Shown here: positions 1 through 64,000 of the stretch, piece by piece
Numbering within the stretch: the stretch's first letter is position 1
Layout: the number at the start of each line of letters is the position of its first letter
Assembly (NCBI RefSeq): GCF_030581075.1
Contig: NZ_JAUQSW010000002.1
Coordinates: forward strand, 1 to 64,000
Direction of reading: 5' to 3'
DNA: 64,000 nt
Source: Hymenobacter cheonanensis
GTDB lineage: Bacteria; Bacteroidota; Bacteroidia; Cytophagales; Hymenobacteraceae
Notes under the pieces: model-generated
What the model was told of the DNA's origin: nothing
The model's database searches: none
What the model saw: the letters and a program-made list of their open reading frames with translations, nothing else
Position numbers and translations under genes: made by a program

Positions 1-290
<290 letters not shown>

Positions 291-535
291 AAAATATTCC
301 TGCACCCATGCGAACATGGGCTGATGTCGAGTGCTCTCCTTGCTCGTATTTCGACGTTTGGTCGTCTAATTCGATTTCGCTTGTTTCTCATCAGTCGAAA
401 CTGATAAGACACTTACTATTTTGTCTATTTCCGTCATTCAAAGAACGAGTGTTACTTCCAATTGAAGTAACGGTGTGAGCTAGGTGAGCAGCTCGTTTTC
501 TTGCCGTTTGCAAGCCCTGTCTGTAATTGGGAGTG
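291..535 (-). other. rRNA operon leader
   Basis: This is the transcribed leader between the promoter-proximal start (about 530) and the mature 16S end. It is AT-richer than the rest of the window and holds no credible coding sequence; the short open frames here lack codon bias. Part of it would pair with the 16S 3' flank for RNase III processing, but that flank is outside the window. Confidence 0.6.
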
Positions 536-565
536 CAAAGGTAAGAAGATTTTTTGACTTTCCAA
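536..565 (-). promoter_or_regulatory. rRNA promoter P1 (closest to 16S)
   Basis: On the minus strand TTG (565-563), then exactly 19 bases, then TACCTTTG (543-536). This is the Bacteroidota housekeeping promoter form (-33 TTG, -7 TAnnTTTG). The spacer starts GAAAGTCAAAAA, shared with P3. Confidence 0.9.
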
Positions 566-641
566 ATTCGGAATCAAAAATTTTTATTTTTTTGATTTGC
601 TTCATCTTCTGGTCAAAACCGCCTCCGATTGAAGCGGGGTG

Positions 642-672
642 CAAAGGTAGAGAAGCTTTTTCGTTTTTACAA
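642..672 (-). promoter_or_regulatory. rRNA promoter P2
   Basis: On the minus strand TTG (672-670), 20 bases, TACCTTTG (649-642). The spacing is one base longer than in the other three copies and the spacer sequence differs. It lies in the rRNA upstream region on the same strand. Confidence 0.8.
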
Positions 673-813
673 GAAAAACTTAATTTAAACTCCTAGACTG
701 CTTTATTAAAGAAAGCTAAAATGAGAGCAACACCTAGTAGCAAGTATTTGCTAACTATTTGATTCACATCTTCAAGCCCTTTAAAACCGAAACGCCTATT
801 GCGATTGGGAGTG

Positions 814-843
814 CAAAGGTAAGGAAAATTTTTGACTTTCCAA
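814..843 (-). promoter_or_regulatory. rRNA promoter P3
   Basis: On the minus strand TTG (843-841), 19 bases, TACCTTTG (821-814). The region from the -33 box into the spacer (TTTGGAAAGTCAAAAA) is identical to P1, and the sequence after the -7 box (CACTCCCAAT) is also shared, so P1 and P3 look like duplicates. Confidence 0.9.
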
Positions 844-928
844 ATTTTGCCGTTTTTATTTTTCCGAACCATTTCAGCTATTTTGACTGTGCTTAGCGGC
901 CGTTAGCCCCTAATCCGGTTTGGGAGTG

Positions 929-958
929 CAAAGGTACCGTTATTTCTTGACAGCGCAA
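929..958 (-). promoter_or_regulatory. rRNA promoter P4 (most distal)
   Basis: On the minus strand TTG (958-956), 19 bases, TACCTTTG (936-929), followed by CACTCCCAAA as in P1 and P3. It is the most upstream of four promoters on the rRNA strand. Between here and 1232 I see no gene and no further promoter of this type. Confidence 0.85.
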
Positions 959-1232
959 ACTTTGGCCTGAAAAAAGCCATCTACTTCGTTGCTATTTTTT
1001 GACAATGGGCAAACTGATGCTGACTGTGAAGCAGTTCCCTTTTTGTTCCTAGCTTATGAAATGCGTGCCTATAATAGGCCAAGCATAGAACAAGGCTTGG
1101 CATTGCTTGTATTGGGGGGGGTGTGCTGGTACTTAAAACTCTTATAGCCAGTGGTAGCGCATGTAGCTTGCGGGCAGATGGGTGCTCGTTACATAGGAAA
1201 CGCTAGCGTGCTACACTGCTTATTTACTCGGT

Positions 1233-2219
1233 ATGGAGCTTCTAGAAGTGAGAGACCTCAGCTTTGCGGAGCAGGGGATACAGGTGATACAGCCACTGAG
1301 CTTTATGCAGAGACAGGGGCAAAAGTTGGCATTGGTAGGGGAAAGCGGGGCGGGCAAGAGCACGCTGCTGCAGTTGATTACGGGCCTTGTGCAGCCTAGC
1401 ACGGGGGAGATACGGGTGGTGGGCAACCGGGTGCGGGGGCCTGAAGTAGCCTTGGTGCCGGGGCACCCGGGGGTGGCTTACTTATCGCAGAAGTCGGATT
1501 TGCCGAAATTTTTGCGGGTAGAGCAGGTGCTGGGCTATGCTAGTAAGCGGCCGGCGCGAGAAACGCACTCCTTATATAAGCTGTGCCGCATTGACCACTT
1601 GCTGCAGCGGCGCACCGACCAGCTATCAGGGGGCGAGCAGCAGCGGGTGGCGCTGGCGCGCCTGCTGCTAGGGCAGCCGCAACTGCTGTTGCTTGACGAG
1701 CCATTCTCTAACCTGGACCGGGTGCATAAACGGCAGATGCAGGCTATTGTGGAGGAAGTAGTTGTGCGGCTGGGAGTTACGTGCCTGTTAGTATCGCATG
1801 AGGCTACGGATGTGCTAGGGTGGGCCGATGAGTTGCTGGTGTTGCGCCGGGGGCGGCTGGTGCAGCAGGGCTCGCCCGAACGTGTTTATCAGGAGCCGGT
1901 GGATGAGTACACGGCGGCATTGCTGGGCGATTATCACCTACTAACCGGCGCCAACCGCCTAGCGCTGGCCCCGAACATAGCTGGCCCGGGGGCATTGCTG
2001 GTGCGCCCCGAGCAGCTACAGCTAGGGGCGGTTGAGGCAGGCAAGCCGCTGGGTACGGTGCGCGCTGTGCGGTTTTTGGGTAGCTACTACGAGCTGGAAG
2101 TGAAGGTGGCGGCGATGCTGGTGCGGGCCCGGGCTAGCCAACCGCGCTTTGCAGTAGGTGAGCACGTGAGCGTGCAAGTAGCGGCCAGCGCCAAGTGGCT
2201 GCTACAGGAGCCAGAGTAG
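1233..2219 (+). CDS. ABC transporter ATP-binding protein with TOBE-like C-terminus
   Basis: Cytoplasmic ATPase of 328 residues, likely the motor of an importer of the PotA/CysA/MalK type. Visible motifs: Walker A GESGAGKST (36-44), Q-loop around LSQKSD (84-89), ABC signature LSGGEQQR (131-138), Walker B LLLLDEP (151-157), D-loop and H-loop histidine in LVSHEA (about 189). Residues from about 240 look like a TOBE-type domain (LLVRPEQLQLG), common in molybdate, iron or polyamine importers. No permease or binding-protein gene is next to it, so it is an orphan ATPase and its substrate is unknown. It begins ATG at 1233 and is divergent from the rRNA operon. Confidence 0.9.
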   Translation: MELLEVRDLSFAEQGIQVIQPLSFMQRQGQKLALVGESGAGKSTLLQLITGLVQPSTGEIRVVGNRVRGPEVALVPGHPGVAYLSQKSDLPKFLRVEQVLGYASKRPARETHSLYKLCRIDHLLQRRTDQLSGGEQQRVALARLLLGQPQLLLLDEPFSNLDRVHKRQMQAIVEEVVVRLGVTCLLVSHEATDVLGWADELLVLRRGRLVQQGSPERVYQEPVDEYTAALLGDYHLLTGANRLALAPNIAGPGALLVRPEQLQLGAVEAGKPLGTVRAVRFLGSYYELEVKVAAMLVRARASQPRFAVGEHVSVQVAASAKWLLQEPE

Positions 2220-2402
2220 CAGGCGCGGCCTGTAAGCCGGACACGCTTCCTTAGCTTCCTTATAATAGGGTAAGCGTGTGCTAAGCGGCCAACGTTGAGC
2301 GCTGCGTATACGCTATCGGCACGGTGTTTTTAGCAAAAATCAGCTTTATAGGATATTGACCTCTTTCGGCATTTTGCTCGCTGCTGTACTTGCGGCTTGG
2401 TG

Positions 2403-2789
2403 CTAGCCCACTAGCTGGGCGTGCAGGTGGGCTAGCGTGGCAGCGGCATCTTCGCAGAGGCCGGGGTGCACGGGCGAGGTTTGAATAATGGTACTACGCT
2501 GGGCCGTGAGCCAGCGGAAGCGCGAGGCGATGGCTAGCTGCCCGATGGGCCCACCCTCGGCCCGGCCGCCGCAAATGCGCTTGAACGAGCGCAGGCGCGC
2601 GCGCACATCGGCCAGGTCGAGGGTGGGGCCGGCGAAGGCTAGCAGCCGGTCTTCGTCGAACTGGCAGGTGGCCTGTAAAAAGCCCTGTGCCGAGCAGTAG
2701 AGGATAACGCCTACGTTTATAAACTCTTCGCGCTCGACGCGGGGCACCACGCGCAGCACGGCGTACTCAAACAAGTGCTTGGCGGGCAT
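2403..2789 (-). CDS. DUF3037 family protein
   Basis: Small protein (128 residues from the ATG at 2789) beginning MPAKHLFEYAVLRVVPRVER and continuing EEFINVGVILY, the conserved opening of the DUF3037 family. Biochemical function is unknown. The ATG at 2789 is chosen because the upstream in-frame stretch is a low-complexity antisense-like extension with no family similarity. It overlaps the 3' end of the HipA-like kinase gene by 23 bp, so the two are almost certainly one transcript; HipA-like kinase and DUF3037 genes are commonly paired. No membrane segment or signal peptide is seen. Confidence 0.85.
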   Translation of the reverse strand: MPAKHLFEYAVLRVVPRVEREEFINVGVILYCSAQGFLQATCQFDEDRLLAFAGPTLDLADVRARLRSFKRICGGRAEGGPIGQLAIASRFRWLTAQRSTIIQTSPVHPGLCEDAAATLAHLHAQLVG

Positions 2790-3564
2790 GGTCGGCTTCC
2801 TGGGTAAAGGTGGCGGAAACGGCCAGGCGCGCCTCCAAAAACTGCTGGTACTGGGCGCGCTGCTCGGCGGGCGTGAGGTCGGGCTCCTGCAGCCACTCGT
2901 CGGGGATGACGGCGATGATGCCGGCCAGCACCTCGGGCGTGAGGCGGGCGCGGCCCTCGGCATCGGCGGCGGCCAGGGCCGTGGCCTGGGGCAAGAGCAC
3001 GTGGTCTTTCACCGAAGGAAATGGCCGGGTGGCCGACTTGACCCAGCCGGGGCCGGTGTGGTGCACGTAGAGCGCGGCGCCGTGGTCGATGAGCCACAAC
3101 TCGTTATGCCAGAGCAACATATTAGTGTTGCGAGCGGTGCGGTCTACGTTGAGCGTCAGGCAGTCGAGCCACACGATAAGCGAGGCCAGGGGCGGCGCCA
3201 CGGTGGTCACGAGCGCATCGAAGGTGCTAGCCCCGGCCAGGAAGTGCAGGGCCATGTTTTGGCCGGTGCTGGCGCGCAGCAGGTCCTGAATTTCCTCGTC
3301 GGGCTCGGTGCGGCCGAAAGCCTCGCTGAGTTCGGCAAATACCAGCTCGGGCACGCGCAGGCCGAGGGCACGCGCCAGCTCGCCCACTAACAGCTCGGCA
3401 ATCAGCACCTTGATGCCCTGGCCCGCGCCCCGAAATTTGAGCACGTATAGAAACCCATCGTCGGCCTCGACCAGCGCGGGCAGCGAGCCCCCCTCGCGCA
3501 GCGGCGTGATGTAGCGGGTGACCTCGACGGTGCGCAGGCTAGGGGGGGGCAGCTCGTGTGGCAT
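2767..3564 (-). CDS. HipA-like kinase family protein
   Basis: 265 residues from ATG 3564; a TTG six codons upstream is possible but less likely. The sequence resembles the HipA-family kinase fold: an N-terminal region with LYVLKFRGAGQG (nucleotide-binding loop and lysine-like position), a catalytic-loop-like DCLTLNVDRTARNTN, and a metal-binding DFG-equivalent in LWLIDHGAAL. It is much shorter than E. coli HipA (about 440 residues) and has no HipB-type HTH partner beside it; its partner is DUF3037. Substrate unknown. Kinase activity is inferred from motifs only. Confidence 0.8.
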   Translation of the reverse strand: MPHELPPPSLRTVEVTRYITPLREGGSLPALVEADDGFLYVLKFRGAGQGIKVLIAELLVGELARALGLRVPELVFAELSEAFGRTEPDEEIQDLLRASTGQNMALHFLAGASTFDALVTTVAPPLASLIVWLDCLTLNVDRTARNTNMLLWHNELWLIDHGAALYVHHTGPGWVKSATRPFPSVKDHVLLPQATALAAADAEGRARLTPEVLAGIIAVIPDEWLQEPDLTPAEQRAQYQQFLEARLAVSATFTQEADHARQALV

Positions 3565-3699
3565 CAATAAATAGGTTAGCAAGATGGGCGTGGCCCGGCG
3601 AGCTGTTACGCAGGCCGCCGGGTTTGGGGTTTGCTACCTGGGCCCGGCGGCGGCCGGGGCGCTGCCTGGGCCGGCTAGCCTGCTTAAGTAGGCTTCGCC

Positions 3700-3831
3700 T
3701 CAGCACAGCTGCCACAGCCATTTGATTACCAAGAATAACCCAATAAATACGCCCCAGCTTAGAGCAGCCAGCACGCCCCACCACAGGAGGCGCTCAAAGC
3801 AATTAACAGGGTAAATACTCGTGCGGGCCAT
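3700..3831 (-). CDS. Putative 43-residue single-pass membrane protein
   Basis: An ATG (3831-3829) opens a 43-codon frame ending in TGA (3702-3700). The protein is MARTSIYPVNCFERLLWW followed by a continuous hydrophobic helix (about residues 15-40, GVLAALSWGVFIGLFLVIKW) and a three-residue tail. The amphipathic start, clean membrane helix and tryptophans at both interfaces look like a real micro-protein. It lies upstream of the HipA-like gene on the same strand, 135 bp away. No strong ribosome site or promoter is visible; function unknown. Confidence 0.4.
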   Translation of the reverse strand: MARTSIYPVNCFERLLWWGVLAALSWGVFIGLFLVIKWLWQLC

Positions 3832-4052
3832 GAGGAGGCAAGCTACGCACAAGCCAGGTAGCGAGGCAAGCGTGCCCGCCGCCGAAAGGAGCTGCCAGAC
3901 AGCAAGGGGGATAAAAGCCCGGCGGCGAGCTATTTAAAATGGCCAGGGCTGCTGCGGGCTGCGCAATTATTTGCCGGTTATCGCCGTCATTTGGCAGCTC
4001 ATCGGCGCCCGGGCGGGAGCGGGTTATTTTTCTACTTTTGGCTGTTTGCTCC

Positions 4053-5138
4053 ATGATTGTTTTTCGACTGGCGCTGCTCGTGGGTGGGCTGGCGCTGCCG
4101 CTGGCTAGCCCGGCCCAGGCCTCCTACCCTACCCCGGTGGCGGGCGACTACGTGCTGCCGAACTTTCGCTTCGGCAGCGGCGAAGCCTTGCCGCAGCTAA
4201 ACCTGCACTATACCACTGTGGGGCAGCCCCGCACCGATAAAGATGGCCGGGTGACGAACGCCGTGCTCATCATGCACGGCACCACGGGGGCGGGCACGAG
4301 CTTTCTCAGCGAGCTGTTTGCGGGGCATTTGTTTGGGCCCGGGCAGCCGCTGGACGCGGCCAAGTACTACATTATTCTGCCCGATGCCATTGGCCACGGC
4401 AAGTCGAGCAAGCCTAGCAACGGGCTGCGGATGAAATTTCCGAAGTACACCTACGACGACATGGTGGCGGCCGACTACCGCCTGCTCACCGAAAAGCTGC
4501 ACGTGGCCCACGCCCGCCTCATTATGGGCACCTCAATGGGCGGCATGGAAACCTGGGTGTGGGGCTACAAGTACCCCGACTACATGGATGCGCTGCTACC
4601 CCTGGCCAGCCTGCCCGTAGAAATAGCCGGCCGCAACCGCATGCTGCGCAAAATGGCCATCGATATGATAGAGATGGACCCCGCCTGGCAGGGCGGCAAC
4701 TATACCACCGAGCCCAAGGTGGGGCTAGCCGGCGCGGCCTCGTCGCTGATTTTTATGACCAGCAGCCCTAAGCAGATGCAGAGGCTGGCGCCCACCCGCG
4801 AGCTGGCCGAAGCTGCCCTGGCCAAGACGGAGGCGAATATGTATAGTACCTTGGATGCCAATGACTTCATTTATCAGTTTGATGCCTCGCGCGACTATAA
4901 CCCGGCGCCGCACCTGGCGGCCATTAGGGCGCCGCTGCTGGCCATCAACTCGGCCGACGACCAGGTGAACCCGCCCGAGCTGGGCATCATGGATACCGAA
5001 ATAAAGCGGGTGGCCAAGGGCCGCTACGTGCTGCTGCCCATCACCGACCTCACCACCGGCCACGGCACGCACTCCAACCCCGCCATCTGGGGCAGCTACC
5101 TGCAAGAGCTGCTGGCCCAGACCGAAAAAACCCGCTAG
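4053..5138 (+). CDS. Secreted MetX-like alpha/beta hydrolase
   Basis: 361 residues from the ATG at 4053. This start gives a good signal peptide ([20 protein letters not shown], cleavage after AQA); the in-frame extension upstream does not look coding. It belongs to the alpha/beta-hydrolase group around homoserine O-acetyltransferase: oxyanion region MHGTTGAG, nucleophile elbow GTSMGG, aspartate in [11 protein letters not shown] and histidine in TGHGTHSNP. Biosynthetic MetX is cytoplasmic, so export argues for a secreted esterase or acyltransferase-like role. A TACTTTTG box lies at 4033-4040. Its stop overlaps by 4 bp the original stop of the convergent amidase gene. Confidence 0.85.
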
Positions 5139-6736
5139 CGCTGCGGCGGGGCCGCCACCGCGGGCAGCGCCGGAAACCGCGCCGGCGGCCGGCGGTGGTG
5201 CGTGGCCTGCTCGTAGGCGTAGGCGTATTTGATGAGCGTAGCTTCGTCGAACGAGCGGCCTAGCAGCTGGAGCCCCGCGGGCAGGTGGCCAGAGGTGAAG
5301 CCCATGGGCACCGTGAACGCCGGCTGGCCGGTGTGCGGCGCAATGAGCTGGCTGTTATCGCCTTTATAGCCCGCGAAATCGCCGATTCTGGCGGGCGGGT
5401 TGTTCTAGGTGGGGTACACGAGGGCGCCCACCCGGTGGCGGTCCATGGCGGCCGATACGGCCCGGCGGAACGCGATGCGGCGCGGGTCGGTGTAGGCCTC
5501 GCCGCAGCCGGACTGGCTAGGGCTGGGCGCCTGGCCGTGGGCCAGCTCGTCTTGCAGGTTCTCCTTTATATACGGCGCGTATTTGCCCGAGGCCAGCACC
5601 TCGCCGATGGTGTGTACGGGCGCCGTGGGGCCTAGCCCAGCCAGGTACTGGTTGACATCGTGCCGGAAAACCGAGCACCACTGGCCGTTGCTTACCTGGT
5701 CGAAGTTGGGGATTTCGACTTCGACTACCACGGCGCCGGCCCGGCGCAGGTCGGCCACGGCCTGCTCGAACAGGGCCTTCACCTGCGGGTCGGGACGGCG
5801 CTCGCTCAGGGTACGCAATATGCCGATGCGGGCGCCTTGCAGGCCATTTTTGAGCAGGAATTGCCGGTAGCCGCCCGCTGGCACCTTGCCCGCGCCGTAG
5901 CGCGTGAGCGGGTCGGCGGGGTCGGGGCCGGTGGCCAGGGCATCGAGCAGGGCCGTGGCATCGGCTACCGAGCGGGCCATGGGGCCGCCGGTATCGTTGC
6001 GCAGGTAGAGGGGCACGATGCCGGCCCGGCTCAGCAGGCCCAGCGTGGGCCGAAAACCCACCAGTGCCGTGTGCGACGACGGCCCCCGGATGGAATTGCC
6101 GGTGTCGGTGCCCAGGCCCGCCGTGCCCAGGCTAGCGGCCACCGCCGCGGCCGTGCCCCCGCTGGAGCCCGCCGGCACGTGGCCCAGGTTATAAGGGTTG
6201 CGCGTTTCGCCCGCGATGGAGCTGATAGTCACCATCGGGCTGAAGGCCCACTCGGCCATGTTGGACTTGGCCAGCACAATGGCCCCGGCGGCTTTCAGGT
6301 CGCGCACCATCCGGGCGTCGGTGGCGGGCGCAAAGCCCTTGAGCGCCCGCGAGCCCGCCGTGGTTTGCAGGCCGGCCGTATTGTAGTTATCCTTGACAAT
6401 GAGCATAATGCAGTGCAACGGCCGCAGCCGGCCGGTGCGCCGGTACTCGGCGTCGAGCTGGCGGGCAGTGGCGCGGGCCGCCGGGTTGGTAACCACGATG
6501 GCGTTGAGGCCGGTGGGCTGGTCGTAGGCCCTGATGCGCGCCTCGTGGGCTAGCACCAGCTGCTCGCAGGTGCAGCGGCCCTGGCGTAGCGCCTGGTGCA
6601 CCTGGGCTACCGAGGCTTCGGCTACCTCAAAGGGCGGGGCCGCGTGCTCGTGCGGGGCGCGGTTGCAGGCGGCGCCCAGTAGCAGGCCGCCCAGCAGGCT
6701 CAGCCACCGCAAACAGCTTCGGATACGTAGACTCAT
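5135..6736 (-). pseudogene. Amidase-signature lipoprotein gene interrupted by an in-frame amber codon
   Basis: From ATG 6736 the frame encodes a lipoprotein signal (lipobox LLLGAAC) and an amidase-signature enzyme: catalytic lysine in IVKDNYN, cis-serine in GSSGG, nucleophile in GNSIRGPSS. Translation meets TAG at 5407-5405, right after GALVYPT. The same frame then stays open for 89 more codons and keeps family sequence ([19 protein letters not shown], then [17 protein letters not shown] and [14 protein letters not shown]), ending at TAG 5137-5135. The amidase family usually has Trp right after YPT, so one TGG-to-TAG change explains the break. Without read-through the product (5405-6736) lacks its last fifth. 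Recent pseudogene, sequencing error or suppression are all possible. Confidence 0.8.
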
Positions 6737-6908
6737 GCAAACGAGCGCCAGCAAGGAAAACAACCCCGGCGCCCGGCCGAAAGTAGCGCACGCCAGCCCA
6801 TACCCCAGCCCAGCTGCCGGCGGCCCGCCGGGGGTAGTGGCGGGCGCCTACCTGGTGGGGCAGCGAGCCGGCCAGGCCCTCGGGCGTGTTATAATTCCTG
6901 CCCGGTAG

Positions 6909-6916
6909 TAGGTTTG
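6909..6916 (+). promoter_or_regulatory. -7 box before 87-residue gene
   Basis: TAGGTTTG matches the Bacteroidota TAnnTTTG box, 35 bp before the ATG at 6952. A TGT sits where TTG would be expected at -33, so the match is partial. Confidence 0.5.
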
Positions 6917-6951
6917 CAGAATCATTCACTGCCTTACCCAGCAAAGCACTT

Positions 6952-7215
6952 ATGAACCTTGACCTTACGCAGCTGCAAAACCTGCTGAACAAAGCCGAAC
7001 AAAACGAAGCCCTCCTCAACGAATTGCAGAAGCAGTTCAAGAAAGCCCGGACGGTTTTTGAGGAGATGGAAAAGCTCTTGCAAGACAGCTACGTGCCCAA
7101 GGCCCGCAAAACCCGCGCCGCCGACCCTAGCGCTGCCCCCGATGCCGACGCCCCCTACGGCCGCAAGAAAGACGGCACGCCCAAGCAGCGCCCCGGCCGC
7201 ACCAAAACGGCCTAG
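6952..7215 (+). CDS. Small coiled-coil protein with basic tail
   Basis: 87 residues. The first half (DLTQLQNLLNKAEQNEALL through KKARTVFEEMEKLLQD) is a strongly heptad-like, charged helix, likely a coiled coil. The second half is Ala/Pro-rich and ends in a Lys/Arg-rich tail (GRKKDGTPKQRPGRTKTA) that could bind nucleic acid. I do not recognise the family and infer no function. It is single, with its own -7 box and a strong terminator 26 bp downstream, so it is probably an abundant, independently expressed small protein. Confidence 0.75.
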   Translation: MNLDLTQLQNLLNKAEQNEALLNELQKQFKKARTVFEEMEKLLQDSYVPKARKTRAADPSAAPDADAPYGRKKDGTPKQRPGRTKTA

Positions 7216-7241
7216 CCCGCCCCGGCCCGCCGCAGGCTAAC

Positions 7242-7277
7242 AGCCCCGACTCTGCCCCAGAGTCGGGGCTTAGTTTT
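7242..7277 (+). terminator. Intrinsic terminator
   Basis: A perfect 12-bp stem (AGCCCCGACTCT with AGAGTCGGGGCT, 7242-7253 and 7259-7270), 5-base loop GCCCC, then TAGTTTT. It ends the 87-residue gene. Confidence 0.9.
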
Positions 7278-7337
7278 GGGCCGGCCGCCAGCACGCATTA
7301 CCTGCAAATTACTATCAATCAATTTTTTACACTCTCA

Positions 7338-7802
7338 ATGGCTGCTGTTAGTACGGCGCGGGTGCGCGAATGGCTGCGGCGCTACGGGCCAGCCGAAGGG
7401 CTGTCGCTGGCAGCTACGCTGGGCGCGGCGGCGGCGGCCACGCACGCGGGCAGCCCCGAGGTAGGGCGGGCGCTGGCCGCCACCTGGGCCGGCAACCTGG
7501 CCTATTTTGGCTACCTGCTGGGGCAGGATGTGTGGCACACGCGCCAGGCCCTGCGCACGCAGGGGCGCCGCTACACGGCCGGCACGCTGGGGCGCAACAT
7601 CCGCGCCCTGGTGGTAGAGTTTGGCGTGGCCGAGGTGCTCGACAGCCTGCTCATTCGCCCCGCGCTGCTGTACTGGCTGCCGCGCTGGCTGCACAGCGTG
7701 CCGCTGGGGGTGCTGGCCGCCAAGCTGGCCGCCGACGTTACGTTTTACGTGCCCACCATCATCAGCTACGAGCTGAGCAAGCACCGGCTGCGCAAATTTT
7801 AG
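7338..7802 (+). CDS. Unknown integral membrane protein
   Basis: 154 residues. Hydrophobic stretches near 20-36, 47-62 and two around 105-140 suggest three or four membrane segments, with a short polar C-terminus (SYELSKHRLRKF). No signal peptide or catalytic motif is evident, and I do not recognise the family. The gene sits between a terminator and the amine oxidase gene on the same strand with a 135-bp gap, so co-transcription with the oxidase is possible but not shown. Confidence 0.75.
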   Translation: MAAVSTARVREWLRRYGPAEGLSLAATLGAAAAATHAGSPEVGRALAATWAGNLAYFGYLLGQDVWHTRQALRTQGRRYTAGTLGRNIRALVVEFGVAEVLDSLLIRPALLYWLPRWLHSVPLGVLAAKLAADVTFYVPTIISYELSKHRLRKF

Positions 7803-7937
7803 GCTGGGGCAACTACTTATTTTACTGCCCTTTGCCAGCTGCCCCGGGGCCGGGTGCAGGGCCAGCGGCCGGCGCAGCGCCGGTGGCGCCAGCCATTTCG
7901 GCGCCCGGCCTGTTATTGAGCCGTTGTTTTCTGCTTT

Positions 7938-9245
7938 ATGCCTGCACCCACCGAACACTACCAGACGGATGTACTTATTATCGGGGCCGGCGCGGCGGGC
8001 CTGCTAGCCGCCCGCATCCTGGCCGAGGCCGGCCGGCCGGTGCTGCTTGTGGAGGCCCAAAACCGCCTGGGCGGCCGCGTGCACACCGTGCAGCCGCCCG
8101 GCTTTGGCGAGGTGCTGGAGGCCGGGGCCGAGTTTATGCACGAGCCCGTGCCGCTCACCAGGGCCCTGCTAACCGAGGCGGGCATTGCGTGGCAGGCCAC
8201 GGCGGGCCGCACCTACGTGGTGCGCGAGGGCCAGGTGCAGCCCGATGCCGACTTCTTCGACCTGCTGCCGCCCCTGCTCGCCAAGCTCGATAAGCTGCAA
8301 GAAGACCTGCCCCTGGCCGACTTCCTGGCCCGCGAGTTTACAGGCGAGGCCCACGCGCCGCTCCGCGCCTTTGCCACGCAGTTTGCCGAGGGCTACGATG
8401 CGGCCGATGCCCGGCGCGTGAGTGCCCTGGCCCTGCGCGCGGAGTGGGCAGCCGGCGGGGCCGAAGACTCGCCGCGCCCGGCGGGCGGCTACGGGCCACT
8501 GCTGCACTGGCTGGCCGGGCGCGCCCAGGCGGCAGGCGCCACCCTGCACCTGGCCACGCCCGTGCAGGCAATTCGCTGGCAGCCGGGCGCGGCCGAGGTT
8601 ATTGCCGAAAATGGGGCTAGCTACCACGCGCGGCAGGTACTGTGCACCGTGCCGCTGGGCGTGTGGCAGCGCCCGGCCGGGCAGCCGGGGCACCTGGGCT
8701 TTGTGCCCGAGCTACCGGCGCACCGCGCGGCGGCCGCGCAGCTTGGCTTTGGCGCCGTCATCAAAATCCAGCTCGACTTTGCGCAGGCCATTTGGCAAGC
8801 GCGCCTGCCCGAGCTGGAGTTTCTGCTTTCGGATGCGCCGGTGCCTACCTGGTGGAGCCAGCTGCCCGCGGCGCGCCCGCTGCTCACGGGCTGGCTGGCG
8901 GGGCCGGCCGCCCAGCGCCTGCACGCCACGCCCACCGAGGAGGTGCTGGCGCTAGCCCTCGCCTCGCTGGCCCGGCTGCTGGCGGTGCCGCTGGCGGCCC
9001 TGCAAGCGCAGCTACGCGCCAGCTACGTGCGCAACTGGGCCGCCGAGCCCTATGCCTACGGGGCCTACTCCTACCCTACCGTGGGGGCGCCCGCCGCCCG
9101 CGCCGCCCTGGCTACGCCCGTGGCCGGCACGCTGTTTTTTGCGGGCGAGGGCGTGTATGAAGGCCCGGCAGCCGGCACGGTAGAGGCCGGCCTAGTGAGC
9201 GGGCAGGTGGCAGCACGGGCCATGCTGGGGCAGGCCGCGCTCTAG
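7938..9245 (+). CDS. Flavin-containing monoamine oxidase family protein
   Basis: 435 residues. The N-terminus has the FAD-binding Rossmann motif LIIGAGAAGLLAARIL (13-28), the acidic ribose-binding end LLVEAQNRLGGRVHT, and the family's GAEFMHE patch. The C-terminus shows the second FAD-binding part, LFFAGEGVYEGPAAGTVEAG. This architecture fits the amine oxidase/phytoene desaturase superfamily; the substrate cannot be told from sequence. No signal peptide, so probably cytoplasmic. It is convergent with the porin gene downstream, 40 bp apart. Confidence 0.88.
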   Translation: MPAPTEHYQTDVLIIGAGAAGLLAARILAEAGRPVLLVEAQNRLGGRVHTVQPPGFGEVLEAGAEFMHEPVPLTRALLTEAGIAWQATAGRTYVVREGQVQPDADFFDLLPPLLAKLDKLQEDLPLADFLAREFTGEAHAPLRAFATQFAEGYDAADARRVSALALRAEWAAGGAEDSPRPAGGYGPLLHWLAGRAQAAGATLHLATPVQAIRWQPGAAEVIAENGASYHARQVLCTVPLGVWQRPAGQPGHLGFVPELPAHRAAAAQLGFGAVIKIQLDFAQAIWQARLPELEFLLSDAPVPTWWSQLPAARPLLTGWLAGPAAQRLHATPTEEVLALALASLARLLAVPLAALQAQLRASYVRNWAAEPYAYGAYSYPTVGAPAARAALATPVAGTLFFAGEGVYEGPAAGTVEAGLVSGQVAARAMLGQAAL

Positions 9246-9285
9246 CCGGGCCGGGCCAGGGGTAGCCTCTGGGTAAGCCGCCGCG

Positions 9286-10467
9286 CTACAGGGTCAGGCC
9301 CATCAGCAGGGTGGCCGCGCCGTTGGTGCGCTTGAATGACTTACCCTGCTGGTACACCTCGTTCTGGTCGATAAACTCCTTCACCTCGGCCCGCAGGATA
9401 ATGCGCGGCACGGGCAGATAGTCGAAGCCCAGCGAGTAGCCCGTGGTGCGCAGGCCGCCCGCCCGGGTGGGCGCCAGCACGCCGCTGGGGTCGTGGTAAA
9501 ACTCGGCCCGGCCCACCAGGCCCGCCCGCTCCCAGAGGCGGCGGCGCACAATGAGCGAGCCACCCTGCCACTTGTCGTAGCCGCCCCGGCCATCGAGCTT
9601 TTCCTGCCAGCCGGCGTCGAAGGCAGCGGCGATTTTCCACTTTTTACTAGGGTCGTAGGTCACGTAGAAGTTGTGGAAGTAGCGCAGCCGGATGCCCACC
9701 GAATCGGGCACGTTGCGGCCCTCGCCCACAAACGTGCTTGAGTTGAGCAGCCACTTGGGGCTGGGCCGAAACTGCACCTGCGTGCCCACGGCCTCGTTCT
9801 GGTTGCGGTCGCGGATAACCTGCCAGCCATTGATGACCAGCGCCGAAAACAGCCACTTTTTGCCCTTGTCGTAGGTGAGCTTGGCGCCCGCCTCATAGTA
9901 GGGCGAGTTGTCGGCCATAATGGAGCGCGTGAGCGTGAGGTTATCGCGCGAGTTGGGGCTTTCCAGGCCGATGTGCGAGATAAAGATGCCCGCGTCGAGC
10001 CAGAGGTTGCCGGCCACCTTCACGCCGCCCCAGGCCTCGTAGATGTTCTTGAAAATGCCCGGCTCGGCGGCGTAGTTGGCATCGGGGTAGGTGCCGGTTT
10101 GGATGGCGAAGGTGCCCCGCACGCGCTGGCCGGTATAGCGCGCCCCTAGCAGGGCCAGGTTCACGGCAATCTGGTTGTGCAGGTTTTCGGAGTAGATGAA
10201 GCCCGGCCGGGTGAGGCTGGCGGGGTTGTTGAAATCGTAGCCGTAGTACACGCCCACGTAGCCAAAAAATTCGGGCTTGAGGTTTTCGCGCGCCGTATCG
10301 GCGGCGGCCGCGGCCGTGGGGGCGGCCCCCGTGGTAGCGGGCGCGGCGGCCGGTGCCGTAGTGGTGGTAGCGGTGGGTGCGGGCGGCGCAGCCTGGGCGC
10401 AAGCCCGGCCCGGCAGCACGCTGGCCGCCAGCACGGCGGCCGGCAGCAAGCAGGTAAAGAAACGCAT
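9286..10467 (-). CDS. Outer-membrane beta-barrel porin, BBP2/OmpL-like (second copy)
   Basis: 393 residues with a signal peptide (ends near GRACAQA), a 30-residue Ala/Pro/Thr-rich linker and a barrel typical of the putative beta-barrel porin-2 group: KPEFFGYVGVYYGYDFNNPA, then FISHIGLESPNSRDNLTLTR, and a C-terminal strand ending in Leu. It shares order and motifs (YIGLES-type segment, NGWQ, DYENR/EVYQ-like end) with the porin encoded just upstream, so the two are paralogues. The 77-bp gap suggests one transcript. Outer-membrane diffusion of small solutes is inferred. Confidence 0.8.
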   Translation of the reverse strand: MRFFTCLLPAAVLAASVLPGRACAQAAPPAPTATTTTAPAAAPATTGAAPTAAAAADTARENLKPEFFGYVGVYYGYDFNNPASLTRPGFIYSENLHNQIAVNLALLGARYTGQRVRGTFAIQTGTYPDANYAAEPGIFKNIYEAWGGVKVAGNLWLDAGIFISHIGLESPNSRDNLTLTRSIMADNSPYYEAGAKLTYDKGKKWLFSALVINGWQVIRDRNQNEAVGTQVQFRPSPKWLLNSSTFVGEGRNVPDSVGIRLRYFHNFYVTYDPSKKWKIAAAFDAGWQEKLDGRGGYDKWQGGSLIVRRRLWERAGLVGRAEFYHDPSGVLAPTRAGGLRTTGYSLGFDYLPVPRIILRAEVKEFIDQNEVYQQGKSFKRTNGAATLLMGLTL

Positions 10468-10544
10468 AGGCTCGGGGCAGTTAGGGGGGTCGAAGCCGGG
10501 CTGGGGCCAGGCCGGCCGGTTTTATCGGCGAAGCCTGCCAAAAA

Positions 10545-11987
10545 TTACAGCCGGAAATTAACCGCGAAGATGAGCCGGTTTTCATAGTCGCGCAGGTCGG
10601 GCACGTAGCCGGCGGGCAGCGGCTGGTCGGCGTAGCCGCTGGGCGAGGTGGTGCCGCCGGGCCCGGCAAAGTAGGGCACGTTGGCCGAGCGGTGCAGGTA
10701 CTCCAGGCGAAACGTGACGTAGTCGCTGGGCATCACGTCGAAGGTGACGGTGGCTTCCTTGGCCGTGAGCCGGCTGGCGTCGGTATCGGTGAAGCCGACC
10801 ACCGAGGGAGTGAAGCTGAGGTAGCGCGAAGGGTTTTTGACAAAGCCGACGCGGGTGGTAACCGCTAGCTTGTTTTTGGCAAACCACAGCCGGTGGGCCA
10901 ATGAGCTGCCCACCATATAGTTATTTTTGGCCTGCACGGCGTGGCCGCCGGCGTCGGTGCCGCTCTGGAAGCCGTAGTGCGTGTTCAGGCTGAACGCCGC
11001 CTGCGTGATGCCGCGCAGCGGGCCCTTCTTATCCTTGTGGTAGTAGCGCGCCACCACCGAGTTGTCGTGGTGAAAGCGGGTGATATTGGGGTAGGCCGCC
11101 CGGCCGATGGCTAGCGAATCGAGGCCCGGCCGCGTATCGTTGCCGACGTAAAAATTGGCCACCAGCTGCACGTTCTCGCTCGGCCGGAAGTAGTTGGAGT
11201 TGCCCAGCGCGGGGCGCTTGTTGTAGGTGTTGTAGGTCTGCCAGCCGTTCATCACCCACAGCTCGGTTTTAAACTTCCGGCTAGGGTAAAACTGCGCCCG
11301 CGCCCCCTGAAAGTAGAAGGGCGTGAAATCGCAGACCAGCGAGCGCTGGTAGCTCCAGTTTTCCTGGGTCACGTAGCTTTCCAGGCCAATGTAGCTCATA
11401 AAAATACCCAGCTCCAGGTTCAGGCCGTAGGCCACGTTGAAGTGGTAGCCGGCCGCCGCCTCGCGGATGTACTTGAGGTTATTGCCCGTGATGCCCGTGC
11501 CCACGTTTGTGCCGTTGGCCCCGATGGTGGTGCCCGTGTTGCGCCCGCGCAGCACCGAGGCGTCGGTTTCCTGCACCACGTTCAGCATCGAGCCGGTTTG
11601 CAGCCACAGCCGGCCGATGATGTTCTTGTAGTTTGACTCGATGCCGATGCTGGCCAGCGCCAGCGAAAACTCCTGGGCGCGGCCCGTCACGGCCGAAATC
11701 GTCTGGGTATGGTCGAGGGGCCGGGCAAAGTTGTAGTTGTAGTAGCCGTCGAGCAGCGCGGTGGCCGTGAGCACGGTCTCGCCCGCCTTGTCCTGAAATT
11801 GCAGCGGGAAATACTGCTGGCGGTTCTGGCCGTTTACCCAACTCAGGTCCATGCCCGCAAAAGGCACGTTGGCGGTAGCCGTGTCGGCGGGCGCGGGGCG
11901 TTGAGCAGTGGTGGTTTCGGTGGTCTGCGCCAGGGCAGCCAGGCTGGTTAGCACGACGCTCAGCGTCAGCAAAAGTTTTTTTCTCAT
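10545..11987 (-). CDS. Outer-membrane beta-barrel porin, BBP2/OmpL-like (first copy)
   Basis: 480 residues: signal peptide MRKKLLLTLSVVLTSLAALA, then a barrel with YYNYNFARP, FMSYIGLESYVTQENWSYQR and VMNGWQTYN, ending YENRLIFAVNFRL, a usual outer-membrane insertion strand. The YIGLES segment is shared with the downstream paralogue. A -24/-12 type promoter lies 41-58 bp upstream and a sigma-54-dependent regulator gene is the next one upstream, so nitrogen- or solute-linked control of this porin pair is a reasonable inference. Substrate unknown. Confidence 0.82.
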   Translation of the reverse strand: MRKKLLLTLSVVLTSLAALAQTTETTTAQRPAPADTATANVPFAGMDLSWVNGQNRQQYFPLQFQDKAGETVLTATALLDGYYNYNFARPLDHTQTISAVTGRAQEFSLALASIGIESNYKNIIGRLWLQTGSMLNVVQETDASVLRGRNTGTTIGANGTNVGTGITGNNLKYIREAAAGYHFNVAYGLNLELGIFMSYIGLESYVTQENWSYQRSLVCDFTPFYFQGARAQFYPSRKFKTELWVMNGWQTYNTYNKRPALGNSNYFRPSENVQLVANFYVGNDTRPGLDSLAIGRAAYPNITRFHHDNSVVARYYHKDKKGPLRGITQAAFSLNTHYGFQSGTDAGGHAVQAKNNYMVGSSLAHRLWFAKNKLAVTTRVGFVKNPSRYLSFTPSVVGFTDTDASRLTAKEATVTFDVMPSDYVTFRLEYLHRSANVPYFAGPGGTTSPSGYADQPLPAGYVPDLRDYENRLIFAVNFRL

Positions 11988-12027
11988 AAAAAGCAGCCGC
12001 GCCGGCTAGCGGGCGGGCCACTGCCGG

Positions 12028-12045
12028 TGGCAAGCCTGGGGCCAG
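12028..12045 (-). promoter_or_regulatory. Candidate sigma-54 (-24/-12) promoter of the porin pair
   Basis: Minus-strand CTGGCCCCAGGCTTGCCA has GG and GC separated by exactly 10 bases, with TGGC at -24 and TTGC at -12 (consensus TGGCAC, N5, TTGC). The start would be near 12018, giving a leader of about 30 bases to ATG 11987. The neighbouring gene codes for an activator with the GAFTGA loop needed to contact sigma-54. Confidence 0.65.
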
Positions 12046-12125
12046 AGGGCGGCCGGCTGCCCTCACCATGCTAACAATCTGACTACTTGCTAGCTAACTA
12101 CCCGCCGCCCTGGCACCGGCCAGTA

Positions 12126-12174
12126 GCAAAACGCACCGGGGCCTAGCAAAACGCTAGCGGCCGGTGCGTTTTGC
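12126..12174 (-). terminator. Long hairpin after the sigma-54 regulator gene
   Basis: A perfect 14-bp inverted repeat (GCAAAACGCACCGG and CCGGTGCGTTTTGC) with a 21-base loop, starting 10 bp past the stop of the regulator gene on the minus strand. There is no long T-run, so it is either a terminator or an RNA-stabilising hairpin. Confidence 0.6.
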
Positions 12175-12183
12175 CAGGCCGCG

Positions 12184-13581
<1,398 letters not shown>

Positions 13582-13948
13582 GGCTTGTAGGAGCCGCGTA
13601 AAAAGCGAAAGCTAGCCCCCGGCGGCGGCTTTTGGGGCCGGGCGGCGGGCCGGCCACCCCGCCCGGCGAGGGTAAACGCCCGTAAGGCGCTGCCCTATAC
13701 GCCCCTTGGCTACCCAGGCAGGGCGCGCAGGCAACGGCGGCTACCTGCCGGGCCACTTCGCATTACCGCACACGGCGTAGGCGGGCGCGGGAGGGCGAAG
13801 CCTCGCCCCGCAGGGCCTGAAGCAGTGCGGGCGGCACTGGCTTTGGCGGGCAGCCCGGCTGAAGGAAGCCGGGCGCCCCTTACCGGGTAATAGCTTGATT
13901 TTATAGTAGCTACGCACGCAATTCGGTCGAATTTAGTAGCTTTCGCCC
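13582..13948. other. Intergenic region between divergent regulators
   Basis: 367 bp with no credible gene. It holds a hairpin (GCCCGGCT and AGCCGGGC, around 13851-13880) and, just before the kinase ATG, TAGCTTTC (a one-base variant of the -7 box). Promoters for both divergent genes should lie here; I see no -24/-12 match. Confidence 0.5.
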
Positions 13949-15913
13949 ATGCACGCCGTATTCGCTAAACGTCTGCTTTGCGCCGCCCTACTGTTGGGGT
14001 TATTACCGCTGCGCGGCACGGCCCAGCTGCCGGCTACCGACCAGCGCGCCAGCCTGCGCGCCCGGCTGCGCACCCAGCCCGCCGACACCAACCGCGTGCT
14101 GCTGCTCATCGAGCTAGGGCAGCAGTACGAGGCCAGCCAGCCCGATTCGGCCAAGGCGCTCTACCAGCGGGCGGGTCGCCTCAGCGAGCAGCTGCACTAC
14201 CCGCGGGGCGTGGTAAAATACATTGCCAACTACACCGGCATTCTGAATACGGAGGGCCGGTTTGCCGAGTCGGAGCGCCTTAACCAGCAAGGCATTGCGC
14301 TGAGCGTGCGGCACCATTTTCGGCGCTACCGGGCCGTGTCGTACGGCAACCTGGCCAACGTGTACCTGCGGCAAGAGAAGTACCCGCTGGCCATCGCGAC
14401 TCAGCTTAAAGCCCTACCGGCTTTCGAGGCCATTCACGACACCGCCTCGCTGGCCCTGCTCACCAACAGCCTGAGTGTGTGCTACCAGTACCTGCACCAG
14501 GATGCCGATGCCCTGCGCTACGGCCAGCAGGCGCTGGCCCTGGCCCGGCCCCTGCACAACGACATGCTAGTGGCCATGATTAGCAACAGCATCGGCAACG
14601 CTTACAAAGGCCTGGGCCGGCTCCCCGAAGCCACCCAAGCCCTGCGGCGCAGCTACGCACTGGGCCGGCGCCTGCACTACGTGGAGGCGCAGAAAAGCGC
14701 CGCCATCAACCTGGCCGATATCGACGTGCAACGGGGCCAGCCGGCGCTAGCCCTACCCCTCTACCAAACGGCCGTGCAGCTCGCCGATTCGCTCCACGAC
14801 GTGGAAGGGCTAGCCGATGCCTGGAAGGGCCTGGGCCGGGCCTACTTCGAACTGCGGCAATTGGGGCCAGCCCAGCAGTACGGGCGCCAAGCCTTGGCTT
14901 CGGCGCAGCAGCACGGGGCCAACAAGGTGGTGCTCGACTGCTACGACCTGCTGGCCGATATTGCCGTGGCGCAAGGCCAGCTGGCCGCCAGCCGCCAGCT
15001 GCGCTACCGGGCCGATGCGTTGGGCGACAGCCTGTTGAACACCGCCGTGGTGCGCAGCGCCCAGGAGGTAGAAGCCCGCTACCGCGTGCAGCAGCAGCGC
15101 GCCGTGGTGGCCCAGCAGCAGCGCGCCCTGGCCCAGCAGCGCCACTGGCTATTGGCGGCCGGGGTGGGGGTAGGGCTGCTCGGGCTGCTGCTTTTCACTA
15201 CCTACCGCTACTTCCGGCAGCGCCAAAAGCTTGATGCCCAGCGCCTGCAAACCCTGCACGCCGAGGCCGAAACCCAGCGCCTGCAAGCCCTGCTCGACGG
15301 TCAGGCCCAGGAGCGGCAGCGCATCAGCCAGGAGATGCACGACGACCTCGGCGCGGGCCTCACCGGCATCCTGTACCTGAGCCATGCCTTGCAGGGGCCG
15401 CCCGCCCAGGCCGGTCCGGCGGCGGCGCGCATCGGGGAGGCGGCTAGCCAGCTGTCGGCCAAAATGAACGAGGTTATCTGGACCCTGAACGACGCGCACG
15501 ATACCCTGGAATCATTGGTGCAGTACCTGCGCCTGCAAATGGCCGAGCTGCTCGACAATGCTGGCCTCGACTATGCGTTTGAAATCGACGACGACCTGCC
15601 TGCCGCGCGCGTGCCCAAAGAGCTGCGCCGCAACGTGTACCTGGTAGTGCGCGAGGCCGTGCACAACGCCATCAAGCACGCGGACTGCCAATGCGTAACC
15701 ATCAGCATGCACGTGCGCGACGGGGCTTTGCAAGTGTGCGTGCGCGACGATGGCCGGGGCCTGCCCGTGGGCGAGGCGGGTCCGGCAGCTAGGCCCTTCG
15801 GCAATGGCCTGGCCAATATGCGCCAGCGCATAGCCCAGCTTAGTGGCCAGCTGCGCTTCGAAACGGCCGGGGAGGGCACCTGCGTGTGCCTCTCGGTGCC
15901 GCTGGCGGTATAA
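13949..15913 (+). CDS. TPR-containing membrane sensor histidine kinase (HisKA_3 type)
   Basis: 654 residues. Signal peptide (about 1-25, ends GTAQ), a periplasmic array of TPR-like helices (about 50-365), a coiled region (370-398), one membrane helix (399-418), a second coiled linker, then the LuxR-partner dimerisation domain with phospho-acceptor His464 in QEMHDDLGAG, and an HATPase domain with N-box REAVHNAIKHA and G-boxes DDGRGLP and GNGLANM. It should sense a periplasmic or protein signal and phosphorylate the regulator encoded 46 bp downstream. This TPR-kinase layout is common in Bacteroidota. Confidence 0.92.
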   Translation: MHAVFAKRLLCAALLLGLLPLRGTAQLPATDQRASLRARLRTQPADTNRVLLLIELGQQYEASQPDSAKALYQRAGRLSEQLHYPRGVVKYIANYTGILNTEGRFAESERLNQQGIALSVRHHFRRYRAVSYGNLANVYLRQEKYPLAIATQLKALPAFEAIHDTASLALLTNSLSVCYQYLHQDADALRYGQQALALARPLHNDMLVAMISNSIGNAYKGLGRLPEATQALRRSYALGRRLHYVEAQKSAAINLADIDVQRGQPALALPLYQTAVQLADSLHDVEGLADAWKGLGRAYFELRQLGPAQQYGRQALASAQQHGANKVVLDCYDLLADIAVAQGQLAASRQLRYRADALGDSLLNTAVVRSAQEVEARYRVQQQRAVVAQQQRALAQQRHWLLAAGVGVGLLGLLLFTTYRYFRQRQKLDAQRLQTLHAEAETQRLQALLDGQAQERQRISQEMHDDLGAGLTGILYLSHALQGPPAQAGPAAARIGEAASQLSAKMNEVIWTLNDAHDTLESLVQYLRLQMAELLDNAGLDYAFEIDDDLPAARVPKELRRNVYLVVREAVHNAIKHADCQCVTISMHVRDGALQVCVRDDGRGLPVGEAGPAARPFGNGLANMRQRIAQLSGQLRFETAGEGTCVCLSVPLAV

Positions 15914-15959
15914 CGTTTGTGCTATTGCCGCGCTCACCTAAACCCCTCAACTTCACGGC

Positions 15960-16592
15960 ATGGAAAAAACCCGCATCAGTGTGGTGGAGGACTTGCCCGA
16001 AGTCCGGGAGGGCCTGCGGTTCTTGCTCAATCAAACCACCGAGTTCACTTGCCTGGCTGCCTACGCTTCGGCCGAGGAGGCGCTGGCCAACCTGCGCCCC
16101 GACCGCCTACCCGAGCTGGTTATCATGGACATCAGCCTGCCCGGCTTGAGCGGTATTGAGTGCATTCGGCAGGCCAAGCGGCGCTTTCCGGCACTCGAAT
16201 TCGTGGTTTTTACCGTGTTTGAGGACAGTGACCAGGTGTTTGCGGCCCTGGCGGCGGGGGCCAGCGGCTACCTGCTCAAGCGCACGCCGCCCCACAAGCT
16301 GGTCGATGCCCTGGTGGAGCTGCGCGACGGCGGCTCGCCCATGAGCGCTAGCATTGCCCGCAAGCTAGTGGCCACTTTCCAGCCCGCGCCTGTGCCGGCC
16401 GAAATGCCCGGCGAGCTTTCGCCCCGCGAGCACGACGTGCTGGCCGCCCTCGCCAAAGGCTTGCTGTACAAGGAGATTGCTGGTAAGCTGGGCATTAGCG
16501 TGCACACCGTGCGCCAGCACATTCACCGCATCTACCAGAAGCTGCACGTGCAAAATCGTACCGAAGCCCTCAACAAATTCTTCGACCGCTAG
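15960..16592 (+). CDS. LuxR-family (NarL/FixJ) response regulator
   Basis: 210 residues. Receiver domain with acidic pair ED (10-11), phospho-acceptor Asp57 in LVIMDISLPG, a switch threonine (TVFED) and Lys107 in YLLKRT; C-terminal LuxR HTH (about 148-205) with LSPREHDVLAALAKGLLYKE and a recognition helix at VHTVRQHIHRIYQKL. It follows the histidine kinase gene by 46 bp on the same strand, so they form a two-component pair. Targets are unknown; the two exported proteins downstream are candidates by position only. Confidence 0.93.
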   Translation: MEKTRISVVEDLPEVREGLRFLLNQTTEFTCLAAYASAEEALANLRPDRLPELVIMDISLPGLSGIECIRQAKRRFPALEFVVFTVFEDSDQVFAALAAGASGYLLKRTPPHKLVDALVELRDGGSPMSASIARKLVATFQPAPVPAEMPGELSPREHDVLAALAKGLLYKEIAGKLGISVHTVRQHIHRIYQKLHVQNRTEALNKFFDR

Positions 16593-16640
16593 GCCCTACC
16601 CCCCACGTTTGTTCTATTGACAGCCCCAGGGGCAAAAGGC

Positions 16641-16648
16641 TAGGTTTG
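16641..16648 (+). promoter_or_regulatory. -7 box before exported protein gene
   Basis: TAGGTTTG with TTG at 16617-16619 (21-base spacer, two longer than ideal), 22 bp before ATG 16671. It suggests the exported protein is transcribed separately from the two-component pair. Confidence 0.5.
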
Positions 16649-16670
16649 CAGCGTACTCAACTCGTTCGCT

Positions 16671-17267
16671 ATGAAGCTGCTGCCTACCTCCGTTGGCTCT
16701 CTTTATTCGCTGCTGCGGCCAGTGGCCCACGCCGGGCTACTGCTAACCGCGCTGCTGGGGCTAGCGGCCAGCCGGCCAGTGCCTGTTTACAAAGGCGACC
16801 CGGCCACCAAGGTGGATTTTACCTTTTCAGGGGCCGGGCACCAGAACGAGCAAGTGCACCTGCGCGACACGTATGCTGACGTGCCCGCGCCCCACGCCCG
16901 CTTCTACCGCAGCGGGGCGGTGCTGGGCCTGCCGGGGCCAGTGGTGGAGCTGCGTACCGAGAAACAAGGACCGAAGCTCTGGAACATGAAGCTGTTGCTG
17001 GATGGCACCCCGGAGTCGGCCAGCCTGCGCATCACTAGCCCCGAGCCGGCCTTGGTGTACAATGGCGGCGAGCCGGGGCAGCAGTCGTTTTTTGGGCAAT
17101 TAATGCTGCCGCCGCTCAAGCGAGGCACGCTCAGCGCGCACTTTTTACCCGCGACCAAGGGCCGCCTGCGCGGCACGTTTGCCGGCACCCTGCTAACTGA
17201 TAAGGGCGAAGAAGTGACCGTGCGCAACGGCAGCTTCGACCTGCCGCGCCTGCCCGACCTCAACTAG
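16671..17267 (+). CDS. Exported protein of unknown function
   Basis: 198 residues. A long N-terminal region with a hydrophobic core (GLLLTALLGLAAS, about 23-35) suggests a signal peptide or anchor. The rest is beta-rich and polar with no catalytic motif (for example FYRSGAVLGLPGPVVELRTE, then LRGTFAGTLLTDKGEEVTVR), like small periplasmic beta-sandwich proteins. I do not recognise the family. It lies between the two-component pair and an OmpA-like gene, all on the plus strand. Confidence 0.7.
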   Translation: MKLLPTSVGSLYSLLRPVAHAGLLLTALLGLAASRPVPVYKGDPATKVDFTFSGAGHQNEQVHLRDTYADVPAPHARFYRSGAVLGLPGPVVELRTEKQGPKLWNMKLLLDGTPESASLRITSPEPALVYNGGEPGQQSFFGQLMLPPLKRGTLSAHFLPATKGRLRGTFAGTLLTDKGEEVTVRNGSFDLPRLPDLN

Positions 17268-17349
17268 GGCCGCTGTTGCTCCTGGCTTTTGCTGTCTCTT
17301 TCCAATTGACCGTCTGGCGCGGTCCTCACCCTTTATTGCCTTTTATCAG

Positions 17350-18558
17350 ATGAAAAACCAGTATGCTTTGCTGCTGGCGCTGCTGCTCGGCGCCACTACT
17401 GCCCACGCCCAGTTCAACTTGTCGGGCCTCGGCGAACGGGCTAAGAATGCGGTGAACAACCGCCTGAACCAGCGCACCGACCAGGCCATCAACAAGGCCC
17501 TAGATAAGACTGAAAACACCGCTACCTCGGCCGCTAAGGGTGCCACCGGCGCTGCTACACCCACCGCCGACAACAACGCTAGCCCCGGCGCCGACCCGGC
17601 GGGCGGCGAGCGCACCGGCACGCGCTACGACTTCGTGCCCGGTACCAAAGTGCTGTTTGAGGACCGGCTGGCGGGGGAGCCAGTGGGCGAGTTTCCGGCG
17701 CACTGGCAGTTGCAGCAGGGCAGCGCCGAGCTGGTGAGTACCTCCGGGCAGCTCGCCATTGCACTTCAGAAGGATACCCGCATCAGTCCGCTCATCAAGC
17801 AGGCCGATTACTTGCCGGCCGTGTTCACGCTGGAGATGGATGTATTCTTAGTGCCCCACCAGCACCTCGACGTGTATTTTTGGGATGAGCGCCGGCACCA
17901 TCAGCCCGTGAACGGCGACCTGGCCGCGCTGGAGATAACCGAGCGCGGCATCACGATGCCCGAGCGCCAGCTAGGGCAGGAACTACCCGAGCCCACCAGC
18001 CCCGATGGCCACTGGCACCACGTGGCGCTGGCCTTCAACCAGCGCAGCCTCAAGGGCTACCTCGACCAGAACCGCACTCTGAACGTGCCCGATGTGAACG
18101 GCCACCCCACCTCCCTCACGCTGGGTGCCCGCCCCACCTACGCCGAAACCCGGCCGCTGCTCATCCGCAACGTGCGGCTGGCCGAGGGGGGTAAGGACCT
18201 CTACGCCCGCCTGATGACGGACGGCCGCATCGTGAGCCACGACATCTTGTTTGACCCTGGCCAAGCCGTTATCAAGTCCGCCTCGCAGCCCGCTATCGAC
18301 CAGTTGGCTAGCCTCATGCAAAGCCAGCCGACCCTCCGCTTTAGCGTGGAAGGCCACACCGATAGCGACGGCGATGCCGCCGCCAACCTCCGGCTGTCGC
18401 AGGCGCGGGCCGAGGCCGTGCGCGCCGCTCTCGTCAAAAGCGGCATCGCCGCCGACCGCCTCACGGCTAAAGGCCTGGGCGAAACCCAACCGCTCGACCC
18501 CAGCAACACGCCCGCCGCCAAAGCCCAAAACCGCCGCGTCGAGTTCGTGAAGCAGTAG
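17350..18558 (+). CDS. OmpA-family protein with lectin-like middle domain
   Basis: 402 residues. Signal peptide MKNQYALLLALLLGATTAHA; a linker region (25-90) rich in Ala, Asn and Thr; a middle domain (about 95-280) resembling a laminin-G/concanavalin-like sandwich (LFEDRLAGEPVGEFPAHWQL, then GHWHHVALAFNQRSLKGYLD); and a C-terminal OmpA domain (about 295-400) with FDPGQAVIKSASQPAIDQLA, SVEGHTDSDGDA and the end NRRVEFVKQ. The OmpA domain should bind peptidoglycan from the periplasm. Role: envelope anchoring; the ligand of the middle domain is unknown. Confidence 0.85.
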   Translation: MKNQYALLLALLLGATTAHAQFNLSGLGERAKNAVNNRLNQRTDQAINKALDKTENTATSAAKGATGAATPTADNNASPGADPAGGERTGTRYDFVPGTKVLFEDRLAGEPVGEFPAHWQLQQGSAELVSTSGQLAIALQKDTRISPLIKQADYLPAVFTLEMDVFLVPHQHLDVYFWDERRHHQPVNGDLAALEITERGITMPERQLGQELPEPTSPDGHWHHVALAFNQRSLKGYLDQNRTLNVPDVNGHPTSLTLGARPTYAETRPLLIRNVRLAEGGKDLYARLMTDGRIVSHDILFDPGQAVIKSASQPAIDQLASLMQSQPTLRFSVEGHTDSDGDAAANLRLSQARAEAVRAALVKSGIAADRLTAKGLGETQPLDPSNTPAAKAQNRRVEFVKQ

Positions 18559-18685
18559 GGCACCCGGCCCGGCAATACTCGCTGGCTCTCACGCCCGGCC
18601 CTCCCCGGCCGCCGCCGGGTGTTAGGACTGGCTGCGCGCCCACGGCCAGCGGATTTACTTGTTTGCCCCACCATTTAAACCAAAA

Positions 18686-18721
18686 AATCAGCCACTTAGA
18701 CTCTCATCTAAGTGGCTGATT
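18686..18721 (-). terminator. Intrinsic terminator of tRNA-Gly
   Basis: A perfect 15-bp stem (AATCAGCCACTTAGA and its complement) with a 6-base loop; on the minus strand it is followed by a T-run, and it starts 8 bp past the 3' end of the tRNA. Confidence 0.9.
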
Positions 18722-18728
18722 ATAAGTG

Positions 18729-18801
18729 AGCGAGAAACGAGGTTCGAACTCGCGACCCTCAGCTTGGGAAGCTGATGCTCTACCAACTGAGCTACTCTCG
18801 C
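18729..18801 (-). tRNA. tRNA-Gly, anticodon CCC
   Basis: 73 bases forming a full cloverleaf on the minus strand: acceptor GCGAGAG with TTCTCGC, D-arm GCTC/GAGC, anticodon stem TCAGC/GCTGA with loop TTCCCAA (anticodon CCC, reading GGG), T-arm with GTTCGAA, discriminator T as usual for glycine. CCA is not encoded. It has its own promoter and terminator. Confidence 0.96.
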
Positions 18802-18818
18802 GGGGTAGTGTGGTAGGG

Positions 18819-18848
18819 CAAAGGTAAGGGGAGCCTGCCAAATAACAA
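18819..18848 (-). promoter_or_regulatory. tRNA-Gly promoter
   Basis: On the minus strand TTG (18848-18846), exactly 19 bases, TACCTTTG (18826-18819), 17 bp before the tRNA. The spacing and -7 sequence are the same as in the rRNA promoters. Confidence 0.9.
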
Positions 18849-18891
18849 GCTGCGGAACATGCGCGCGCCGCCAGGGGTTTAGAAGGTGCTT

Positions 18892-19134
18892 ATGGCTCGC
18901 CGACCTTCTTCCCGCACGTTTCTTTCGCCTTCGTCGCGCCGCCTGGTGGCGGGCCTGCTGATTGCTACCGGTATTTTATTGGTAATCGGGGAGTTGCTGC
19001 GCGTGTATGTGCTGTATGAGTACTGGCGGCAAGCGGGGGTAGTAGGCGCGGGCCCGGCGGCGGGTGTGCTGCTGGGCCTGGCGGCGGGCGCGGGCACCAG
19101 CTACGTGGGCTGGCGCGTGGGGCTGGGCGGCTAG
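18892..19134 (+). CDS. Small two-helix membrane protein
   Basis: 80 residues from ATG 18892, preceded by AGAAGG, one of the few ribosome-site-like sequences here; a GTG two codons upstream is an alternative. Basic N-terminus (MARRPSSRTFLSPSSRRL), first membrane helix about 18-40, second about 52-72 with Gly/Ala-rich faces. Family unknown. It starts a run of three plus-strand genes (this, GNAT enzyme, lipoprotein). Confidence 0.65.
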   Translation: MARRPSSRTFLSPSSRRLVAGLLIATGILLVIGELLRVYVLYEYWRQAGVVGAGPAAGVLLGLAAGAGTSYVGWRVGLGG

Positions 19135-19183
19135 TGGCCCCGGGCCGCGCAACTCGCCGGGCGGCTGCACCTTTGCAGGCAGT

Positions 19184-19732
19184 ATGTCTTCTCCGCTCCG
19201 CATCTCCATTGCCAAGGCCAACCTGGCCACCGCCACCCGCCTGGCCGCGCTAGGGCGCCAAACCTTCAGCGAAACCTTCGCCGCCAGCAATACTCCCGAG
19301 GATATGGCCGCCTACCTGGCCGAAGCCTACGGGCCCGACATTCAGCTGGCGCAATTGCAGGACCCGCGCTGCACCTGCCTGCTGGCCGATATGCAGGGCC
19401 AAACCGTGGGCTACGCCCTGCTACAGGAAGGCTCGGCGCTGGGCCTGGCCACCGGGGCCACCGCCCGGCAGCTCGAAATCAAGCAGCTTTACGTGCTGGA
19501 AGACTGGACCGGCACGGGCCTGGGCGGGGCCCTTATGCGGCGGGCGCTCGATATTGCCCAGGCTGCCCAGGCCACGGCCGTGGTGCTGGGCGTGTGGGAG
19601 CACAACGAGCGCGCCAAGGCTTTCTACCAGCGCTTTGGCTTTCGGGAGGTAGGTGAGGTGGCCTTTAAGCTGGGCGAAGACGTGCAGCGCGACCTCATCT
19701 ACCGCAAGGGCCTGGCGGGGCGGGCCAGCTAG
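19184..19732 (+). CDS. GNAT-family N-acetyltransferase
   Basis: 182 residues from ATG 19184; the longer in-frame extension overlaps the preceding gene and lacks family sequence. GNAT features: EIKQLYVLEDWTGTGLGGAL (motif A, with acetyl-CoA pyrophosphate loop GTGLGG), then ALDIAQ, and motif B VWEHNERAKAFYQRFGFREV. It resembles small cytoplasmic acetyltransferases acting on amines or ribosomal protein N-termini; the acceptor is unknown. CACCTTTG 7 bp before the ATG is a weak -7 box. Confidence 0.9.
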   Translation: MSSPLRISIAKANLATATRLAALGRQTFSETFAASNTPEDMAAYLAEAYGPDIQLAQLQDPRCTCLLADMQGQTVGYALLQEGSALGLATGATARQLEIKQLYVLEDWTGTGLGGALMRRALDIAQAAQATAVVLGVWEHNERAKAFYQRFGFREVGEVAFKLGEDVQRDLIYRKGLAGRAS

Positions 19733-19740
19733 TACTTTTG
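19733..19740 (+). promoter_or_regulatory. -7 box abutting a start codon
   Basis: TACTTTTG ends only 4 bases before ATG 19745 and begins right after the stop of the GNAT gene. If used, the transcript would be leaderless or nearly so. Confidence 0.5.
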
Positions 19741-19744
19741 GGCC

Positions 19745-20731
19745 ATGCCCGTTCGCCCCTTGCTTCATTGGACTTCTGCCCTGGCCTGCCTGGGGCTGTT
19801 GGCGGGCCTGGCTGGCTGCCAGGGCCGGCCCGAGGCCGCAGGCCAGGCCAGCCCCGCCGGGCCGCCCACGGGCCACTACGCCGGCGCGCTGCAAGTGCCC
19901 GGCCGGCCCGAGCTACGCGCCCTGCTGGAGGTGCGCCACCCGCGCCCCGGCCACTACGACGCCGAGTTGGTGCTGCCCCAGCAGCCCGCGCTCAGCTTTG
20001 TGGGCGACTCGCTCACGTTTGGGCAGGACACGTTGCGCTTAGCGCGGCCCGGCCGGCCCGGCGAAGCCCTAACCTTAGGCCAGCAGGGAAATTTTTGGCG
20101 CGGCACGCTGCTGCTCGACTCGGTGCGCTACCCGCTGCTGCTGGTGCGGCGCGGCGAGCCCGAGCCGGCCGTGTACCGCGTGCGGCGCGATGAGGTGGCA
20201 GGCACCGCCGGCCCGGCGCTGCTCTTCAGCCCCGCCGATGAGAGCCTGCCCGGCCTGGCGCTGGCGCTTTTCTCCACGCCCGGTACGGCGCTGGCCGCTT
20301 CTACCTGGGCCGATGCCCTGGCCCGCCAGGGCCACACCGTGCTGCTCTTACCCGCTGCCGACACCCTGGCCGCCCCTACCATAGCCAATGCCCTGGCCCT
20401 GCTGCGCCGCACGCCGGGCGTAGACACCGCCCGCGTGGGTGCCTGGGTGAGCGAGCGGCCCGCCGGCCTACTGCCGCTGCTGCTGGCCGAAAACACGGCC
20501 TCACGCCCGGCCTTCGTAGTAGTGCAGAACATGCCGGCCCCGCCCCTGGCCACCCGGCGCGACTGGCACACCCTAGCCCAGCGCGGCCGCTTACTCGCGG
20601 TGTACGAGCCCAATCAGCCCAAAGCCGAGGTGGCGCAGGCCCGCACGCTGCTAGGCCGGCCGCACGTGCGCCAAGCAGCGGCAGCCCCCCTGCAGAGCCA
20701 GGTGCTCGACTGGCTGCGCGCCCGCGAGTAG
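19745..20731 (+). CDS. Lipoprotein with alpha/beta-hydrolase-like C-terminal half
   Basis: 328 residues with lipobox GLAGC (Cys about 25). The first half (GHYAGALQVPGRPELRALLE and following) is beta-rich, as in N-terminal domains of some exported esterases. The second half (from about 150) has alpha/beta order (ALLFSPADESLPGLALALF, then ARQGHTVLLLPAADTLAAP), but where an esterase would have a GxSxG elbow it reads VGAWVSERPAG, so a catalytic serine is not certain. It may be a degenerate hydrolase anchored to the membrane. No partner gene is evident. Confidence 0.7.
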   Translation: MPVRPLLHWTSALACLGLLAGLAGCQGRPEAAGQASPAGPPTGHYAGALQVPGRPELRALLEVRHPRPGHYDAELVLPQQPALSFVGDSLTFGQDTLRLARPGRPGEALTLGQQGNFWRGTLLLDSVRYPLLLVRRGEPEPAVYRVRRDEVAGTAGPALLFSPADESLPGLALALFSTPGTALAASTWADALARQGHTVLLLPAADTLAAPTIANALALLRRTPGVDTARVGAWVSERPAGLLPLLLAENTASRPAFVVVQNMPAPPLATRRDWHTLAQRGRLLAVYEPNQPKAEVAQARTLLGRPHVRQAAAAPLQSQVLDWLRARE

Positions 20732-20869
20732 CGCGCAGCTCCGGTTTCGCTCGCGAATGTGGCGCGTAGCCCGCGCTAGGGCCGGCAGGCTGCACCTGCC
20801 CGCGGTGCGCCCGCGCCCGAAGCCAGCGCTTCGCCTGCCAGCAATGGCAGCGCCGGGCTAGCGGGGGGG

Positions 20870-23245
20870 CTACACCAGCAGCAGGCCTTTTTCGCGCAGC
20901 AGCTGCCAGGCGGGGCTAGCCAGAAAATTATCCCACGAGCCGGCGGCGGGCGGGAAGGTGGCGGCGGCTTCTTTTAGCAGCACTTTGGTGTCGTAGTCGG
21001 TGCTGAGGCGGGCTAGCAGGGCATGCAGCCAGGGGCCGATAAGCTCGGTGGTTTTCACCTCGAAGTCCTCGGCCTGCTCGTAGCAGGTGAGGATGGCGCG
21101 GGTTGTTTTTTTGTCTTTCGGGCCGGTGCCGCCGGTGGTTTTGAAGCTCAGTTCGGGCACGTTGCCGAGCCAGAACAGGCGGCGGTTGGGCTGCGCGGCG
21201 TCGGGCTTGGCGGGCTCTTGCAAGGCTTGCTGAATGAGCTGGCGCGGCACCGTGGGGCGCGGCGTTTTAAAATCAAACCAGAAGCTGAGCGGCTCGCGCA
21301 GGGCCACGCCGTGCATGAAATTATAGAGGCTTTTGGCCAAGCCGGGGCCGAAAAGCTCGTGGTCGGCCCCCAGCGGGTCATCGTGCCAAAGGTCGTTCCA
21401 GGCAAAGGGGCCAGGCTCGGGGCCGATGGCCGCCACCTGGTATTTGGCGGGGTTTTTCCCCACCGGCGAGTGGGCCGTCATCGAGAAGCGGTGCCAGTAG
21501 CCGCTTTGCACAATGCCGGCTTCGAAGAGCTGGCGCACAACCTCCAGCGAATCAACGGTTTCCTGGACAGTTTGAGTCGGGAAGCCGTACATGAGGTAGG
21601 CGTGCACCAGAATGCCGGCCTCGGTGAAGCCCTGGGTCACGCGCGCCACCTGGGCCAGGGTCACCCCCTTCTCCATAAGGGCTAGCAGGCGGTCGGAAGC
21701 CACTTCGAGGCCGCCCGAAATGGCGATGCACCCGCTGGCGGCCAGCAGCCGGCAGAGGTCGGGCGTGAAGGTTTTCTCGAACCGGATATTGCCCCACCAG
21801 CTGATGCTGACGCGGCGCTTGAGCAGCTCCACGGCCAGGTCGCGCAGGGCCAGCGGGGGCGCGGCCTCGTCCACGAAGTGGAAGCCGGTCTGGCCGGTCT
21901 GGGCCACTATCTGCTCTATTCTATCGACCAGCAGCGTGGCGGGCGCGGTTTCGTAGCGGCCGATGTAGTCGAGCGTGACGTCGCAGAATGAGCAGCGCTT
22001 CCAGTAGCAGCCGTGGGCCACGGTGAGCTTGTTCCAGCGGCCATCGCTCCAGAGGCGGTGCATGGGGTTCAGCACCTCAATCACTGACAGATAATCAGTT
22101 AAAGGCAGGTCAGAATAGTCGGGCGTGCCTACCTCGGGGTGCGGCACATCGGGGTGCGGGTGGTTGATATATTCGACCTCGCCGGCCTCGTTGCGCAGGA
22201 AGGTGCGCTGCAGCAGATGACGGCCATCGGTGCTGTTTTCGCTAGGGGCCTTATCAACACATTCGTCATGCTGAGCCTGCCGAAGCATCTCTACCGCACT
22301 GTTAGGGCTACTACCCTGACGAAGCGACCAAGATGCTTCACTGCGTTCAGCATGACGAACGTGTTGCTTAACATCGCCATTTAGCTGCTGCTTATCCTGC
22401 AAATACGCAAACAGCCGCAGCCAGGGCCCCTCGCCGTCATCCAGCGTGAGGTAATCGATGTAGTCGAAAAAGCGGGGCTCCCTGAGGCCGCGCAGCTCGG
22501 TGTTGGGGTAGCCGCCGCCCATCACCGTCACGGCCTGGGGGCGCACCTGCTTGAGGCGCTGGGCTAGCCGCAGGGCGGCGTAGAGGTTGCCGGGGAAGGG
22601 CACCGTGAAGCCCACGATATCAGGCTGCACCTCGGCCAGCAGCTCATCCAGCAGCTCCAGCAGCATGGTGTCTACGAGGTTGGGCGGGGCTAGCAGGGCG
22701 GCGTGCAGCGGGTCGAAGTGGGTGGCCGACATGGCCAGGCTTTCGGCGTAGCGCGAGAGGCCAAACTGCGGGCCCACGGTTTCCTTCACCAGGTCGGCCA
22801 GGTCTTCGAGGTAGAGCGTGGCCAGGTGGCGAGCCTGGTCGGTGAGGCCCATGGTGCCAAAGGCTGTGTCGAGGTCGGCCACGTTGTCGAAGCGGCTGGC
22901 CTCGGGCAAAAACCGCCCGTGGCAGATGCGGGGGGCTAGCGTGAGGTCTTTGTTTTGCAAAAACCGAATGGCCGGCCCGATGGTAGCCTCGTAGCGGCGG
23001 CGCAGGCGCAGCATCCGCTGGGCATTATCGCTCAGCTCAAAGCCGCTACGCTCAATTTCATCGAATACCCGCGTTAGGCCTGCCTTCGAAAACAGCCTGA
23101 GCACCAACTCAATACTAAGGTCGGCCTGGCGCACCTCGTAGCCGCGCCCCCCCAGAAAGCCCTTGATGTAGGCCGTGGCCGGGTAGGGCGTGTTGAGCTG
23201 CGTGAGCGGCGGGGTAATGAGCAGGAGGCGAGGCGAGGTAGGCAC
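20870..23245 (-). CDS. B12-binding-domain radical SAM protein carrying an in-frame palindromic repeat
   Basis: 791 residues from a GTG start (23245). N-terminal region resembling a cobalamin-binding fold (LLLITPPLTQLNTPYPA; AEVQPDIVGFTVPFPGNLYA; MGGGYPN), then a radical SAM core with Cys413, Cys418 and Cys421 in HGCYWKRCSFC for the 4Fe-4S cluster. Residues 294-330 (QHVRHAERSEASWSLRQG, then SPNSAVEMLRQAQHDE) are encoded by a palindromic repeat, so about 37 residues are foreign to the family and lie between the two domains. TAGGTTTG sits 7 bp before the GTG. Substrate unknown. The B12 uptake operon at 30-33 kb could supply its cofactor. Confidence 0.85.
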   Translation of the reverse strand: MPTSPRLLLITPPLTQLNTPYPATAYIKGFLGGRGYEVRQADLSIELVLRLFSKAGLTRVFDEIERSGFELSDNAQRMLRLRRRYEATIGPAIRFLQNKDLTLAPRICHGRFLPEASRFDNVADLDTAFGTMGLTDQARHLATLYLEDLADLVKETVGPQFGLSRYAESLAMSATHFDPLHAALLAPPNLVDTMLLELLDELLAEVQPDIVGFTVPFPGNLYAALRLAQRLKQVRPQAVTVMGGGYPNTELRGLREPRFFDYIDYLTLDDGEGPWLRLFAYLQDKQQLNGDVKQHVRHAERSEASWSLRQGSSPNSAVEMLRQAQHDECVDKAPSENSTDGRHLLQRTFLRNEAGEVEYINHPHPDVPHPEVGTPDYSDLPLTDYLSVIEVLNPMHRLWSDGRWNKLTVAHGCYWKRCSFCDVTLDYIGRYETAPATLLVDRIEQIVAQTGQTGFHFVDEAAPPLALRDLAVELLKRRVSISWWGNIRFEKTFTPDLCRLLAASGCIAISGGLEVASDRLLALMEKGVTLAQVARVTQGFTEAGILVHAYLMYGFPTQTVQETVDSLEVVRQLFEAGIVQSGYWHRFSMTAHSPVGKNPAKYQVAAIGPEPGPFAWNDLWHDDPLGADHELFGPGLAKSLYNFMHGVALREPLSFWFDFKTPRPTVPRQLIQQALQEPAKPDAAQPNRRLFWLGNVPELSFKTTGGTGPKDKKTTRAILTCYEQAEDFEVKTTELIGPWLHALLARLSTDYDTKVLLKEAAATFPPAAGSWDNFLASPAWQLLREKGLLLV
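22256..22365. repeat. Family A palindromic repeat, copy 1, inside a coding sequence
   Basis: Arms AACACATTCGTCATGCTGAG (onward to GAAGCATCT, 22256-22290) and the near-complement at 22331-22365 flank a 40-bp centre. The same arms occur at 50001-50095 and 51375-51481. It is translated in frame in the radical SAM gene. Its 110-bp length is not a multiple of three, so the inserted unit or an associated duplication must have restored the frame. Confidence 0.9.
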
Positions 23246-23257
23246 GGGGGTACAAAC

Positions 23258-23590
23258 CTACGGCGCGGCCCAGAGGTTCGGGCGCCGGGCCAATAGCCAG
23301 CGCATAAGCACTGCCAGGAGGGCTAGCAAGGGCGTGGCGGTGGCCGCCAGCACCAGCCCGCCACTAAAAAAAACCACCGCACCCGTGGCACACTGCATGC
23401 CTTTTTGGGCAAAGCCTTGCCCTGAAACCAGCGTAGCGAGCAGACCGGCCACTAGCTGTGCCAAAAGTGCCCAAGAAAATACCGCCCACAAGTAGTCGCT
23501 CTCATGCGAGCGCAAGCGCCAAAAGGTAGCCCCCGCCTGCACCAGCGTAGGCAGGCTCAGGAGCAACGCAGGAACGGTAAAAATCAGCAT
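23258..23590 (-). CDS. Small multi-pass membrane protein, unknown
   Basis: 110 residues with three hydrophobic segments (about 2-20, 35-58, 68-100). No signature motif; family not recognised. It ends 12 bp before the GTG of the radical SAM gene on the same strand, so they may be co-transcribed, though a -7 box for the radical SAM gene lies within the gap. The C-terminus is basic (RWLLARRPNLWAAP). Confidence 0.7.
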   Translation of the reverse strand: MLIFTVPALLLSLPTLVQAGATFWRLRSHESDYLWAVFSWALLAQLVAGLLATLVSGQGFAQKGMQCATGAVVFFSGGLVLAATATPLLALLAVLMRWLLARRPNLWAAP

Positions 23591-23660
23591 GGTACGGGCC
23601 TCGTTAGCGCTAGTAATTACACCTCAAATACCCTGGCAATTATACAGCTTATTCGCTCAC

Positions 23661-26108
23661 CTAAAACGGCACCACCACCTTCACGCCCACGTTGCGGCCG
23701 GGGCTGAAAATACCCGTGCGCCCGCTGGGCGAGGCCGCGTAATACTCGAAATACTTGAGGCGGCTGAGGTGGCTCTGGTAGGCGGTGTTCAGCAAATTAT
23801 CGGCTTGCACGATGAGCTGCACGGCCTCGCGGCCGGCCTTGGTGCGCAGGGTGGTGCCCACGCCGGCCCCTAGCAGCAGGTAGCCGGCGGTGGTGGTTTC
23901 GGCGCCATCTACGGCGTAGTAGCGGGTTTGGCGGGCGGTGCCATCCAGGGTCAGGCGCAGGTAGCTGGCAGTGAGGCGGCCGGGCCTAGCGGGGGCCGTG
24001 AGGCGCAGCTCGGTGCGGGCCTGGGGCGCCGGCATGAGGGGCAGGTAGCGGCCGGCCACGCCCACCCTGGCCAGCAGGCCGGGGTGGGCGTTGAGGCCAA
24101 TAACGAGAGCGGCGGCGCTGCGCCAGCTCAGCCAGGGCAGGGCGCCGGGGTGCAGGTTGAAGCTGACTTCGCCGCCGTAGAGGCGGGCGGCGGCCTGCTG
24201 GTACTGGTAAGTGGCGTTGCCGGGCACAAGCTCCACAGGCTGGCCCTGGCCGTCGAAGAGGCGGGCCTGGTAGATGAAGTTTTCCACGTAGTTGTGGAAA
24301 ACTTCGACGCTCGCCTCGGCCTCCTTGCCTTGCCAAAGCACCCCCAGGTCTTCCTGCACCGAAAACTCGGGCTGAAAATCGCGGTTGCCCAGGTACACGA
24401 TGTGCGCGCCGGGGTCGAGGCCGTTGGCGCCGATTTCGGTGATATTGGGGGCGCGGTAGCCGCGCGCTACGTTGACCCGCAGCACCCAGTGCGGCCCTAG
24501 GGCCAGGCTGCCGCCCAGGCTCGCCGACAAGCCCTGGTACACGTGCCCGAACGCCACAAACGGCCGCACCGCGCCCGGCGTGCTCGCCTCGGCCGCGCCC
24601 TCGAAGCCGGTGGCGGGGTCGGGGGCCAGGTAAAAATCGTCCCAGCGCAGGCGGCGCACGTCGTAGCGCAGGCCGCCGGTCAGCTCCAGCGGTCCAAAAG
24701 TCTTTTTGGCCACGCCAAAGCCGCCAATATCAAAGAGCTGGTAGGCCGGAATGGGAAAATCGGTGGCCTGCAAGTGGCTGTTGGTCTGGCTCATGCCATT
24801 GGCGCCGGCCGTAAGCTCGATGCCGTGCCAGGTGGGCAGCAGGTAGCGCACCTCGTAGCTGGCGGTGGTCAGGCGCAGGTCGAGGCCCGGCTGGCCGGGC
24901 GCGGTGGGGTGGTTGAACTCCTGCCGGTGGTTTTGCTGCACGCCCCCTAGCAGGCGCAGCTCGCCCGCGCCCAGCTTGATTTCGCCGCTGGCGAAGGCCC
25001 GGTAGTGCCGGATGTGCTGGCGCAGCGCGCCGGTGGCGTAGCTGCGCAAGTCGCTCTCGCTCACCACGGGGCGGTTTTTGAGGTCGTCGTTATCACTCTC
25101 GAATACCTGGCGGGTAAAGGCCCGGCTAAGCGAGTCGCGGCTGCCGTCGGGAATTTCCTGGTAGTTGTCGTAGCTCGTCAGCCAGAGGTGGGCGCCACCC
25201 CAGCTTTTTTGCACGCCCACCATGCCGGTCAGCGTCAGCTCGCGAAAGCCGGTGTTGTACACGAGGCCATCCACGGCATTGCGGTAGTCATGGGCCAGGC
25301 GGTGGCTGGCCCGGAAGCTGGTTTGCAGGCCAGCCTTCTGGTAGTTGAGGGCTAGCGACTGGCCCAGCAGGCCGTTTACCGACTGGTACTCGGCCAGGGC
25401 CTCGCCGTGCAGCTCGCCGCTGGGGCCGGTAGGCAGGGCGGGCAGTAGGTTCACCACGCCGGCCACCGCATCGGAGCCGTAGAGCAGGCTGGCGGGGCCC
25501 TTCACCACCTCCACCCGGTCTACGCCATAAGCATCAACCTCGATGCCGTGCTCGTCGCCCCATTGCTGGCCCTCCTGCCGCAGCCCGTTGAAGAGCGTGA
25601 GCACCCGGTTGTAGCCGAGCCCCCGAATGAAGGGCTTGCTGATATTGGGGCCGGTGGTCACGGCCGTGAGGCCCGGCACGCCGCGCACCGCCGCATCAAT
25701 GGCATTGGTGCTGGCATTGATACGCAGCTCGCGCTGGCTCAGGGCCGCGATGGGCACCGGCGAGCGGCGCAGCTCGGTGGCGCGGCCCACGCCCGTTACG
25801 ACTACTTCACCCAGCTTTTGCTCATCGGCTTGTAGCCGGATAATGAGCGGCGCGGCCCGCGGCAGCGTCACGGTGGGGCTAGCCGGGGCGTAGCCCACGG
25901 CGCTCACGGCCAGGCGGTGCGGGCCCGCCGGCAGCCCGGCCAGGGCAAAGGTGCCCGCCTCATCGGCGGTGGTGCCCTGCTGCAAGGCGGGCACGGCCAC
26001 GCTGGCGAAGGGCACCGGGTGGCCGGTGGCATCCTGCACGGTGCCGCGCAGGGCCTGGGCGCTAGCCAGGGTGGGCATGAGCAGGAGGATGAGGAGCAGT
26101 TTTTTCAT
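23661..26108 (-). CDS. TonB-dependent outer-membrane receptor
   Basis: 815 residues from ATG 26108 (an upstream TTG in the same frame is less likely). Signal peptide MKKLLLILLLMPTLASAQ; carboxypeptidase-regulatory-like beta domain (about 20-95: GTVQDATGHPVPFASVAVP); TonB-box-like GEVVVTG (about 103); plug domain with PGLTAVTTGPNISKPFIRGL and GPASLLYGSDAVAGVVNLLP; then a 22-strand-type barrel ending VGVKVVVPF. It lies downstream of the NRAMP transporter gene on the same strand, separated by a palindromic repeat, so a metal-chelate substrate is a fair guess. The sequence itself does not fix the substrate. Confidence 0.9.
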   Translation of the reverse strand: MKKLLLILLLMPTLASAQALRGTVQDATGHPVPFASVAVPALQQGTTADEAGTFALAGLPAGPHRLAVSAVGYAPASPTVTLPRAAPLIIRLQADEQKLGEVVVTGVGRATELRRSPVPIAALSQRELRINASTNAIDAAVRGVPGLTAVTTGPNISKPFIRGLGYNRVLTLFNGLRQEGQQWGDEHGIEVDAYGVDRVEVVKGPASLLYGSDAVAGVVNLLPALPTGPSGELHGEALAEYQSVNGLLGQSLALNYQKAGLQTSFRASHRLAHDYRNAVDGLVYNTGFRELTLTGMVGVQKSWGGAHLWLTSYDNYQEIPDGSRDSLSRAFTRQVFESDNDDLKNRPVVSESDLRSYATGALRQHIRHYRAFASGEIKLGAGELRLLGGVQQNHRQEFNHPTAPGQPGLDLRLTTASYEVRYLLPTWHGIELTAGANGMSQTNSHLQATDFPIPAYQLFDIGGFGVAKKTFGPLELTGGLRYDVRRLRWDDFYLAPDPATGFEGAAEASTPGAVRPFVAFGHVYQGLSASLGGSLALGPHWVLRVNVARGYRAPNITEIGANGLDPGAHIVYLGNRDFQPEFSVQEDLGVLWQGKEAEASVEVFHNYVENFIYQARLFDGQGQPVELVPGNATYQYQQAAARLYGGEVSFNLHPGALPWLSWRSAAALVIGLNAHPGLLARVGVAGRYLPLMPAPQARTELRLTAPARPGRLTASYLRLTLDGTARQTRYYAVDGAETTTAGYLLLGAGVGTTLRTKAGREAVQLIVQADNLLNTAYQSHLSRLKYFEYYAASPSGRTGIFSPGRNVGVKVVVPF

Positions 26109-26204
26109 ATTCAAAAGGCAAAGGCGCGGCCAGGAGCCAGCTGGCGGGCGGCTTGAAAAAGGAAAAAACCTGGTAGTTGAATTGCTCTAGTAACCTTGGC
26201 GTGC

Positions 26205-26337
26205 ACCTCACCCCCTAGCCCCCTCTCCTTGGGGAGAGGGGGAACTAGTTCTAGAATCTAGTCTAGAGTTAGATGCTAGTTCCCCCTCTCCCTAAGGAGA
26301 GGGGGCCAGGGGGTGAGGTCTGCGCAGACCTCACCCC
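26205..26337. repeat. Family C palindromic repeat (ACCTCACCCC type), copy 1
   Basis: Long inverted repeat: left arm from 26205 (ACCTCACCCCCTAGCCCCCT onward) pairs with the right arm ending at 26319. Each arm also holds an internal CCCTCTCC/GGAGAGGG pair. It runs into a perfect 28-bp palindrome (26310-26337, centre TGCGCA), whose last arm includes the stop codon of the NRAMP gene. It can fold into a strong terminator-like RNA on either strand. Confidence 0.85.
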
Positions 26338-27719
26338 ACCATCGTCTCCCAGAGCAGAAACACGTTGAGCAGAATAATCAGCCCCACCACCGCCCAGGAG
26401 GCTACGCGCACCCAGGGCCGGTTCACAAACACGCCCATCTTGAGCTTGTCATTCGTAAAAAGCACCAGCGGCACCACCGCAAACGAGAGCTGCAGCGACA
26501 GCACTACCTGGCTGAAAACCAGTAGCTGGCCCGTACCCTTTTCGCCGTAGAGAATGGCCACCACCAGCGCCGGCACCACGGCCACCAGCCGCGTAATGAG
26601 CCGCCGCACCCAGGGCTTGAGCCGCAGGTTGAGGAAGCCTTCCATCACAATCTGGCCGGCCAGGGTGCCGGTAAGCGTCGAGCTTTGGCCCGAGGCCAGC
26701 AGGGCGATGGCAAACAGCGCACTGGCCGCGCCCGCGCCCAGCACCGGCGTCAGGAGCTTGTGGGCATCGGCAATGTCGGCCACGTCTTCGTGGCCCTTGC
26801 CGTGGAAGGCGGCAGCGGCCGTAACCAGGATGGCCGCGTTGATGAAAAAAGCCAGGAACAGCGCCACCGTGCTGTCGATAGTAGCAAACTTGACGGCCTG
26901 GCGCTTGCCGGCCTCGGTAGGCTCTATCTGGCGCACCTGCACAATGCTGCTGTGCAGGTACAGGTTGTGCGGCATCACGGTGGCGCCCAGAATGCCGATG
27001 GCCACGTAGAGCATGGCCGGGTTGGTCACTACTTCGAGCTGCGGCACCAGGCCCCGGGCCAGGCCTAGCCAGTTGGGGTGCGAGGCCACAATCTCGTACA
27101 CGAAGCAGGCAAATATCAAGAAGATAAGCCCGGCCACCAGGCTCTCAATCACCCGAAAGCCTTTGTTTTGCATCAGCAGCACCAGCAGCACATCGAGCGT
27201 GGTGATGGCCACGCCCCAGGGCAGCGGCAGCCCGAACAGCAGGTTCAGGGCAATGGCCGAGCCGATGACTTCGGCCAAATCGCAGGCCGCAATGGCGATT
27301 TCGCAGAGCACCCACAGCGCCACGGCCACGGGCTTGGAGTAGTGGTCGCGGCAGGCCTGGGCCAGGTCGCGGCCGGTTACGATGCCCAGCTTGGCGGCCA
27401 GGTGCTGCAAGAGCATGGCAAACAAGTTGGAAATCAGCACCACGCTCAGCAGCGTGTAGCCGAAGCGCGCGCCGCCGGCCAGGTCGGTGGCCCAGTTGCC
27501 GGGGTCCATGTAGCCCACGGCCACCAGCAGCCCCGGCCCCCAGTAGGCCCGGAAGCGCTGCCAGAACGTGGCGCCCGGCCCCGGCATCGGAATACTGGCG
27601 TGCACTTCGCTGAGCGAGGTGCCCCGGCGGGCGTGCCGCCAGCCCGGCTCGGGCGCCTCGGGAGCGATGACAGGAGCAGCAGTAGAGGTAGCAGTAGGTA
27701 GCAATGCGTTGCGAATCAA
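26331..27719 (-). CDS. mntH: NRAMP-family divalent metal transporter (manganese/iron)
   Basis: About 462 residues with 11 or so membrane helices. Family motifs are clear: GPGLLVAVGYMDPGNWATDL (helix 1 metal-site DPGN), ALNLLFGLPLPWGVAITTLD, the helix-6 region ATVMPHNLYLHSSIVQVRQI with the MPHNLYLHS signature. It should import Mn2+ (or Fe2+) with protons. No ATG precedes the conserved SLSEVHASIP region, so the start is one of several TTG codons; 27719 is chosen as it lies just after a -7 box (27736-27729), while the TTG at 27731 lies inside that box. A tandem palindromic operator upstream suggests metal-responsive repression. Confidence 0.92.
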   Translation of the reverse strand: MIRNALLPTATSTAAPVIAPEAPEPGWRHARRGTSLSEVHASIPMPGPGATFWQRFRAYWGPGLLVAVGYMDPGNWATDLAGGARFGYTLLSVVLISNLFAMLLQHLAAKLGIVTGRDLAQACRDHYSKPVAVALWVLCEIAIAACDLAEVIGSAIALNLLFGLPLPWGVAITTLDVLLVLLMQNKGFRVIESLVAGLIFLIFACFVYEIVASHPNWLGLARGLVPQLEVVTNPAMLYVAIGILGATVMPHNLYLHSSIVQVRQIEPTEAGKRQAVKFATIDSTVALFLAFFINAAILVTAAAAFHGKGHEDVADIADAHKLLTPVLGAGAASALFAIALLASGQSSTLTGTLAGQIVMEGFLNLRLKPWVRRLITRLVAVVPALVVAILYGEKGTGQLLVFSQVVLSLQLSFAVVPLVLFTNDKLKMGVFVNRPWVRVASWAVVGLIILLNVFLLWETMVG

Positions 27720-27728
27720 GAACTGAAA

Positions 27729-27784
27729 CAAAGGTAGCAGGATTTTTAGGCTAGCCTAAAAATATTTTTAAACTACCCTAAATA
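27729..27784 (-). promoter_or_regulatory. mntH promoter with tandem palindromic operator (DtxR/MntR-like)
   Basis: -7 box TACCTTTG at 27736-27729. Just upstream is a perfect 20-bp palindrome TTTTTAGGCTAGCCTAAAAA (27743-27762), followed at 27765-27784 by a second copy matching at 16 of 20 positions, 22 bp away centre to centre. The TTAGG...CCTAA half-sites resemble DtxR/IdeR-family boxes. Position over the -33 region fits repression. A metalloregulator gene is not in the window. Confidence 0.65.
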
Positions 27785-27934
27785 CTGTTTTTTCGGCAAA
27801 AAAGTTGCCTTGCGTACAGTGAGATTTCACCCGCCAGATAATAAATCCATCGGGCGGCTGGCCGGCGAAAGCTTACCCTAGCGCCGGAACTCCGCCAGGG
27901 CGTGCCGACCTTTGCAGGCCCTAGCCTCGTTTCT

Positions 27935-28957
27935 ATGTCTGCTTCTCCCGGCCTCAAGCGCCGCCTGGGCCTGCTTTCCCTCGTGGTGAGCATCGTCTTG
28001 GTACTCACCAAGTTTTACGCCTACCGCCTCACCCGCTCGCAGGTGGTGCTGACGGATGCGCTCGAAAGCATCATCAACGTATTCACCAGCGGCTTTGCGC
28101 TGTATAGCCTTTACCTGGCCGACCAGCCCAAGGACGAAAACCACCCCTACGGCCACGGCAAGGTCGAATACCTGAGCATTGGCTTCGAGGGCGCGCTCAT
28201 TATCAGCGCGGGGGCGTTCATCCTGTTTGATGCTACGCGCTCGCTGCTGCACCCGCACCCGGTGGCGCGGCCCGACTTTGGGGTGCTGCTGCTGGCGGGC
28301 ACGGCGCTGGTCAATTTTGGGCTGGGGCTATGGCTGGTGCGGGCCGGGCGGCGGGTGCAGTCGGTGGCGCTGGTGGGCGATGGCAAGCACCTCTACCTCG
28401 ATGCCCTCACGAGCATCGTGGCCTCGGCGGTGCTGGTGCTGGTGCATTTCACGGGCTTCATGCGCCTGGACGGCGGCGCGGCGCTGGCGCTGGGGGCGTT
28501 TATTCTCTACAACGGCTACCAGCTGGTGCGCAGCGCCGTGGGCGGCCTCATGGATGAGAGCGACCTCACCACCGTGGCCGAGGTTATTGCCGAGTTGCAG
28601 CGCCTGCGCCGCCCCTGCTGGATAGACGTGCACAACCTGCGCGTGCAGCGCTACGGCGCCAACCTGCACATCGACTGCCACATGCAGATGCCCTACTACT
28701 ATTCGCTGGAGCGCATTCACACCGAAATCCACGAGGTAGAGGAGCTTATCCGGGCCCGCTTCGCGGCCGTGGAGGTCGAGATGTTTGTGCACGCCGACCC
28801 GTGCTCGTTTGCGGCCTGCTCGCTGTGCCACATGCCCGACTGCCCGGTGCGCCGCCACCCCTTCGAGCGCGAAATTGTGTGGGATATTCACAACGCCGTG
28901 AAGGACGAGCGCCACCACCTGGGCATGAGCAGCGAGCAGATACCGGGGAGGAGCTGA
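27935..28957 (+). CDS. Cation diffusion facilitator (CDF) metal exporter with Cys/His-rich tail
   Basis: 340 residues from ATG 27935. Six membrane segments in the first 200 residues with family metal-site features (LTDALESIINVF in helix 2; HPYGHGKVEYLS; GDGKHLYLDALTSI in helix 5), then a cytoplasmic ferredoxin-like domain (about 205-300). The tail has a Cys/His cluster, CSFAACSLCHMPDCPVRRHP, an extra metal-binding site not usual in the family. It exports Zn2+, Mn2+ or Fe2+; being divergent from an operator-controlled NRAMP gene, the pair probably balances one metal. Confidence 0.9.
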   Translation: MSASPGLKRRLGLLSLVVSIVLVLTKFYAYRLTRSQVVLTDALESIINVFTSGFALYSLYLADQPKDENHPYGHGKVEYLSIGFEGALIISAGAFILFDATRSLLHPHPVARPDFGVLLLAGTALVNFGLGLWLVRAGRRVQSVALVGDGKHLYLDALTSIVASAVLVLVHFTGFMRLDGGAALALGAFILYNGYQLVRSAVGGLMDESDLTTVAEVIAELQRLRRPCWIDVHNLRVQRYGANLHIDCHMQMPYYYSLERIHTEIHEVEELIRARFAAVEVEMFVHADPCSFAACSLCHMPDCPVRRHPFEREIVWDIHNAVKDERHHLGMSSEQIPGRS

Positions 28958-28967
28958 TTGCGCCCTG

Positions 28968-29597
28968 TTATTTCGCCGGGCTGGTCCACTTGCTGTCTTT
29001 CAGGCGAAAGCGCCAGGGCAGCGCTACTGCCTCTTCGCCCGCGTACTCCAGGCCCACGCGGGAGCTAGCCAGCACGTTGGCGTCGGGCACGACCTCACCG
29101 GCATCTTCTATCCAGATGCGCGGGCCAGTGAGCGGCTCGCCATTGAGGGCGGGCGAGAGGCCGAGCGCCTGGCTGAGCACGCCGGGGCCGGCGGTGAGGT
29201 TGCGGGCCGCCGTGGCCAGGCCCCGGCGGCGCAGCATAACCTCCACGCCCGCGAGCGGCTCAATGGCCCGGATGAGCACGGTATCGGGGTGCGCGGCGTC
29301 GTGGGTAATAATATTGAAGAGCGTGTGCACGCGGTACACGGTGTAGAGGTAGGCGTGGCCGCCGGGCTGGTAAAGCGCCTGCGCCTGCCTGGCCTTGCGC
29401 TGCAAATGCAGGGTCAGGCTAGGGTCGCCCTCGTGCCGGTAAGCCTCGGTTTCGACGATGCGGCCGCCGGTCAGCTCGCCATCAAGCAGGGTAAAAACGT
29501 GCTTACCGAGCAGCTCGCGGGCGATGGCTAGCACGTCGGGGCGCTGGTAAAAGGCGAGCGGCAGCACGTGCTTATGAACATCAAAGTCATCTGTCAT
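28968..29597 (-). CDS. 3-methyladenine DNA glycosylase (AAG/MPG family)
   Basis: 209 residues, the usual size for bacterial members. It removes alkylated purines from DNA in base excision repair. Seen: ELLGKHVFTLLDGELTGGRI, the catalytic glutamate segment VETEAYRHEGDP, GGHAYLYTVYRVHTLFNIIT, LIRAIEPLAGVEVMLRRRG, GPGVLSQALGL. The stretch after the catalytic glutamate (LHLQRKARQAQALY) departs from the more common ASHAxxGxTxRN form, so its substrate range may differ. The start codon (29597-29595) lies inside the arm of a palindromic repeat. Confidence 0.85.
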   Translation of the reverse strand: MTDDFDVHKHVLPLAFYQRPDVLAIARELLGKHVFTLLDGELTGGRIVETEAYRHEGDPSLTLHLQRKARQAQALYQPGGHAYLYTVYRVHTLFNIITHDAAHPDTVLIRAIEPLAGVEVMLRRRGLATAARNLTAGPGVLSQALGLSPALNGEPLTGPRIWIEDAGEVVPDANVLASSRVGLEYAGEEAVALPWRFRLKDSKWTSPAK

Positions 29598-29707
29598 TGC
29601 GAGCGTAGCGAAGTGGAGCGCGGCAATCCTTCCTTAGGGACTGAGAGCAGTGCTCCCTAGCAACAAGGAAAGATTGCCGCGCTCCACTTCGCTACGCTCG
29701 CAAGGAC
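29593..29707. repeat. Family B palindromic repeat overlapping a start codon
   Basis: Arms of about 38 bp: GTCATTGCGAGCGTAGCGAA (onward to GGCAATCCTT) from 29593, and the complement ending GGAC at 29707, nearly perfect, around a 38-bp centre. It differs from families A and C. It supplies the ATG of the glycosylase gene and lies just before the B12 operon promoter. Confidence 0.88.
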
Positions 29708-29725
29708 AAACGGTTTTTCCTGCCG

Positions 29726-29733
29726 TACTTTTG
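29726..29733 (+). promoter_or_regulatory. -7 box of the B12 uptake operon
   Basis: TACTTTTG about 15-20 bp before the riboswitch and 20 bp past the family B repeat. No TTG at the ideal -33 spacing. Confidence 0.5.
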
Positions 29734-29744
29734 CCCCCGCCACG

Positions 29745-29940
29745 GTGACCGGACTCCTACCCACGGAGCGAGGTTGAAAAGGGAATTCGGTTAGAAGCCG
29801 AAGCTGTCCCCGCAACTGTACGCGCTACATCGGGGTGGGCACCCCACGCCACTGCCAGCCTGGCTTATCATCTTGATAACCAGGCAGCGGGAAGGCCGCC
29901 CACCCGGCAGCGCAAGCCAGGAGACCTGCCAGGGCACTCA
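29745..29940 (+). ncRNA. Cobalamin riboswitch
   Basis: Conserved core pieces occur in order: GAAAAGGGAATTCGGTTAGA (29776 onward), GCTGTCCCCGCAACTGTA (29803-29820), GCCACTGCCAGCC and GCGGGAAGGCC (29888-29898), then the B12 box AGCCAGGAGACCTGCC (29915-29930). This is the AdoCbl/MeCbl-type aptamer. It precedes a BtuB-like receptor gene, so high cobalamin should switch the operon off. The expression platform lies between about 29931 and 30109; its fold is not resolved by eye. Confidence 0.95.
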
Positions 29941-30109
29941 CAGGTTCAGCGCTCGCGGAGGACGGGCGGAGAACGGAAGCACTCTGCCTGCCTTGCCCTA
30001 GCGGCGGGGCTGGCGCGGTGGTTTCGGCCTCAGCCCCGGCGCGGTTTTCGGCTTCGGCCAAAAATTTCGACAGGGTTTTGGACTGAATTTTCGCTTGAAA
30101 ATTTAGTTC

Positions 30110-32137
30110 GTGTTGGTTTTCAACCTTTTTGCCAAAGTATTTTCTCGCCCAACGGGCGGGCGGCTGGCCGGTGCCCTGGCGGCGCTGCTGGCCGCTAGCC
30201 CCGCCGCGCCCGCCCAGGTGCGCCCCCCCGACACGCTTACCACCCGCGCCCACCGGCTGCCCGAAGCGCAGGTGCGGGCCGTGCGCCCGAGCCGCTTTGC
30301 GGTGGGCACCACGCAGTGGGCCGTCGATTCGCTGGCCCTGAGCCAGTACCGCACCGGCACCGTGGCCGACGTGCTGCAAGCCCGCACCCCCGCCTACGTC
30401 AAAAACTACGGGCCGGGGCAGCTGGCGTCCATCAGCCTGCGGGGCACGGCGGCGCGCCACACGGCCGTGCTCTGGAACGGCTTCAACATCAACCTGCCCA
30501 CGCTGGGCGAGGCCGATTTCAACCTTTTGCCCCTCAACGGCTTGCGCGAGGTGGTGGTGCAGCCCGGGCCGGCCGCCGCGCTCTACGGCAACGGCGCCAT
30601 CGGCGGCACCGTGCTGCTCGACACGGGGGCCGATTTCAGGCCTGGCCCGCTGCGGGCCACCGTGCAGGGCGACCTCGGCGCCTGGGGCCTGCGCGGCAGC
30701 AGCGCCACCGTGCAGGCGGCCGGCGGCCGGGTGGCCGTGCGCGCCGCCGCCAGCTACCGCCAGGCCGCCAATAACTACCCCTACCTCAACCCCGAGTTTA
30801 CGGGCCTCGTGCGGCGCTACGCCGAAAACGCTGCCCTGCTGCACCAGTGGAGCCTGAGCCAGGACGTGGCCCTGCGCCTGGGCGCGGCCGGCGAACTCAC
30901 GGCCGGCGCCTGGCTTACCGATGCCGACCGGCAGATTCAGATTGCGGCGGGCGCGGCCAACGACCACGCCCGCGAGCGCGACCAGAGCCGCCGCCTGCTG
31001 CTGGGCTACCGCCGGGTGCTGGCCGGCGGCGGCCAGTGGGCGGTGCGCACGGCGTGGTTCGACGACGTGCTGAACTACACCTCCGACCAGGTGGCGCGCA
31101 GCAACTCGGACGTGAAAACCACCCAGGCGCAGGGCGAGTACACACGCCCGCTGGGCCGCCGCGCCACCTTGCGGCTTGGGGCTGAGGCCCAGCATTTTGC
31201 CGCTGGGGCAGATGGCTACGGCGGGGCCATTAGCGAGAACCGGGGGGCCGCGTTTGCCCTGTTGCGCCTCGACCCGCGGCCGGGCCTGCGCCTGACGGGC
31301 AACCTGCGCCAGGCGCTGCTGCCGGCGGGGCTAGCCCCCCTTACGCCCACCGTGGGGGCCGAGTGGGATGTTTTTTCGCGCCCGCCGCTAGCCCCCGATT
31401 CTGTTCATCCTGCCTTTCAGCCACTTAGCCACACGCTTACCGCCAAGGCCAACCTGGCCCGCACCTACCGTGCCCCTACCCTGAATGAGCGCTACTGGCA
31501 GCCCGGCGGCAACCCCGGTCTGCGCCCCGAAAACGGCGTGGGCGGCGAGGCCGGCCTGCGCTACCAGCGTCCGCTGGGCCGCGCCACGGCCTTCACCGGC
31601 GAGCTAACGGCCTACTCGCAAACCGTGAACGAGTGGGTGCAGTGGCTGCCCAACGACCGCGGCATCTATACTCCGCGCAACCTGCGCCAGGTGCGCAGCC
31701 AGGGCCTCGAAGCAGCGCTGGGCCTGCGCTACGGCCGGGGCCGCTACGGGCTGCACGGCCGCGCCAGCTACGCCCTTACCTCGACCCAGAAAACCCAGGG
31801 CGCTGCCGATGACCCCGACCCCACCGGCCGGCAGTTGGCCTTTGTGCCGCTGCATCAGCTAGCCCTCAGCCTCGACCAGACGCTCGGCGCCTGGCAGCTG
31901 GGTACTACGCTGGGCCGCACCGGCCTAGTGTATACCGACAACTCGGGCACGAGCTACCTGCCGGCCTTCTGGCCGCTGGCGGCCACGGCCGGCTACACCC
32001 TGCGCGGCGCGGGGCCGCTGGCCTTCACGGTGCTGGTGCAGGGCACCAACTTACTTAATAGCAGCTACTACACTTACTCGGCGCGGCCGGCCCCGCCGCG
32101 CGCGCTGCAAGCCAGCCTGCGCGTGGGCTGGCGCTAG
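30110..32137 (+). CDS. btuB: TonB-dependent vitamin B12 receptor (BtuB-like)
   Basis: 675 residues from a GTG start; no ATG is available, and a TTG follows directly, so the start is uncertain. Signal-peptide-like RLAGALAALLAASPAAPAQ; plug domain with YGPGQLASISLRGTAARHTA and LYGNGAIGGTVLLDTG; barrel ending ALQASLRVGWR. The plug sequence and the cobalamin riboswitch directly upstream identify it as a corrinoid importer of the outer membrane, working with TonB. No BtuCDF inner-membrane transporter genes are in the window. Confidence 0.88.
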   Translation: MLVFNLFAKVFSRPTGGRLAGALAALLAASPAAPAQVRPPDTLTTRAHRLPEAQVRAVRPSRFAVGTTQWAVDSLALSQYRTGTVADVLQARTPAYVKNYGPGQLASISLRGTAARHTAVLWNGFNINLPTLGEADFNLLPLNGLREVVVQPGPAAALYGNGAIGGTVLLDTGADFRPGPLRATVQGDLGAWGLRGSSATVQAAGGRVAVRAAASYRQAANNYPYLNPEFTGLVRRYAENAALLHQWSLSQDVALRLGAAGELTAGAWLTDADRQIQIAAGAANDHARERDQSRRLLLGYRRVLAGGGQWAVRTAWFDDVLNYTSDQVARSNSDVKTTQAQGEYTRPLGRRATLRLGAEAQHFAAGADGYGGAISENRGAAFALLRLDPRPGLRLTGNLRQALLPAGLAPLTPTVGAEWDVFSRPPLAPDSVHPAFQPLSHTLTAKANLARTYRAPTLNERYWQPGGNPGLRPENGVGGEAGLRYQRPLGRATAFTGELTAYSQTVNEWVQWLPNDRGIYTPRNLRQVRSQGLEAALGLRYGRGRYGLHGRASYALTSTQKTQGAADDPDPTGRQLAFVPLHQLALSLDQTLGAWQLGTTLGRTGLVYTDNSGTSYLPAFWPLAATAGYTLRGAGPLAFTVLVQGTNLLNSSYYTYSARPAPPRALQASLRVGWR

Positions 32138-32190
32138 GGCTGGCAGTGGCCTTACCTCGGCATTTTCAATTACCCTTTTCTTTTTCTGGA

Positions 32191-33279
32191 ATGAAAAACC
32201 TGTTTTCTACTTGCTTTCGGCCGGCGCTGGCACTGGCTTTCAGTGCGTTATTGCTGGCTAGCTGCGAATCGAAGAATACCGACGTGACCCCTACGCCCAC
32301 CGGCACGGGCTCCAACGTGTACATCACCAACGAAGGCGCCTATGGCAAATCGACGGCCTCCGTTACGTTTTTTGATAAGAACACGAAGGCCGTGACGGCC
32401 GACATTTTCCAAACCGCTAATGGCCGGGCGCTCGGCGATGTGGCGCAGTCGATGAGCGTGTACAACAACACCGGCTACGTGGTGGTGAACAACAGCAACA
32501 AGGTGGAGGTCGTGTCGCTGCCCAGCTTTAAGTCGGTAGCTACCATCAGCAACCTGGTGCAGCCGCGCTACCTGGTGAGCACCTCCGCCGGCAAGGGCTA
32601 CGTGACGGAGTGGCTGAGCAGCACGGCCGGCCGCGTCTCCATCATCGACCTGACTACCAACACCGTAACGGGCACCCTGCCCACCGGCCGCTACCCCGAA
32701 AAGCCGCTGAGCTTCAACGGCCTGGTATACGTGCCTAACTCGGACGAAAACACGCTGACCGTGATTGACCCGGCCCAGGGCAAGGTTACGAATACCATTA
32801 CGGTGAGCGACGGGCCCAGCAGCCTGGCCGCCGATAAGAGCGGCAACATCTGGGTGCTGTGCGGCGGCATTACCAAGTACGACCCGGTCACGTATGCCGT
32901 TATCTCATCTACGCCGGGGGCGCTCATTCGCTTTGCGCCCGGCACGCCCACGGTGCAAACCAAGCTGCCCTTCGCCGCAGGCTCGCCCAGCAAGCTGCGC
33001 AGCAGCCCGGCCGGCGACCAGCTATACTACACGCTCGGCAAGAGCGAGTACCGCCTGGATGTGACGGCCAGCAGCCTGCCCGCTACGCCCTTCATCAGCC
33101 GGCGCTTTTCGGCGCTCACGGCCTTCTACGGCTTCGATATCGACCCCAAGGACAACACAATTTACGTGTCGGACGCCTCGTTTTCGGGGGCTAGCAAGCT
33201 CATTCGCTACAACGCCAATGGCACCCGCCTCGACTCGGTTGATACCGGCATCGGGTCCAACGGCGCGGTATTTTACTAG
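32191..33279 (+). CDS. BtuG-like / YncE-like beta-propeller surface lipoprotein
   Basis: 362 residues from ATG 32191. Lipobox LLLASC; then a seven-blade-like propeller of repeated strands (NVYITNEGAYGKSTASVTFF; VYVPNSDENTLTVIDPAQGK; GNIWVLCGGITKYDPVTY; NTIYVSDASFSGASKLIRYN), as in the DUF5074/YncE group. In Bacteroides the lipoprotein BtuG of this kind caps BtuB and binds B12 very tightly. Its place 53 bp after btuB, under the same riboswitch and before a terminator, supports that role. Binding itself is inferred. Confidence 0.82.
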   Translation: MKNLFSTCFRPALALAFSALLLASCESKNTDVTPTPTGTGSNVYITNEGAYGKSTASVTFFDKNTKAVTADIFQTANGRALGDVAQSMSVYNNTGYVVVNNSNKVEVVSLPSFKSVATISNLVQPRYLVSTSAGKGYVTEWLSSTAGRVSIIDLTTNTVTGTLPTGRYPEKPLSFNGLVYVPNSDENTLTVIDPAQGKVTNTITVSDGPSSLAADKSGNIWVLCGGITKYDPVTYAVISSTPGALIRFAPGTPTVQTKLPFAAGSPSKLRSSPAGDQLYYTLGKSEYRLDVTASSLPATPFISRRFSALTAFYGFDIDPKDNTIYVSDASFSGASKLIRYNANGTRLDSVDTGIGSNGAVFY

Positions 33280-33296
33280 CCCGCTTTTCGCGCCAA

Positions 33297-33332
33297 TAAA
33301 AAAAGCCGCCCGAGTTGGGCGGCTTTTTTATT
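33297..33332. terminator. Bidirectional intrinsic terminator
   Basis: AAAAAAAGCCGCCC, loop GAGTT, GGGCGGCTTTTTTA. T-runs on both strands serve the convergent B12 operon and small lipoprotein gene. Confidence 0.93.
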
Positions 33333-33348
33333 TTTCATTGTCAGCGTT

Positions 33349-33615
33349 TTAGTCAGCAATACCGTCGTGGTTGCGGTCAATGGCGCGGTCGGCGGCTTTG
33401 TAGAGCTGCTTGCCGGTGGGGCGGTGGGTGGTATCGCGGGCCAGGCCGGCGGCGGCCGAGTCGGCGCCGGCATTGGCGGGCGCCGTATTCGGGACCATCT
33501 TTTTGGTCGAGCCAAGCTCCACGTTGGTATCGCCGGCCTTGGTGCCGGTGTTGCAGGCGGCGAGGGGCAGGGCCAGCGTGGCGAGGAGGCCGAGCAGGCG
33601 GTAGGTGCGCGTCAT
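33349..33615 (-). CDS. Small lipoprotein with EF-hand-like C-terminal loop
   Basis: 88 residues from ATG 33615. Lipobox LPLAAC (Cys about 21), a low-complexity middle, and a C-terminus AADRAIDRNHDGIAD. DRNHDGIAD resembles the calcium-binding DxNxDG loop, so calcium or another divalent ion might bind. Family unknown. It is convergent with the B12 operon and shares its terminator. Confidence 0.7.
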   Translation of the reverse strand: MTRTYRLLGLLATLALPLAACNTGTKAGDTNVELGSTKKMVPNTAPANAGADSAAAGLARDTTHRPTGKQLYKAADRAIDRNHDGIAD

Positions 33616-33761
33616 AACAGGGAAAGAATGAGTGCCGCGTAGCGGCCGGTGAGAAAGGATAGGCAAGGTAATTCGCAAAGCGACCCCGCCCGCTAGTACC
33701 GCAAAAAGCCGGTGCGGGTTGCTGCCGCCCGGGCCGGCGGGCGCAGTTGCCGCGGCGGCGG

Positions 33762-33769
33762 TAAATTTG
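33762..33769 (+). promoter_or_regulatory. -7 box before small membrane protein
   Basis: TAAATTTG, 6 bp before ATG 33776; no -33 TTG at ideal spacing. Confidence 0.45.
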
Positions 33770-33775
33770 CCCCCG

Positions 33776-34129
33776 ATGGCCCGCTCCGCTCCTGCTTCTT
33801 TTCTTTCGCGCCTGCGCTTGCGCCTGGCGGCCTACCGCTGGCGGCGGGTGGGTATGCTGGCCGGCATTAGCTTTGTACTCAGTAGTAGCCTGATACTGTA
33901 CCTGTTCGGCGCAGGCGACCGTTTTTTTGGGCGCCTTGGTGCAGCCTTTTTCATCGGATTTTGCCTGTTATCCGTTACTTTTCTGGCCGTAATTCCGTTT
34001 ATTGGCTGGGCCACCACCCACTGGTTTGGCAAAAGCTGGTCGGGAGCGGCTAGCCCGGCGCCCCTGCGGCGGGCCAGCGCGCCCACCCGCCGGCCGCCGG
34101 CCCCGCGTCGTTCCACTTCATTACCTTAA
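33776..34129 (+). CDS. Small two-helix membrane protein with basic ends
   Basis: 117 residues from ATG 33776. Basic N-terminus (SRLRLRLAAYRWRRV), membrane helices about 27-45 and 55-80, and a Pro/Arg-rich cytoplasmic-type tail. No motif recognised. The next gene, a metal-domain AraC regulator, starts 9 bp after its stop, so they are likely one transcript, linking this protein to the copper-type locus. Confidence 0.65.
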   Translation: MARSAPASFLSRLRLRLAAYRWRRVGMLAGISFVLSSSLILYLFGAGDRFFGRLGAAFFIGFCLLSVTFLAVIPFIGWATTHWFGKSWSGAASPAPLRRASAPTRRPPAPRRSTSLP

Positions 34130-34138
34130 TTTCTATCC

Positions 34139-34711
34139 GTGAAAACCAATCTGCTGCATATCAAGAACATGGTTTGCCCGCGCTGCGTCGAGGCGGTTCA
34201 GAACTTGCTGGTGAAGGCCGGCTATGAGCCCACCAAGGTGACCCTGGGCCAGGCCCAGCTAGCCCCCGGCACGCCCGTTGACCCCCGCGTGGTGGCCCCG
34301 CTGCTGCGCGAAGCCGGCTTCGACGTGCTGCTCGACCGCGCCGAGCAGCTCACCGAGCAGATTAAATCGGTATTGCAGGATTACCTGGAACACCTGCGCA
34401 CGGCCCCGGCCCCGCTCACGACCTCGGCTTTTCTGGCCGACCGCTTCGCTACCACCTACTCGCACCTGAGCAAGGTATTTTCGCGCACCGCGAACCTGAC
34501 TATTGAGAAGTACCTCATTCGCATGAAGATAGAGCGCGTGAAGGAGCTGCTCAGCTACGGCGAGATGACGCTGGTGCAGATTGCCGACCAGCTGCGCTAC
34601 AGCTCGGGCCAGCACCTGAGCAACCAGTTTCGGCAGGTGACGGGCCGCTCGGTGAGCGAGTTTCGCCGCATGTTGCAGCCCGACCGCCTTTCGATGGATG
34701 CGCTGGCCTAA
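34139..34711 (+). CDS. AraC-type regulator with N-terminal heavy-metal-associated (HMA-like) domain
   Basis: 190 residues from GTG 34139. The first 70 residues resemble an HMA fold (LLHIKNMVCPRCVEAVQNLL, with CxxC at about 13-16; then REAGFDVLLD). The second half is an AraC HTH pair (about 95-185): FATTYSHLSKVFSRTANLTI and QIADQLRYSSGQHLSNQFRQ. This suggests direct sensing of a thiophilic metal such as Cu(I) through the CxxC coupled to DNA binding, rather than an added sensor. It precedes, convergently, a Csp-type copper protein gene. Confidence 0.85.
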   Translation: MKTNLLHIKNMVCPRCVEAVQNLLVKAGYEPTKVTLGQAQLAPGTPVDPRVVAPLLREAGFDVLLDRAEQLTEQIKSVLQDYLEHLRTAPAPLTTSAFLADRFATTYSHLSKVFSRTANLTIEKYLIRMKIERVKELLSYGEMTLVQIADQLRYSSGQHLSNQFRQVTGRSVSEFRRMLQPDRLSMDALA

Positions 34712-34728
34712 GCATTGGCTTGCATTAT

Positions 34729-34766
34729 AAAAAAAGGCCCTGCTTACGTAAGCAGGGCCTTTTTTT
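34729..34766. terminator. Bidirectional intrinsic terminator
   Basis: AAAAAAAGGCCCTGCTTAC joined directly to its exact complement, a 19-bp perfect stem with T-runs on both strands, between the convergent AraC and four-helix copper protein genes. Confidence 0.93.
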
Positions 34767-34783
34767 CTGCGCTTTTAAGACGG

Positions 34784-35119
34784 CTAGGCCGCGTAGGCCT
34801 TGCAAGCCTCCAGGCACGCCTGGCAGGCCTGGGCACACTGCTGGCAATGGTCGTGCTGGTGCTGGGCGCACGTGTCGTAGCACTTCTGGCAAATCTCGAT
34901 GCACTCCTTGATAATGTGCTTGGCATGGGGCGAGTTGCGGGCGATGAAAGCGGCCGTGAGCCGACAGATATCGGCGCAGTCGCGGTCGGTGCGAATGCAG
35001 GGCACCATCATTTTTACGTCGTCTTCGCCCAGGCAGGCATCGGCGCAGTATTCGCAGGCGGCCACGCAGCGGGCCAGGACATCGAGCAGGGAGCGGTAAT
35101 CGGCGGGAGCGTTTTTCAT
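34784..35119 (-). CDS. Four-helix bundle copper-binding protein (Csp-like)
   Basis: 111 residues with 14 cysteines, mostly spaced along helices: ARCVAACEYCADACLG, CIRTDRDCADICRL, CIEICQKCYDTC, CQQCAQACQACLEACKAY. This is the pattern of copper storage proteins of the Csp (DUF326-related) family, where cysteines line the core of a four-helix bundle and hold many Cu(I) ions. No signal peptide, so cytosolic (Csp3-like). Neighbours: a metal-sensing regulator and a Met/His-rich barrel. Confidence 0.9.
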   Translation of the reverse strand: MKNAPADYRSLLDVLARCVAACEYCADACLGEDDVKMMVPCIRTDRDCADICRLTAAFIARNSPHAKHIIKECIEICQKCYDTCAQHQHDHCQQCAQACQACLEACKAYAA

Positions 35120-35349
35120 AAAAGAAAAGAGTAAGTAGGCGGTGGCCTCCGTGGCCAGGGCAGGCTTCTTGTACGGAGTGGGCTAGCCCGGTGGCGGTGT
35201 AAGGTGCGGGCCGGGCGCGTGTAAAATCCGGGGCTAGCCGGGCGCTTGCCCGAATTTTGCACCTCCCCTGCCCTAACCTTGCCGGGCGAGCGGGCCACTG
35301 CGGGCGCCGTTTTACCGTTAGATGAGCAGTTGATTAACTGCGTCTTCTT

Positions 35350-36840
35350 ATGAAAAAAGCTACTTACCTGGTTGCGTTGGCTAGCGCCCTGGCCGCTAGC
35401 CCCACCCTGGCCCAGCACGAGCACCACGCCATGCCCGGCATGGCCATGCCCACCAAAGCTGCGCCGCCCGACACTGCCCACCGCGCCAAAGCGCCTCTAG
35501 CCAAACCTGCTGCTGCCGATACCAGCCACGCGCACCACATGGCCGGCATGGACATGGACGGCGGCATGGAGATGGCGATGCCCGGCATGAGCCACGCCTA
35601 CTCGCGCCACCTGCCCATGAGCCGCAACGGCTCGGGCACGGCCTGGCAGCCCGACCAAACGCCCATGTACATGTGGATGCAGCACAAAGGCCCCTGGATG
35701 CTGATGTACCACGGTGCCGCCTTTGGGCGCTACACGAGCCAGAATTTCAACCACGACGGCAAGCGCGGGCAGGCCAATACCGTGGATGGCCCCAATTGGT
35801 TTATGACCATGGCCCAGCGCCGGGTAGGCGAGCGCGGGTTGCTGAACCTGAGCCTGATGATGAGCCTGGATGCGCTGACGGAAACGCGCGGTGGCTACCC
35901 GCTGCTGTTTCAAACCGGCGAATCGTATAAAGGCCAGCCGCTCATTGATAAGCAGCACCCGCACGACCTGTTTTCGGGGCTGAGCGTGGCCTACACACAC
36001 GCCTTTTCGGAGGACGTGGACCTGACGGCTTACCTCGGCTACCCCGGCGAGCCGGCCATTGGGCCCACCGCGTTTATGCACCGCTTGTCGGCCATGCCGA
36101 ACCCCGATGCGCCGCTTTCGCACCACTGGACCGATGCCACGCACATCACCTTCGGGGTGGCTACGCTGGGGCTGCGCTACAAGCAGTTTAAGCTGGAAGG
36201 CAGCAACTTCACGGGCCGCGAGCCCGACCAGTACCGCTTCGATTTTGACCGGCCCCGGGCCGACTCCTGGGCTGCCCGCCTCAACTGGAACCCCACCCGC
36301 ACGCTAGCCCTGCAGGTGAGCCGCGCCTTCATCAAAAGCCCCGAAGACCTGCACCCCGACGAGAACGTGACCCGCACCACGGCCTCGGTGCTGCACAGCT
36401 ACAGTTGGGGCGAGCGGCACTACATCGCTTCTTCGCTCGTGTGGGGCATGAATGAGGGCCACGCGGCCCACGCCGAGCACGCCGTGCTGGCCGAAACCAA
36501 CCTCACGCTGGGCCGCCCCACCTTCTACGGCCGCTACGAGTGGGTGCAAAAGGACAGCGAAGAGCTGAATTTTTACGCCTCCGGCCCCAACGACCAGTTG
36601 CTAGCCCTCACGTTCAACATCCATGCCCTCACGCTGGGCAGCAGCTACCGCCTGGCCAGCGTGGGCGGCCCCCGCGGCCCCGAGCTAAGCTTGGGCGGCC
36701 AGCTTACGGGCTATTTCATTCCGCAAACCTTGCAGGCCGACCGCTACGGCCTGGGCTACGTGGGGCCGGGCTACGGCCGCCTGCCGCTCTCGGCCTCGGT
36801 GTACGTGCGCCTGACGGCGCCCTGGATGCGGGCCATGTAG
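35350..36840 (+). CDS. Outer-membrane barrel protein with Met/His-rich N-terminus
   Basis: 496 residues. Signal peptide MKKATYLVALASALAASPTLAQ, then a segment (about 22-105) dense in His and Met (QHEHHAMPGMAMPTK; AHHMAGMDMDGGMEMAMPGM), a typical soft-metal (copper) binding composition. The rest is beta-barrel-like (MYMWMQHKGPWMLMYHGAAF; FNIHALTLGSSYRLASVGG). It probably sits in the outer membrane and binds or exports copper. The adjacent Csp gene is divergent, about 230 bp away, so the two may share a control region. Confidence 0.8.
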   Translation: MKKATYLVALASALAASPTLAQHEHHAMPGMAMPTKAAPPDTAHRAKAPLAKPAAADTSHAHHMAGMDMDGGMEMAMPGMSHAYSRHLPMSRNGSGTAWQPDQTPMYMWMQHKGPWMLMYHGAAFGRYTSQNFNHDGKRGQANTVDGPNWFMTMAQRRVGERGLLNLSLMMSLDALTETRGGYPLLFQTGESYKGQPLIDKQHPHDLFSGLSVAYTHAFSEDVDLTAYLGYPGEPAIGPTAFMHRLSAMPNPDAPLSHHWTDATHITFGVATLGLRYKQFKLEGSNFTGREPDQYRFDFDRPRADSWAARLNWNPTRTLALQVSRAFIKSPEDLHPDENVTRTTASVLHSYSWGERHYIASSLVWGMNEGHAAHAEHAVLAETNLTLGRPTFYGRYEWVQKDSEELNFYASGPNDQLLALTFNIHALTLGSSYRLASVGGPRGPELSLGGQLTGYFIPQTLQADRYGLGYVGPGYGRLPLSASVYVRLTAPWMRAM

Positions 36841-36884
36841 CTTTGGGCGAGCTGCTCAAAATCGCTGTCGCTGCCAGGGGTTCT

Positions 36885-38045
36885 TCAACGAAATCTGGCG
36901 CTAACTGCCCCGCCGGGCACCTCAGCCCACAATAACAACGCTTCCGATAGCGGATTCACGTCGAGGTCGACCAGCCGCACGCCGTAGCGCAACTCGTTGT
37001 GTTCCAGAATTTCGCGGCTACCCAGGCCGACGACACGCCGCAGGCGCTGGGCATTGCGCCAGTCGTGCAGCGCCACCGCGTCGGCCAGGGCGAAGGCCGT
37101 GGCCGGGATGCCGTAGCCCAGCATGAGCGGGCCGCTGTCTACATCGCCCACGCCCGTGTCGTAGCGCCCCGGCTGCTCGCGGTACAGGCGCAGCACGCCC
37201 AGGTTAGTGCTGTGGGCCGCCTGGTAGCGCTGGTACTGCTGCCGGGCAAAAGTTGAATCGAACCGGGCCAGAAACCAGATACTCCAGCCCAGGTGGGAGC
37301 CCCGCGGCGCCTCGGCCGGCTGCCCCACAGTATCTATCATCGAGGCTAGCAGCCCCGTGGCGGGGGCGAGCCACTCGCGCCGGGCCCGCGCTACCCAGCG
37401 CGCCCCGGCCCAATGGTATGGGCTGCCTGTGAGGCTGGTATGCAGGGCCAGCGAAGCCAGGGCCACCGTATTGTCGGGCACCCAGTACCGGCCTGGATAC
37501 GAGGCGAGGTTGCCGGCCGGCGCGGCTTGCAACTGCCGGTACAGGCGGGCCGACAGCGAGTCGTGCAGCGTGCAGTAAGGAGTACCAGGCTCCAGCTGCC
37601 GCAGGTAGCCTAGCATCAGGTTGAGATGGCCCAGGTAAAGCACCGAGCCGGGCAGGGAATAGCCGGCCAGTTGGCTGTCGCCCAGGCTGTGGTAGGGCTG
37701 CTGCATGGGCGCGGTAAGCGCCACCGCCACGGCCTGGCGCATGGTGCGGGCCGCTTCGGGGCCTAGCGCCGGCTGTTGCGCGGCCAGGTTGGCCAGCGCA
37801 TAGGTGCTGAACGACAGCGTAAACAAGCCCCATTCAGGGTTCAGCGCCGTTAGCTTACCCAGCGTGGTGGCGGGGGCCGCGCCTTCGGCAATCACACGCT
37901 CCAGGTAGTTCAGCCGCAGCCGCACCTCGGCGCGGGCGGGCGGCTGGTAGGTGGGCCAGCTGTAGCCGAGGCTGATAACGAGCCCTAGCAGCACAAGCAG
38001 CCGGCCCCAACGCACGCGCCCAATCCAGTGGCTTTTTTGGTTCAT
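36885..38045 (-). CDS. Membrane-anchored protein of unknown family (possible alpha/alpha-toroid)
   Basis: 386 residues. One N-terminal membrane anchor (RLLVLLGLVISLGYSWP, about 15-31), then a mostly helical domain with repeated helix pairs and aromatic or acidic loops (LNPEWGLFTLSFSTYALANL; RYWVPDNTVALASLALHTSL; GSHLGWSIWFLARFDSTFAR; DVDSGPLMLGYGIPATAF). That pattern recalls (alpha/alpha)6 toroid enzymes such as some glycosidases or the linalool dehydratase/isomerase group, but I cannot assign it. Convergent with the copper barrel gene, upstream of asd's terminator. Confidence 0.7.
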   Translation of the reverse strand: MNQKSHWIGRVRWGRLLVLLGLVISLGYSWPTYQPPARAEVRLRLNYLERVIAEGAAPATTLGKLTALNPEWGLFTLSFSTYALANLAAQQPALGPEAARTMRQAVAVALTAPMQQPYHSLGDSQLAGYSLPGSVLYLGHLNLMLGYLRQLEPGTPYCTLHDSLSARLYRQLQAAPAGNLASYPGRYWVPDNTVALASLALHTSLTGSPYHWAGARWVARARREWLAPATGLLASMIDTVGQPAEAPRGSHLGWSIWFLARFDSTFARQQYQRYQAAHSTNLGVLRLYREQPGRYDTGVGDVDSGPLMLGYGIPATAFALADAVALHDWRNAQRLRRVVGLGSREILEHNELRYGVRLVDLDVNPLSEALLLWAEVPGGAVSARFR

Positions 38046-38078
38046 CGGGCCTTTGGGATAAAGCGCAATATCACCTAA

Positions 38079-38110
38079 AAACCCCTGCGCTTGGGAAAAC
38101 GCAGGGGTTT
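38079..38110 (-). terminator. Intrinsic terminator of asd
   Basis: AAACCCCTGCG and CGCAGGGGTTT stem (11 bp), 10-base loop; on the minus strand followed by TTTTTAGG. It ends asd transcription just before the ATG of the next minus-strand gene. Confidence 0.85.
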
Positions 38111-38128
38111 AGTAGCGAGAATAACGCT

Positions 38129-39121
38129 TTACACCAGGCCCTGGGCGGCCAGGTACTCGGCAATCTGCACGGCGTTGGTGGCGGCACCTTTGCGCAGGTT
38201 GTCGGCTACTACCCACATATTGAGGGTGTTGGGCTGGGTTTCGTCGCGGCGCAGGCGGCCCACCAGCACGGCGTCGCGGCCGTGGCTGTCTTTGGGCATG
38301 GGGTAGCTGTTCTGGCTAGGGTCGTCTACCAGTTCCACGCCTTCGGTATTGCGCAGGATATCGCGCACTTCCTCAAGGTCAAAATCGTGGGCAAACTCGA
38401 TGTTTACCGACTCGGAGTGGCCGCCCATCACGGGCACGCGCACGCAGGTGGCCGTGACGCGGATGCTGTCATCGCCCATTATCTTCTTCGTCTCGTTCAC
38501 CATTTTCAGCTCCTCCTTGGTGTAGCCGTTGGGCTGAAACACGTCGATGTGCGGCAGCACGTTCAGGTCGATGGCGTGGGCGTAGGCGGGGTTGCTGGCG
38601 ACCTGCCCGGCACGCTCCTCCATCAGCTGGTCGACGGCTTTTTTGCCGGTGCCGGTTACGCTTTGGTACGTGCTGATGACGAGGCGCTTGGCCTGGTACT
38701 TCTTGTGCAAGTCGTTGAGGGCCACTACCAACTGAATGGTCGAGCAGTTGGGGTTGGCGATAATTTTATCGTCTTTCGTAAGCACCGCGGCGTTCACTTC
38801 GGGTACCACCAGCTTCTTGCTGGGGTCCATGCGCCAGGCCGACGAGTTGTCGACCACCACGGTGCCCACCTCGGCAAACCTGGGCGCAAATTCGAGCGAC
38901 ACGCCGCCGCCCGCCGAGAAAATGGCGATGGCCGGGCGCGCCGCAATGGCGGCTTCCATGCTCACCACCGGGTAGTCGGTACCCCGGAAGTGCACGAGGC
39001 TGCCTACCGATTTGGCCGAGGCCACGGGCAGCAGTTCGGTAACCGGAAACTGGCGCTCGGCCAGCACTTTCAGCATTTCGGTGCCCACCAGCCCGGTGGC
39101 ACCCACAACGGCAATTTTCAT
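38129..39121 (-). CDS. asd: Aspartate-semialdehyde dehydrogenase
   Basis: 330 residues, normal length. It makes aspartate 4-semialdehyde from aspartyl phosphate with NADPH, the branch point to lysine/diaminopimelate, threonine and methionine. Seen: NADP-binding VVGATGLVGTEML (5-17), SAGGGVS (69-75), catalytic Cys126 in NPNCSTIQ, and catalytic His235 in VPVMGGHSESVN. Cytoplasmic, stand-alone, with its own terminator. Confidence 0.97.
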   Translation of the reverse strand: MKIAVVGATGLVGTEMLKVLAERQFPVTELLPVASAKSVGSLVHFRGTDYPVVSMEAAIAARPAIAIFSAGGGVSLEFAPRFAEVGTVVVDNSSAWRMDPSKKLVVPEVNAAVLTKDDKIIANPNCSTIQLVVALNDLHKKYQAKRLVISTYQSVTGTGKKAVDQLMEERAGQVASNPAYAHAIDLNVLPHIDVFQPNGYTKEELKMVNETKKIMGDDSIRVTATCVRVPVMGGHSESVNIEFAHDFDLEEVRDILRNTEGVELVDDPSQNSYPMPKDSHGRDAVLVGRLRRDETQPNTLNMWVVADNLRKGAATNAVQIAEYLAAQGLV

Positions 39122-39403
39122 TCTAAATACAGTTAGTCAGCGCGTTAAATACCCGGCCCCGTCCCAGCCGGCATGGGCAAATGTCGGGATAAAATTGCGT
39201 AGCCAACGAGCCGCCGGGCCTTGAAATCCGCACTAGCAGCCCCGACCGCCAGAAAATGAAAAATATTCGCTGGGCCCGCCAGCCGAAATCGCCCGTTAGC
39301 CGTTGAGACCTGAGGGCCGTTGTGCAATGCCGGGCCCGGCACCGCCGGCGGCCTTTGCCAACTACTTCTCCCACTTTCTTCTTCCCAAACCACGCTGTCA
39401 CTT

Positions 39404-39796
39404 ATGCCCATCAACCCAAAAACCAAGGGGCTAGCCCACGTAGCGCTGCGCACCACCGACTTTGGCCGCGCCAAAGCGTTTTACCACGATTTGCTAGGCC
39501 TGCCGATTGCGCTCGAAACCCCCGAAATACTGGGTTTTCTGGTGGGTTCCACGTTCATCGGCTTCAAGCAGGCGGCGCCTACCTACCCCGGCGGCGGCAC
39601 CTTCACGCCCTTCAACGTGGGCCTCGACCACATCGCCATTGCCTGCGAAGACGAAGCGGAGCTACACCGCGTGGCCGACGCCCTCCAGGCGGCCGGCGTC
39701 GAAAATACTGGCATCAAGCAGGACACCGTGGGCCCTATGAAGTACGTGGCCTTCAAAGACCCCGACCGCATTTCCTGGGAGTTTTACATGGTGTAA
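39404..39796 (+). CDS. VOC-family (glyoxalase/dioxygenase-like) protein
   Basis: 130 residues from ATG 39404. A single vicinal-oxygen-chelate module: LAHVALRTTDFGRAKAFYHD (first metal histidine), LDHIAIACEDEAELHRVADA, and FKDPDRISWEFYMV (metal glutamate near the end). Members bind a divalent metal and act on diverse small molecules (glyoxalase, dioxygenase, antibiotic resistance). Substrate unknown; single gene. The longer in-frame 5' extension is not family-like. Confidence 0.88.
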   Translation: MPINPKTKGLAHVALRTTDFGRAKAFYHDLLGLPIALETPEILGFLVGSTFIGFKQAAPTYPGGGTFTPFNVGLDHIAIACEDEAELHRVADALQAAGVENTGIKQDTVGPMKYVAFKDPDRISWEFYMV

Positions 39797-39914
39797 AGCG
39801 GTTTTAGTGCCGGTAGCAGGGGCCGGCAGGGCGTGCGCTGTGGCAACTGCCGCGCACGCCCTGCCGGCCCCTGCTCCGCAGCCGGATTCCGGCGGCTATT
39901 ACGTGGCCCTTACG

Positions 39915-41321
39915 CTACTTGGCCACGACGGCCGCCGGCGTTTTGCGGCGCACCAAGAAGGGGATATTGGCCGTAGCCACACTGCCGTGCCCGTCGAACA
40001 CGCGCACGTACAGGCGGTAGGCCCCGGGCCGGCTAGGGGTGCGCACGAGGGCCTGCCTGCCCCAGGCGCGCCGAATGCAGCCCGGCAGCACCTCGGTGGG
40101 AGTAGCCACCACCTCCGTTTTAAAGGTCAGTTCCATCTCGGGCCTCACCTCCCAGCGCGTCGTCAGCGAGTCGCCCTCGGGGTCGGTCGCATCTACCGAG
40201 GCCATCACCTCTTGGCCGCCCGGCAGCTGCACGCTGCTGGCCGCCTGGCGCCCGGCCAGCAGCACTGCATTCAGGCGCGGGGCCGCGTTGGCGGGGCGGC
40301 GGCGGCTCCAAAGCCAGGTCAGCTCGTCTACGAGCGCCGTTTTTTCGCCGGTGGGCTCAAACAGGCTGAGCCAGGTGGGCGTGTATTCAAATTTTGAGCC
40401 CCAGTAAAACGCGTAAGAGCCTAAGCAATAGCTACTGTCTGCGAGGATGCTTTTTCGATAGGCCTGCCCTACCGATTCCGCTTTTTCGGTGCTGTTTTGC
40501 TCTAGCGGCGCTTCCCAGGGCGTTTTAGGCGCCTCCCAGTAGCCGGGGGCGCCATACTCCGACACGATGTAGGGCCCTTGCCAGCCGCTTTTGCGAATAA
40601 GCTGCGGCAGCATCCTGAGCTTACCATACACGTTTACCGACAGCACATCGATTTCGGGGGCCAGCCGCTGCAACTGCCGAGCCCGCCACTCAAAATCGCT
40701 GGCCAGGGCGGTCGTAACGGGGTGGTAGGGGTCTAGCTCATGAATCATGCGGGCGATTTCATTAACGGCCCCAAACAGGCGCGGCCCGGTGGCCGACTGC
40801 TCTACCTCGTTGCCGATGCTCCACATCAGCAGGGCCGGGTGGTGGCGGTAGCGCAGCACCTGCTGCCGCACCCGCTGCCGTTGCGCCCGCACCATTTCGG
40901 GGTCGTAATAGGTGAAGTGCTGGTCCTCGGGCTCCAGCCAGAGGCCCAGCATCACGGTTAGGCCCTGTTTCTGAGCCTCATCGAGCAGGGGGGCGGCGTA
41001 GTCGGTGCTCCAGAGCCGCATCGTGTTGCAGCCCGCCTGCCGCATTTGCGCAAACCCATCGAGCCCACCGGCTCCCAGCAAAAAATAAGGCTTACCCGCC
41101 CGCAGCAATTCAAAACCGCGCGGTTTTTTTATAATCGTTACCGGCGTTATGCCCTTCGGGGCGGGAGGCGCCGGCCGGGTTTCGCTCCGGCTGGGGGGCG
41201 CCAGCCTGTCGCACGCGCCAACCACCACCATTAGTAAGGCTACCCCGCTAAAGGCCAAGATGGTCCGCAAGCGCAAAAGAGTATTATTTATACTTGAATT
41301 TATACTCTTTGTAGGTATCAT
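39915..41321 (-). CDS. Lipoprotein glycoside hydrolase, GH2/GH5-like TIM barrel
   Basis: 468 residues from ATG 41321. Lipobox VVVGAC (Cys about 37). TIM-barrel glycosidase (about 60-330) with the acid/base glutamate in LMWSIGNEVE and the nucleophile in YIVSEYGAPG, plus RLWSTDYAAPLLDEAQKQGL; these are the clan-A positions seen in GH2 catalytic domains. A C-terminal beta domain (about 350-460, SVDATDPEGDSLTTRWEVRP, GAYRLYVRVFDGHGSVATAN) resembles PKD/cadherin modules. It is divergent from the GT2 gene, so it likely trims or releases the polysaccharide that GT2 makes. Confidence 0.82.
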   Translation of the reverse strand: MIPTKSINSSINNTLLRLRTILAFSGVALLMVVVGACDRLAPPSRSETRPAPPAPKGITPVTIIKKPRGFELLRAGKPYFLLGAGGLDGFAQMRQAGCNTMRLWSTDYAAPLLDEAQKQGLTVMLGLWLEPEDQHFTYYDPEMVRAQRQRVRQQVLRYRHHPALLMWSIGNEVEQSATGPRLFGAVNEIARMIHELDPYHPVTTALASDFEWRARQLQRLAPEIDVLSVNVYGKLRMLPQLIRKSGWQGPYIVSEYGAPGYWEAPKTPWEAPLEQNSTEKAESVGQAYRKSILADSSYCLGSYAFYWGSKFEYTPTWLSLFEPTGEKTALVDELTWLWSRRRPANAAPRLNAVLLAGRQAASSVQLPGGQEVMASVDATDPEGDSLTTRWEVRPEMELTFKTEVVATPTEVLPGCIRRAWGRQALVRTPSRPGAYRLYVRVFDGHGSVATANIPFLVRRKTPAAVVAK

Positions 41322-41593
41322 CTGGCGCTTTTCTGCTACTGCTTAAAACAGGTATCTAATGCAATAACTGGCAAAATCCAATTAAAATTTTTTAAAACAC
41401 TGCAACTTTTCCCGCGCGGCCATTATCTTTCACATGATTTTGGCAACAAAATTTATTACTTTTCAAATACTCCTCCCCCTGGAAGCCGTTCCTTACTGCC
41501 CTGGGGTGCTCTCTTTCGTTGCGCTTTTTTCCTGGCGCCCCCTAGCCATGCTCTTGCTCTCTCTTTTGAAAACAATCTTCAACCGGCCTTTTT

Positions 41594-44104
41594 ATGCTTC
41601 CCGCATCACCCGCGTACCTATCCGAAAAAACCTCTCCTCCTTCTGATTCTGTTTCGGCTTCTTCCCATCAGCCTTATCGGCTGCACTTTAACAAAGTAGC
41701 GGGGCTGGGCAAAATGCGCTGGCTGATAGCGGGCGGCGCGCTGTGCCTGGTCAATTTCTTGTGGTGGTTTGCCACGGCTACGCAAGGGGGCTACTGGCCC
41801 CTGTTTTGCTTGCTAGCCTTATCGCTGGGGTTTAAGGCCCTGCGCATGGTGCACGAGTGGGTACACTATGCCCAGGTGCGCGTGCCGGTGCCGCCGGCCT
41901 ACCCGCCCCGCCTGCGCACCGTGGATGTACTGACGACGGCTTGCCCGGGCGAGCCCCGCCAGATGATTATCAACACGCTGCGGGCGATGCAGGCCATCAC
42001 CTACCCGCACACGAGCTACCTCTGCGATGAAGGCAACGACCCCGTGCTACGGGCGGCCTGCCGCAGCCTGGGCGTGGTGCATGTAACGCGCCAGGTGAAG
42101 GTGAATGCCAAGGCCGGCAACATCAACAACGCGCTGCGCCAGGCCACCGGCGAAATGTGCGTGGTGCTGGACCCCGACCACGCCCCCACGCCCGACTTTC
42201 TGGACCGGGTAATGCCTTACTTCGAAGACGAGCAGGTGGGCTACGTGCAGGTAGTGCAGTCGTATGGCAACCAGGCCGAAAGCCTGGTGGCCCGCGGCGC
42301 GGCCGAGCAAACCTACCACTTCTACGGCCCCATGATGATGGGCATGAACGCCTACGGCACGGTGCAGGCCATCGGGGCCAACTGCACCTTCCGGCGCACG
42401 GCGCTCGACTCCATCGGCGGGCACGCCGCCGGGCTTACCGAGGATATGCACACGGCCATGCGGCTGCACGCCGAGGGCTGGAAGTCGGCGTATGTGCCGG
42501 AAGTAGTGAGCCGGGGCCTGGTGCCGGCCTCGCTGGCCGCCTTCTACTCGCAGCAGCTGAAATGGTCGCGCGGGGCTTTCGACTTGCTGTTTCGGGTGTA
42601 TCCGAAGCTTTTCGGCCGCTTTAGCTGGCCGCAGCGGCTGCACTACCTGGTATTGCCGCTCTATTTTTTCTCGGGCGTCATCGCGCTCATCGACCTCACC
42701 CTGCCCGTGTTTTCGCTAGCAACGGGGCAGTTTCCGTGGCTAGCCAACACGCAAGATTTGCTGCTGCACGCGCTGCCCCTGCTGTTTATGTCGCTGCTCA
42801 TCCGGCTGCACGCCCAGCGCTGGCTGCGCGAGCCCGGCGAAAGCGGCCTGCACCTCTGCGGCGGCCTGCTGCGCATGAGTACGTCGTGGGTGTACACGCT
42901 CGGGCTCCTCTACGCCATTATTGGCGTGCGGGTACCCTACATTCCGACGCCCAAGGAAGGCCGCCGCGACAACGAGTGGCTGCTGATACTGCCCAATTTG
43001 CTGCTGGCCGGCCTGCTGTGGGCAGCCAGCCACTTTGGCCTGCGCGCCGATAAAGGCCCTTATATCGTGCAGGTTACCTACCTGTCGTACTTCAACATTG
43101 CCATCCTGCTGGCCTCGGCCACGATGGGCCTGCACAACGTGTTTGAGAATATCTCGCGCGGCCTGCGCAGCCTGCCACTGCGCACCTCGCTGCTGCGGCT
43201 GGCCTCGCTGCCCACCAGGCTTATGGAGTGGGCTACCACCCGCGCGCGGCAGTACAGCCCGGTGCTGGCCTCCTTGGTGCTGCTCACGGCCGGCACGGTG
43301 TCTTACTTGCATGCTGCCTGGCTAGCCCGCGTGCCGCCGGAGTGGATGCTGACCAGCGTGCAAAGCATCCGGGTGGGCCAAACCATAAGCCTTGCCGAAA
43401 CCCAGCCGGTAAGCCTGCTGGCCGGGCTCAATCTTTTTGAGTCGCCCAAGCCGGCCTGTACCATTACGGCGCTGCCCCTGCCCGATTTCAACGCCTCGCA
43501 GCCGCTGCCGGCCGCCGTGGCAAACCTGGTGCAGCAGCGGCAGATTCCGCTGCTAACCTGGCCGGTAGATGCCAGCGCTTCTCTGAAGAAAAACTACTGG
43601 CACACCTTTGCCCGGCAGCTCAATGCCCTGACCGGCCCGGTGCTGCTGCGCCCCCTGCTGGCCGCCCCCACGGCGGCCAGCTACCGCAAGGCCTGGCGGC
43701 ACATGCACGAAGAGCTTAAGCAAGAAGACGTTATCAACGCCGTATGGGTCTGGACCCCCGATGTGGCGGACGTGCAGCTGCAAAAGTTTCCGGGGGTTAC
43801 CTACACCAACTGGATAGCCAGCCCGCTGCAAGCCGGCGGGGGCGCCCCTTCTTACGCCTTGCTGCGCTCGCGCATTATGCACACCCTGGCCATGCACCAC
43901 GTGCCGGTGCTGCTGCTGGCGCCCGCCCCTAGCGATACTCCCTTGCTGGCCGCCCAGCGCCTCACGCAAGACTACCCCGAGCTTAACACGATAGTTTTTG
44001 CCGCCCCCGAGGCCGCCCAGCGCATGCCCACCGGCCGCACGGCTCACCGCGCCAAGCCGCAGGCGGCCCCGGTGCCTTACCGGGGGCTGCTGGCAAGCTT
44101 TTGA
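41594..44104 (+). CDS. Cellulose-synthase-like GT2 fused to a degenerate GH26-like domain
   Basis: 836 residues. Two N-terminal membrane helices (about 43-60, 66-84), then a processive GT2 domain with Asp145 (LCDEGND), DPD (193-195), TED (282-284) and QQLKW (320-324), followed by several membrane helices (345-580). It should polymerise a beta-glycan and push it out. The extracytoplasmic tail (about 600-830) follows GH26 mannanase order (QIPLLTWPVDAS; YRKAWRHMHEELKQEDVINA; VWVWTPD; FPGVTYTNWIASPL), but the acid/base segment (normally HEMNG...WG) is replaced by LLRPLLAAPTAAS and the nucleophile strand reads VPVLLLAPAPSD without Glu. So the tail is probably non-catalytic. AT-rich upstream region of 272 bp. 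Confidence 0.88.
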   Translation: MLPASPAYLSEKTSPPSDSVSASSHQPYRLHFNKVAGLGKMRWLIAGGALCLVNFLWWFATATQGGYWPLFCLLALSLGFKALRMVHEWVHYAQVRVPVPPAYPPRLRTVDVLTTACPGEPRQMIINTLRAMQAITYPHTSYLCDEGNDPVLRAACRSLGVVHVTRQVKVNAKAGNINNALRQATGEMCVVLDPDHAPTPDFLDRVMPYFEDEQVGYVQVVQSYGNQAESLVARGAAEQTYHFYGPMMMGMNAYGTVQAIGANCTFRRTALDSIGGHAAGLTEDMHTAMRLHAEGWKSAYVPEVVSRGLVPASLAAFYSQQLKWSRGAFDLLFRVYPKLFGRFSWPQRLHYLVLPLYFFSGVIALIDLTLPVFSLATGQFPWLANTQDLLLHALPLLFMSLLIRLHAQRWLREPGESGLHLCGGLLRMSTSWVYTLGLLYAIIGVRVPYIPTPKEGRRDNEWLLILPNLLLAGLLWAASHFGLRADKGPYIVQVTYLSYFNIAILLASATMGLHNVFENISRGLRSLPLRTSLLRLASLPTRLMEWATTRARQYSPVLASLVLLTAGTVSYLHAAWLARVPPEWMLTSVQSIRVGQTISLAETQPVSLLAGLNLFESPKPACTITALPLPDFNASQPLPAAVANLVQQRQIPLLTWPVDASASLKKNYWHTFARQLNALTGPVLLRPLLAAPTAASYRKAWRHMHEELKQEDVINAVWVWTPDVADVQLQKFPGVTYTNWIASPLQAGGGAPSYALLRSRIMHTLAMHHVPVLLLAPAPSDTPLLAAQRLTQDYPELNTIVFAAPEAAQRMPTGRTAHRAKPQAAPVPYRGLLASF

Positions 44105-44114
44105 TAATTGCCGG

Positions 44115-44154
44115 GCAGCCTGCCGGCCGGCAAATACGCTGGCTGGCAGGCTGC
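44115..44154 (+). terminator. Hairpin after GT2 gene
   Basis: GCAGCCTGCCGGCC and GGCTGGCAGGCTGC, 14 bp with one mismatch, 12-base loop, 10 bp past the stop; followed by TTAGCTTT rather than a pure T-run. Confidence 0.6.
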
Positions 44155-44251
44155 TTAGCTTTCGCCCGGCGCGTCTCCGCCCAAAAGAGAAATATTATAT
44201 AACCGGCCGCAAGTGCTTACTTGGGTGCAGCTAAAAATAATCAGCTGCTTC

Positions 44252-46858
44252 ATGAAAGCCTTGCTCCTGCTGTGTATACTCTTTCCGCTGTGGGCCTCGG
44301 CCCAGCTCACCGAGTCGTTTGCCGATGGCGACTTTACCCGCAACCCAGCCTGGACCGGCGACGCCGCCAGCTTTGTGGTAGCCAGCCAGGTGCTGCAAAG
44401 CAATGGCCCGGCCACCACGGGCACACAGCTGCAGCTTAGCACGCCCTGCCAGGCCAGCACGGGCACCACCTGGGAGTTTTGGGCCAACCTCAGGCTGGCC
44501 ACCTCTGCCGGCAACCTGGCCGATGTGTGGCTGCTAGCCTCGCAGGCCGACCTCAGGAGCCCGGCTACCAGCGGCTACTTCGTGCGCCTGGGCGGCACCG
44601 ACGACGAGGTGAGTCTCTTCCGCAAAGACTCGGCAAAAACCGCCGTGCTGCTCATCGACGGGCTGAATGGCACCCTGGCCTCAACCACCAGCAACGTGGT
44701 GCGCGTGCGCGTAACCCGCTCGCTCACTGGCCAGTGGACACTGGCCCGCGACCTGGCCGGCGGCCGCAGCTTCGTGGCCGAGGCTAGCCAGCCCCTTGAT
44801 AATACCCACCAGCGCAGCGCCGCCGTGGGCGTGGCGCTGCTCTACTCCTCGGCCAATGCCAGGAACTTTTACTTCGATGATTTCAGCGTAGTCGATGCCA
44901 CGGCGCCGCTCCTCACGCGCGCCGTGGCGCTGGATGCGCGCACCCTCGACGTAGTCTTCAACGAAGCCGTGGACCCGGCCACCGCCAGCCAGCCGGCGCG
45001 CTACCGGCTGGCCACGGGCGCCGGGCCCGCCACGGCCACGGTATCGGCCCTGAACCCGGCCGTGGTACGGCTAGTTTTTGGGCAGGATTTTGCGGCAGCT
45101 AACACGCTGGAGGTGCGCCAGCTAGCCGACCGCTACGGCAACGTGGCGGCCGGGCCGCTCACGGCGGCCTTCGGCGGGGTGCCCGTGGCCCCGCGCGTGG
45201 GCGAGCTGCTCATTACCGAAATTATGGCCGACGAAACGCCCGTGGTTGGCCTGCCAGCTTCGGAGTTTATCGAGCTTTACAACAACACCGCCGCCAAAAC
45301 CCTAAGCCTGCGCGGCGTGCGCCTGCTGCGGCCCGGCAGCCCCGCCGCCGTGCTGCCCGATACGGCCCGGCTGCTGCCCGGCCAGTACGCCGTGGTGTGC
45401 GGCAGCACGCGGGCGGCGCAGTTTGCGGCCTTCGGTAAGGTGTACGGCATCAGCAACTTCCCGGCCCTGGTCAATGCCGGCGACCAACTGGTGCTGCGCG
45501 GCCCGGGCGGCACCACCCTCTTCGAAGTCACCTACGCCGACACCTGGTACCGCGACCTGCGCAAGGCCGCCGGCGGCTGGACCCTCGAAATGCTGGACCC
45601 CGCCAACTACTGCGGCGGCGCCCCCAACTGGCAGGCCAGCCAGGACCCCAGCGGCGGCACCCCCGGCCGCCGCAACAGCGTAGCGGCTCCCAACCCCGAC
45701 CGCACGCCCCCCGGCCTGCTCGGCGCCGTGGCCCTCACACCCACTACTATTCGCTTGGCTTTCAGCGAGAAGCTCGATAGTGTTGCCGCCTCTTCACTAG
45801 GCCTCTACACGTTGCAAAGCAGTGCCGGCGCGGCCCCTGCCGTGCAGCGCGCCGTGCCGGTGGGCCCCGATTTCCGGGCAGTGGACCTGGCCGTGAGCCC
45901 GGCCCTGTTGCCCAGCCAGCCGCTAACTGTGGCCGTGACCCGCGCCACCGACTGCGCGGGCAATGCCAGCGGGGCGCTCGCCACGGCTAGCGTGGCGCTG
46001 CCCGAGCCAGCCCAGCCCGGCGACGTGGTCGTTAACGAAATCCTGTTCAACCACGCGCCCGGCGGCGTGTACTTCGTAGAGCTGCTCAACCGCTCGCTGC
46101 GCTACGTGAATTTGCAGGGCTACCAGCTTGTGGTGCAGAAGGCTGGCGGTAATTCTACAGCTATTATTAGCCCGGGCGCGCCCTACGTGCTGGCGCCCGG
46201 CCAGCTCGTGGCGCTGACCTCGGACCCCGGTATTTTGCAGGCCCAATACCCCACCAGCGCCGACCCGGCCGCGCTGCTGGCCGTGGCGGGCTTTCCGGCG
46301 CTGGATAACAGTGCGGGCACGGTCGTGCTCACCAGCTCGACGGGCGCGGAGCTTGACCGCTATACCTACGATAAAAGCCAGCAGCTGAGCCTGCTAAGTA
46401 CCCAGGCCGGCGTGAGCCTGGAGCGCATTCGGGCCGGCGGACCCAGCGCGGCCGGCAACTTCCACTCGGCGGCCAGCACGGTGGGCTACGCCACGCCCGG
46501 CCGGCCCAACTCGCAGGCCCAGGATGCCGTGGGCAATGGCCAGGAGCTGAGCCTGGTGCCCGAGCTTTTCACCCCTGATGATGATGGCCAGCAAGACTTT
46601 ACGACCCTCAACTACCAGCTCGACCAGCCCGGCTACGTGGGCTCCGTGACGGTGTACGACGCCCTGGGCCAGCTCACGCGCCGCCTGCTGCGCAACGAAA
46701 GCCTGCCCACCACCGGCTTTGTGCAGTGGGATGGCCTCGATGAGCACGGCCGTAAGGCCGCCGTGGGCTACTATATCGTGCACGTCGAGCTGTTCAGGCC
46801 TAGCGGCGGCGAGCGCCGCGAGTACCGCAAAACGGTAGTAGTGGGCGCCCGGCTCTAA
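44252..46858 (+). CDS. Large secreted lamin-tail-domain protein with T9SS-type C-terminus
   Basis: 868 residues from ATG 44252. Signal peptide MKALLLLCILFPLWASAQ; an N-terminal lectin-like sandwich (about 20-215); an Ig-like/Big_5 repeat (AVALDARTLDVVFNEAVDPA); a lamin-tail domain (about 325-480: GELLITEIMADETPVVGLPA, ASEFIELYNNTAAKTLSLRG); a second Ig-like repeat; a second lamin-tail domain (from about 600: GDVVVNEILFNHAPGG); and a final domain with FTPDDDGQQDFTTLNYQLDQ and a gliding-motility-type (CHU_C/FlgD-like) end. The end suggests export by the type IX system. It may be a surface adhesin or matrix protein tied to the upstream polysaccharide genes. Confidence 0.82.
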   Translation: MKALLLLCILFPLWASAQLTESFADGDFTRNPAWTGDAASFVVASQVLQSNGPATTGTQLQLSTPCQASTGTTWEFWANLRLATSAGNLADVWLLASQADLRSPATSGYFVRLGGTDDEVSLFRKDSAKTAVLLIDGLNGTLASTTSNVVRVRVTRSLTGQWTLARDLAGGRSFVAEASQPLDNTHQRSAAVGVALLYSSANARNFYFDDFSVVDATAPLLTRAVALDARTLDVVFNEAVDPATASQPARYRLATGAGPATATVSALNPAVVRLVFGQDFAAANTLEVRQLADRYGNVAAGPLTAAFGGVPVAPRVGELLITEIMADETPVVGLPASEFIELYNNTAAKTLSLRGVRLLRPGSPAAVLPDTARLLPGQYAVVCGSTRAAQFAAFGKVYGISNFPALVNAGDQLVLRGPGGTTLFEVTYADTWYRDLRKAAGGWTLEMLDPANYCGGAPNWQASQDPSGGTPGRRNSVAAPNPDRTPPGLLGAVALTPTTIRLAFSEKLDSVAASSLGLYTLQSSAGAAPAVQRAVPVGPDFRAVDLAVSPALLPSQPLTVAVTRATDCAGNASGALATASVALPEPAQPGDVVVNEILFNHAPGGVYFVELLNRSLRYVNLQGYQLVVQKAGGNSTAIISPGAPYVLAPGQLVALTSDPGILQAQYPTSADPAALLAVAGFPALDNSAGTVVLTSSTGAELDRYTYDKSQQLSLLSTQAGVSLERIRAGGPSAAGNFHSAASTVGYATPGRPNSQAQDAVGNGQELSLVPELFTPDDDGQQDFTTLNYQLDQPGYVGSVTVYDALGQLTRRLLRNESLPTTGFVQWDGLDEHGRKAAVGYYIVHVELFRPSGGERREYRKTVVVGARL

Positions 46859-46881
46859 GCCCGGCCGGCGGGGCTGGCCCC

Positions 46882-48129
46882 TCACCAGGCGCTGAAATAC
46901 AGCTGCTTCTTCACGTAGTCGATGGTAGTGCGGTACTGGCTCAGCAGCGGGTAGCCCACCAGGCCTTGCAGCGGGGGGCGGCTGGGATTTTGGTTGAGGT
47001 GCGCCATGTCGGCAAATACGGTGGCCTGCTTGCGAAAAACCAGCGGGCCGGCCAGGCGCACCTCGGGCAGGCGGGCGGTGGCCACGGCGCGGGCGGCGGC
47101 ATCGGCCCCGCTGAGCCGGGCGGTGGCGGCGCGGCGCAGCTCGCGGGCCAGCCCGGCCTGGTACTGCTGGTCGAGCAGGTTGGCCTGCGCTCCGCAATCC
47201 ACCCCCACCTGAAACGTTTGGCCGCCCACCGTGAGGGCCACCACGGGCAGGTGCCCACTCAGCACAAAGGGCACGCGCATGAGCGCGGCCGGCGGGGCGG
47301 CGGCCGGAGCGGGCTGGCGCAGCAGCACCTGGCCGGCGTGGTAGTCGAGGGTCACGGCGTACTGGCTCAGCACGTTGTAGCCAATGAGGCCGAGCAGCGG
47401 AAGCCCGCCGAGCTTCTGCTCCAGGCTCGTCAGGTCGAGGGTAGGCACCTGCTTCTGCTGAAAGCTAATGCCTTGCCAGTCAAACTGCTGCGCCAGGTGG
47501 TACGACATACCGGCCATCCGGCCATTAACGCCGGTGCTACCTGTGGCGGCTAGGGTGGTTTCAGTAGCCGGGGCCGCAAACTCGCGCTTGTTGAGCACCA
47601 GCGCCGGGGCGCCGGTGTCGAGCAAAAAGGTGCCGCGCCGGCCGTCTACCTCGGCCTCTACCAGCAGCAGCCCATTGCGCAGCCGGGCGGGCGCCACCAC
47701 GCTGGGCGGGGTAATAATCTCCCCGGGGCCAAAGGCGAGGTCGATTTTCTTCGTGCTGGCCGGTACCAGGTTCAGCTCGGCAAACTGCCCGGCGGGCGTT
47801 AGCACCAGGGTCACTTCCTTTTCGGTGCCCTGGCGGGCTAGCGCGCACACGTAGCGGGTGTTGGGGCCGGCCGGCTCCTGGCGCACGATGCGCAGGCCCT
47901 CTACCGGCCCGTACTGCGGCAGTAGCCGGGCCAGCGCCGGCCCGGTGTAGGTGGCCGGCAGGCCGCTCACGCGGGTTTCGGGGGTGAGGTAGGGCTGCAC
48001 GGGCGCCAGCGACTTGCTATTGAGCGCCGCCACCAGTTGGTCGAGGGCCGCCACGCCGGTGGGCTGCTGCGCCAGCGCGGCCCGCGCCAGGCCGCAGTAC
48101 AGCAGCAGAAAGTAGGCTAGTTTTCGCAT
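46882..48129 (-). CDS. Exported protein with two retropepsin-like aspartyl protease domains
   Basis: 415 residues from ATG 48129. Signal peptide MRKLAYFLLLYCGLARAALA; an N-terminal region (about 25-140) like periplasmic DUF-type lipocalin/ketosteroid folds; then two pepsin-like half domains. The first has FLLDTGAPALVLNK with the DTG-type active aspartate and later LLGLIGYNVLSQ; the second has VGVDCGAQANLLDQ, where the conserved T of DTG is C, and LQGLVGYPLLSQYR. A single chain with both halves could act alone, unlike homodimeric retropepsins. Substrate unknown. Confidence 0.8.
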   Translation of the reverse strand: MRKLAYFLLLYCGLARAALAQQPTGVAALDQLVAALNSKSLAPVQPYLTPETRVSGLPATYTGPALARLLPQYGPVEGLRIVRQEPAGPNTRYVCALARQGTEKEVTLVLTPAGQFAELNLVPASTKKIDLAFGPGEIITPPSVVAPARLRNGLLLVEAEVDGRRGTFLLDTGAPALVLNKREFAAPATETTLAATGSTGVNGRMAGMSYHLAQQFDWQGISFQQKQVPTLDLTSLEQKLGGLPLLGLIGYNVLSQYAVTLDYHAGQVLLRQPAPAAAPPAALMRVPFVLSGHLPVVALTVGGQTFQVGVDCGAQANLLDQQYQAGLARELRRAATARLSGADAAARAVATARLPEVRLAGPLVFRKQATVFADMAHLNQNPSRPPLQGLVGYPLLSQYRTTIDYVKKQLYFSAW

Positions 48130-48354
48130 CAAAAGAGAAGTCGCTGAGAGATTTAGAACGTGTATTGAACGGGCTGGCTCTGCAACTGCTTCGGCCAGCA
48201 AACGCTCGCTGGGCAGGCTATTGTTTACTTAAGTTGCAATTACCCTTGAGTACGAATTGCTTCGTAGTATTTACGAAGTAATTCGTACTTGACTCAAAGG
48301 GTTGATTCCCTCTTTGCTGATTAAACCTACGCGCCCCTTGCCTATCCAACTACC
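48130..48354. other. Intergenic region between divergent genes
   Basis: 225 bp, AT-rich relative to neighbours, with a strong dyad at 48251-48288 noted separately. No gene or -7 box of full match is seen. Confidence 0.5.
48251..48288. repeat. Intergenic inverted repeat (possible operator)
   Basis: TACGAATTGCTTCGTA and TACGAAGTAATTCGTA (one mismatch) around a 5-base centre, with partial pairing continuing outwards (CTTGAG/CTCAAAG). No T-run follows. It lies between two divergent genes, so it may be a regulatory site as well as an RNA hairpin. Confidence 0.6.
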
Positions 48355-49962
48355 ATGAACACGCAGCAGCTCCAGCATTTGTACTGGCGGGCCGGCTTCG
48401 GCCCGCGCCCGCAAGAGGTGGCCGCCGGCCTCAGCCCCGCCAAAGCCCTGCGGCAGCTGTTGCACGAAGCCCGCGCCTACGAGCCCATTCCGAGCGCCAC
48501 GCTGGCCGGCTTTCAAGACCCGCTAGGGGCGGTGATGGCAGTGCCACCCGGCGCGCCGGCCCCGGCCAGCATGGGCGCGGCCGGCCCGGCTGCCGCCCCG
48601 CCGGCCCCAGCCAGCTCGGCACCGCCGGGCACGGCCAGCCCGGCCGCCGCCGCGCCGCCGCTAGCCCCGGTCGAGGTGCTGCGGCCCCGCTCGGCGCTGG
48701 CGCTGCGCCGCCAGGGCCTGCCCCAATTGCGCCGCGCCGACCTTACGCCGGCGCAGCGCAAGCTGCAGAACGAGAGTATCCGGGCTTCCTTTATCAGTAT
48801 GAGCACGGCCTGGATGGACAAGATGGCAACCTCGCCCGGCCAGCTGCGCGAGAAAGTGGCGCTGTTCTGGCATGGGCACTTTGCCTGCCGCACGCGCCGG
48901 CCCGACGACTCGCTGGCCTTGCTCAATACCATCCGGGAAAAGGCGCTGGGGAAATTTCCCGACCTGCTGCTGGCCGTGAGCCGGGAGCCGGCCATGCTGC
49001 AATTTCTTAACAACCAACAGAATCGCAAGGAACACCCCAACGAGAATTTCGCCCGCGAAGTGATGGAGCTGTTCACGCTGGGCCGGGGAAACTATACCGA
49101 AAATGATGTAAAAGAGGCCGCCCGCGCCTTCACCGGGTGGGGCTACGATGCGCAGAGCCGCTTCGTGTTTCGGGAGCGCCAGCACGACGCGGGCCCCAAA
49201 ACGCTGCTGGGCCAAACCGGCAGCTGGGGCGGCGAAGACGCGCTGCGCATCATCCTGGAGCAGCCGGCGGCGGCTACGTTCATCGTGACCAAGATGTACC
49301 GCTTCTTTGTGAACGACGTGCCCGACCCGGCGCACATTGCGCCGCTGGCCGCTGCCTTTCGCAAGAGCGGCTACGATGTGAGCGACCTGCTGGAGCGCAT
49401 GTTTTCGGCCGACTGGTTCTACGCGCCCCAGAACACGGGCAGCCTCATCAAGTCGCCGGTGGCGCTGGTGGCGGGGCTGCGCCGCACCCTTAACCTGGAG
49501 GTTGCCAACGACAAGCAGCTGCTAGGCTACCAAAAAGCGCTGGGCCAGACGCTGTTTATGCCGCCCAACGTGGCCGGCTGGCCCGGCGGCCGCGCCTGGA
49601 TAGACTCGTCTTCCCTGCTGCTGCGCCTGCAGCTGCCGAGCATTCTGTTCAAAAACGCCGAGTTTGCGGTGCGGCTCAAGGACGATGAAAACGACATTAC
49701 GCCCCAAACTACGGGCAAGGAACGGCTGGTTAAAAACACCGAGACGACGCACCTGCCGCTGGCGCCCATTCAGCAATTGCTAGGCCCGGCGCCGGCCGAC
49801 AAGCAGCCGGCCCTGCTGGCCAATTTCCTGTTGCAGGCGCCGCTGCGGCCCGAAAACCTGACGCTGGTGCAGCAAGTCGCCGCCAAGGCCGATACGCCCG
49901 AAGCGCGCCTGCGCGCCACGCTGGTGAGCTTGCTGAGTTTGCCGGAGTATCAGCTGGCGTAA
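48355..49962 (+). CDS. DUF1800 family protein
   Basis: 535 residues. The N-terminus MNTQQLQHLYWRAGFGPRPQ is the family's opening; an Ala/Pro-rich insert (about 65-105) follows; then the conserved helical core: MDKMATSPGQLREKVALFWH, LNNQQNRKEHPNENFAREVM, ELFTLGRGNYTENDVKEAAR, AFTGWGYDAQSRF, GGRAWIDSSSLLLRLQ. Function unknown, but genes of this family are regularly paired with DUF1501 genes, as here. No signal peptide is evident, whereas its partner has one. Confidence 0.9.
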   Translation: MNTQQLQHLYWRAGFGPRPQEVAAGLSPAKALRQLLHEARAYEPIPSATLAGFQDPLGAVMAVPPGAPAPASMGAAGPAAAPPAPASSAPPGTASPAAAAPPLAPVEVLRPRSALALRRQGLPQLRRADLTPAQRKLQNESIRASFISMSTAWMDKMATSPGQLREKVALFWHGHFACRTRRPDDSLALLNTIREKALGKFPDLLLAVSREPAMLQFLNNQQNRKEHPNENFAREVMELFTLGRGNYTENDVKEAARAFTGWGYDAQSRFVFRERQHDAGPKTLLGQTGSWGGEDALRIILEQPAAATFIVTKMYRFFVNDVPDPAHIAPLAAAFRKSGYDVSDLLERMFSADWFYAPQNTGSLIKSPVALVAGLRRTLNLEVANDKQLLGYQKALGQTLFMPPNVAGWPGGRAWIDSSSLLLRLQLPSILFKNAEFAVRLKDDENDITPQTTGKERLVKNTETTHLPLAPIQQLLGPAPADKQPALLANFLLQAPLRPENLTLVQQVAAKADTPEARLRATLVSLLSLPEYQLA

Positions 49963-50000
49963 ACTTGCTATTGATTGATGGTCATACATTTAAAGCGCTT

Positions 50001-50095
50001 GTCATGCTGAGCTTGCCGAAGCATCTTGGTCACATCGTTGCGAGGCGCGCTTGATTAGTGCAGCACGCGAGATGCTTCAGCAAGCTCAGCATGAC
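50001..50095. repeat. Family A palindromic repeat, copy 2
   Basis: GTCATGCTGAGCTTGCCGAA (onward to GCATCT) at 50001-50026 and its complement with one mismatch at 50070-50095, 43-bp centre. It lies between the DUF1800 and DUF1501 genes, inside what may be one transcript, and could fold as an RNA hairpin between them. Confidence 0.9.
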
Positions 50096-50126
50096 AGGTG
50101 TTTTCGTCTTTACAAGCTTTATTCTT

Positions 50127-51353
50127 ATGCAACGCCGCCACTTCCTGCAATCATCGGCCCTGGCCAGCACGCTGCTGCTGGTACCCAAGTTTTTGCACGC
50201 CCTCGACCGGCCCGAAACCCGGCTGGCGGCGCGGCTGCGCGATGCGCCCGGCAGCGCGGCGCGGCGCCTTATTGTGGTGCAGCTGGGCGGCGGCAACGAC
50301 GGGCTGAATACGCTCGTGCCCTACCGCAACGACCTGTATTACAAGGCCCGGCCCACGCTGGCCCTCAAGGAAAGTGAGGGCCTGTTGCCGCTCGGCGATG
50401 AGCTAGCCCTGCACCCGGCCATGAAGGGCTTGAAAGGCCTATTTGACCAAGGCCAGGTGGCGATTTGCAACGCCGTGGGCTACCCCAACCCCGACCGCTC
50501 GCACTTCCGCTCGATGGACATCTGGCAGACGGGCTCGGGCTCGGAGCAGCTATTGAGCACCGGCTGGCTGGGCCGCTACCTCGACAGCACCTGCGGCCCT
50601 GGCGCGCCCGCCTACCAGGCGCTCGAAATAGATGACACGCTGAGTTTGGCCCTAAAGGGCGCCCAGCGCAACGGTCTGGCCCTCAAGAACCCCGGCAAGT
50701 TTCATCAGCTTACGCAAAGCCGCTACCTGAGCGCGCTGAGCCAGGAGAAAAACGCGGCGCCGGCCGGCTCGGAACTGGACTACCTGTACAAGACGCTGGC
50801 CGAAACGGCGTCCTCGGCCGATTATCTCTACGACAAGTCGAAGGTGCACGGCAGCACGGCCACGTACCCGAACACGGAGTTTGGCAAGAGCCTGAAAACC
50901 ACCGCCGAGCTTATTAGCTCGGGCGTCGAGTCGCGGGTGTATTACCTGGCCCTCAGCGGCTTCGATACCCACGTGCGGCAGCACGAGCAGCAGGGACGCC
51001 TGCTGGGCGAGCTTTCGGACGGGCTAGCCGCGCTGGCCGCCGACCTGCAAAAAAACGGCGAGTGGAACAACACCCTGGTGATGGTATTCAGCGAGTTTGG
51101 CCGGCGCGTGGGCCAGAATGCCAGCAACGGCACCGACCACGGCACCGCCAACAACGTGTTTTTGCTGAGCGGCGCGCTGCGCAAGGCCGGCCTGCTAAAT
51201 CAGCCCGCCAGCCTCCAGGACCTCGACCAGGGCGACCTGCGGTATCAGCTCGATTTCCGCAGCCTCTACGCCAGCATCCTCACCGACTGGCTGGGCGCCG
51301 ACGACAAGCTCGTGCTAGGCCCCGGCATAGAGAAGCTGGCCGGCTTGGTGTGA
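50127..51353 (+). CDS. DUF1501 family exported protein
   Basis: 408 residues from ATG 50127; the longer in-frame start lies inside the repeat. Tat-like signal (MQRRHFLQSSALASTLLLVP) with twin arginine. Family features: LIVVQLGGGNDGLNTLVPYR, HFRSMDIWQTGSGSE, GFDTHVRQHEQQGRLLGELS, and TLVMVFSEFGRRVGQNASNG followed by TDHGTANNVF. The family has a sulfatase/alkaline-phosphatase-like fold with metal-binding Asp/His. It is paired with DUF1800; the shared role is unknown. Confidence 0.9.
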   Translation: MQRRHFLQSSALASTLLLVPKFLHALDRPETRLAARLRDAPGSAARRLIVVQLGGGNDGLNTLVPYRNDLYYKARPTLALKESEGLLPLGDELALHPAMKGLKGLFDQGQVAICNAVGYPNPDRSHFRSMDIWQTGSGSEQLLSTGWLGRYLDSTCGPGAPAYQALEIDDTLSLALKGAQRNGLALKNPGKFHQLTQSRYLSALSQEKNAAPAGSELDYLYKTLAETASSADYLYDKSKVHGSTATYPNTEFGKSLKTTAELISSGVESRVYYLALSGFDTHVRQHEQQGRLLGELSDGLAALAADLQKNGEWNNTLVMVFSEFGRRVGQNASNGTDHGTANNVFLLSGALRKAGLLNQPASLQDLDQGDLRYQLDFRSLYASILTDWLGADDKLVLGPGIEKLAGLV

Positions 51354-51374
51354 ATTATCGAGCATAGGTTGAAT

Positions 51375-51481
51375 AAAAGGTCGTCATGCTGAACGCAGTG
51401 AAGCATCTCGCTCGCGCCGATAGGTTAGTAACCCGACGATTTGAGCGAGATGCTTCACTGCGCTCAGCATGACGACCTTTT
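51375..51481. repeat. Family A palindromic repeat, copy 3
   Basis: AAAAGGTCGTCATGCTGAAC (onward to GAAGCATCTCGCTC, 39 bp) and its complement with one mismatch, around about 29 bp. It fills the gap between convergent genes; with A- and T-runs at its ends it can act as a bidirectional terminator. Confidence 0.9.
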
Positions 51482-51498
51482 TAAGTCAGCCCAGTCAA

Positions 51499-52329
51499 TT
51501 ACAGCGGCACCATGAAGCCGAAGCCGTAAATCCACTGGGCCGAGCCGAAGTGGTGCGTGACGCGCCCCAGGCGGTCGGCGCCGATGTAGCTATTGGTATA
51601 ATTGGCGAAAGCGCCCTGAAAATCAGTGTTCAGGAAAAAATACTTGTAGAGTTCCAGGCGCACGCCACCGCTAGCCCCGGCCACCCAGCCTTCGTAGTGA
51701 AACGGCCCTTCGGCGTGGCTGGTGAAGATGGACGAGATAGTGTAGGATATCATGGGGCCGCCGCCCACCTTGCCAATGCCGCTGAGCACGACGTGGCGGC
51801 CGGCCAGCAATTGCCAGCGCTTCACGAGGTTCACCATCAGGTAGTTGTTGCCGTTGGTGTGCTGCAAGTGCACAAAATCGGGCGTCACCACAGTGTCGCG
51901 GTCGAACTTGAAGCCGCGGATGTTGCCCGACACGCGCATGGTCTGGAAGTCATCGACCACGTACTTGAGGTGGTTCCAGCTCACCTCGATGCCCAGGTCG
52001 TGCTTGTCGTGAAACATGTAGCCCACCGACAAGTCGTACTGCGGCACGGTGAGGTTGCTGAGCTTCCAGAAGTCGCTCATGCTGGGGTGGTCGTGGGCCA
52101 CCGCATCGTGAAAGGTAAAGTCGTAATCGTCTGACTTATCGTTCTTAAAGCGAATATCGGACTTGGTGTACCAGTCGCGATTGTAGCTCCAGTTGAGGTA
52201 CACGGCGCCGTGGTCGTGGCCGGGGCGGGGCACGCCGCCTAGCATAGCATTAGGGGCCATGGGCGCCTGCTGGGCCCGGCCCACGCTAGCTAGGCCCAGC
52301 AGGCTGGCCAGCAGTACATACTTCTTCAT
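51499..52329 (-). CDS. Outer-membrane beta-barrel protein, unknown
   Basis: 276 residues from ATG 52329. Signal peptide MKKYVLLASLLGLASVGRAQ; a His-containing linker (PGHDHGAVYLNWSYNRDWYT), then beta-strand-rich sequence (YDLSVGYMFHDKHDLGIEVS; WVAGASGGVRLELYKYFFLN) ending in WIYGFGFMVPL, a usual barrel end. It is close in size to OmpW/PorT-like 8-strand barrels. TAACTTTG (52379-52372) could be its -7 box. Substrate unknown. Confidence 0.75.
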   Translation of the reverse strand: MKKYVLLASLLGLASVGRAQQAPMAPNAMLGGVPRPGHDHGAVYLNWSYNRDWYTKSDIRFKNDKSDDYDFTFHDAVAHDHPSMSDFWKLSNLTVPQYDLSVGYMFHDKHDLGIEVSWNHLKYVVDDFQTMRVSGNIRGFKFDRDTVVTPDFVHLQHTNGNNYLMVNLVKRWQLLAGRHVVLSGIGKVGGGPMISYTISSIFTSHAEGPFHYEGWVAGASGGVRLELYKYFFLNTDFQGAFANYTNSYIGADRLGRVTHHFGSAQWIYGFGFMVPL

Positions 52330-52458
52330 TATAACGGATAGCAAAACCTCGCCGAATGCGCAAGGCTACCTCAAAGTTACGGCCGAGGTAAGCTAGCGGC
52401 GGCCTAGCGGCCCGCGCCTTGGCTGAAGAACAGATGAGCAGCCGGTGGGCGGCCAGCC

Positions 52459-53223
52459 TTAGCCCTCGAACACCGCGCCGGCCAGCGCCAGCACCGCCCG
52501 GCGCGTGGCCTCGGGCTGCTCCAGGTACGCCTGGTGGCCGCTGCCTTCCAAAAACAAGGCCGAGGCCAGCGGGGCCAGCGCGGCCTGGGCCACCGAGTCG
52601 GCCAGGGGCACGGCTACATCGTGCTTGCCGGCCACCATCAGCACCGGAAAGCGGGCCGTGCGCAGCACGGCAGTGCGCTCGGGGCGGGCGGCCATGCCGC
52701 GCAGGGCGCCCGCAATGGTAGCCTCGGGCGTGGCCTTGCCGATGTCTTCGAGCAGGGCCAGGGCCTCGGACAGGCGGTCGCGGTTGCCAGGGGCAAAGAG
52801 CGGACGCACGAAGCTATCCATAAACTTTTCGAGGCCGTGGCGCTCCACAAAGCCGATGTTTTTTTCGCGGTTCTGGCGCTTCTCGTCGGTATCGGCCAGG
52901 GCCGTGGAGTTGATGAGGGCCAGGCCGGCCACGCGGTCGGGGTAGCGCTCGGCCAGGGCCAGGGCCACGTAGCCGCCCATGCTGTGGCCCACCACCAGCA
53001 CCGGGCCGCTGGCGCCTTTCTGGTCGAGGTAGCCCACCACGTAGCGCGCCTGGGCCTCCATCGAGAAGTCGGGCACGAGCGCGCGGTTGGTGCCGTGGCC
53101 CAGCAGGTTGGGCATGAGCAGGCGGTAGCCGGCCGGGAAGGGCCTCGTAAACTCGGTCCAGACTTCGCGGCTTTCGGCAAAGCCGTGCAGGAACAGAATG
53201 GTGGGGAGCGGGGTGGTAGACAT
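52459..53223 (-). CDS. Alpha/beta-fold hydrolase
   Basis: 254 residues, cytoplasmic. Oxyanion motif LFLHGFAESREVW, nucleophile elbow VVGHSMGGYVALALA, acid residue in LMVAGKHDVAVPL and histidine in LEGSGHQAYLEQPE. Complete triad. It resembles small esterases and dienelactone/peroxidase-type hydrolases; substrate unknown. Starts at ATG 53223, 46 bp from the divergent membrane/SRPBCC gene. Confidence 0.92.
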   Translation of the reverse strand: MSTTPLPTILFLHGFAESREVWTEFTRPFPAGYRLLMPNLLGHGTNRALVPDFSMEAQARYVVGYLDQKGASGPVLVVGHSMGGYVALALAERYPDRVAGLALINSTALADTDEKRQNREKNIGFVERHGLEKFMDSFVRPLFAPGNRDRLSEALALLEDIGKATPEATIAGALRGMAARPERTAVLRTARFPVLMVAGKHDVAVPLADSVAQAALAPLASALFLEGSGHQAYLEQPEATRRAVLALAGAVFEG

Positions 53224-53269
53224 GGCAAATACTACCTTGCGGGCGGCAAGTGTGCGCCAAAACTACGGT

Positions 53270-54238
53270 ATGATTTCACGGCAGCGGTATCCCTTTTTAT
53301 TTGCCGCGGGCAGCGGACTACTTTTTGCCCTAGTTGCGCGCTACCTCTTCGACGACCACCTCGGCGACCGCGTGGGCGGGCTGCTCACCCTCAGCTTTTT
53401 GCTGCTTATGCCGCTGGCGCTGGGGGCTATCACCGCGCACTTTATTTCGGGCGAGCGGAGTTTCTGGCGCCTGTGCGGCGCTCCTTGGCTCACCGTGCTG
53501 CTGTTTATCGTCACCGCGCTTATCTTCCACTTAGAAGGCCTTATCTGCCTCCTTATCATTGGCCCGGTGTTTCTGGTGCTGGCGGCAATGGGCGCGCTGC
53601 TTTACACGAGCGTGGCTGAGCGGCTGCCGCCCCGGCACGATAAGACGCTGGTTGTGGCAGGCTTCGCGCTGCTGCCCTTTCTGGCAATTGGCGTCGAAAA
53701 CCGCTTCGACAATCCCAACGATTTTCGCCGCGTCGAAAACACCGTCGAAATAAACGCGCCGGCCGCCGTGGTGTGGCAGCACATCATTCGGGTGGCGCCC
53801 ATCGGGGCTAGCGACCTGGGCCCCAGCCTGATTGACGACATCGGGTTTCCGCGCCCTATCGAGGCCACGCTTACCCGCGAGGGTGTGGGTGGCGTGCGCC
53901 ACGCCACCTTCGAGCGCGGCGTCGAGTTTATCGAAACCGTGGACGACTGGCAGCCCCTGAAACAACTGTCGTTCAGCATTGTGCCTAATACGGCCACCAT
54001 TCCGCCCACCACGTTTGATGAGCACGTGATTGTGGGCGGGCGGTTTTTCGACGTGCTGCGCGGCACCTACGAGCTGCGGCCCGCCGGCCCCGGGCGCACG
54101 CTGCTGGTGCTGCACAGCCAGCAGCGCCTCAGCACCCACCTCAACTGGTATGCCGGCCTCTGGACGGGCTTCGTGATGAGCGAAATACAGCGGCGTATTC
54201 TCTTGGTGCTCAAGCATCGCTGTGAGCAAGCGGGCTAG
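53270..54238 (+). CDS. Membrane protein with C-terminal SRPBCC (START-like) domain
   Basis: 322 residues from ATG 53270. Four membrane helices in the first 145 residues (about 8-24, 38-55, 72-90, 95-118), then a soluble SRPBCC-type domain (about 150-315): VENTVEINAPAAVVWQHIIR, GVGGVRHATFERGVEFIETV, FFDVLRGTYELRPAGPGRTL. Such domains form hydrophobic ligand pockets. The fusion suggests lipid or hydrophobic-ligand handling at the membrane. No close family name is certain. Confidence 0.78.
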   Translation: MISRQRYPFLFAAGSGLLFALVARYLFDDHLGDRVGGLLTLSFLLLMPLALGAITAHFISGERSFWRLCGAPWLTVLLFIVTALIFHLEGLICLLIIGPVFLVLAAMGALLYTSVAERLPPRHDKTLVVAGFALLPFLAIGVENRFDNPNDFRRVENTVEINAPAAVVWQHIIRVAPIGASDLGPSLIDDIGFPRPIEATLTREGVGGVRHATFERGVEFIETVDDWQPLKQLSFSIVPNTATIPPTTFDEHVIVGGRFFDVLRGTYELRPAGPGRTLLVLHSQQRLSTHLNWYAGLWTGFVMSEIQRRILLVLKHRCEQAG

Positions 54239-54409
54239 CCAGCTTACTCGCTTTTTACCCCAACACGCAGCCCGCCAGACAACCTCGGCCCGGCAAAAGC
54301 GTCTGTGGGTATCTGCGGTGGGCTAGCCCGGCCGCAACCTTCTCCCGCCGTTGGCAGTTGGGGGAGAGTTGATTTTATTGTTCTTTTTACTTCGTTAGTT
54401 TCCAGCCTC

Positions 54410-55696
54410 ATGCGTTTCTTTTCCCCTCGCCTCCTGCTCGCCGTGCCCGCCCTGGTGGGTAGCCTGGCGCTGCTGGCCAGCCGGCCCACTACCCCGCAGG
54501 TGGCCCCCGACCCCAACAATGCCGGCCTGAAGCTGCCCGCCGGCTTCGGCGCGCTGGTAGTGGCCGAAACCGGCGGCCGGGCCCGCCACCTGGCCGTTAC
54601 GCCCCAGGGCATCATCTACGTGAAGCTCAACAAGGTAAAGGATGGCAAGGGCATTCTGGAGCTGCGCCCGCAGCCGAGCGGCAAGGCAGCCGTGGCGGGT
54701 GGCTTTGGCGACTACGGCGGCACGGGTATGTACGTGAAGGATGGCTACCTCTACGCCTCCTCCGACCACGCCGTGTACCGCTATAAGCTCGATGCCAAGG
54801 GCGAAGTAACCGACCCTAGCAAGGGCGAGCTGCTGGTGCGCGGCCTGAAAGTGGGCAGCCAGCACGAGTCGAAATCTATTGTGCTCGACAACGCGGGCAA
54901 CCTCTACGTGAACATCGGGGCCTACGCCAACGCCTGCCAGGAGCAGGACCGCACGCGCGGCTCAAAAGGCATCCCAAACTGCCCGATTCTGGACTCGGCG
55001 GGCGGCATCTGGCAGTTTAAGGCTAGCCAGCTCAACCAGCGCTACCCCGACGGCAAGCGCTACGCCACCGGCCTGCGCAACGTGGTGGGCCTCGACTGGA
55101 ACTCGCAAGACAATGAGCTTTTTGTGATGCAGCACGGCCGCGACCAGCTTTCTGATAACTGGCCCCAGTTCTACAACGAGAAGCAGTCGGCCCAGCTGCC
55201 CGCCGAGTGCATGTACGCTGTGAAGCAGGGCGACAATGCCGGCTGGCCCTACCTCTACTACGACCAGCTCCAGCACAAGAAAATGCTAGGCCCCGAGTAC
55301 GGTGGCGATGGCAAGAAAGAAGCCACCGGCAACTACATCGACCCGGCCGCCGCCTACCCCGGCCACATGGCCCCCGATGGCCTGCTCTTTTACACCGGCA
55401 ACATGTTTCCGGCCAAGTACCGCAACGGCGCCTTCATCGCCTTCCACGGCTCCTGGAACCGCGCGCCCGAGCCGCAGGCCGGCTATTACGTAGTTTTTCA
55501 GCCCTTTAAGGATGGCAAACCCAGCGGCCAGTGGGAGGTTTTTGCCGACAATTTCTCGGGCTCGGCAGCCAAAACGGCCAGCGGCCGCGCCGACCACCGC
55601 CCCTGCGGCCTCGCTCAGGGCCCGGATGGCTCGCTCTACGTGAGCGACGACTCGAAGGGCACCATCTACCGCATCGTGTATAACGCTAAGAAATAA
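54410..55696 (+). CDS. PQQ-dependent sugar dehydrogenase-like (sorbosone/glucose dehydrogenase family)
   Basis: 428 residues from ATG 54410. Signal peptide (about 1-25) and a six-blade propeller: LAVTPQGIIYVKLNKVKDGK, LYASSDHAVYRYKLD, HESKSIVLDNAGNLYVNIGA, NVVGLDWNSQDNELFVMQHG, GHMAPDGLLFYTGNMFPAKY, FIAFHGSWNRAPEPQ, GPDGSLYVSDDSKGTIYRIV. These match soluble glucose/sorbosone dehydrogenases of the periplasm. Its stop overlaps the ATG of a cytochrome c gene (TAATG), so electrons from the sugar oxidation probably go to that cytochrome. Confidence 0.9.
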   Translation: MRFFSPRLLLAVPALVGSLALLASRPTTPQVAPDPNNAGLKLPAGFGALVVAETGGRARHLAVTPQGIIYVKLNKVKDGKGILELRPQPSGKAAVAGGFGDYGGTGMYVKDGYLYASSDHAVYRYKLDAKGEVTDPSKGELLVRGLKVGSQHESKSIVLDNAGNLYVNIGAYANACQEQDRTRGSKGIPNCPILDSAGGIWQFKASQLNQRYPDGKRYATGLRNVVGLDWNSQDNELFVMQHGRDQLSDNWPQFYNEKQSAQLPAECMYAVKQGDNAGWPYLYYDQLQHKKMLGPEYGGDGKKEATGNYIDPAAAYPGHMAPDGLLFYTGNMFPAKYRNGAFIAFHGSWNRAPEPQAGYYVVFQPFKDGKPSGQWEVFADNFSGSAAKTASGRADHRPCGLAQGPDGSLYVSDDSKGTIYRIVYNAKK

Positions 55697-56202
55697 TGCC
55701 GGCTTCCTCCTCCGCCACGCCCAACCGCCGCCGCCCGGCAATTTGGCAATCGCTGCTCATTGGCCTGCTAGGCCTCACGGGCGCCACCCTGTCGCTGAGT
55801 GCCCAGCACCGCCAGGCTACCCGCCCCAAGCCAAAAACCACTGCCAAAGCCGACCCGGCCACGGCGGCCAGCCTCACGCGCGGCGCGGTAGTGTACAAAA
55901 ACGTGTGCATTACCTGCCACCAGGCCGATGGCGGCGGCGTGCCCAATATGAACCCGCCGCTCATTAAAACCAGCTATGTCCTCGGCGATAAGGCTAAGCT
56001 GGCCCACATTGTGCTGGCCGGCCTGGCCGAGCCCATCGAAATCGACGGCAACGACTACAAGCAGCACATGCCCGCCCAGGCCTACCTCACCGACCAGCAG
56101 GTGGCCGACGTGCTTACCTACGTGCGCAACAGCTTCGGCAACAAGGCTAGCGCCGTGCAGGTAGCCGAGGTAAAAGCCGTGCGCGCTACACTGCCTAGAT
56201 AA
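55696..56202 (+). CDS. Cytochrome c, membrane-anchored
   Basis: 168 residues. N-terminal membrane anchor or signal (SLLIGLLGLTGATLSLSAQ), a Lys/Ala/Thr linker, then a class I cytochrome c domain with heme motif CITCH (about 71-75) and the axial methionine likely in KQHMPAQAYLTDQQVADVLT. The start codon overlaps the stop of the dehydrogenase gene by one base, a translational-coupling arrangement. It is the likely electron acceptor of that dehydrogenase. Confidence 0.92.
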   Translation: MPASSSATPNRRRPAIWQSLLIGLLGLTGATLSLSAQHRQATRPKPKTTAKADPATAASLTRGAVVYKNVCITCHQADGGGVPNMNPPLIKTSYVLGDKAKLAHIVLAGLAEPIEIDGNDYKQHMPAQAYLTDQQVADVLTYVRNSFGNKASAVQVAEVKAVRATLPR

Positions 56203-56294
56203 TTGCCTTTCAGCACTTACACGCGGCGGTTCCGGCAACGGGGCTGCCGCGTTTTTGTTTGTAATAATACTATTCTATTGCTCCCCATGCGCAG

Positions 56295-56400
56295 ACCCCA
56301 CCCCCAGCCCCTCCCCTTTGGGAGAGGAGAGCCTGACGATAGAGCACGCTAGCCCCGCCGTGGCTCCCCTCTCCCAAAGGGGAGGGGCTGGGGGTGGGGT
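56295..56400. repeat. Family C palindromic repeat, copy 2
   Basis: ACCCCACCCCCAGCCCCTCC (onward to CCTTTGGGAGAGG) at 56295 and its near-exact complement ending at 56400, arms about 39 bp. Related in pattern to the repeat at 26205-26337 (CCCCTCTCC core). It lies in the 307-bp gap between the cytochrome and desaturase-like genes; the rest of that gap holds nothing recognisable. Confidence 0.85.
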
Positions 56401-56509
56401 TACGCGGGCGGCGAGCCGTGCCCAGGACTTGCCTATAAATTAGCCTTTGTCCTATACTTTCCCTTGCTAGCCCGGTTATAAGGCCGTCTGTACCATAAGC
56501 CCCTGCCTT

Positions 56510-57409
56510 ATGCGCCCCGCCCCTTTGCTGCCGGCTCAGCACCGCCTCACCACCGCCTGGTTTCACGGCTGCTGGCTTTATGGCAATTTGCTCATCGGGC
56601 TGGTTTGGGGATTGCCGCATCTTACCTGGCAGCGTAGCCTGGCCTCGCTGGGGCTGGCGGTGCTCACGGTAGGGCTGGGTCACGCGGTGGGGCTGCACCG
56701 AGGCATCATTCACCGGGCGTTCCAGACTTCGCACTTCTGGCGCGGCGTGTTGGCTTATTTGAGTGTGCAGGCCGGCGTGGGTGGGCCCATTTCGTGGCTG
56801 AAATCGCATTATTACCGCGACTACTGGCAGAACCAACCCGCTAGCCCCGCCTACTTCCGCTACGACCATCCCATCTGGCAAGACTACCACTGGAACCATC
56901 ACCTAGCTCTGCTCTCGGCCGATGACACCGTGTACGCCATTCCGCCCGCCGACCTGCATGACCCGTGGCTGGCGTGGCTCGAAAAAACCTGGGTGCTGCA
57001 CGTGCTGGCCCTGGCCGGCTTGGTATGGCTAGCCTTTGGCTTCGAGGCGATGGCCGCCGTGGTGTGCCTGCGCGTGGTCGTGAGTATGCTCGGCCACTGG
57101 TTCGTCACTTACGTGTCGCACACCTCGGGCTACGCCCGCTACCACGTGGCCGGCGCGGCCGAGAGCGGCTACAACAACCTGCTGCTCGGGGTGCTTAGCT
57201 TCGGCGAGGGCTTTCACAACACCCACCACGCCCACCCGCGCTCGGCCCGCATGGGCACCGCCTGGTACGAGCTGGACCTGGGCTGGCTGCTGGTGCGCGG
57301 CATGGAGGCACTAGGCCTAGTTTGGGCCGTGGAAGCCGCCGGCCGCACCGATACCCAGAAGCCCCAGGCCCAGGTGCAGCCCACCCGCCGCTGGCCCTGG
57401 GCGGGCTAG
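56510..57409 (+). CDS. Fatty acid desaturase-like membrane protein with incomplete histidine boxes
   Basis: 299 residues with about four membrane helices. Box 1 is HAVGLHR (HxxxxH, about 62-68) and box 3 is FHNTHHAHP (HNxHH). Box 2, normally HRxHH after the second helix pair, reads WLKSHYYRDYWQNQP, with only one histidine; a further WNHHLAL lies at about 128-134. So it belongs to the acyl-CoA/lipid desaturase superfamily, but the di-iron site may be incomplete or arranged differently. A lipid substrate is assumed from family. Confidence 0.8.
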   Translation: MRPAPLLPAQHRLTTAWFHGCWLYGNLLIGLVWGLPHLTWQRSLASLGLAVLTVGLGHAVGLHRGIIHRAFQTSHFWRGVLAYLSVQAGVGGPISWLKSHYYRDYWQNQPASPAYFRYDHPIWQDYHWNHHLALLSADDTVYAIPPADLHDPWLAWLEKTWVLHVLALAGLVWLAFGFEAMAAVVCLRVVVSMLGHWFVTYVSHTSGYARYHVAGAAESGYNNLLLGVLSFGEGFHNTHHAHPRSARMGTAWYELDLGWLLVRGMEALGLVWAVEAAGRTDTQKPQAQVQPTRRWPWAG

Positions 57410-57414
57410 CTTTG
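57407..57414 (+). promoter_or_regulatory. -7 box before the ATPase/nuclease-like pair
   Basis: TAGCTTTG overlaps the stop codon of the desaturase-like gene and lies 19 bp before ATG 57434. It would make the pair its own transcription unit; no ideal -33 TTG. Confidence 0.45.
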
Positions 57415-57433
57415 CAGCCTTATTTTAAGAGCT

Positions 57434-58717
57434 ATGAACGAACAATTGATTGTCAAGAATTTCGGCCCGATTAAAGACGCTACAGTGGACTTTAAGCGCG
57501 TCACTATTTTTATCGGGCCAACGGGCGGGGGCAAGAGTACGCTAGCGAAATTGAAAGATATTTTTCTGTATCGCAGAAACTATACTGTAGGAGAGACAAA
57601 AAAATCTAGCCACCCTCGATTTGATTCCAAAATAGCATACCAAGAGCACGGCTTATTAAATTTCTTTTCTAACAATACATTTATCGATTATAAATCATTC
57701 TATATTCATATCAATTACAAGAATGGCAATCATTTCATTGGCATTACCCTTGATAACATTCGAAACACTAAGCCAATAATTTCAAAAGAACAACTAATCA
57801 TACTGAATGAAAGAGTGAAGGAAGCAATTATACTGCAAGAAAAAGGATTGGAATTTGACAAAATTCAGAAAGAAATAGTAGGTGAATTATCAGAAATGAT
57901 AGCTGAATTACGCGACCTTCAATCGGGAGAAAGGACAAAAAGAGACTTCCCTACATTTGTCGCGCCTATAAGCCCTTGGTACTGCACTTCTGAAAGAGTT
58001 TTTGTTCCAGCTTTAGAGTATTCCTGGGCAGGATTGATTAGAGATGACATAGGCTTACCAAAACTTCTATTGCATTTTGCCAACAGCTTTCTACAAGCCA
58101 AAAAAGAAGTACCTGAATTAGCTATTCCGTTTCTAAATATTAAATACCTACATCAGGATGGGCGAGACCGTATAAAAATTCCTGGACGCGAAGAACCCCT
58201 ATTGTTGTTGGAAACTGCTAGCGGCATCCAATCCGTAACCCCGCTGCTGGTGCTGCTAGAGCACCTGAGCCGCAACACTGAGCAGGCGCAAAGCTTCATC
58301 ATCGAAGAGCCGGAGCTAAACCTCTATCCTACCGCCCAGCGCGATTTGGTGTACTGGCTACTGGAGAAATGCACTCAAGGCGATAATGACTTGACCATCA
58401 CCACGCACAGCCCCTATGTGCTGTCGGCTCTCAACCTGGCTTTGTATGCGGGCAAAGTCGCGACGCTGTTTCCGCATCAGCGCCAGAAAGTAGCGAAGAT
58501 TATTCCCGAGAAGTATTGGCTGAAGGCCGAGGAGTTCAGCGCCTACTATGTGGCGGGGGGCGGTGTTAAATCCATTTTTGATACAAAAACCGGCCTGCTC
58601 AGCGAAAGCCAGCTTGATGAAGTATCGGGCCATTTTGCCGACGTATTCGACCGGCTGACTGACTTGCGGGTACCCGAAAAGAAAGCTCCCGCTAAAGCCA
58701 AGTCTGCCAGGAAATGA
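57434..58717 (+). CDS. AAA/ABC-type ATPase (OLD/AAA_15-like), first gene of a two-gene unit
   Basis: 427 residues. SMC/ABC-like ATPase split by a long insert: N-terminal KNFGPIKDATVDF and Walker A GPTGGGKST (28-36); signature-like ASGIQS (262-267); Walker B FIIEEPELNLYP (288-299); H-loop TTHSPYVL (324-331). The C-terminus stops soon after (FSAYYVAGGGVKSIFDTKTG) with a basic tail and has no TOPRIM nuclease domain as OLD/GajA proteins do. Bases about 57580-58220 are far more AT-rich than both the gene's ends and its neighbours. The stop overlaps the next start (ATGA), so the two proteins are co-made. A defence role is inferred. Confidence 0.85.
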   Translation: MNEQLIVKNFGPIKDATVDFKRVTIFIGPTGGGKSTLAKLKDIFLYRRNYTVGETKKSSHPRFDSKIAYQEHGLLNFFSNNTFIDYKSFYIHINYKNGNHFIGITLDNIRNTKPIISKEQLIILNERVKEAIILQEKGLEFDKIQKEIVGELSEMIAELRDLQSGERTKRDFPTFVAPISPWYCTSERVFVPALEYSWAGLIRDDIGLPKLLLHFANSFLQAKKEVPELAIPFLNIKYLHQDGRDRIKIPGREEPLLLLETASGIQSVTPLLVLLEHLSRNTEQAQSFIIEEPELNLYPTAQRDLVYWLLEKCTQGDNDLTITTHSPYVLSALNLALYAGKVATLFPHQRQKVAKIIPEKYWLKAEEFSAYYVAGGGVKSIFDTKTGLLSESQLDEVSGHFADVFDRLTDLRVPEKKAPAKAKSARK

Positions 58718-59259
58718 AGTCTCGCATAGAGCGAGCATATCCCCACGGCTCGCGGTGTATCATTCACCATACGCGCACGGTGCGGCGCATTTTCGACTGC
58801 CCCATTCGGAAACTAACGCTTTACCGGACCGGTACTCGCGACCCTGACCTCGACTTTGAAATAGCGAACCCTAGCGGCCGTGATTTTTACACTATCAGCG
58901 TCGATGGATGTTTGTACCCCACCTCCCGAGGACCCAAACGCTGTGACTACGCCTTTTTCTGGAATGAAACAATAGTATTTGTCGAGTTCAAGCTTGGCAT
59001 GCCAGTTGGCAAAAGGACTAATGTTTCGGTACGCATGGGTCAAGCGCTTAATCAACTTATTCCTACCATCAGACGCTTCCAGCGGCACGGAGTTTTTCTA
59101 GAGGAAACCAAGGTTGAGGCAATAGCTTTTGTGAGTCGCCGCCCTATTCGTCCGCTTAATACTATTTCCATGCAAGCGGCGAAAGACAAGTTGAAGACGG
59201 CCTTCCCGACGCTTAATGTCAAGTTTAAGGTTAGCAAATCGAGAACTCTTCTTCGCTAG
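58714..59259 (+). CDS. Small protein with PD-(D/E)XK-like motif, partner of the ATPase
   Basis: 181 residues, no signal peptide or membrane segment. A central beta-hairpin carries KRCDYAFFWNETIVFVEFKL: Asp78, Glu91 and Lys93 fit the D...ExK catalytic pattern of PD-(D/E)XK nucleases, followed by a helix with Gln110 (RMGQALNQL), as in many members. Family not recognised. Its start overlaps the ATPase stop by 4 bp. Together the pair recalls Septu- or Gabija-type systems (ATPase plus nuclease) but with a different nuclease fold. Catalytic activity is a motif-based inference. Confidence 0.75.
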   Translation: MKSRIERAYPHGSRCIIHHTRTVRRIFDCPIRKLTLYRTGTRDPDLDFEIANPSGRDFYTISVDGCLYPTSRGPKRCDYAFFWNETIVFVEFKLGMPVGKRTNVSVRMGQALNQLIPTIRRFQRHGVFLEETKVEAIAFVSRRPIRPLNTISMQAAKDKLKTAFPTLNVKFKVSKSRTLLR

Positions 59260-59347
59260 GGCGGGTGCTGTCATATGCTAGCCGTACAACCTTTTGCCTC
59301 TTCCCGACTTATGAAGGCTGTACCTACATCATTTTGATTTCTCCATT

Positions 59348-60229
59348 ATGGCCGCTCCCACCTTTCGCCGCGTTTTCCAGGTTATTGATGGCAACAAGAA
59401 GCTCGTCGGCGACGGCTTCGACGTGACCAGCCCCATGCCGGGGCCGCGCATCCGGCAGCTGAGCCCTTACCTGCTCATCGACCATATCGGGCCGATGCAG
59501 ATTGCGCCCACCAACACGCCGCTAGGCTCACCGCCCCACCCCCACCGGGGCTTTGAAACCGTGACGGTGGTGTACGATGGCCACCTGGCCCACCGCGACA
59601 CCGCCGGCCACGATGGCAGCATCGGCCCCGGCGATGTGCAATGGATGACCGCCGGCGCCGGCCTGCGCCACGCCGAAATGTATGACCGCGACTTTGCCCG
59701 GCGCGGTGGCACCCTGGAATTGCTCCAACTCTGGGTGAATATGCCCAAGGCCGATAAGCTCGTGGCGCCCAAGTACCAGGAGCTGCGCGCCGTTAGCATC
59801 CCGAGCGTGCCGTTGGCCGACGGGAAAGGCAGTATCCGCGTTATCGCGGGCAGCTACGGCGGGGCTACTGGCCCGGCCAGCACGTTTTCGCCCCTGACGC
59901 TGCTCGATTTGCACTTGCAGCAGGGTGCTGATTTTGTACTCACGCTACCCGCCGCTTACAACGTGGGCCTGTATGTGGTGCGCGGCGCGGTACTGGTGAA
60001 CGGCGACCGCCCCGCCCGTACCCAGCAGCTCGTGGTGCTGGGCTGGAACTCGGCCGATGTGCAAATCACGGCCTCCGAAGACAGCCTAGTGCTGGTGCTG
60101 GCCGGCGCGCCCATTGAGGAGCCGCTCGCCACCTACGGCCCCTTCGTGATGAACACCAACGAGGAGCTGATGCAGGCCATCGCCGACTTTGAGAGCGGCA
60201 ACATGGGCAAGTTTCCGGAGGACGAGTAG
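59348..60229 (+). CDS. Pirin-family protein
   Basis: 293 residues, two cupin domains. Metal-site residues of pirins are present: SPPHPHRGFETVTVVY (two His), and GLRHAEMYD (His and Glu). Upstream LLIDHIGPM matches the family start. Pirins bind iron in the first cupin; some oxidise quercetin, others modulate regulators. C-terminal cupin: LLQLWVNMPKADKLVAPKYQ and TYGPFVMNTNEELMQAIADF. Single gene, cytoplasmic. Confidence 0.93.
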   Translation: MAAPTFRRVFQVIDGNKKLVGDGFDVTSPMPGPRIRQLSPYLLIDHIGPMQIAPTNTPLGSPPHPHRGFETVTVVYDGHLAHRDTAGHDGSIGPGDVQWMTAGAGLRHAEMYDRDFARRGGTLELLQLWVNMPKADKLVAPKYQELRAVSIPSVPLADGKGSIRVIAGSYGGATGPASTFSPLTLLDLHLQQGADFVLTLPAAYNVGLYVVRGAVLVNGDRPARTQQLVVLGWNSADVQITASEDSLVLVLAGAPIEEPLATYGPFVMNTNEELMQAIADFESGNMGKFPEDE

Positions 60230-60309
60230 GCTGTTTGTGTCGTAAGCTTCAGCTCACGCTACATTGTCATTGCTACTATTTACCACCTCACGCTAACCGC
60301 CATTTCCAC

Positions 60310-61473
60310 ATGCCCGACTTGCTGACTTCTGACACTTCGCGCCGCGAGTTTATGCGCACGCTTTCGCTGGGGGCAGGTGGAGCCCTGGCGAGTTCATCGG
60401 CGCTGGCTAGCCCCTTGCGCTGGCTGGCGCCCGGCCGCAAGCTGGGCGTGGCGCTGGTGGGCCTGGGCAAGTACAGCACCGGCCAGCTAGCCCCGGCTTT
60501 GCAGCAAACCAGGTTTTGCCAGCTGGCCGGCGTAGTCACGGGCTCGCCGGCTAAGGCGGCGCAGTGGCAAAAGCAGTATGGCGTTCCGGCCAAAAGCTGC
60601 TACGACTACCAGACCTTCGACCGCATCATCGACAACCCGGCCATTGACATTGTGTACGTGGTGCTGCCCAATGCCCTGCACGCCGAGTACGTGGTGCGGG
60701 CGGCGCAAGCCGGCAAGCACGTTATTTGCGAGAAGCCGATGGCTACCTCCGTGGCCGATGCGCAGCACATGATTGCGGCCATGAAAAAAGCAGGCAAGCA
60801 GCTCAGCGTGGGCTACCGCCTGCACTTCGAGCCGCACAACCAGGCCATGATGCGCCTGGGCCAGACGCAGGCGTATGGTAAAATCAACCACCTAGCGGCC
60901 GATAATGGCTTTAAATTTGGCAACGACACCCCTTGGCGGGTGAATAAGGAGCTGAGCGGCGGCGGCCCGCTCATGGACATGGGCATTTACTGCCTGCAAG
61001 GCTGCCTCTACACCAAGGGCCAGGTGCCGGTTTCGGTCACGGCCAAGTTTACGCCCGAAACGGGTACCGGCTACTTCAAAGAGGTAGAAGCCGGCCTGAG
61101 CTGGCAAATGCGCTTTGCCGACGGCACCCTGGCCGACTGCCGCACCAGCTACGCCGAAAATATGCCCGGCCGCCTGCGCGCCGACGCCGCCAGCGGGTGG
61201 TTTGAGTTGGAGCCGGCCTTTGGCTACGGCGGGCTGGCCGGCAAGACCAGCAAAAATGACGGCCTGCTCAACCTGCCCAATATCAACCAGCAAGCCGCCC
61301 AGCTAGACGATTTTGCCCAGTGCGTGCTGCAAAACAAGCCCACGCGCGTGCCCGGCGAGATGGGCCTGCGCGACGTGCAACTGCTCGCGGCCATTTACCG
61401 CGCCGCCGAAACCGGCCAGCTTGTATCGACCAAAGATGCCGGGCAGCTTATCGACCGCACCAACGCCCGCTAG
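60310..61473 (+). CDS. Exported Gfo/Idh/MocA-family oxidoreductase
   Basis: 387 residues from ATG 60310. Twin-arginine signal (TSDTSRREFMRTLSLGAGGA), then an NAD(P)-binding Rossmann domain (GVALVGLGKYSTGQLAPALQ), the family CEKPMATSVADA motif with its active-site lysine, and YRLHFEPHNQAMM. Close in layout to glucose-fructose oxidoreductase, which is also Tat-exported with tightly bound NADP. It probably oxidises a sugar in the periplasm. Its stop overlaps the convergent DUF4136 stop by 4 bp. Confidence 0.9.
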   Translation: MPDLLTSDTSRREFMRTLSLGAGGALASSSALASPLRWLAPGRKLGVALVGLGKYSTGQLAPALQQTRFCQLAGVVTGSPAKAAQWQKQYGVPAKSCYDYQTFDRIIDNPAIDIVYVVLPNALHAEYVVRAAQAGKHVICEKPMATSVADAQHMIAAMKKAGKQLSVGYRLHFEPHNQAMMRLGQTQAYGKINHLAADNGFKFGNDTPWRVNKELSGGGPLMDMGIYCLQGCLYTKGQVPVSVTAKFTPETGTGYFKEVEAGLSWQMRFADGTLADCRTSYAENMPGRLRADAASGWFELEPAFGYGGLAGKTSKNDGLLNLPNINQQAAQLDDFAQCVLQNKPTRVPGEMGLRDVQLLAAIYRAAETGQLVSTKDAGQLIDRTNAR

Positions 61474-62036
61474 CGGGCCGGCACCGGGAAGCGGGCAAAC
61501 ACCTCGGCCACGCCCTTGTCAATCTGCTTGGCGGCGCGGGTGGGCGTGCGCGACAAAATACTGGATGTGGTGCCCTGCCACACCAGCTCTTTGCGGGCGG
61601 CATCGACCAGGTCGATGGTGACGGTGCCCTCCTGATACTGGCCCACCGGAATATCACCGGCCTGCCAGTGGTAGTTGCGCTGGCCAATGTAGTAAGGCGC
61701 CCCGTCGGTCTGATAGTTGGCCTGCCGGGTTTGCACGCGCTGCTCCGTCACGAGGCCCAGGTTCACCCACAGGTCGGGCTGGTCGGCTTTCTGAAAGCCG
61801 CGCGCCTCCAGCTCGCGCGTCACGGCCCGCTTGAGGTCGAAAATATTGGAGCCCGAGTTGATAAACGCCGAGTCGTTGCGCGCCGCCTCGTCCATGAAAT
61901 TGTAGGTTTTGTAGCGCGTCAGGTTCACGCCCGGGCGGCTGTCAACCCGCGTGGTAGCCTGCTCCGAAGAGCAGGCGGCTAGCCCCAGCACGCACGCAAA
62001 CAACTGGGCTTTCAACAACTGGCGGATGGGAAACAT
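61470..62036 (-). CDS. DUF4136 lipoprotein
   Basis: 188 residues. Lipobox LGLAAC (Cys about 22); then the DUF4136 pattern: NLTRYKTYNFMDEAARNDSA, LKRAVTRELEARGFQKADQP, DLWVNLGL, VTIDLVDAARKELVWQGTTS, IDKGVAEVFARFP. Function of the family is unknown; members are envelope lipoproteins. Convergent with the oxidoreductase gene. Confidence 0.88.
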   Translation of the reverse strand: MFPIRQLLKAQLFACVLGLAACSSEQATTRVDSRPGVNLTRYKTYNFMDEAARNDSAFINSGSNIFDLKRAVTRELEARGFQKADQPDLWVNLGLVTEQRVQTRQANYQTDGAPYYIGQRNYHWQAGDIPVGQYQEGTVTIDLVDAARKELVWQGTTSSILSRTPTRAAKQIDKGVAEVFARFPVPAR

Positions 62037-62392
62037 GGCGGAAACGGGTTTGAACTATGCTACAATCAGCAGTGGGCTGCCCCAATGCAGCAGCCCCGAA
62101 CCTACTGCCGCCGGGCGGCTGCGCCGTAGTGCGCTACCTGGCTATACGCCCGGCAACGGGCAATTGTTGAGGCCGATAACAAGTGGCTCTTTCAATGGTC
62201 CCAAACTTACTGTTCAGCTAGAAATAAGAGCCGCTAGCCGATTAAACGCTGCCATTGCCGCTAATTAATGTGACTTTTTCATAATATTGCACAGTAGCTA
62301 GGCCTATTGGCTGGGTAATATATAACAAAAACAAGTTTAAGTAGCAATTTTCCTCAATTGCTAATCCAACCTTCATTCTAACCACTACGCAG
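62037..62392. other. Intergenic region, AT-rich
   Basis: 356 bp. The right half (about 62270-62390) is distinctly AT-rich. I see no RNA gene, full promoter match or credible gene, though promoters for the divergent neighbours must lie here. Confidence 0.4.
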
Positions 62393-62701
62393 TTGCCACA
62401 ACCCTATTCCAAGTCGTCTTCGCTCAGCCAGTTTCTGTACCAGATAGCGGAAAAATGGCAAGGGGTAAAACTTCGCCGCCCTTCAGCGCAGCCTCACCCC
62501 ACGGAAAGCGCGGCCTGGCAGCAGCTGCTAGCCCTTTCTACCGACCTGCTGGAAGTAACGATAACCGTGCAGGACAAAGCATCGCTCGCCACGTTTTTGA
62601 CGACGCTGCACGGCGATATTCAGCACGAGTATCGGTTTCAGCGCCCATCGGCGCAACACGCCTGGCAGCTGGTGCAGCACTGGAACCCGTTGGCTTGCTA
62701 A
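62393..62701 (+). CDS. Hypothetical 102-residue protein (TTG start)
   Basis: The frame is open from about 62345, but its only usual start is TTG 62393. The product is polar with helix-forming stretches (SSLSQFLYQIAEKWQGVKLR; TFLTTLHGDIQHEYRFQRPS) and no motif I know. Codon use is less biased than in neighbours. It could be a real small protein or a decayed fragment. Confidence 0.4.
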   Translation: MPQPYSKSSSLSQFLYQIAEKWQGVKLRRPSAQPHPTESAAWQQLLALSTDLLEVTITVQDKASLATFLTTLHGDIQHEYRFQRPSAQHAWQLVQHWNPLAC

Positions 62702-62728
62702 CCTGGCTGCCGCTGCGGCCCGGCCATC

Positions 62729-62750
62729 AAAAAGCCCCGCCGGCCGGGGC
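62729..62750 (-). terminator. Intrinsic terminator of aldo/keto reductase gene
   Basis: On the minus strand GCCCC, 7-base loop, GGGGC followed by TTTTT (62733-62729), 53 bp past the reductase stop; adjacent GC-rich sequence can lengthen the stem. Confidence 0.6.
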
Positions 62751-62803
62751 CAACGGGGCGGGTTAAGCTGGCACAGCAGCTGTGGTGCGCAGGCTGTTTT
62801 TAG

Positions 62804-63655
62804 CTAGGCCTTGATTTTATCGAGCGAGGCCATATCCTCGGCCGACAGCTGAATATCGGCCGTTTTCATGTTCTCCTCCAGGTGCTTCACCTTCGAGGTG
62901 CCGGGAATGAGCAGGATGTTGGGCGAGTGGTGCAGCAGCCAGCTCAGGGCAATTTGCTGCGGCGTGGCGCCATGCTTTTGGGCTAGGGTATCGAGGGCGG
63001 CCAGGGCCTCCTTGTTGCCACCCGACAGCGGGTACCACGGAATGAAGGCCATGTTTTGCGCGCGGGTATAGTCGAGCACGGCCTCCCACTTGCGGTTATC
63101 GACCGAGTACATATTCTGTACCGACACCACCGGGAAAAACTCCTGGGCCTTTTTAATCTGGTTGACATCGACTTCGGAAAGGCCTATGTGCTTCACGAGG
63201 CCATCCTGCTGGGCCTTTTTCAGAAAATTGAAGGTGTCTTCTACCGGCACGTTCGGGTCGATGCGGTGCAATTGGTAGAGGTCAATCTGCTCCACCTTCA
63301 GGCGCTTGAGGCTGCCGTGCAGCGCTTCTTCGAGGTGCTTGGGGCTGGCATCGACGGGCCACTGGTTGGGCCCCGTGCGCAGCAGGCCGCCTTTGGTGGC
63401 AATAACAACGTTGTTGTAAGGATGCAGCGCCTCGGCAATCAGCTCTTCCGATACGTTGGGGCCGTAGCTATCGGCAGTATCAATGAAATCGACGCCCAGC
63501 TCTACGGCGCGTTTCAGCACCCGAATGCTTTCGGCATGGTCCTGGGGCGGACCCCAGATGCCGTCGCCGGTAATGCGCATGGCGCCGTAGCCCAAGCGGT
63601 TTACGGTAAGGTCGCCGCCGATAGTGAAGGTGGCGGGATAGGTGGTAGTTGCCAT
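62804..63655 (-). CDS. Aldo/keto reductase
   Basis: 283 residues, the usual length. NADPH-dependent carbonyl reductase with a TIM barrel. The catalytic tetrad is visible: Asp and Tyr in DFIDTADSYGPNVSEELIAE, Lys in VIATKGGLL, His in IDLYQLHRIDP. The NADP-binding end LLIPGTSKVKHLEENMKTAD is also present. Substrate unknown. TACCTTTT lies 11 bp before the ATG. Confidence 0.95.
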   Translation of the reverse strand: MATTTYPATFTIGGDLTVNRLGYGAMRITGDGIWGPPQDHAESIRVLKRAVELGVDFIDTADSYGPNVSEELIAEALHPYNNVVIATKGGLLRTGPNQWPVDASPKHLEEALHGSLKRLKVEQIDLYQLHRIDPNVPVEDTFNFLKKAQQDGLVKHIGLSEVDVNQIKKAQEFFPVVSVQNMYSVDNRKWEAVLDYTRAQNMAFIPWYPLSGGNKEALAALDTLAQKHGATPQQIALSWLLHHSPNILLIPGTSKVKHLEENMKTADIQLSAEDMASLDKIKA

Positions 63656-63677
63656 TTTGTGGAAAAGGTAGTAGCGT

Positions 63678-63711
63678 GAACGCCACCGGCTATAACTAGC
63701 CGGTGGCGTTC
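63678..63711. terminator. Perfect hairpin between reductase and dxs genes
   Basis: GAACGCCACCGGCTA and its exact complement, 15 bp, loop TAAC. It follows the dxs stop by 55 bp on the minus strand. No T-run, so termination is uncertain. Confidence 0.6.
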
Positions 63712-63765
63712 AGTAAGACAATTCAACAAAGCGTTTGTTCGGAGGCTGGCCCCGCTGCTGCGGGC

Positions 63766-64000
63766 CTAGCGTAGCGCCAGCGCCGCGGCAGTTACCTGCG
63801 CACTTAATTCGCGCACGGCCCGGGCAATGCCGTCGGCGTCGAAGCCGCATTCCTTATAGAGCTGGTCCTGGGTGCCGTGCTCCACCACGCGGTCGGGGAT
63901 GCCGAGGCGGCGCACGGGCAGGTGCTGGCCGTGGTCGGCCAAAAACTCCAGCACGGCCGAGCCGAAGCCGCCGGGCAGGCAGCCATCCTCTACCGTCACA
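63766..64000 (-). CDS. dxs: 1-deoxy-D-xylulose-5-phosphate synthase, C-terminal part (partial)
   Basis: The last 77 or so residues of a gene whose 5' end runs off the window. VTVEDGCLPGGFGSAVLEFL and VRRLGIPDRVVEHGTQDQLY are the conserved C-terminal transketolase-type domain of DXS, which makes DXP from pyruvate and glyceraldehyde 3-phosphate at the start of the MEP isoprenoid pathway. The assignment rests on this domain alone; other transketolase-like enzymes share the fold but not these exact words. Confidence 0.85.
   Translation of the reverse strand, partial: VTVEDGCLPGGFGSAVLEFLADHGQHLPVRRLGIPDRVVEHGTQDQLYKECGFDADGIARAVRELSAQVTAAALALR

What the first reader, a model, noticed from the sequence alone, without database searches (positions are those of the whole stretch)
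57434..59259. Coupled AAA/ABC ATPase and PD-(D/E)XK-like protein: candidate uncharacterised defence pair
The two genes overlap by ATGA. The first has Walker A (28-36), signature-like ASGIQS, Walker B FIIEEPE and THSP, but no TOPRIM or other nuclease. The second carries D78...E91-x-K93 and a following Gln helix, as in PD-(D/E)XK nucleases. Known systems split ATPase and nuclease this way (Septu uses an HNH partner; Gabija keeps TOPRIM in the ATPase), so an ATPase with a PD-(D/E)XK-like partner would differ. The ATPase centre is much more AT-rich than the surrounding genome, which suggests transfer.
Basis: partly seen in the sequence, partly recalled or inferred. Interest (0 to 1): 0.78.

Follow-up and report, generated by a model that had tools for sequence, protein, structure and literature searches.

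The report
Candidate ATPase-nuclease pair, exchanged central module
Two overlapping genes in a Hymenobacter-like bacterium encode an ATPase and a probable nucleic-acid-cutting enzyme that belong to a listed but untested candidate virus-defence pair, and the middle of the ATPase differs so strongly between otherwise similar relatives that it is probably the part that recognises the invader.

Summary
A (57434-58717) is an ABC/AAA_15-type ATPase; B (58714-59259) carries a conserved D78...E91-x-K93...Q114 site, and its confident model resembles PD-(D/E)XK nucleases, although the fold matches are weak. The pair is not uncatalogued: it falls in PADLOC's unvalidated candidate family PDC-M29 (81 of 81 A and 69 of 76 B proteins match). 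Of 295 genomes of the class, 15 match PADLOC's B model and all 15 have A beside it. Nearest neighbours are mainly housekeeping genes; some sites recur (dxs, lysS, hsp70). Two relatives have the window's flanks without the pair.

The new result is the 'AT-rich centre'. In 62 pairs of loci with similar B (mean 76% identity), ATPase residues 1-40 are on average 96% identical, 261-400 83%, but 41-175 only 27%, the lowest part in 61 of 62; 181-260 is intermediate (59%). At the dxs site, dxs averages 90% and this region 16%. The window's module is nearest to that of a locus with a distant B type, so modules are exchanged. Best reading: a Septu/PARIS-like sensor ATPase controlling a nuclease, with an exchangeable recognition module. 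Defence function, trigger and substrate are inferred.

The parts
57434..58717 (+). Gene A: 427-aa ABC/AAA_15-type ATPase (PDC-M29A family), proposed sensor/regulator
   Evidence: AAA_15 E 2.1e-20; PDC-M29A E 6.8e-48; model pLDDT 90.5; best structural rows retron PtuA Z 17.6, Septu PtuA Z 16.9, with Rad50/SMC heads about one Z unit lower and PARIS AriA-AriB Z 14.9
57515..57541 (+). Walker A, aa 28-36 GPTGGGKST
   Evidence: sequence; G28, G33, K34, S35 in 81 of 81
57554..57973 (+). Hypervariable AT-rich module, aa 41-180 (sharp upstream edge at about 40; downstream edge gradual, 181-260 intermediate), proposed exchangeable recognition module
   Evidence: mean identity 27% (41-175) in 62 same-B pairs against 96% (1-40), 59% (181-260), 83% (261-400) and 76% (B); lowest part in 61 of 62; dxs- and lysS-site comparison; window module nearest L044, not the closest locus L045; GC 0.27-0.46 in 40-aa bins
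58217..58234 (+). ABC signature-like ASGIQS, aa 262-267
   Evidence: S263 and G264 81 of 81, Q266 80 of 81
58295..58315 (+). Walker B FIIEEPE, aa 288-294
   Evidence: E291, E292, E294 81 of 81
58403..58414 (+). H-loop THSP, aa 324-327
   Evidence: T324, H325, S326 81 of 81
58714..59259 (+). Gene B: 181-aa PD-(D/E)XK-like nuclease (PDC-M29B family), proposed effector; overlaps A by 4 nt
   Evidence: PDC-M29B E 1.5e-6 over profile 43-134 of 164; model pLDDT 92.3, pTM 0.90; PD-(D/E)XK nucleases frequent in the structural list, best Z 6.0
58945..58947 (+). B Asp78, proposed metal ligand
   Evidence: D in 76 of 76
58984..58992 (+). B Glu91-x-Lys93, proposed catalytic E-x-K
   Evidence: E/D in 76 of 76, K in 73 of 76
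59053..59055 (+). B Gln114 on the following helix
   Evidence: Q in 76 of 76; helix 104-124 in the model

Best explanation
The two genes form a compact immune cassette. A is a Rad50/PtuA/AriA-like ABC ATPase that keeps B, a PD-(D/E)XK nuclease, inactive or poised. The module at A residues 41 to about 180 binds an invader-derived trigger, most likely a phage protein or phage nucleic-acid structure. Binding changes the ATP-dependent state of A and releases or activates B, which cuts nucleic acid (phage and/or host) and stops the infection. Recombination replaces the recognition module, and separately the nuclease type, on a more conserved ATPase scaffold, often at recurrent chromosomal sites, so related strains carry different specificities. 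Shown here: ATPase and nuclease motifs, linkage, patchy presence, modular hypervariability. Inferred: phage as trigger, control of B by A, the nucleic acid that B cuts.
For: A and B relatives match PDC-M29A (81 of 81) and PDC-M29B (69 of 76). 15 of 295 genomes match PADLOC's B model and 15 of 15 have A beside it; 78 of 80 A loci carry a B-profile match. A's model is nearest to PtuA (Z 17.6, rmsd 3.7, 258 aligned), and also near the PARIS complex (Z 14.9, rmsd 3.7, 238 aligned), nuclease-controlling ATPases of immune systems. B: conserved D, E-x-K, Q, confident model, a structural list with Can2, Card1, Cdn1, FokI and Avs4, weak HSDR_N_2 hits in 8 of 76. Residues 41-175 are the least identical part in 61 of 62 same-B pairs, at sites where the neighbouring housekeeping protein averages 90% identity; the recN control keeps a mean of 72% or more in every bin. 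Module and core disagree about the nearest relative. Desaturase and pirin genes are adjacent without the pair in G358 and G308. Identity of the module does not depend on B type, as expected if it contacts an outside ligand rather than B.
Against: No activity has been measured; PDC-M29 is an unvalidated candidate. Neighbours are mainly housekeeping genes, so there is no defence-island support. Not found in phage or plasmid records (B) or viral contigs (A) at the thresholds used. B's fold matches are weak: no Foldseek row at E 0.001 or below, best nuclease Z 6.0, acetyl-CoA carboxylase above it at Z 6.4 and small GTPases in the list. A's fold does not single out PtuA: Rad50 and SMC heads score Z 16.5. 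Three of 76 B have E-x-S. The variable zone has no sharp downstream edge: in Hymenobacter residues 221-260 are also only 31-35% identical. In Flavobacterium the ATPase core barely changes with B type, so no B-docking surface is evident there. Hypervariability could instead reflect escape from phage inhibitors.
Confidence: 0.6

Rival explanations
1. Direct DNA-restriction complex (Septu- or Lamassu-like): A recognises foreign DNA ends or structures through its Rad50-like head and B cuts that DNA directly; the variable module is a DNA-contacting or dimerising arm.
For: A is nearly as similar to Rad50 and SMC heads as to PtuA; several PD-(D/E)XK rows are DNA nucleases.
Against: A DNA-contacting or dimer arm has no evident reason to be the least conserved part in 61 of 62 same-B pairs beside a 1-40 segment of mean 96% identity; the recN arm is not replaced in this way.
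Confidence: 0.2
2. Toxin-antitoxin-like or anti-plasmid/mobile-element module: B is a toxic nuclease neutralised by A; the target is plasmids or competing elements rather than phage.
For: Small overlapping two-gene unit (29 of 75 loci with an exactly 4-nt overlap); patchy presence and apparent loss. PARIS, a related layout, is called a toxin-antitoxin system in a commentary (PMC11455837, whole text).
Against: Rousset et al. (PMC9122126, passages) report that deleting either PARIS gene was non-toxic, so this layout need not be a classical toxin-antitoxin pair; invariant ATPase motifs suggest ATP-driven sensing.
Confidence: 0.12
3. A housekeeping DNA-repair ATPase and nuclease (SbcCD- or RecN-like) with a fast-evolving arm.
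For: Rad50/SMC-like head; recurrent sites next to housekeeping genes in some genera.
Against: Patchy occurrence, 15 of 295 genomes; two relatives with the same flanks lack it; B type and module exchanged between loci.
Confidence: 0.04

Closest known systems
PDC-M29 (PADLOC-DB v2 candidate, genes PDC-M29A and PDC-M29B)
   Same: Best PADLOC match for both proteins, adjacent genes
   Different: The window B is a divergent member (26.4 bits, partial profile); PADLOC gives no description for either model, and the nuclease assignment and the exchanged module were worked out here
Septu and retron-associated PtuA-PtuB
   Same: Small ABC ATPase plus separate nuclease; nearest solved fold for A (Z 17.6 to 16.9), Rad50/SMC close behind
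   Different: PtuB is an HNH nuclease (PMC12409363 introduction); B here has a D, E-x-K, Q site
PARIS (AriA-AriB)
   Same: AAA_15/AAA_21 ATPase plus separate nuclease effector; an AriA profile matches 81 of 81 A; A model Z 14.9
   Different: AriB is a DUF4435/TOPRIM protein; B here is not
PDC-M56 and HEC-02 (PADLOC candidates)
   Same: PDC-M56A matches 64 of 81 A; PDC-M56B touches the window B at E 0.034; HEC-02B profiles match at most 3 of 76 B
   Different: Much weaker or rarer matches than PDC-M29
Gabija / OLD family
   Same: Related ABC ATPase profiles (GajA E 7.1e-11)
   Different: GajA has a C-terminal TOPRIM domain and a UvrD-like partner (PMC10568477, passages); neither was found here

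Membership tests
PDC-M29 | ATPase matching PDC-M29A | tested here: met
   E 6.8e-48, best PADLOC hit; 81 of 81 relatives match at 1e-15 or better
PDC-M29 | Second protein matching PDC-M29B | tested here: met
   E 1.5e-6 over profile 43-134 of 164; 69 of 76 relatives at 1e-3. PADLOC's own cut-off is not shown by the tool
PDC-M29 | Two genes adjacent | tested here: met
   4-nt overlap; 15 of 15 genomes
PDC-M29 | Anti-phage activity | not testable with these tools
   Validation is described as pending for most PDCs (PMC12988326, passages)
PD-(D/E)XK superfamily | D...(D/E)-x-K site | tested here: met
   D78 76 of 76, E/D91 76 of 76, K93 73 of 76
PD-(D/E)XK superfamily | Characteristic fold | tested here: inconclusive
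   Confident model with site residues by the strands and helix one would expect; many PD-(D/E)XK rows but Z 6.0 at best and no Foldseek E at or below 0.001
Septu | PtuA-type ATPase | tested here: inconclusive
   Z 16.9 to Septu PtuA, but Rad50 and SMC heads score 16.5; PtuA profile only E 1.1e-8
Septu | HNH nuclease PtuB | tested here: not met
   no HNH family among the Pfam matches of 76 B proteins at E 0.01; conserved site is D, E-x-K, Q
PARIS | AriA-like AAA_15/AAA_21 ATPase | tested here: met
   AAA_15 and AAA_21 above Pfam cut-off
PARIS | AriB with DUF4435/TOPRIM | tested here: not met
   no DUF4435 or TOPRIM among Pfam matches of A or of 76 B
Gabija | TOPRIM in the ATPase and UvrD-like partner | tested here: not met
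   no TOPRIM among Pfam hits of A; flanking genes are B, desaturase and pirin
Lamassu | SMC-type LmuB with PD-(D/E)XK LmuA | tested here: inconclusive
   LmuA appears at Foldseek E 0.14 only; no helix longer than 24 residues in the variable region of A's model; no Lamassu profile among the 25 best PADLOC hits of A

The most novel reading that the evidence does not exclude
The locus is a modular innate-immune receptor gene: a conserved ATPase scaffold with a recognition cassette (residues 41 to about 180) that is exchanged by recombination, often at recurrent chromosomal sites, and an independently exchangeable nuclease effector, so that close relatives hold different invader specificities on one scaffold, much as HsdS target-recognition domains are exchanged in type I restriction (recalled) but for sensing a trigger.
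Probability: 0.42. Interest if true: 0.76.

Novelty: new variant of a known kind. Interest (0 to 1): 0.62.

Why it matters
PDC-M29 is a listed candidate for which the held library shows no paper naming it. Giving it a nuclease active site and, above all, locating a region that is exchanged between loci with near-identical flanking residues tells an experimenter where the sensor probably is. Natural relatives share ATPase core and nuclease but differ in that region, so which invader each one senses can be tested directly by module exchange. The pair lies mainly among housekeeping genes, so scans that rely on defence islands would tend to miss it.

Tried and rejected
Known Pfam or NCBIfam identity for B: none for the window B at E up to 10. 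PDB by sequence with the B profile: seven hits, best E 0.047 (onconase, GroEL), taken as chance. B in plasmids and phages by tblastn: no match at E 0.01. A alignment in viral contigs: 65 pattern matches, none confirmed. B alignment in viral contigs: could not be run. BFVD structure search for B: nothing at E 0.001 or below.

The window B itself as query gave 7 of 295 genomes: five have A beside B (G000, G188, G242, G290, G257); two weak hits (L041, L043) have a stop inside and no ATPase match in their loci, and were rejected as chance. PADLOC's B model missed G257 at its threshold.

Idea that the A C-terminus docks B: in the window plus 29 Hymenobacter(aceae) loci, residues 341-412 follow B type (401-412: 94% in 27 same-B pairs, 51% in 351 different-B pairs), but in 11 Flavobacterium loci at the lysS site they barely do (95 against 89); left open, since physical linkage would also explain the first.

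The first recN control was run with half the genes on the wrong strand and was repeated correctly; only the repeat is used.

Selection effects: the 80 loci were found through two peptide patterns at A residues 4-12 and 288-296, which favours conservation there; the low identity of 41-180 is not selected. The 80 are the best of 213 confirmed. The 78 of 80 count uses a B profile built from members of the same set; 15 of 15 uses PADLOC's own model. Five of 80 were dropped before the B alignment: L050 (contig end, no B found), L078 (no B found), L069, L075, L101 (B split over frames). B starts in the script were taken as the first start codon within 70 nt of A's stop, so overlaps of 41-71 nt may be overestimates. 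Neighbours were called by a longest-ORF rule; the scan used 150 of the 157 nearest ones, each cut to 320 aa, and its family lists show the first 25 of 29 (PADLOC) and 25 of 119 (Pfam). The name lysS is recalled from the sequence; Pfam says class-II tRNA synthetase (D, K, N). Genes dxs and hsp70/dnaK rest on Pfam.

Papers: PDC-M29 as a word is in 0 papers of the held library. Searches aimed at an ATPase/PD-(D/E)XK two-gene system found one paper, on PARIS, and none; 'PDC-M' gave 314 papers, 25 listed, most unrelated, one opened. The source preprint of the PDCs (Payne et al. 2024, bioRxiv) is not held and was not read; it is known from a reference list. Two Nature papers on PARIS are not held.

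Full report
Observation. Two ORFs on the + strand, A 57434-58717 (427 aa) and B 58714-59259 (181 aa), overlap by ATGA. A matches Pfam AAA_15 (E 2.1e-20) and AAA_21 (6e-10) and no TOPRIM or nuclease family; B matches nothing in Pfam or NCBIfam at E up to 10. The window lies in a 5.36-Mb genome in 22 contigs.

Known family. PADLOC's best hits are PDC-M29A (E 6.8e-48) for A and PDC-M29B (E 1.5e-6) for B. Of the aligned relatives, 81 of 81 A match PDC-M29A at 1e-15 and 69 of 76 B match PDC-M29B at 1e-3. PDCs are putative defence candidates from a 'guilt-by-embedding' study cited as a preprint; validation is pending for most (PMC12988326, passages). A full-text search for PDC-M29 gave 0 papers. So the pair is catalogued as a candidate and, as far as the held library shows, uncharacterised.

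Linkage. In 295 genomes of the class PADLOC's B model is found in 15, and in all 15, the window included, an A homologue lies beside it (in L029 A is split in two ORFs). Starting from A, 78 of 80 loci have a B match, three of them with B split over frames; of the other two, L050 ends at a contig end and L078 has no B. In the 75 loci with an unsplit B the genes overlap by exactly 4 nt in 29, and 74 of 75 lie between a 71-nt overlap and a 3-nt gap.

B as a nuclease. Across 76 B proteins D78 and Q114 are invariant, position 91 is E (75) or D (1), and 93 is K (73) or S (3: L047, L061, L070). C15, C66 and C77 are frequent (69, 66 and 70 of 76). The model has mean pLDDT 92.3 and pTM 0.90; D78 precedes strand 79-83, E91 and K93 end strand 86-93, Q114 lies in helix 104-124. 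Foldseek against the PDB gives nothing at E 0.001 or below; its top four rows are the Hef nuclease domain, Avs3, Cdn1 and LmuA. The second aligner lists Can2 (Z 6.0, rmsd 4.5, 140 aligned), FokI (5.8, 3.7, 118), Cdn1 (5.8, 3.7, 111), Card1 (5.6, 3.8, 114) and Avs4 (5.2, 2.9, 89), but acetyl-CoA carboxylase is first (6.4, 3.2, 124) and small GTPases are present, so the fold match by itself is weak. Weak Pfam hits of relatives include nuclease-type families, HSDR_N_2 in 8 of 76, SfsA and NERD in 1 each, beside four unrelated single hits. Motif, order of elements and these hits together make a PD-(D/E)XK nuclease likely, not proven.

A as a sensor-type ATPase. The model (pLDDT 90.5) is nearest to retron PtuA (Z 17.6, rmsd 3.7, 258 aligned) and Septu PtuA (16.9, 3.8, 261), with Rad50 (16.5, 3.7, 252) and SMC heads (16.5) close behind and the PARIS AriA-AriB complex at 14.9 (3.7, 238). 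In PARIS, AriA sequesters AriB and releases it when a phage protein binds (PMC12409363, abstract and introduction; PMC11455837, whole text).

The AT-rich centre is a hypervariable module. Window A has GC 0.36 over residues 42-260 against 0.64 for the window. In 29 other Hymenobacter(aceae) loci mean GC is 0.54 for residues 1-40, 0.35 for 41-180, 0.37 for 181-260, 0.51 for 261-412 and 0.60 for the whole locus; 41-180 is the lowest of the four in 21 of 29. In 62 pairs of loci whose B proteins are at least 60% identical (mean 76%), mean identity is 96% for residues 1-40, 27% for 41-175, 59% for 181-260 and 83% for 261-400. The module is under 35% in 51 of 62 and is the least identical part in 61 of 62; the exception, L113/L120, keeps it (98%). 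The upstream edge at about residue 40 is sharp. The downstream edge is gradual: in Hymenobacter 221-260 is also only 31-35% identical.

Contrast with the host genome. Among 18 loci near dxs (153 pairs) dxs is on average 90% identical, A 1-40 96%, 41-175 16%, 181-260 39%, 261-400 65%; among 11 Flavobacterium loci next to lysS (55 pairs) lysS 90%, 1-40 97%, 41-175 34%, 181-260 78%, 261-400 92%. RecN from 24 of 25 genomes of the window's genus, another ATPase with an inserted arm, has a mean identity of 72% or more in every bin.

Exchange. The window's closest locus among the 80 in core and B is L045 (261-400 94%, B 82%), yet 41-175 is 13% identical and the module search finds no match at E 0.001, whereas the window module matches that of L044 at 41% (E 5e-37), whose B is only 28% identical. 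B types are exchanged too: L103 and L113 share 96% of A 261-400 but 26% of B. Module identity is about the same in same-B and different-B pairs in both genus sets, which suggests that it does not contact B and fits an outside ligand. The source of the exchanged DNA cannot be told here.

Setting. Among 150 nearest neighbours Pfam finds DXP synthase in 16, class-II tRNA synthetase in 13, HSP70 in 5, cytochrome c in 4, pirin in 3; PADLOC families at E 1e-8 have at most 2 members each. In two loci the pair lies between succinate dehydrogenase flavoprotein and iron-sulphur subunit genes (L033, L042). In the window it lies between a desaturase and a pirin. In G358 and G308 desaturase and pirin genes (90-96% identical to the window's) are adjacent with 439 and about 251 bases between them and no A or B match; in G350 DNA after the desaturase aligns with the window for 8 bases into A and then differs, which looks like a remnant. 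B was not found in plasmid and phage records and A not in viral contigs at the thresholds used.

Mechanism. Most likely A holds or positions B, the module senses a trigger, and an ATP-driven change frees B to cut nucleic acid. Shown: motifs, linkage, patchy presence, modular variation. Inferred: trigger, control of B, substrate, anti-phage role.

Verdict. A real, conserved pair, a divergent member of candidate PDC-M29, probably working like Septu or PARIS but with a PD-(D/E)XK-type effector; it fails a defining feature of each of those two. The notable new point is the exchangeable module in the ATPase. On checking, I softened the edges of that module and the uniqueness of the PtuA match; the odds did not need to change.

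Noticed in passing
   Followed up: partly
Hymenobacter loci such as L044, L045, L047, L051, L055, L056; Flavobacterium loci such as L093, L102-L104, L108, L107, L109: Recurrent positions: by dxs (18 of the 80 loci plus L027), after a class-II tRNA synthetase taken as lysS (11 Flavobacterium loci plus L086 and L087), after an hsp70 gene (5 loci directly).
   Followed up: yes
L047, L061, L070, gene B: E-x-S instead of E-x-K in three related B proteins, with D78 and Q114 kept: possibly inactive or altered nucleases.
   Followed up: no
L069, L075, L101 gene B; L029 gene A: Genes split over two frames or ORFs, either decay or sequencing error.
   Followed up: no
L127 (G350), after base 2394: After the desaturase a short stretch like the start of gene A is followed, by eye, by long inverted repeats, as if the pair had been lost.
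   Followed up: partly
window 56297-56400: By eye, a long GC-rich inverted repeat between the cytochrome c and desaturase genes.
   Followed up: no
gene B alignment, positions 15, 66, 77: Three frequent cysteines (69, 66, 70 of 76), one directly before the invariant Asp78; role unknown.
   Followed up: no
window 1-1000: GC 0.43 against 0.64 for the window, another AT-rich patch.
   Followed up: no
neighbours of the 80 loci: Two of 150 neighbours match RT_UG29 (a defence-type reverse transcriptase), two match mad3, and one matches PDC-M29B (E 8.2e-65), perhaps a second pair.
   Followed up: no
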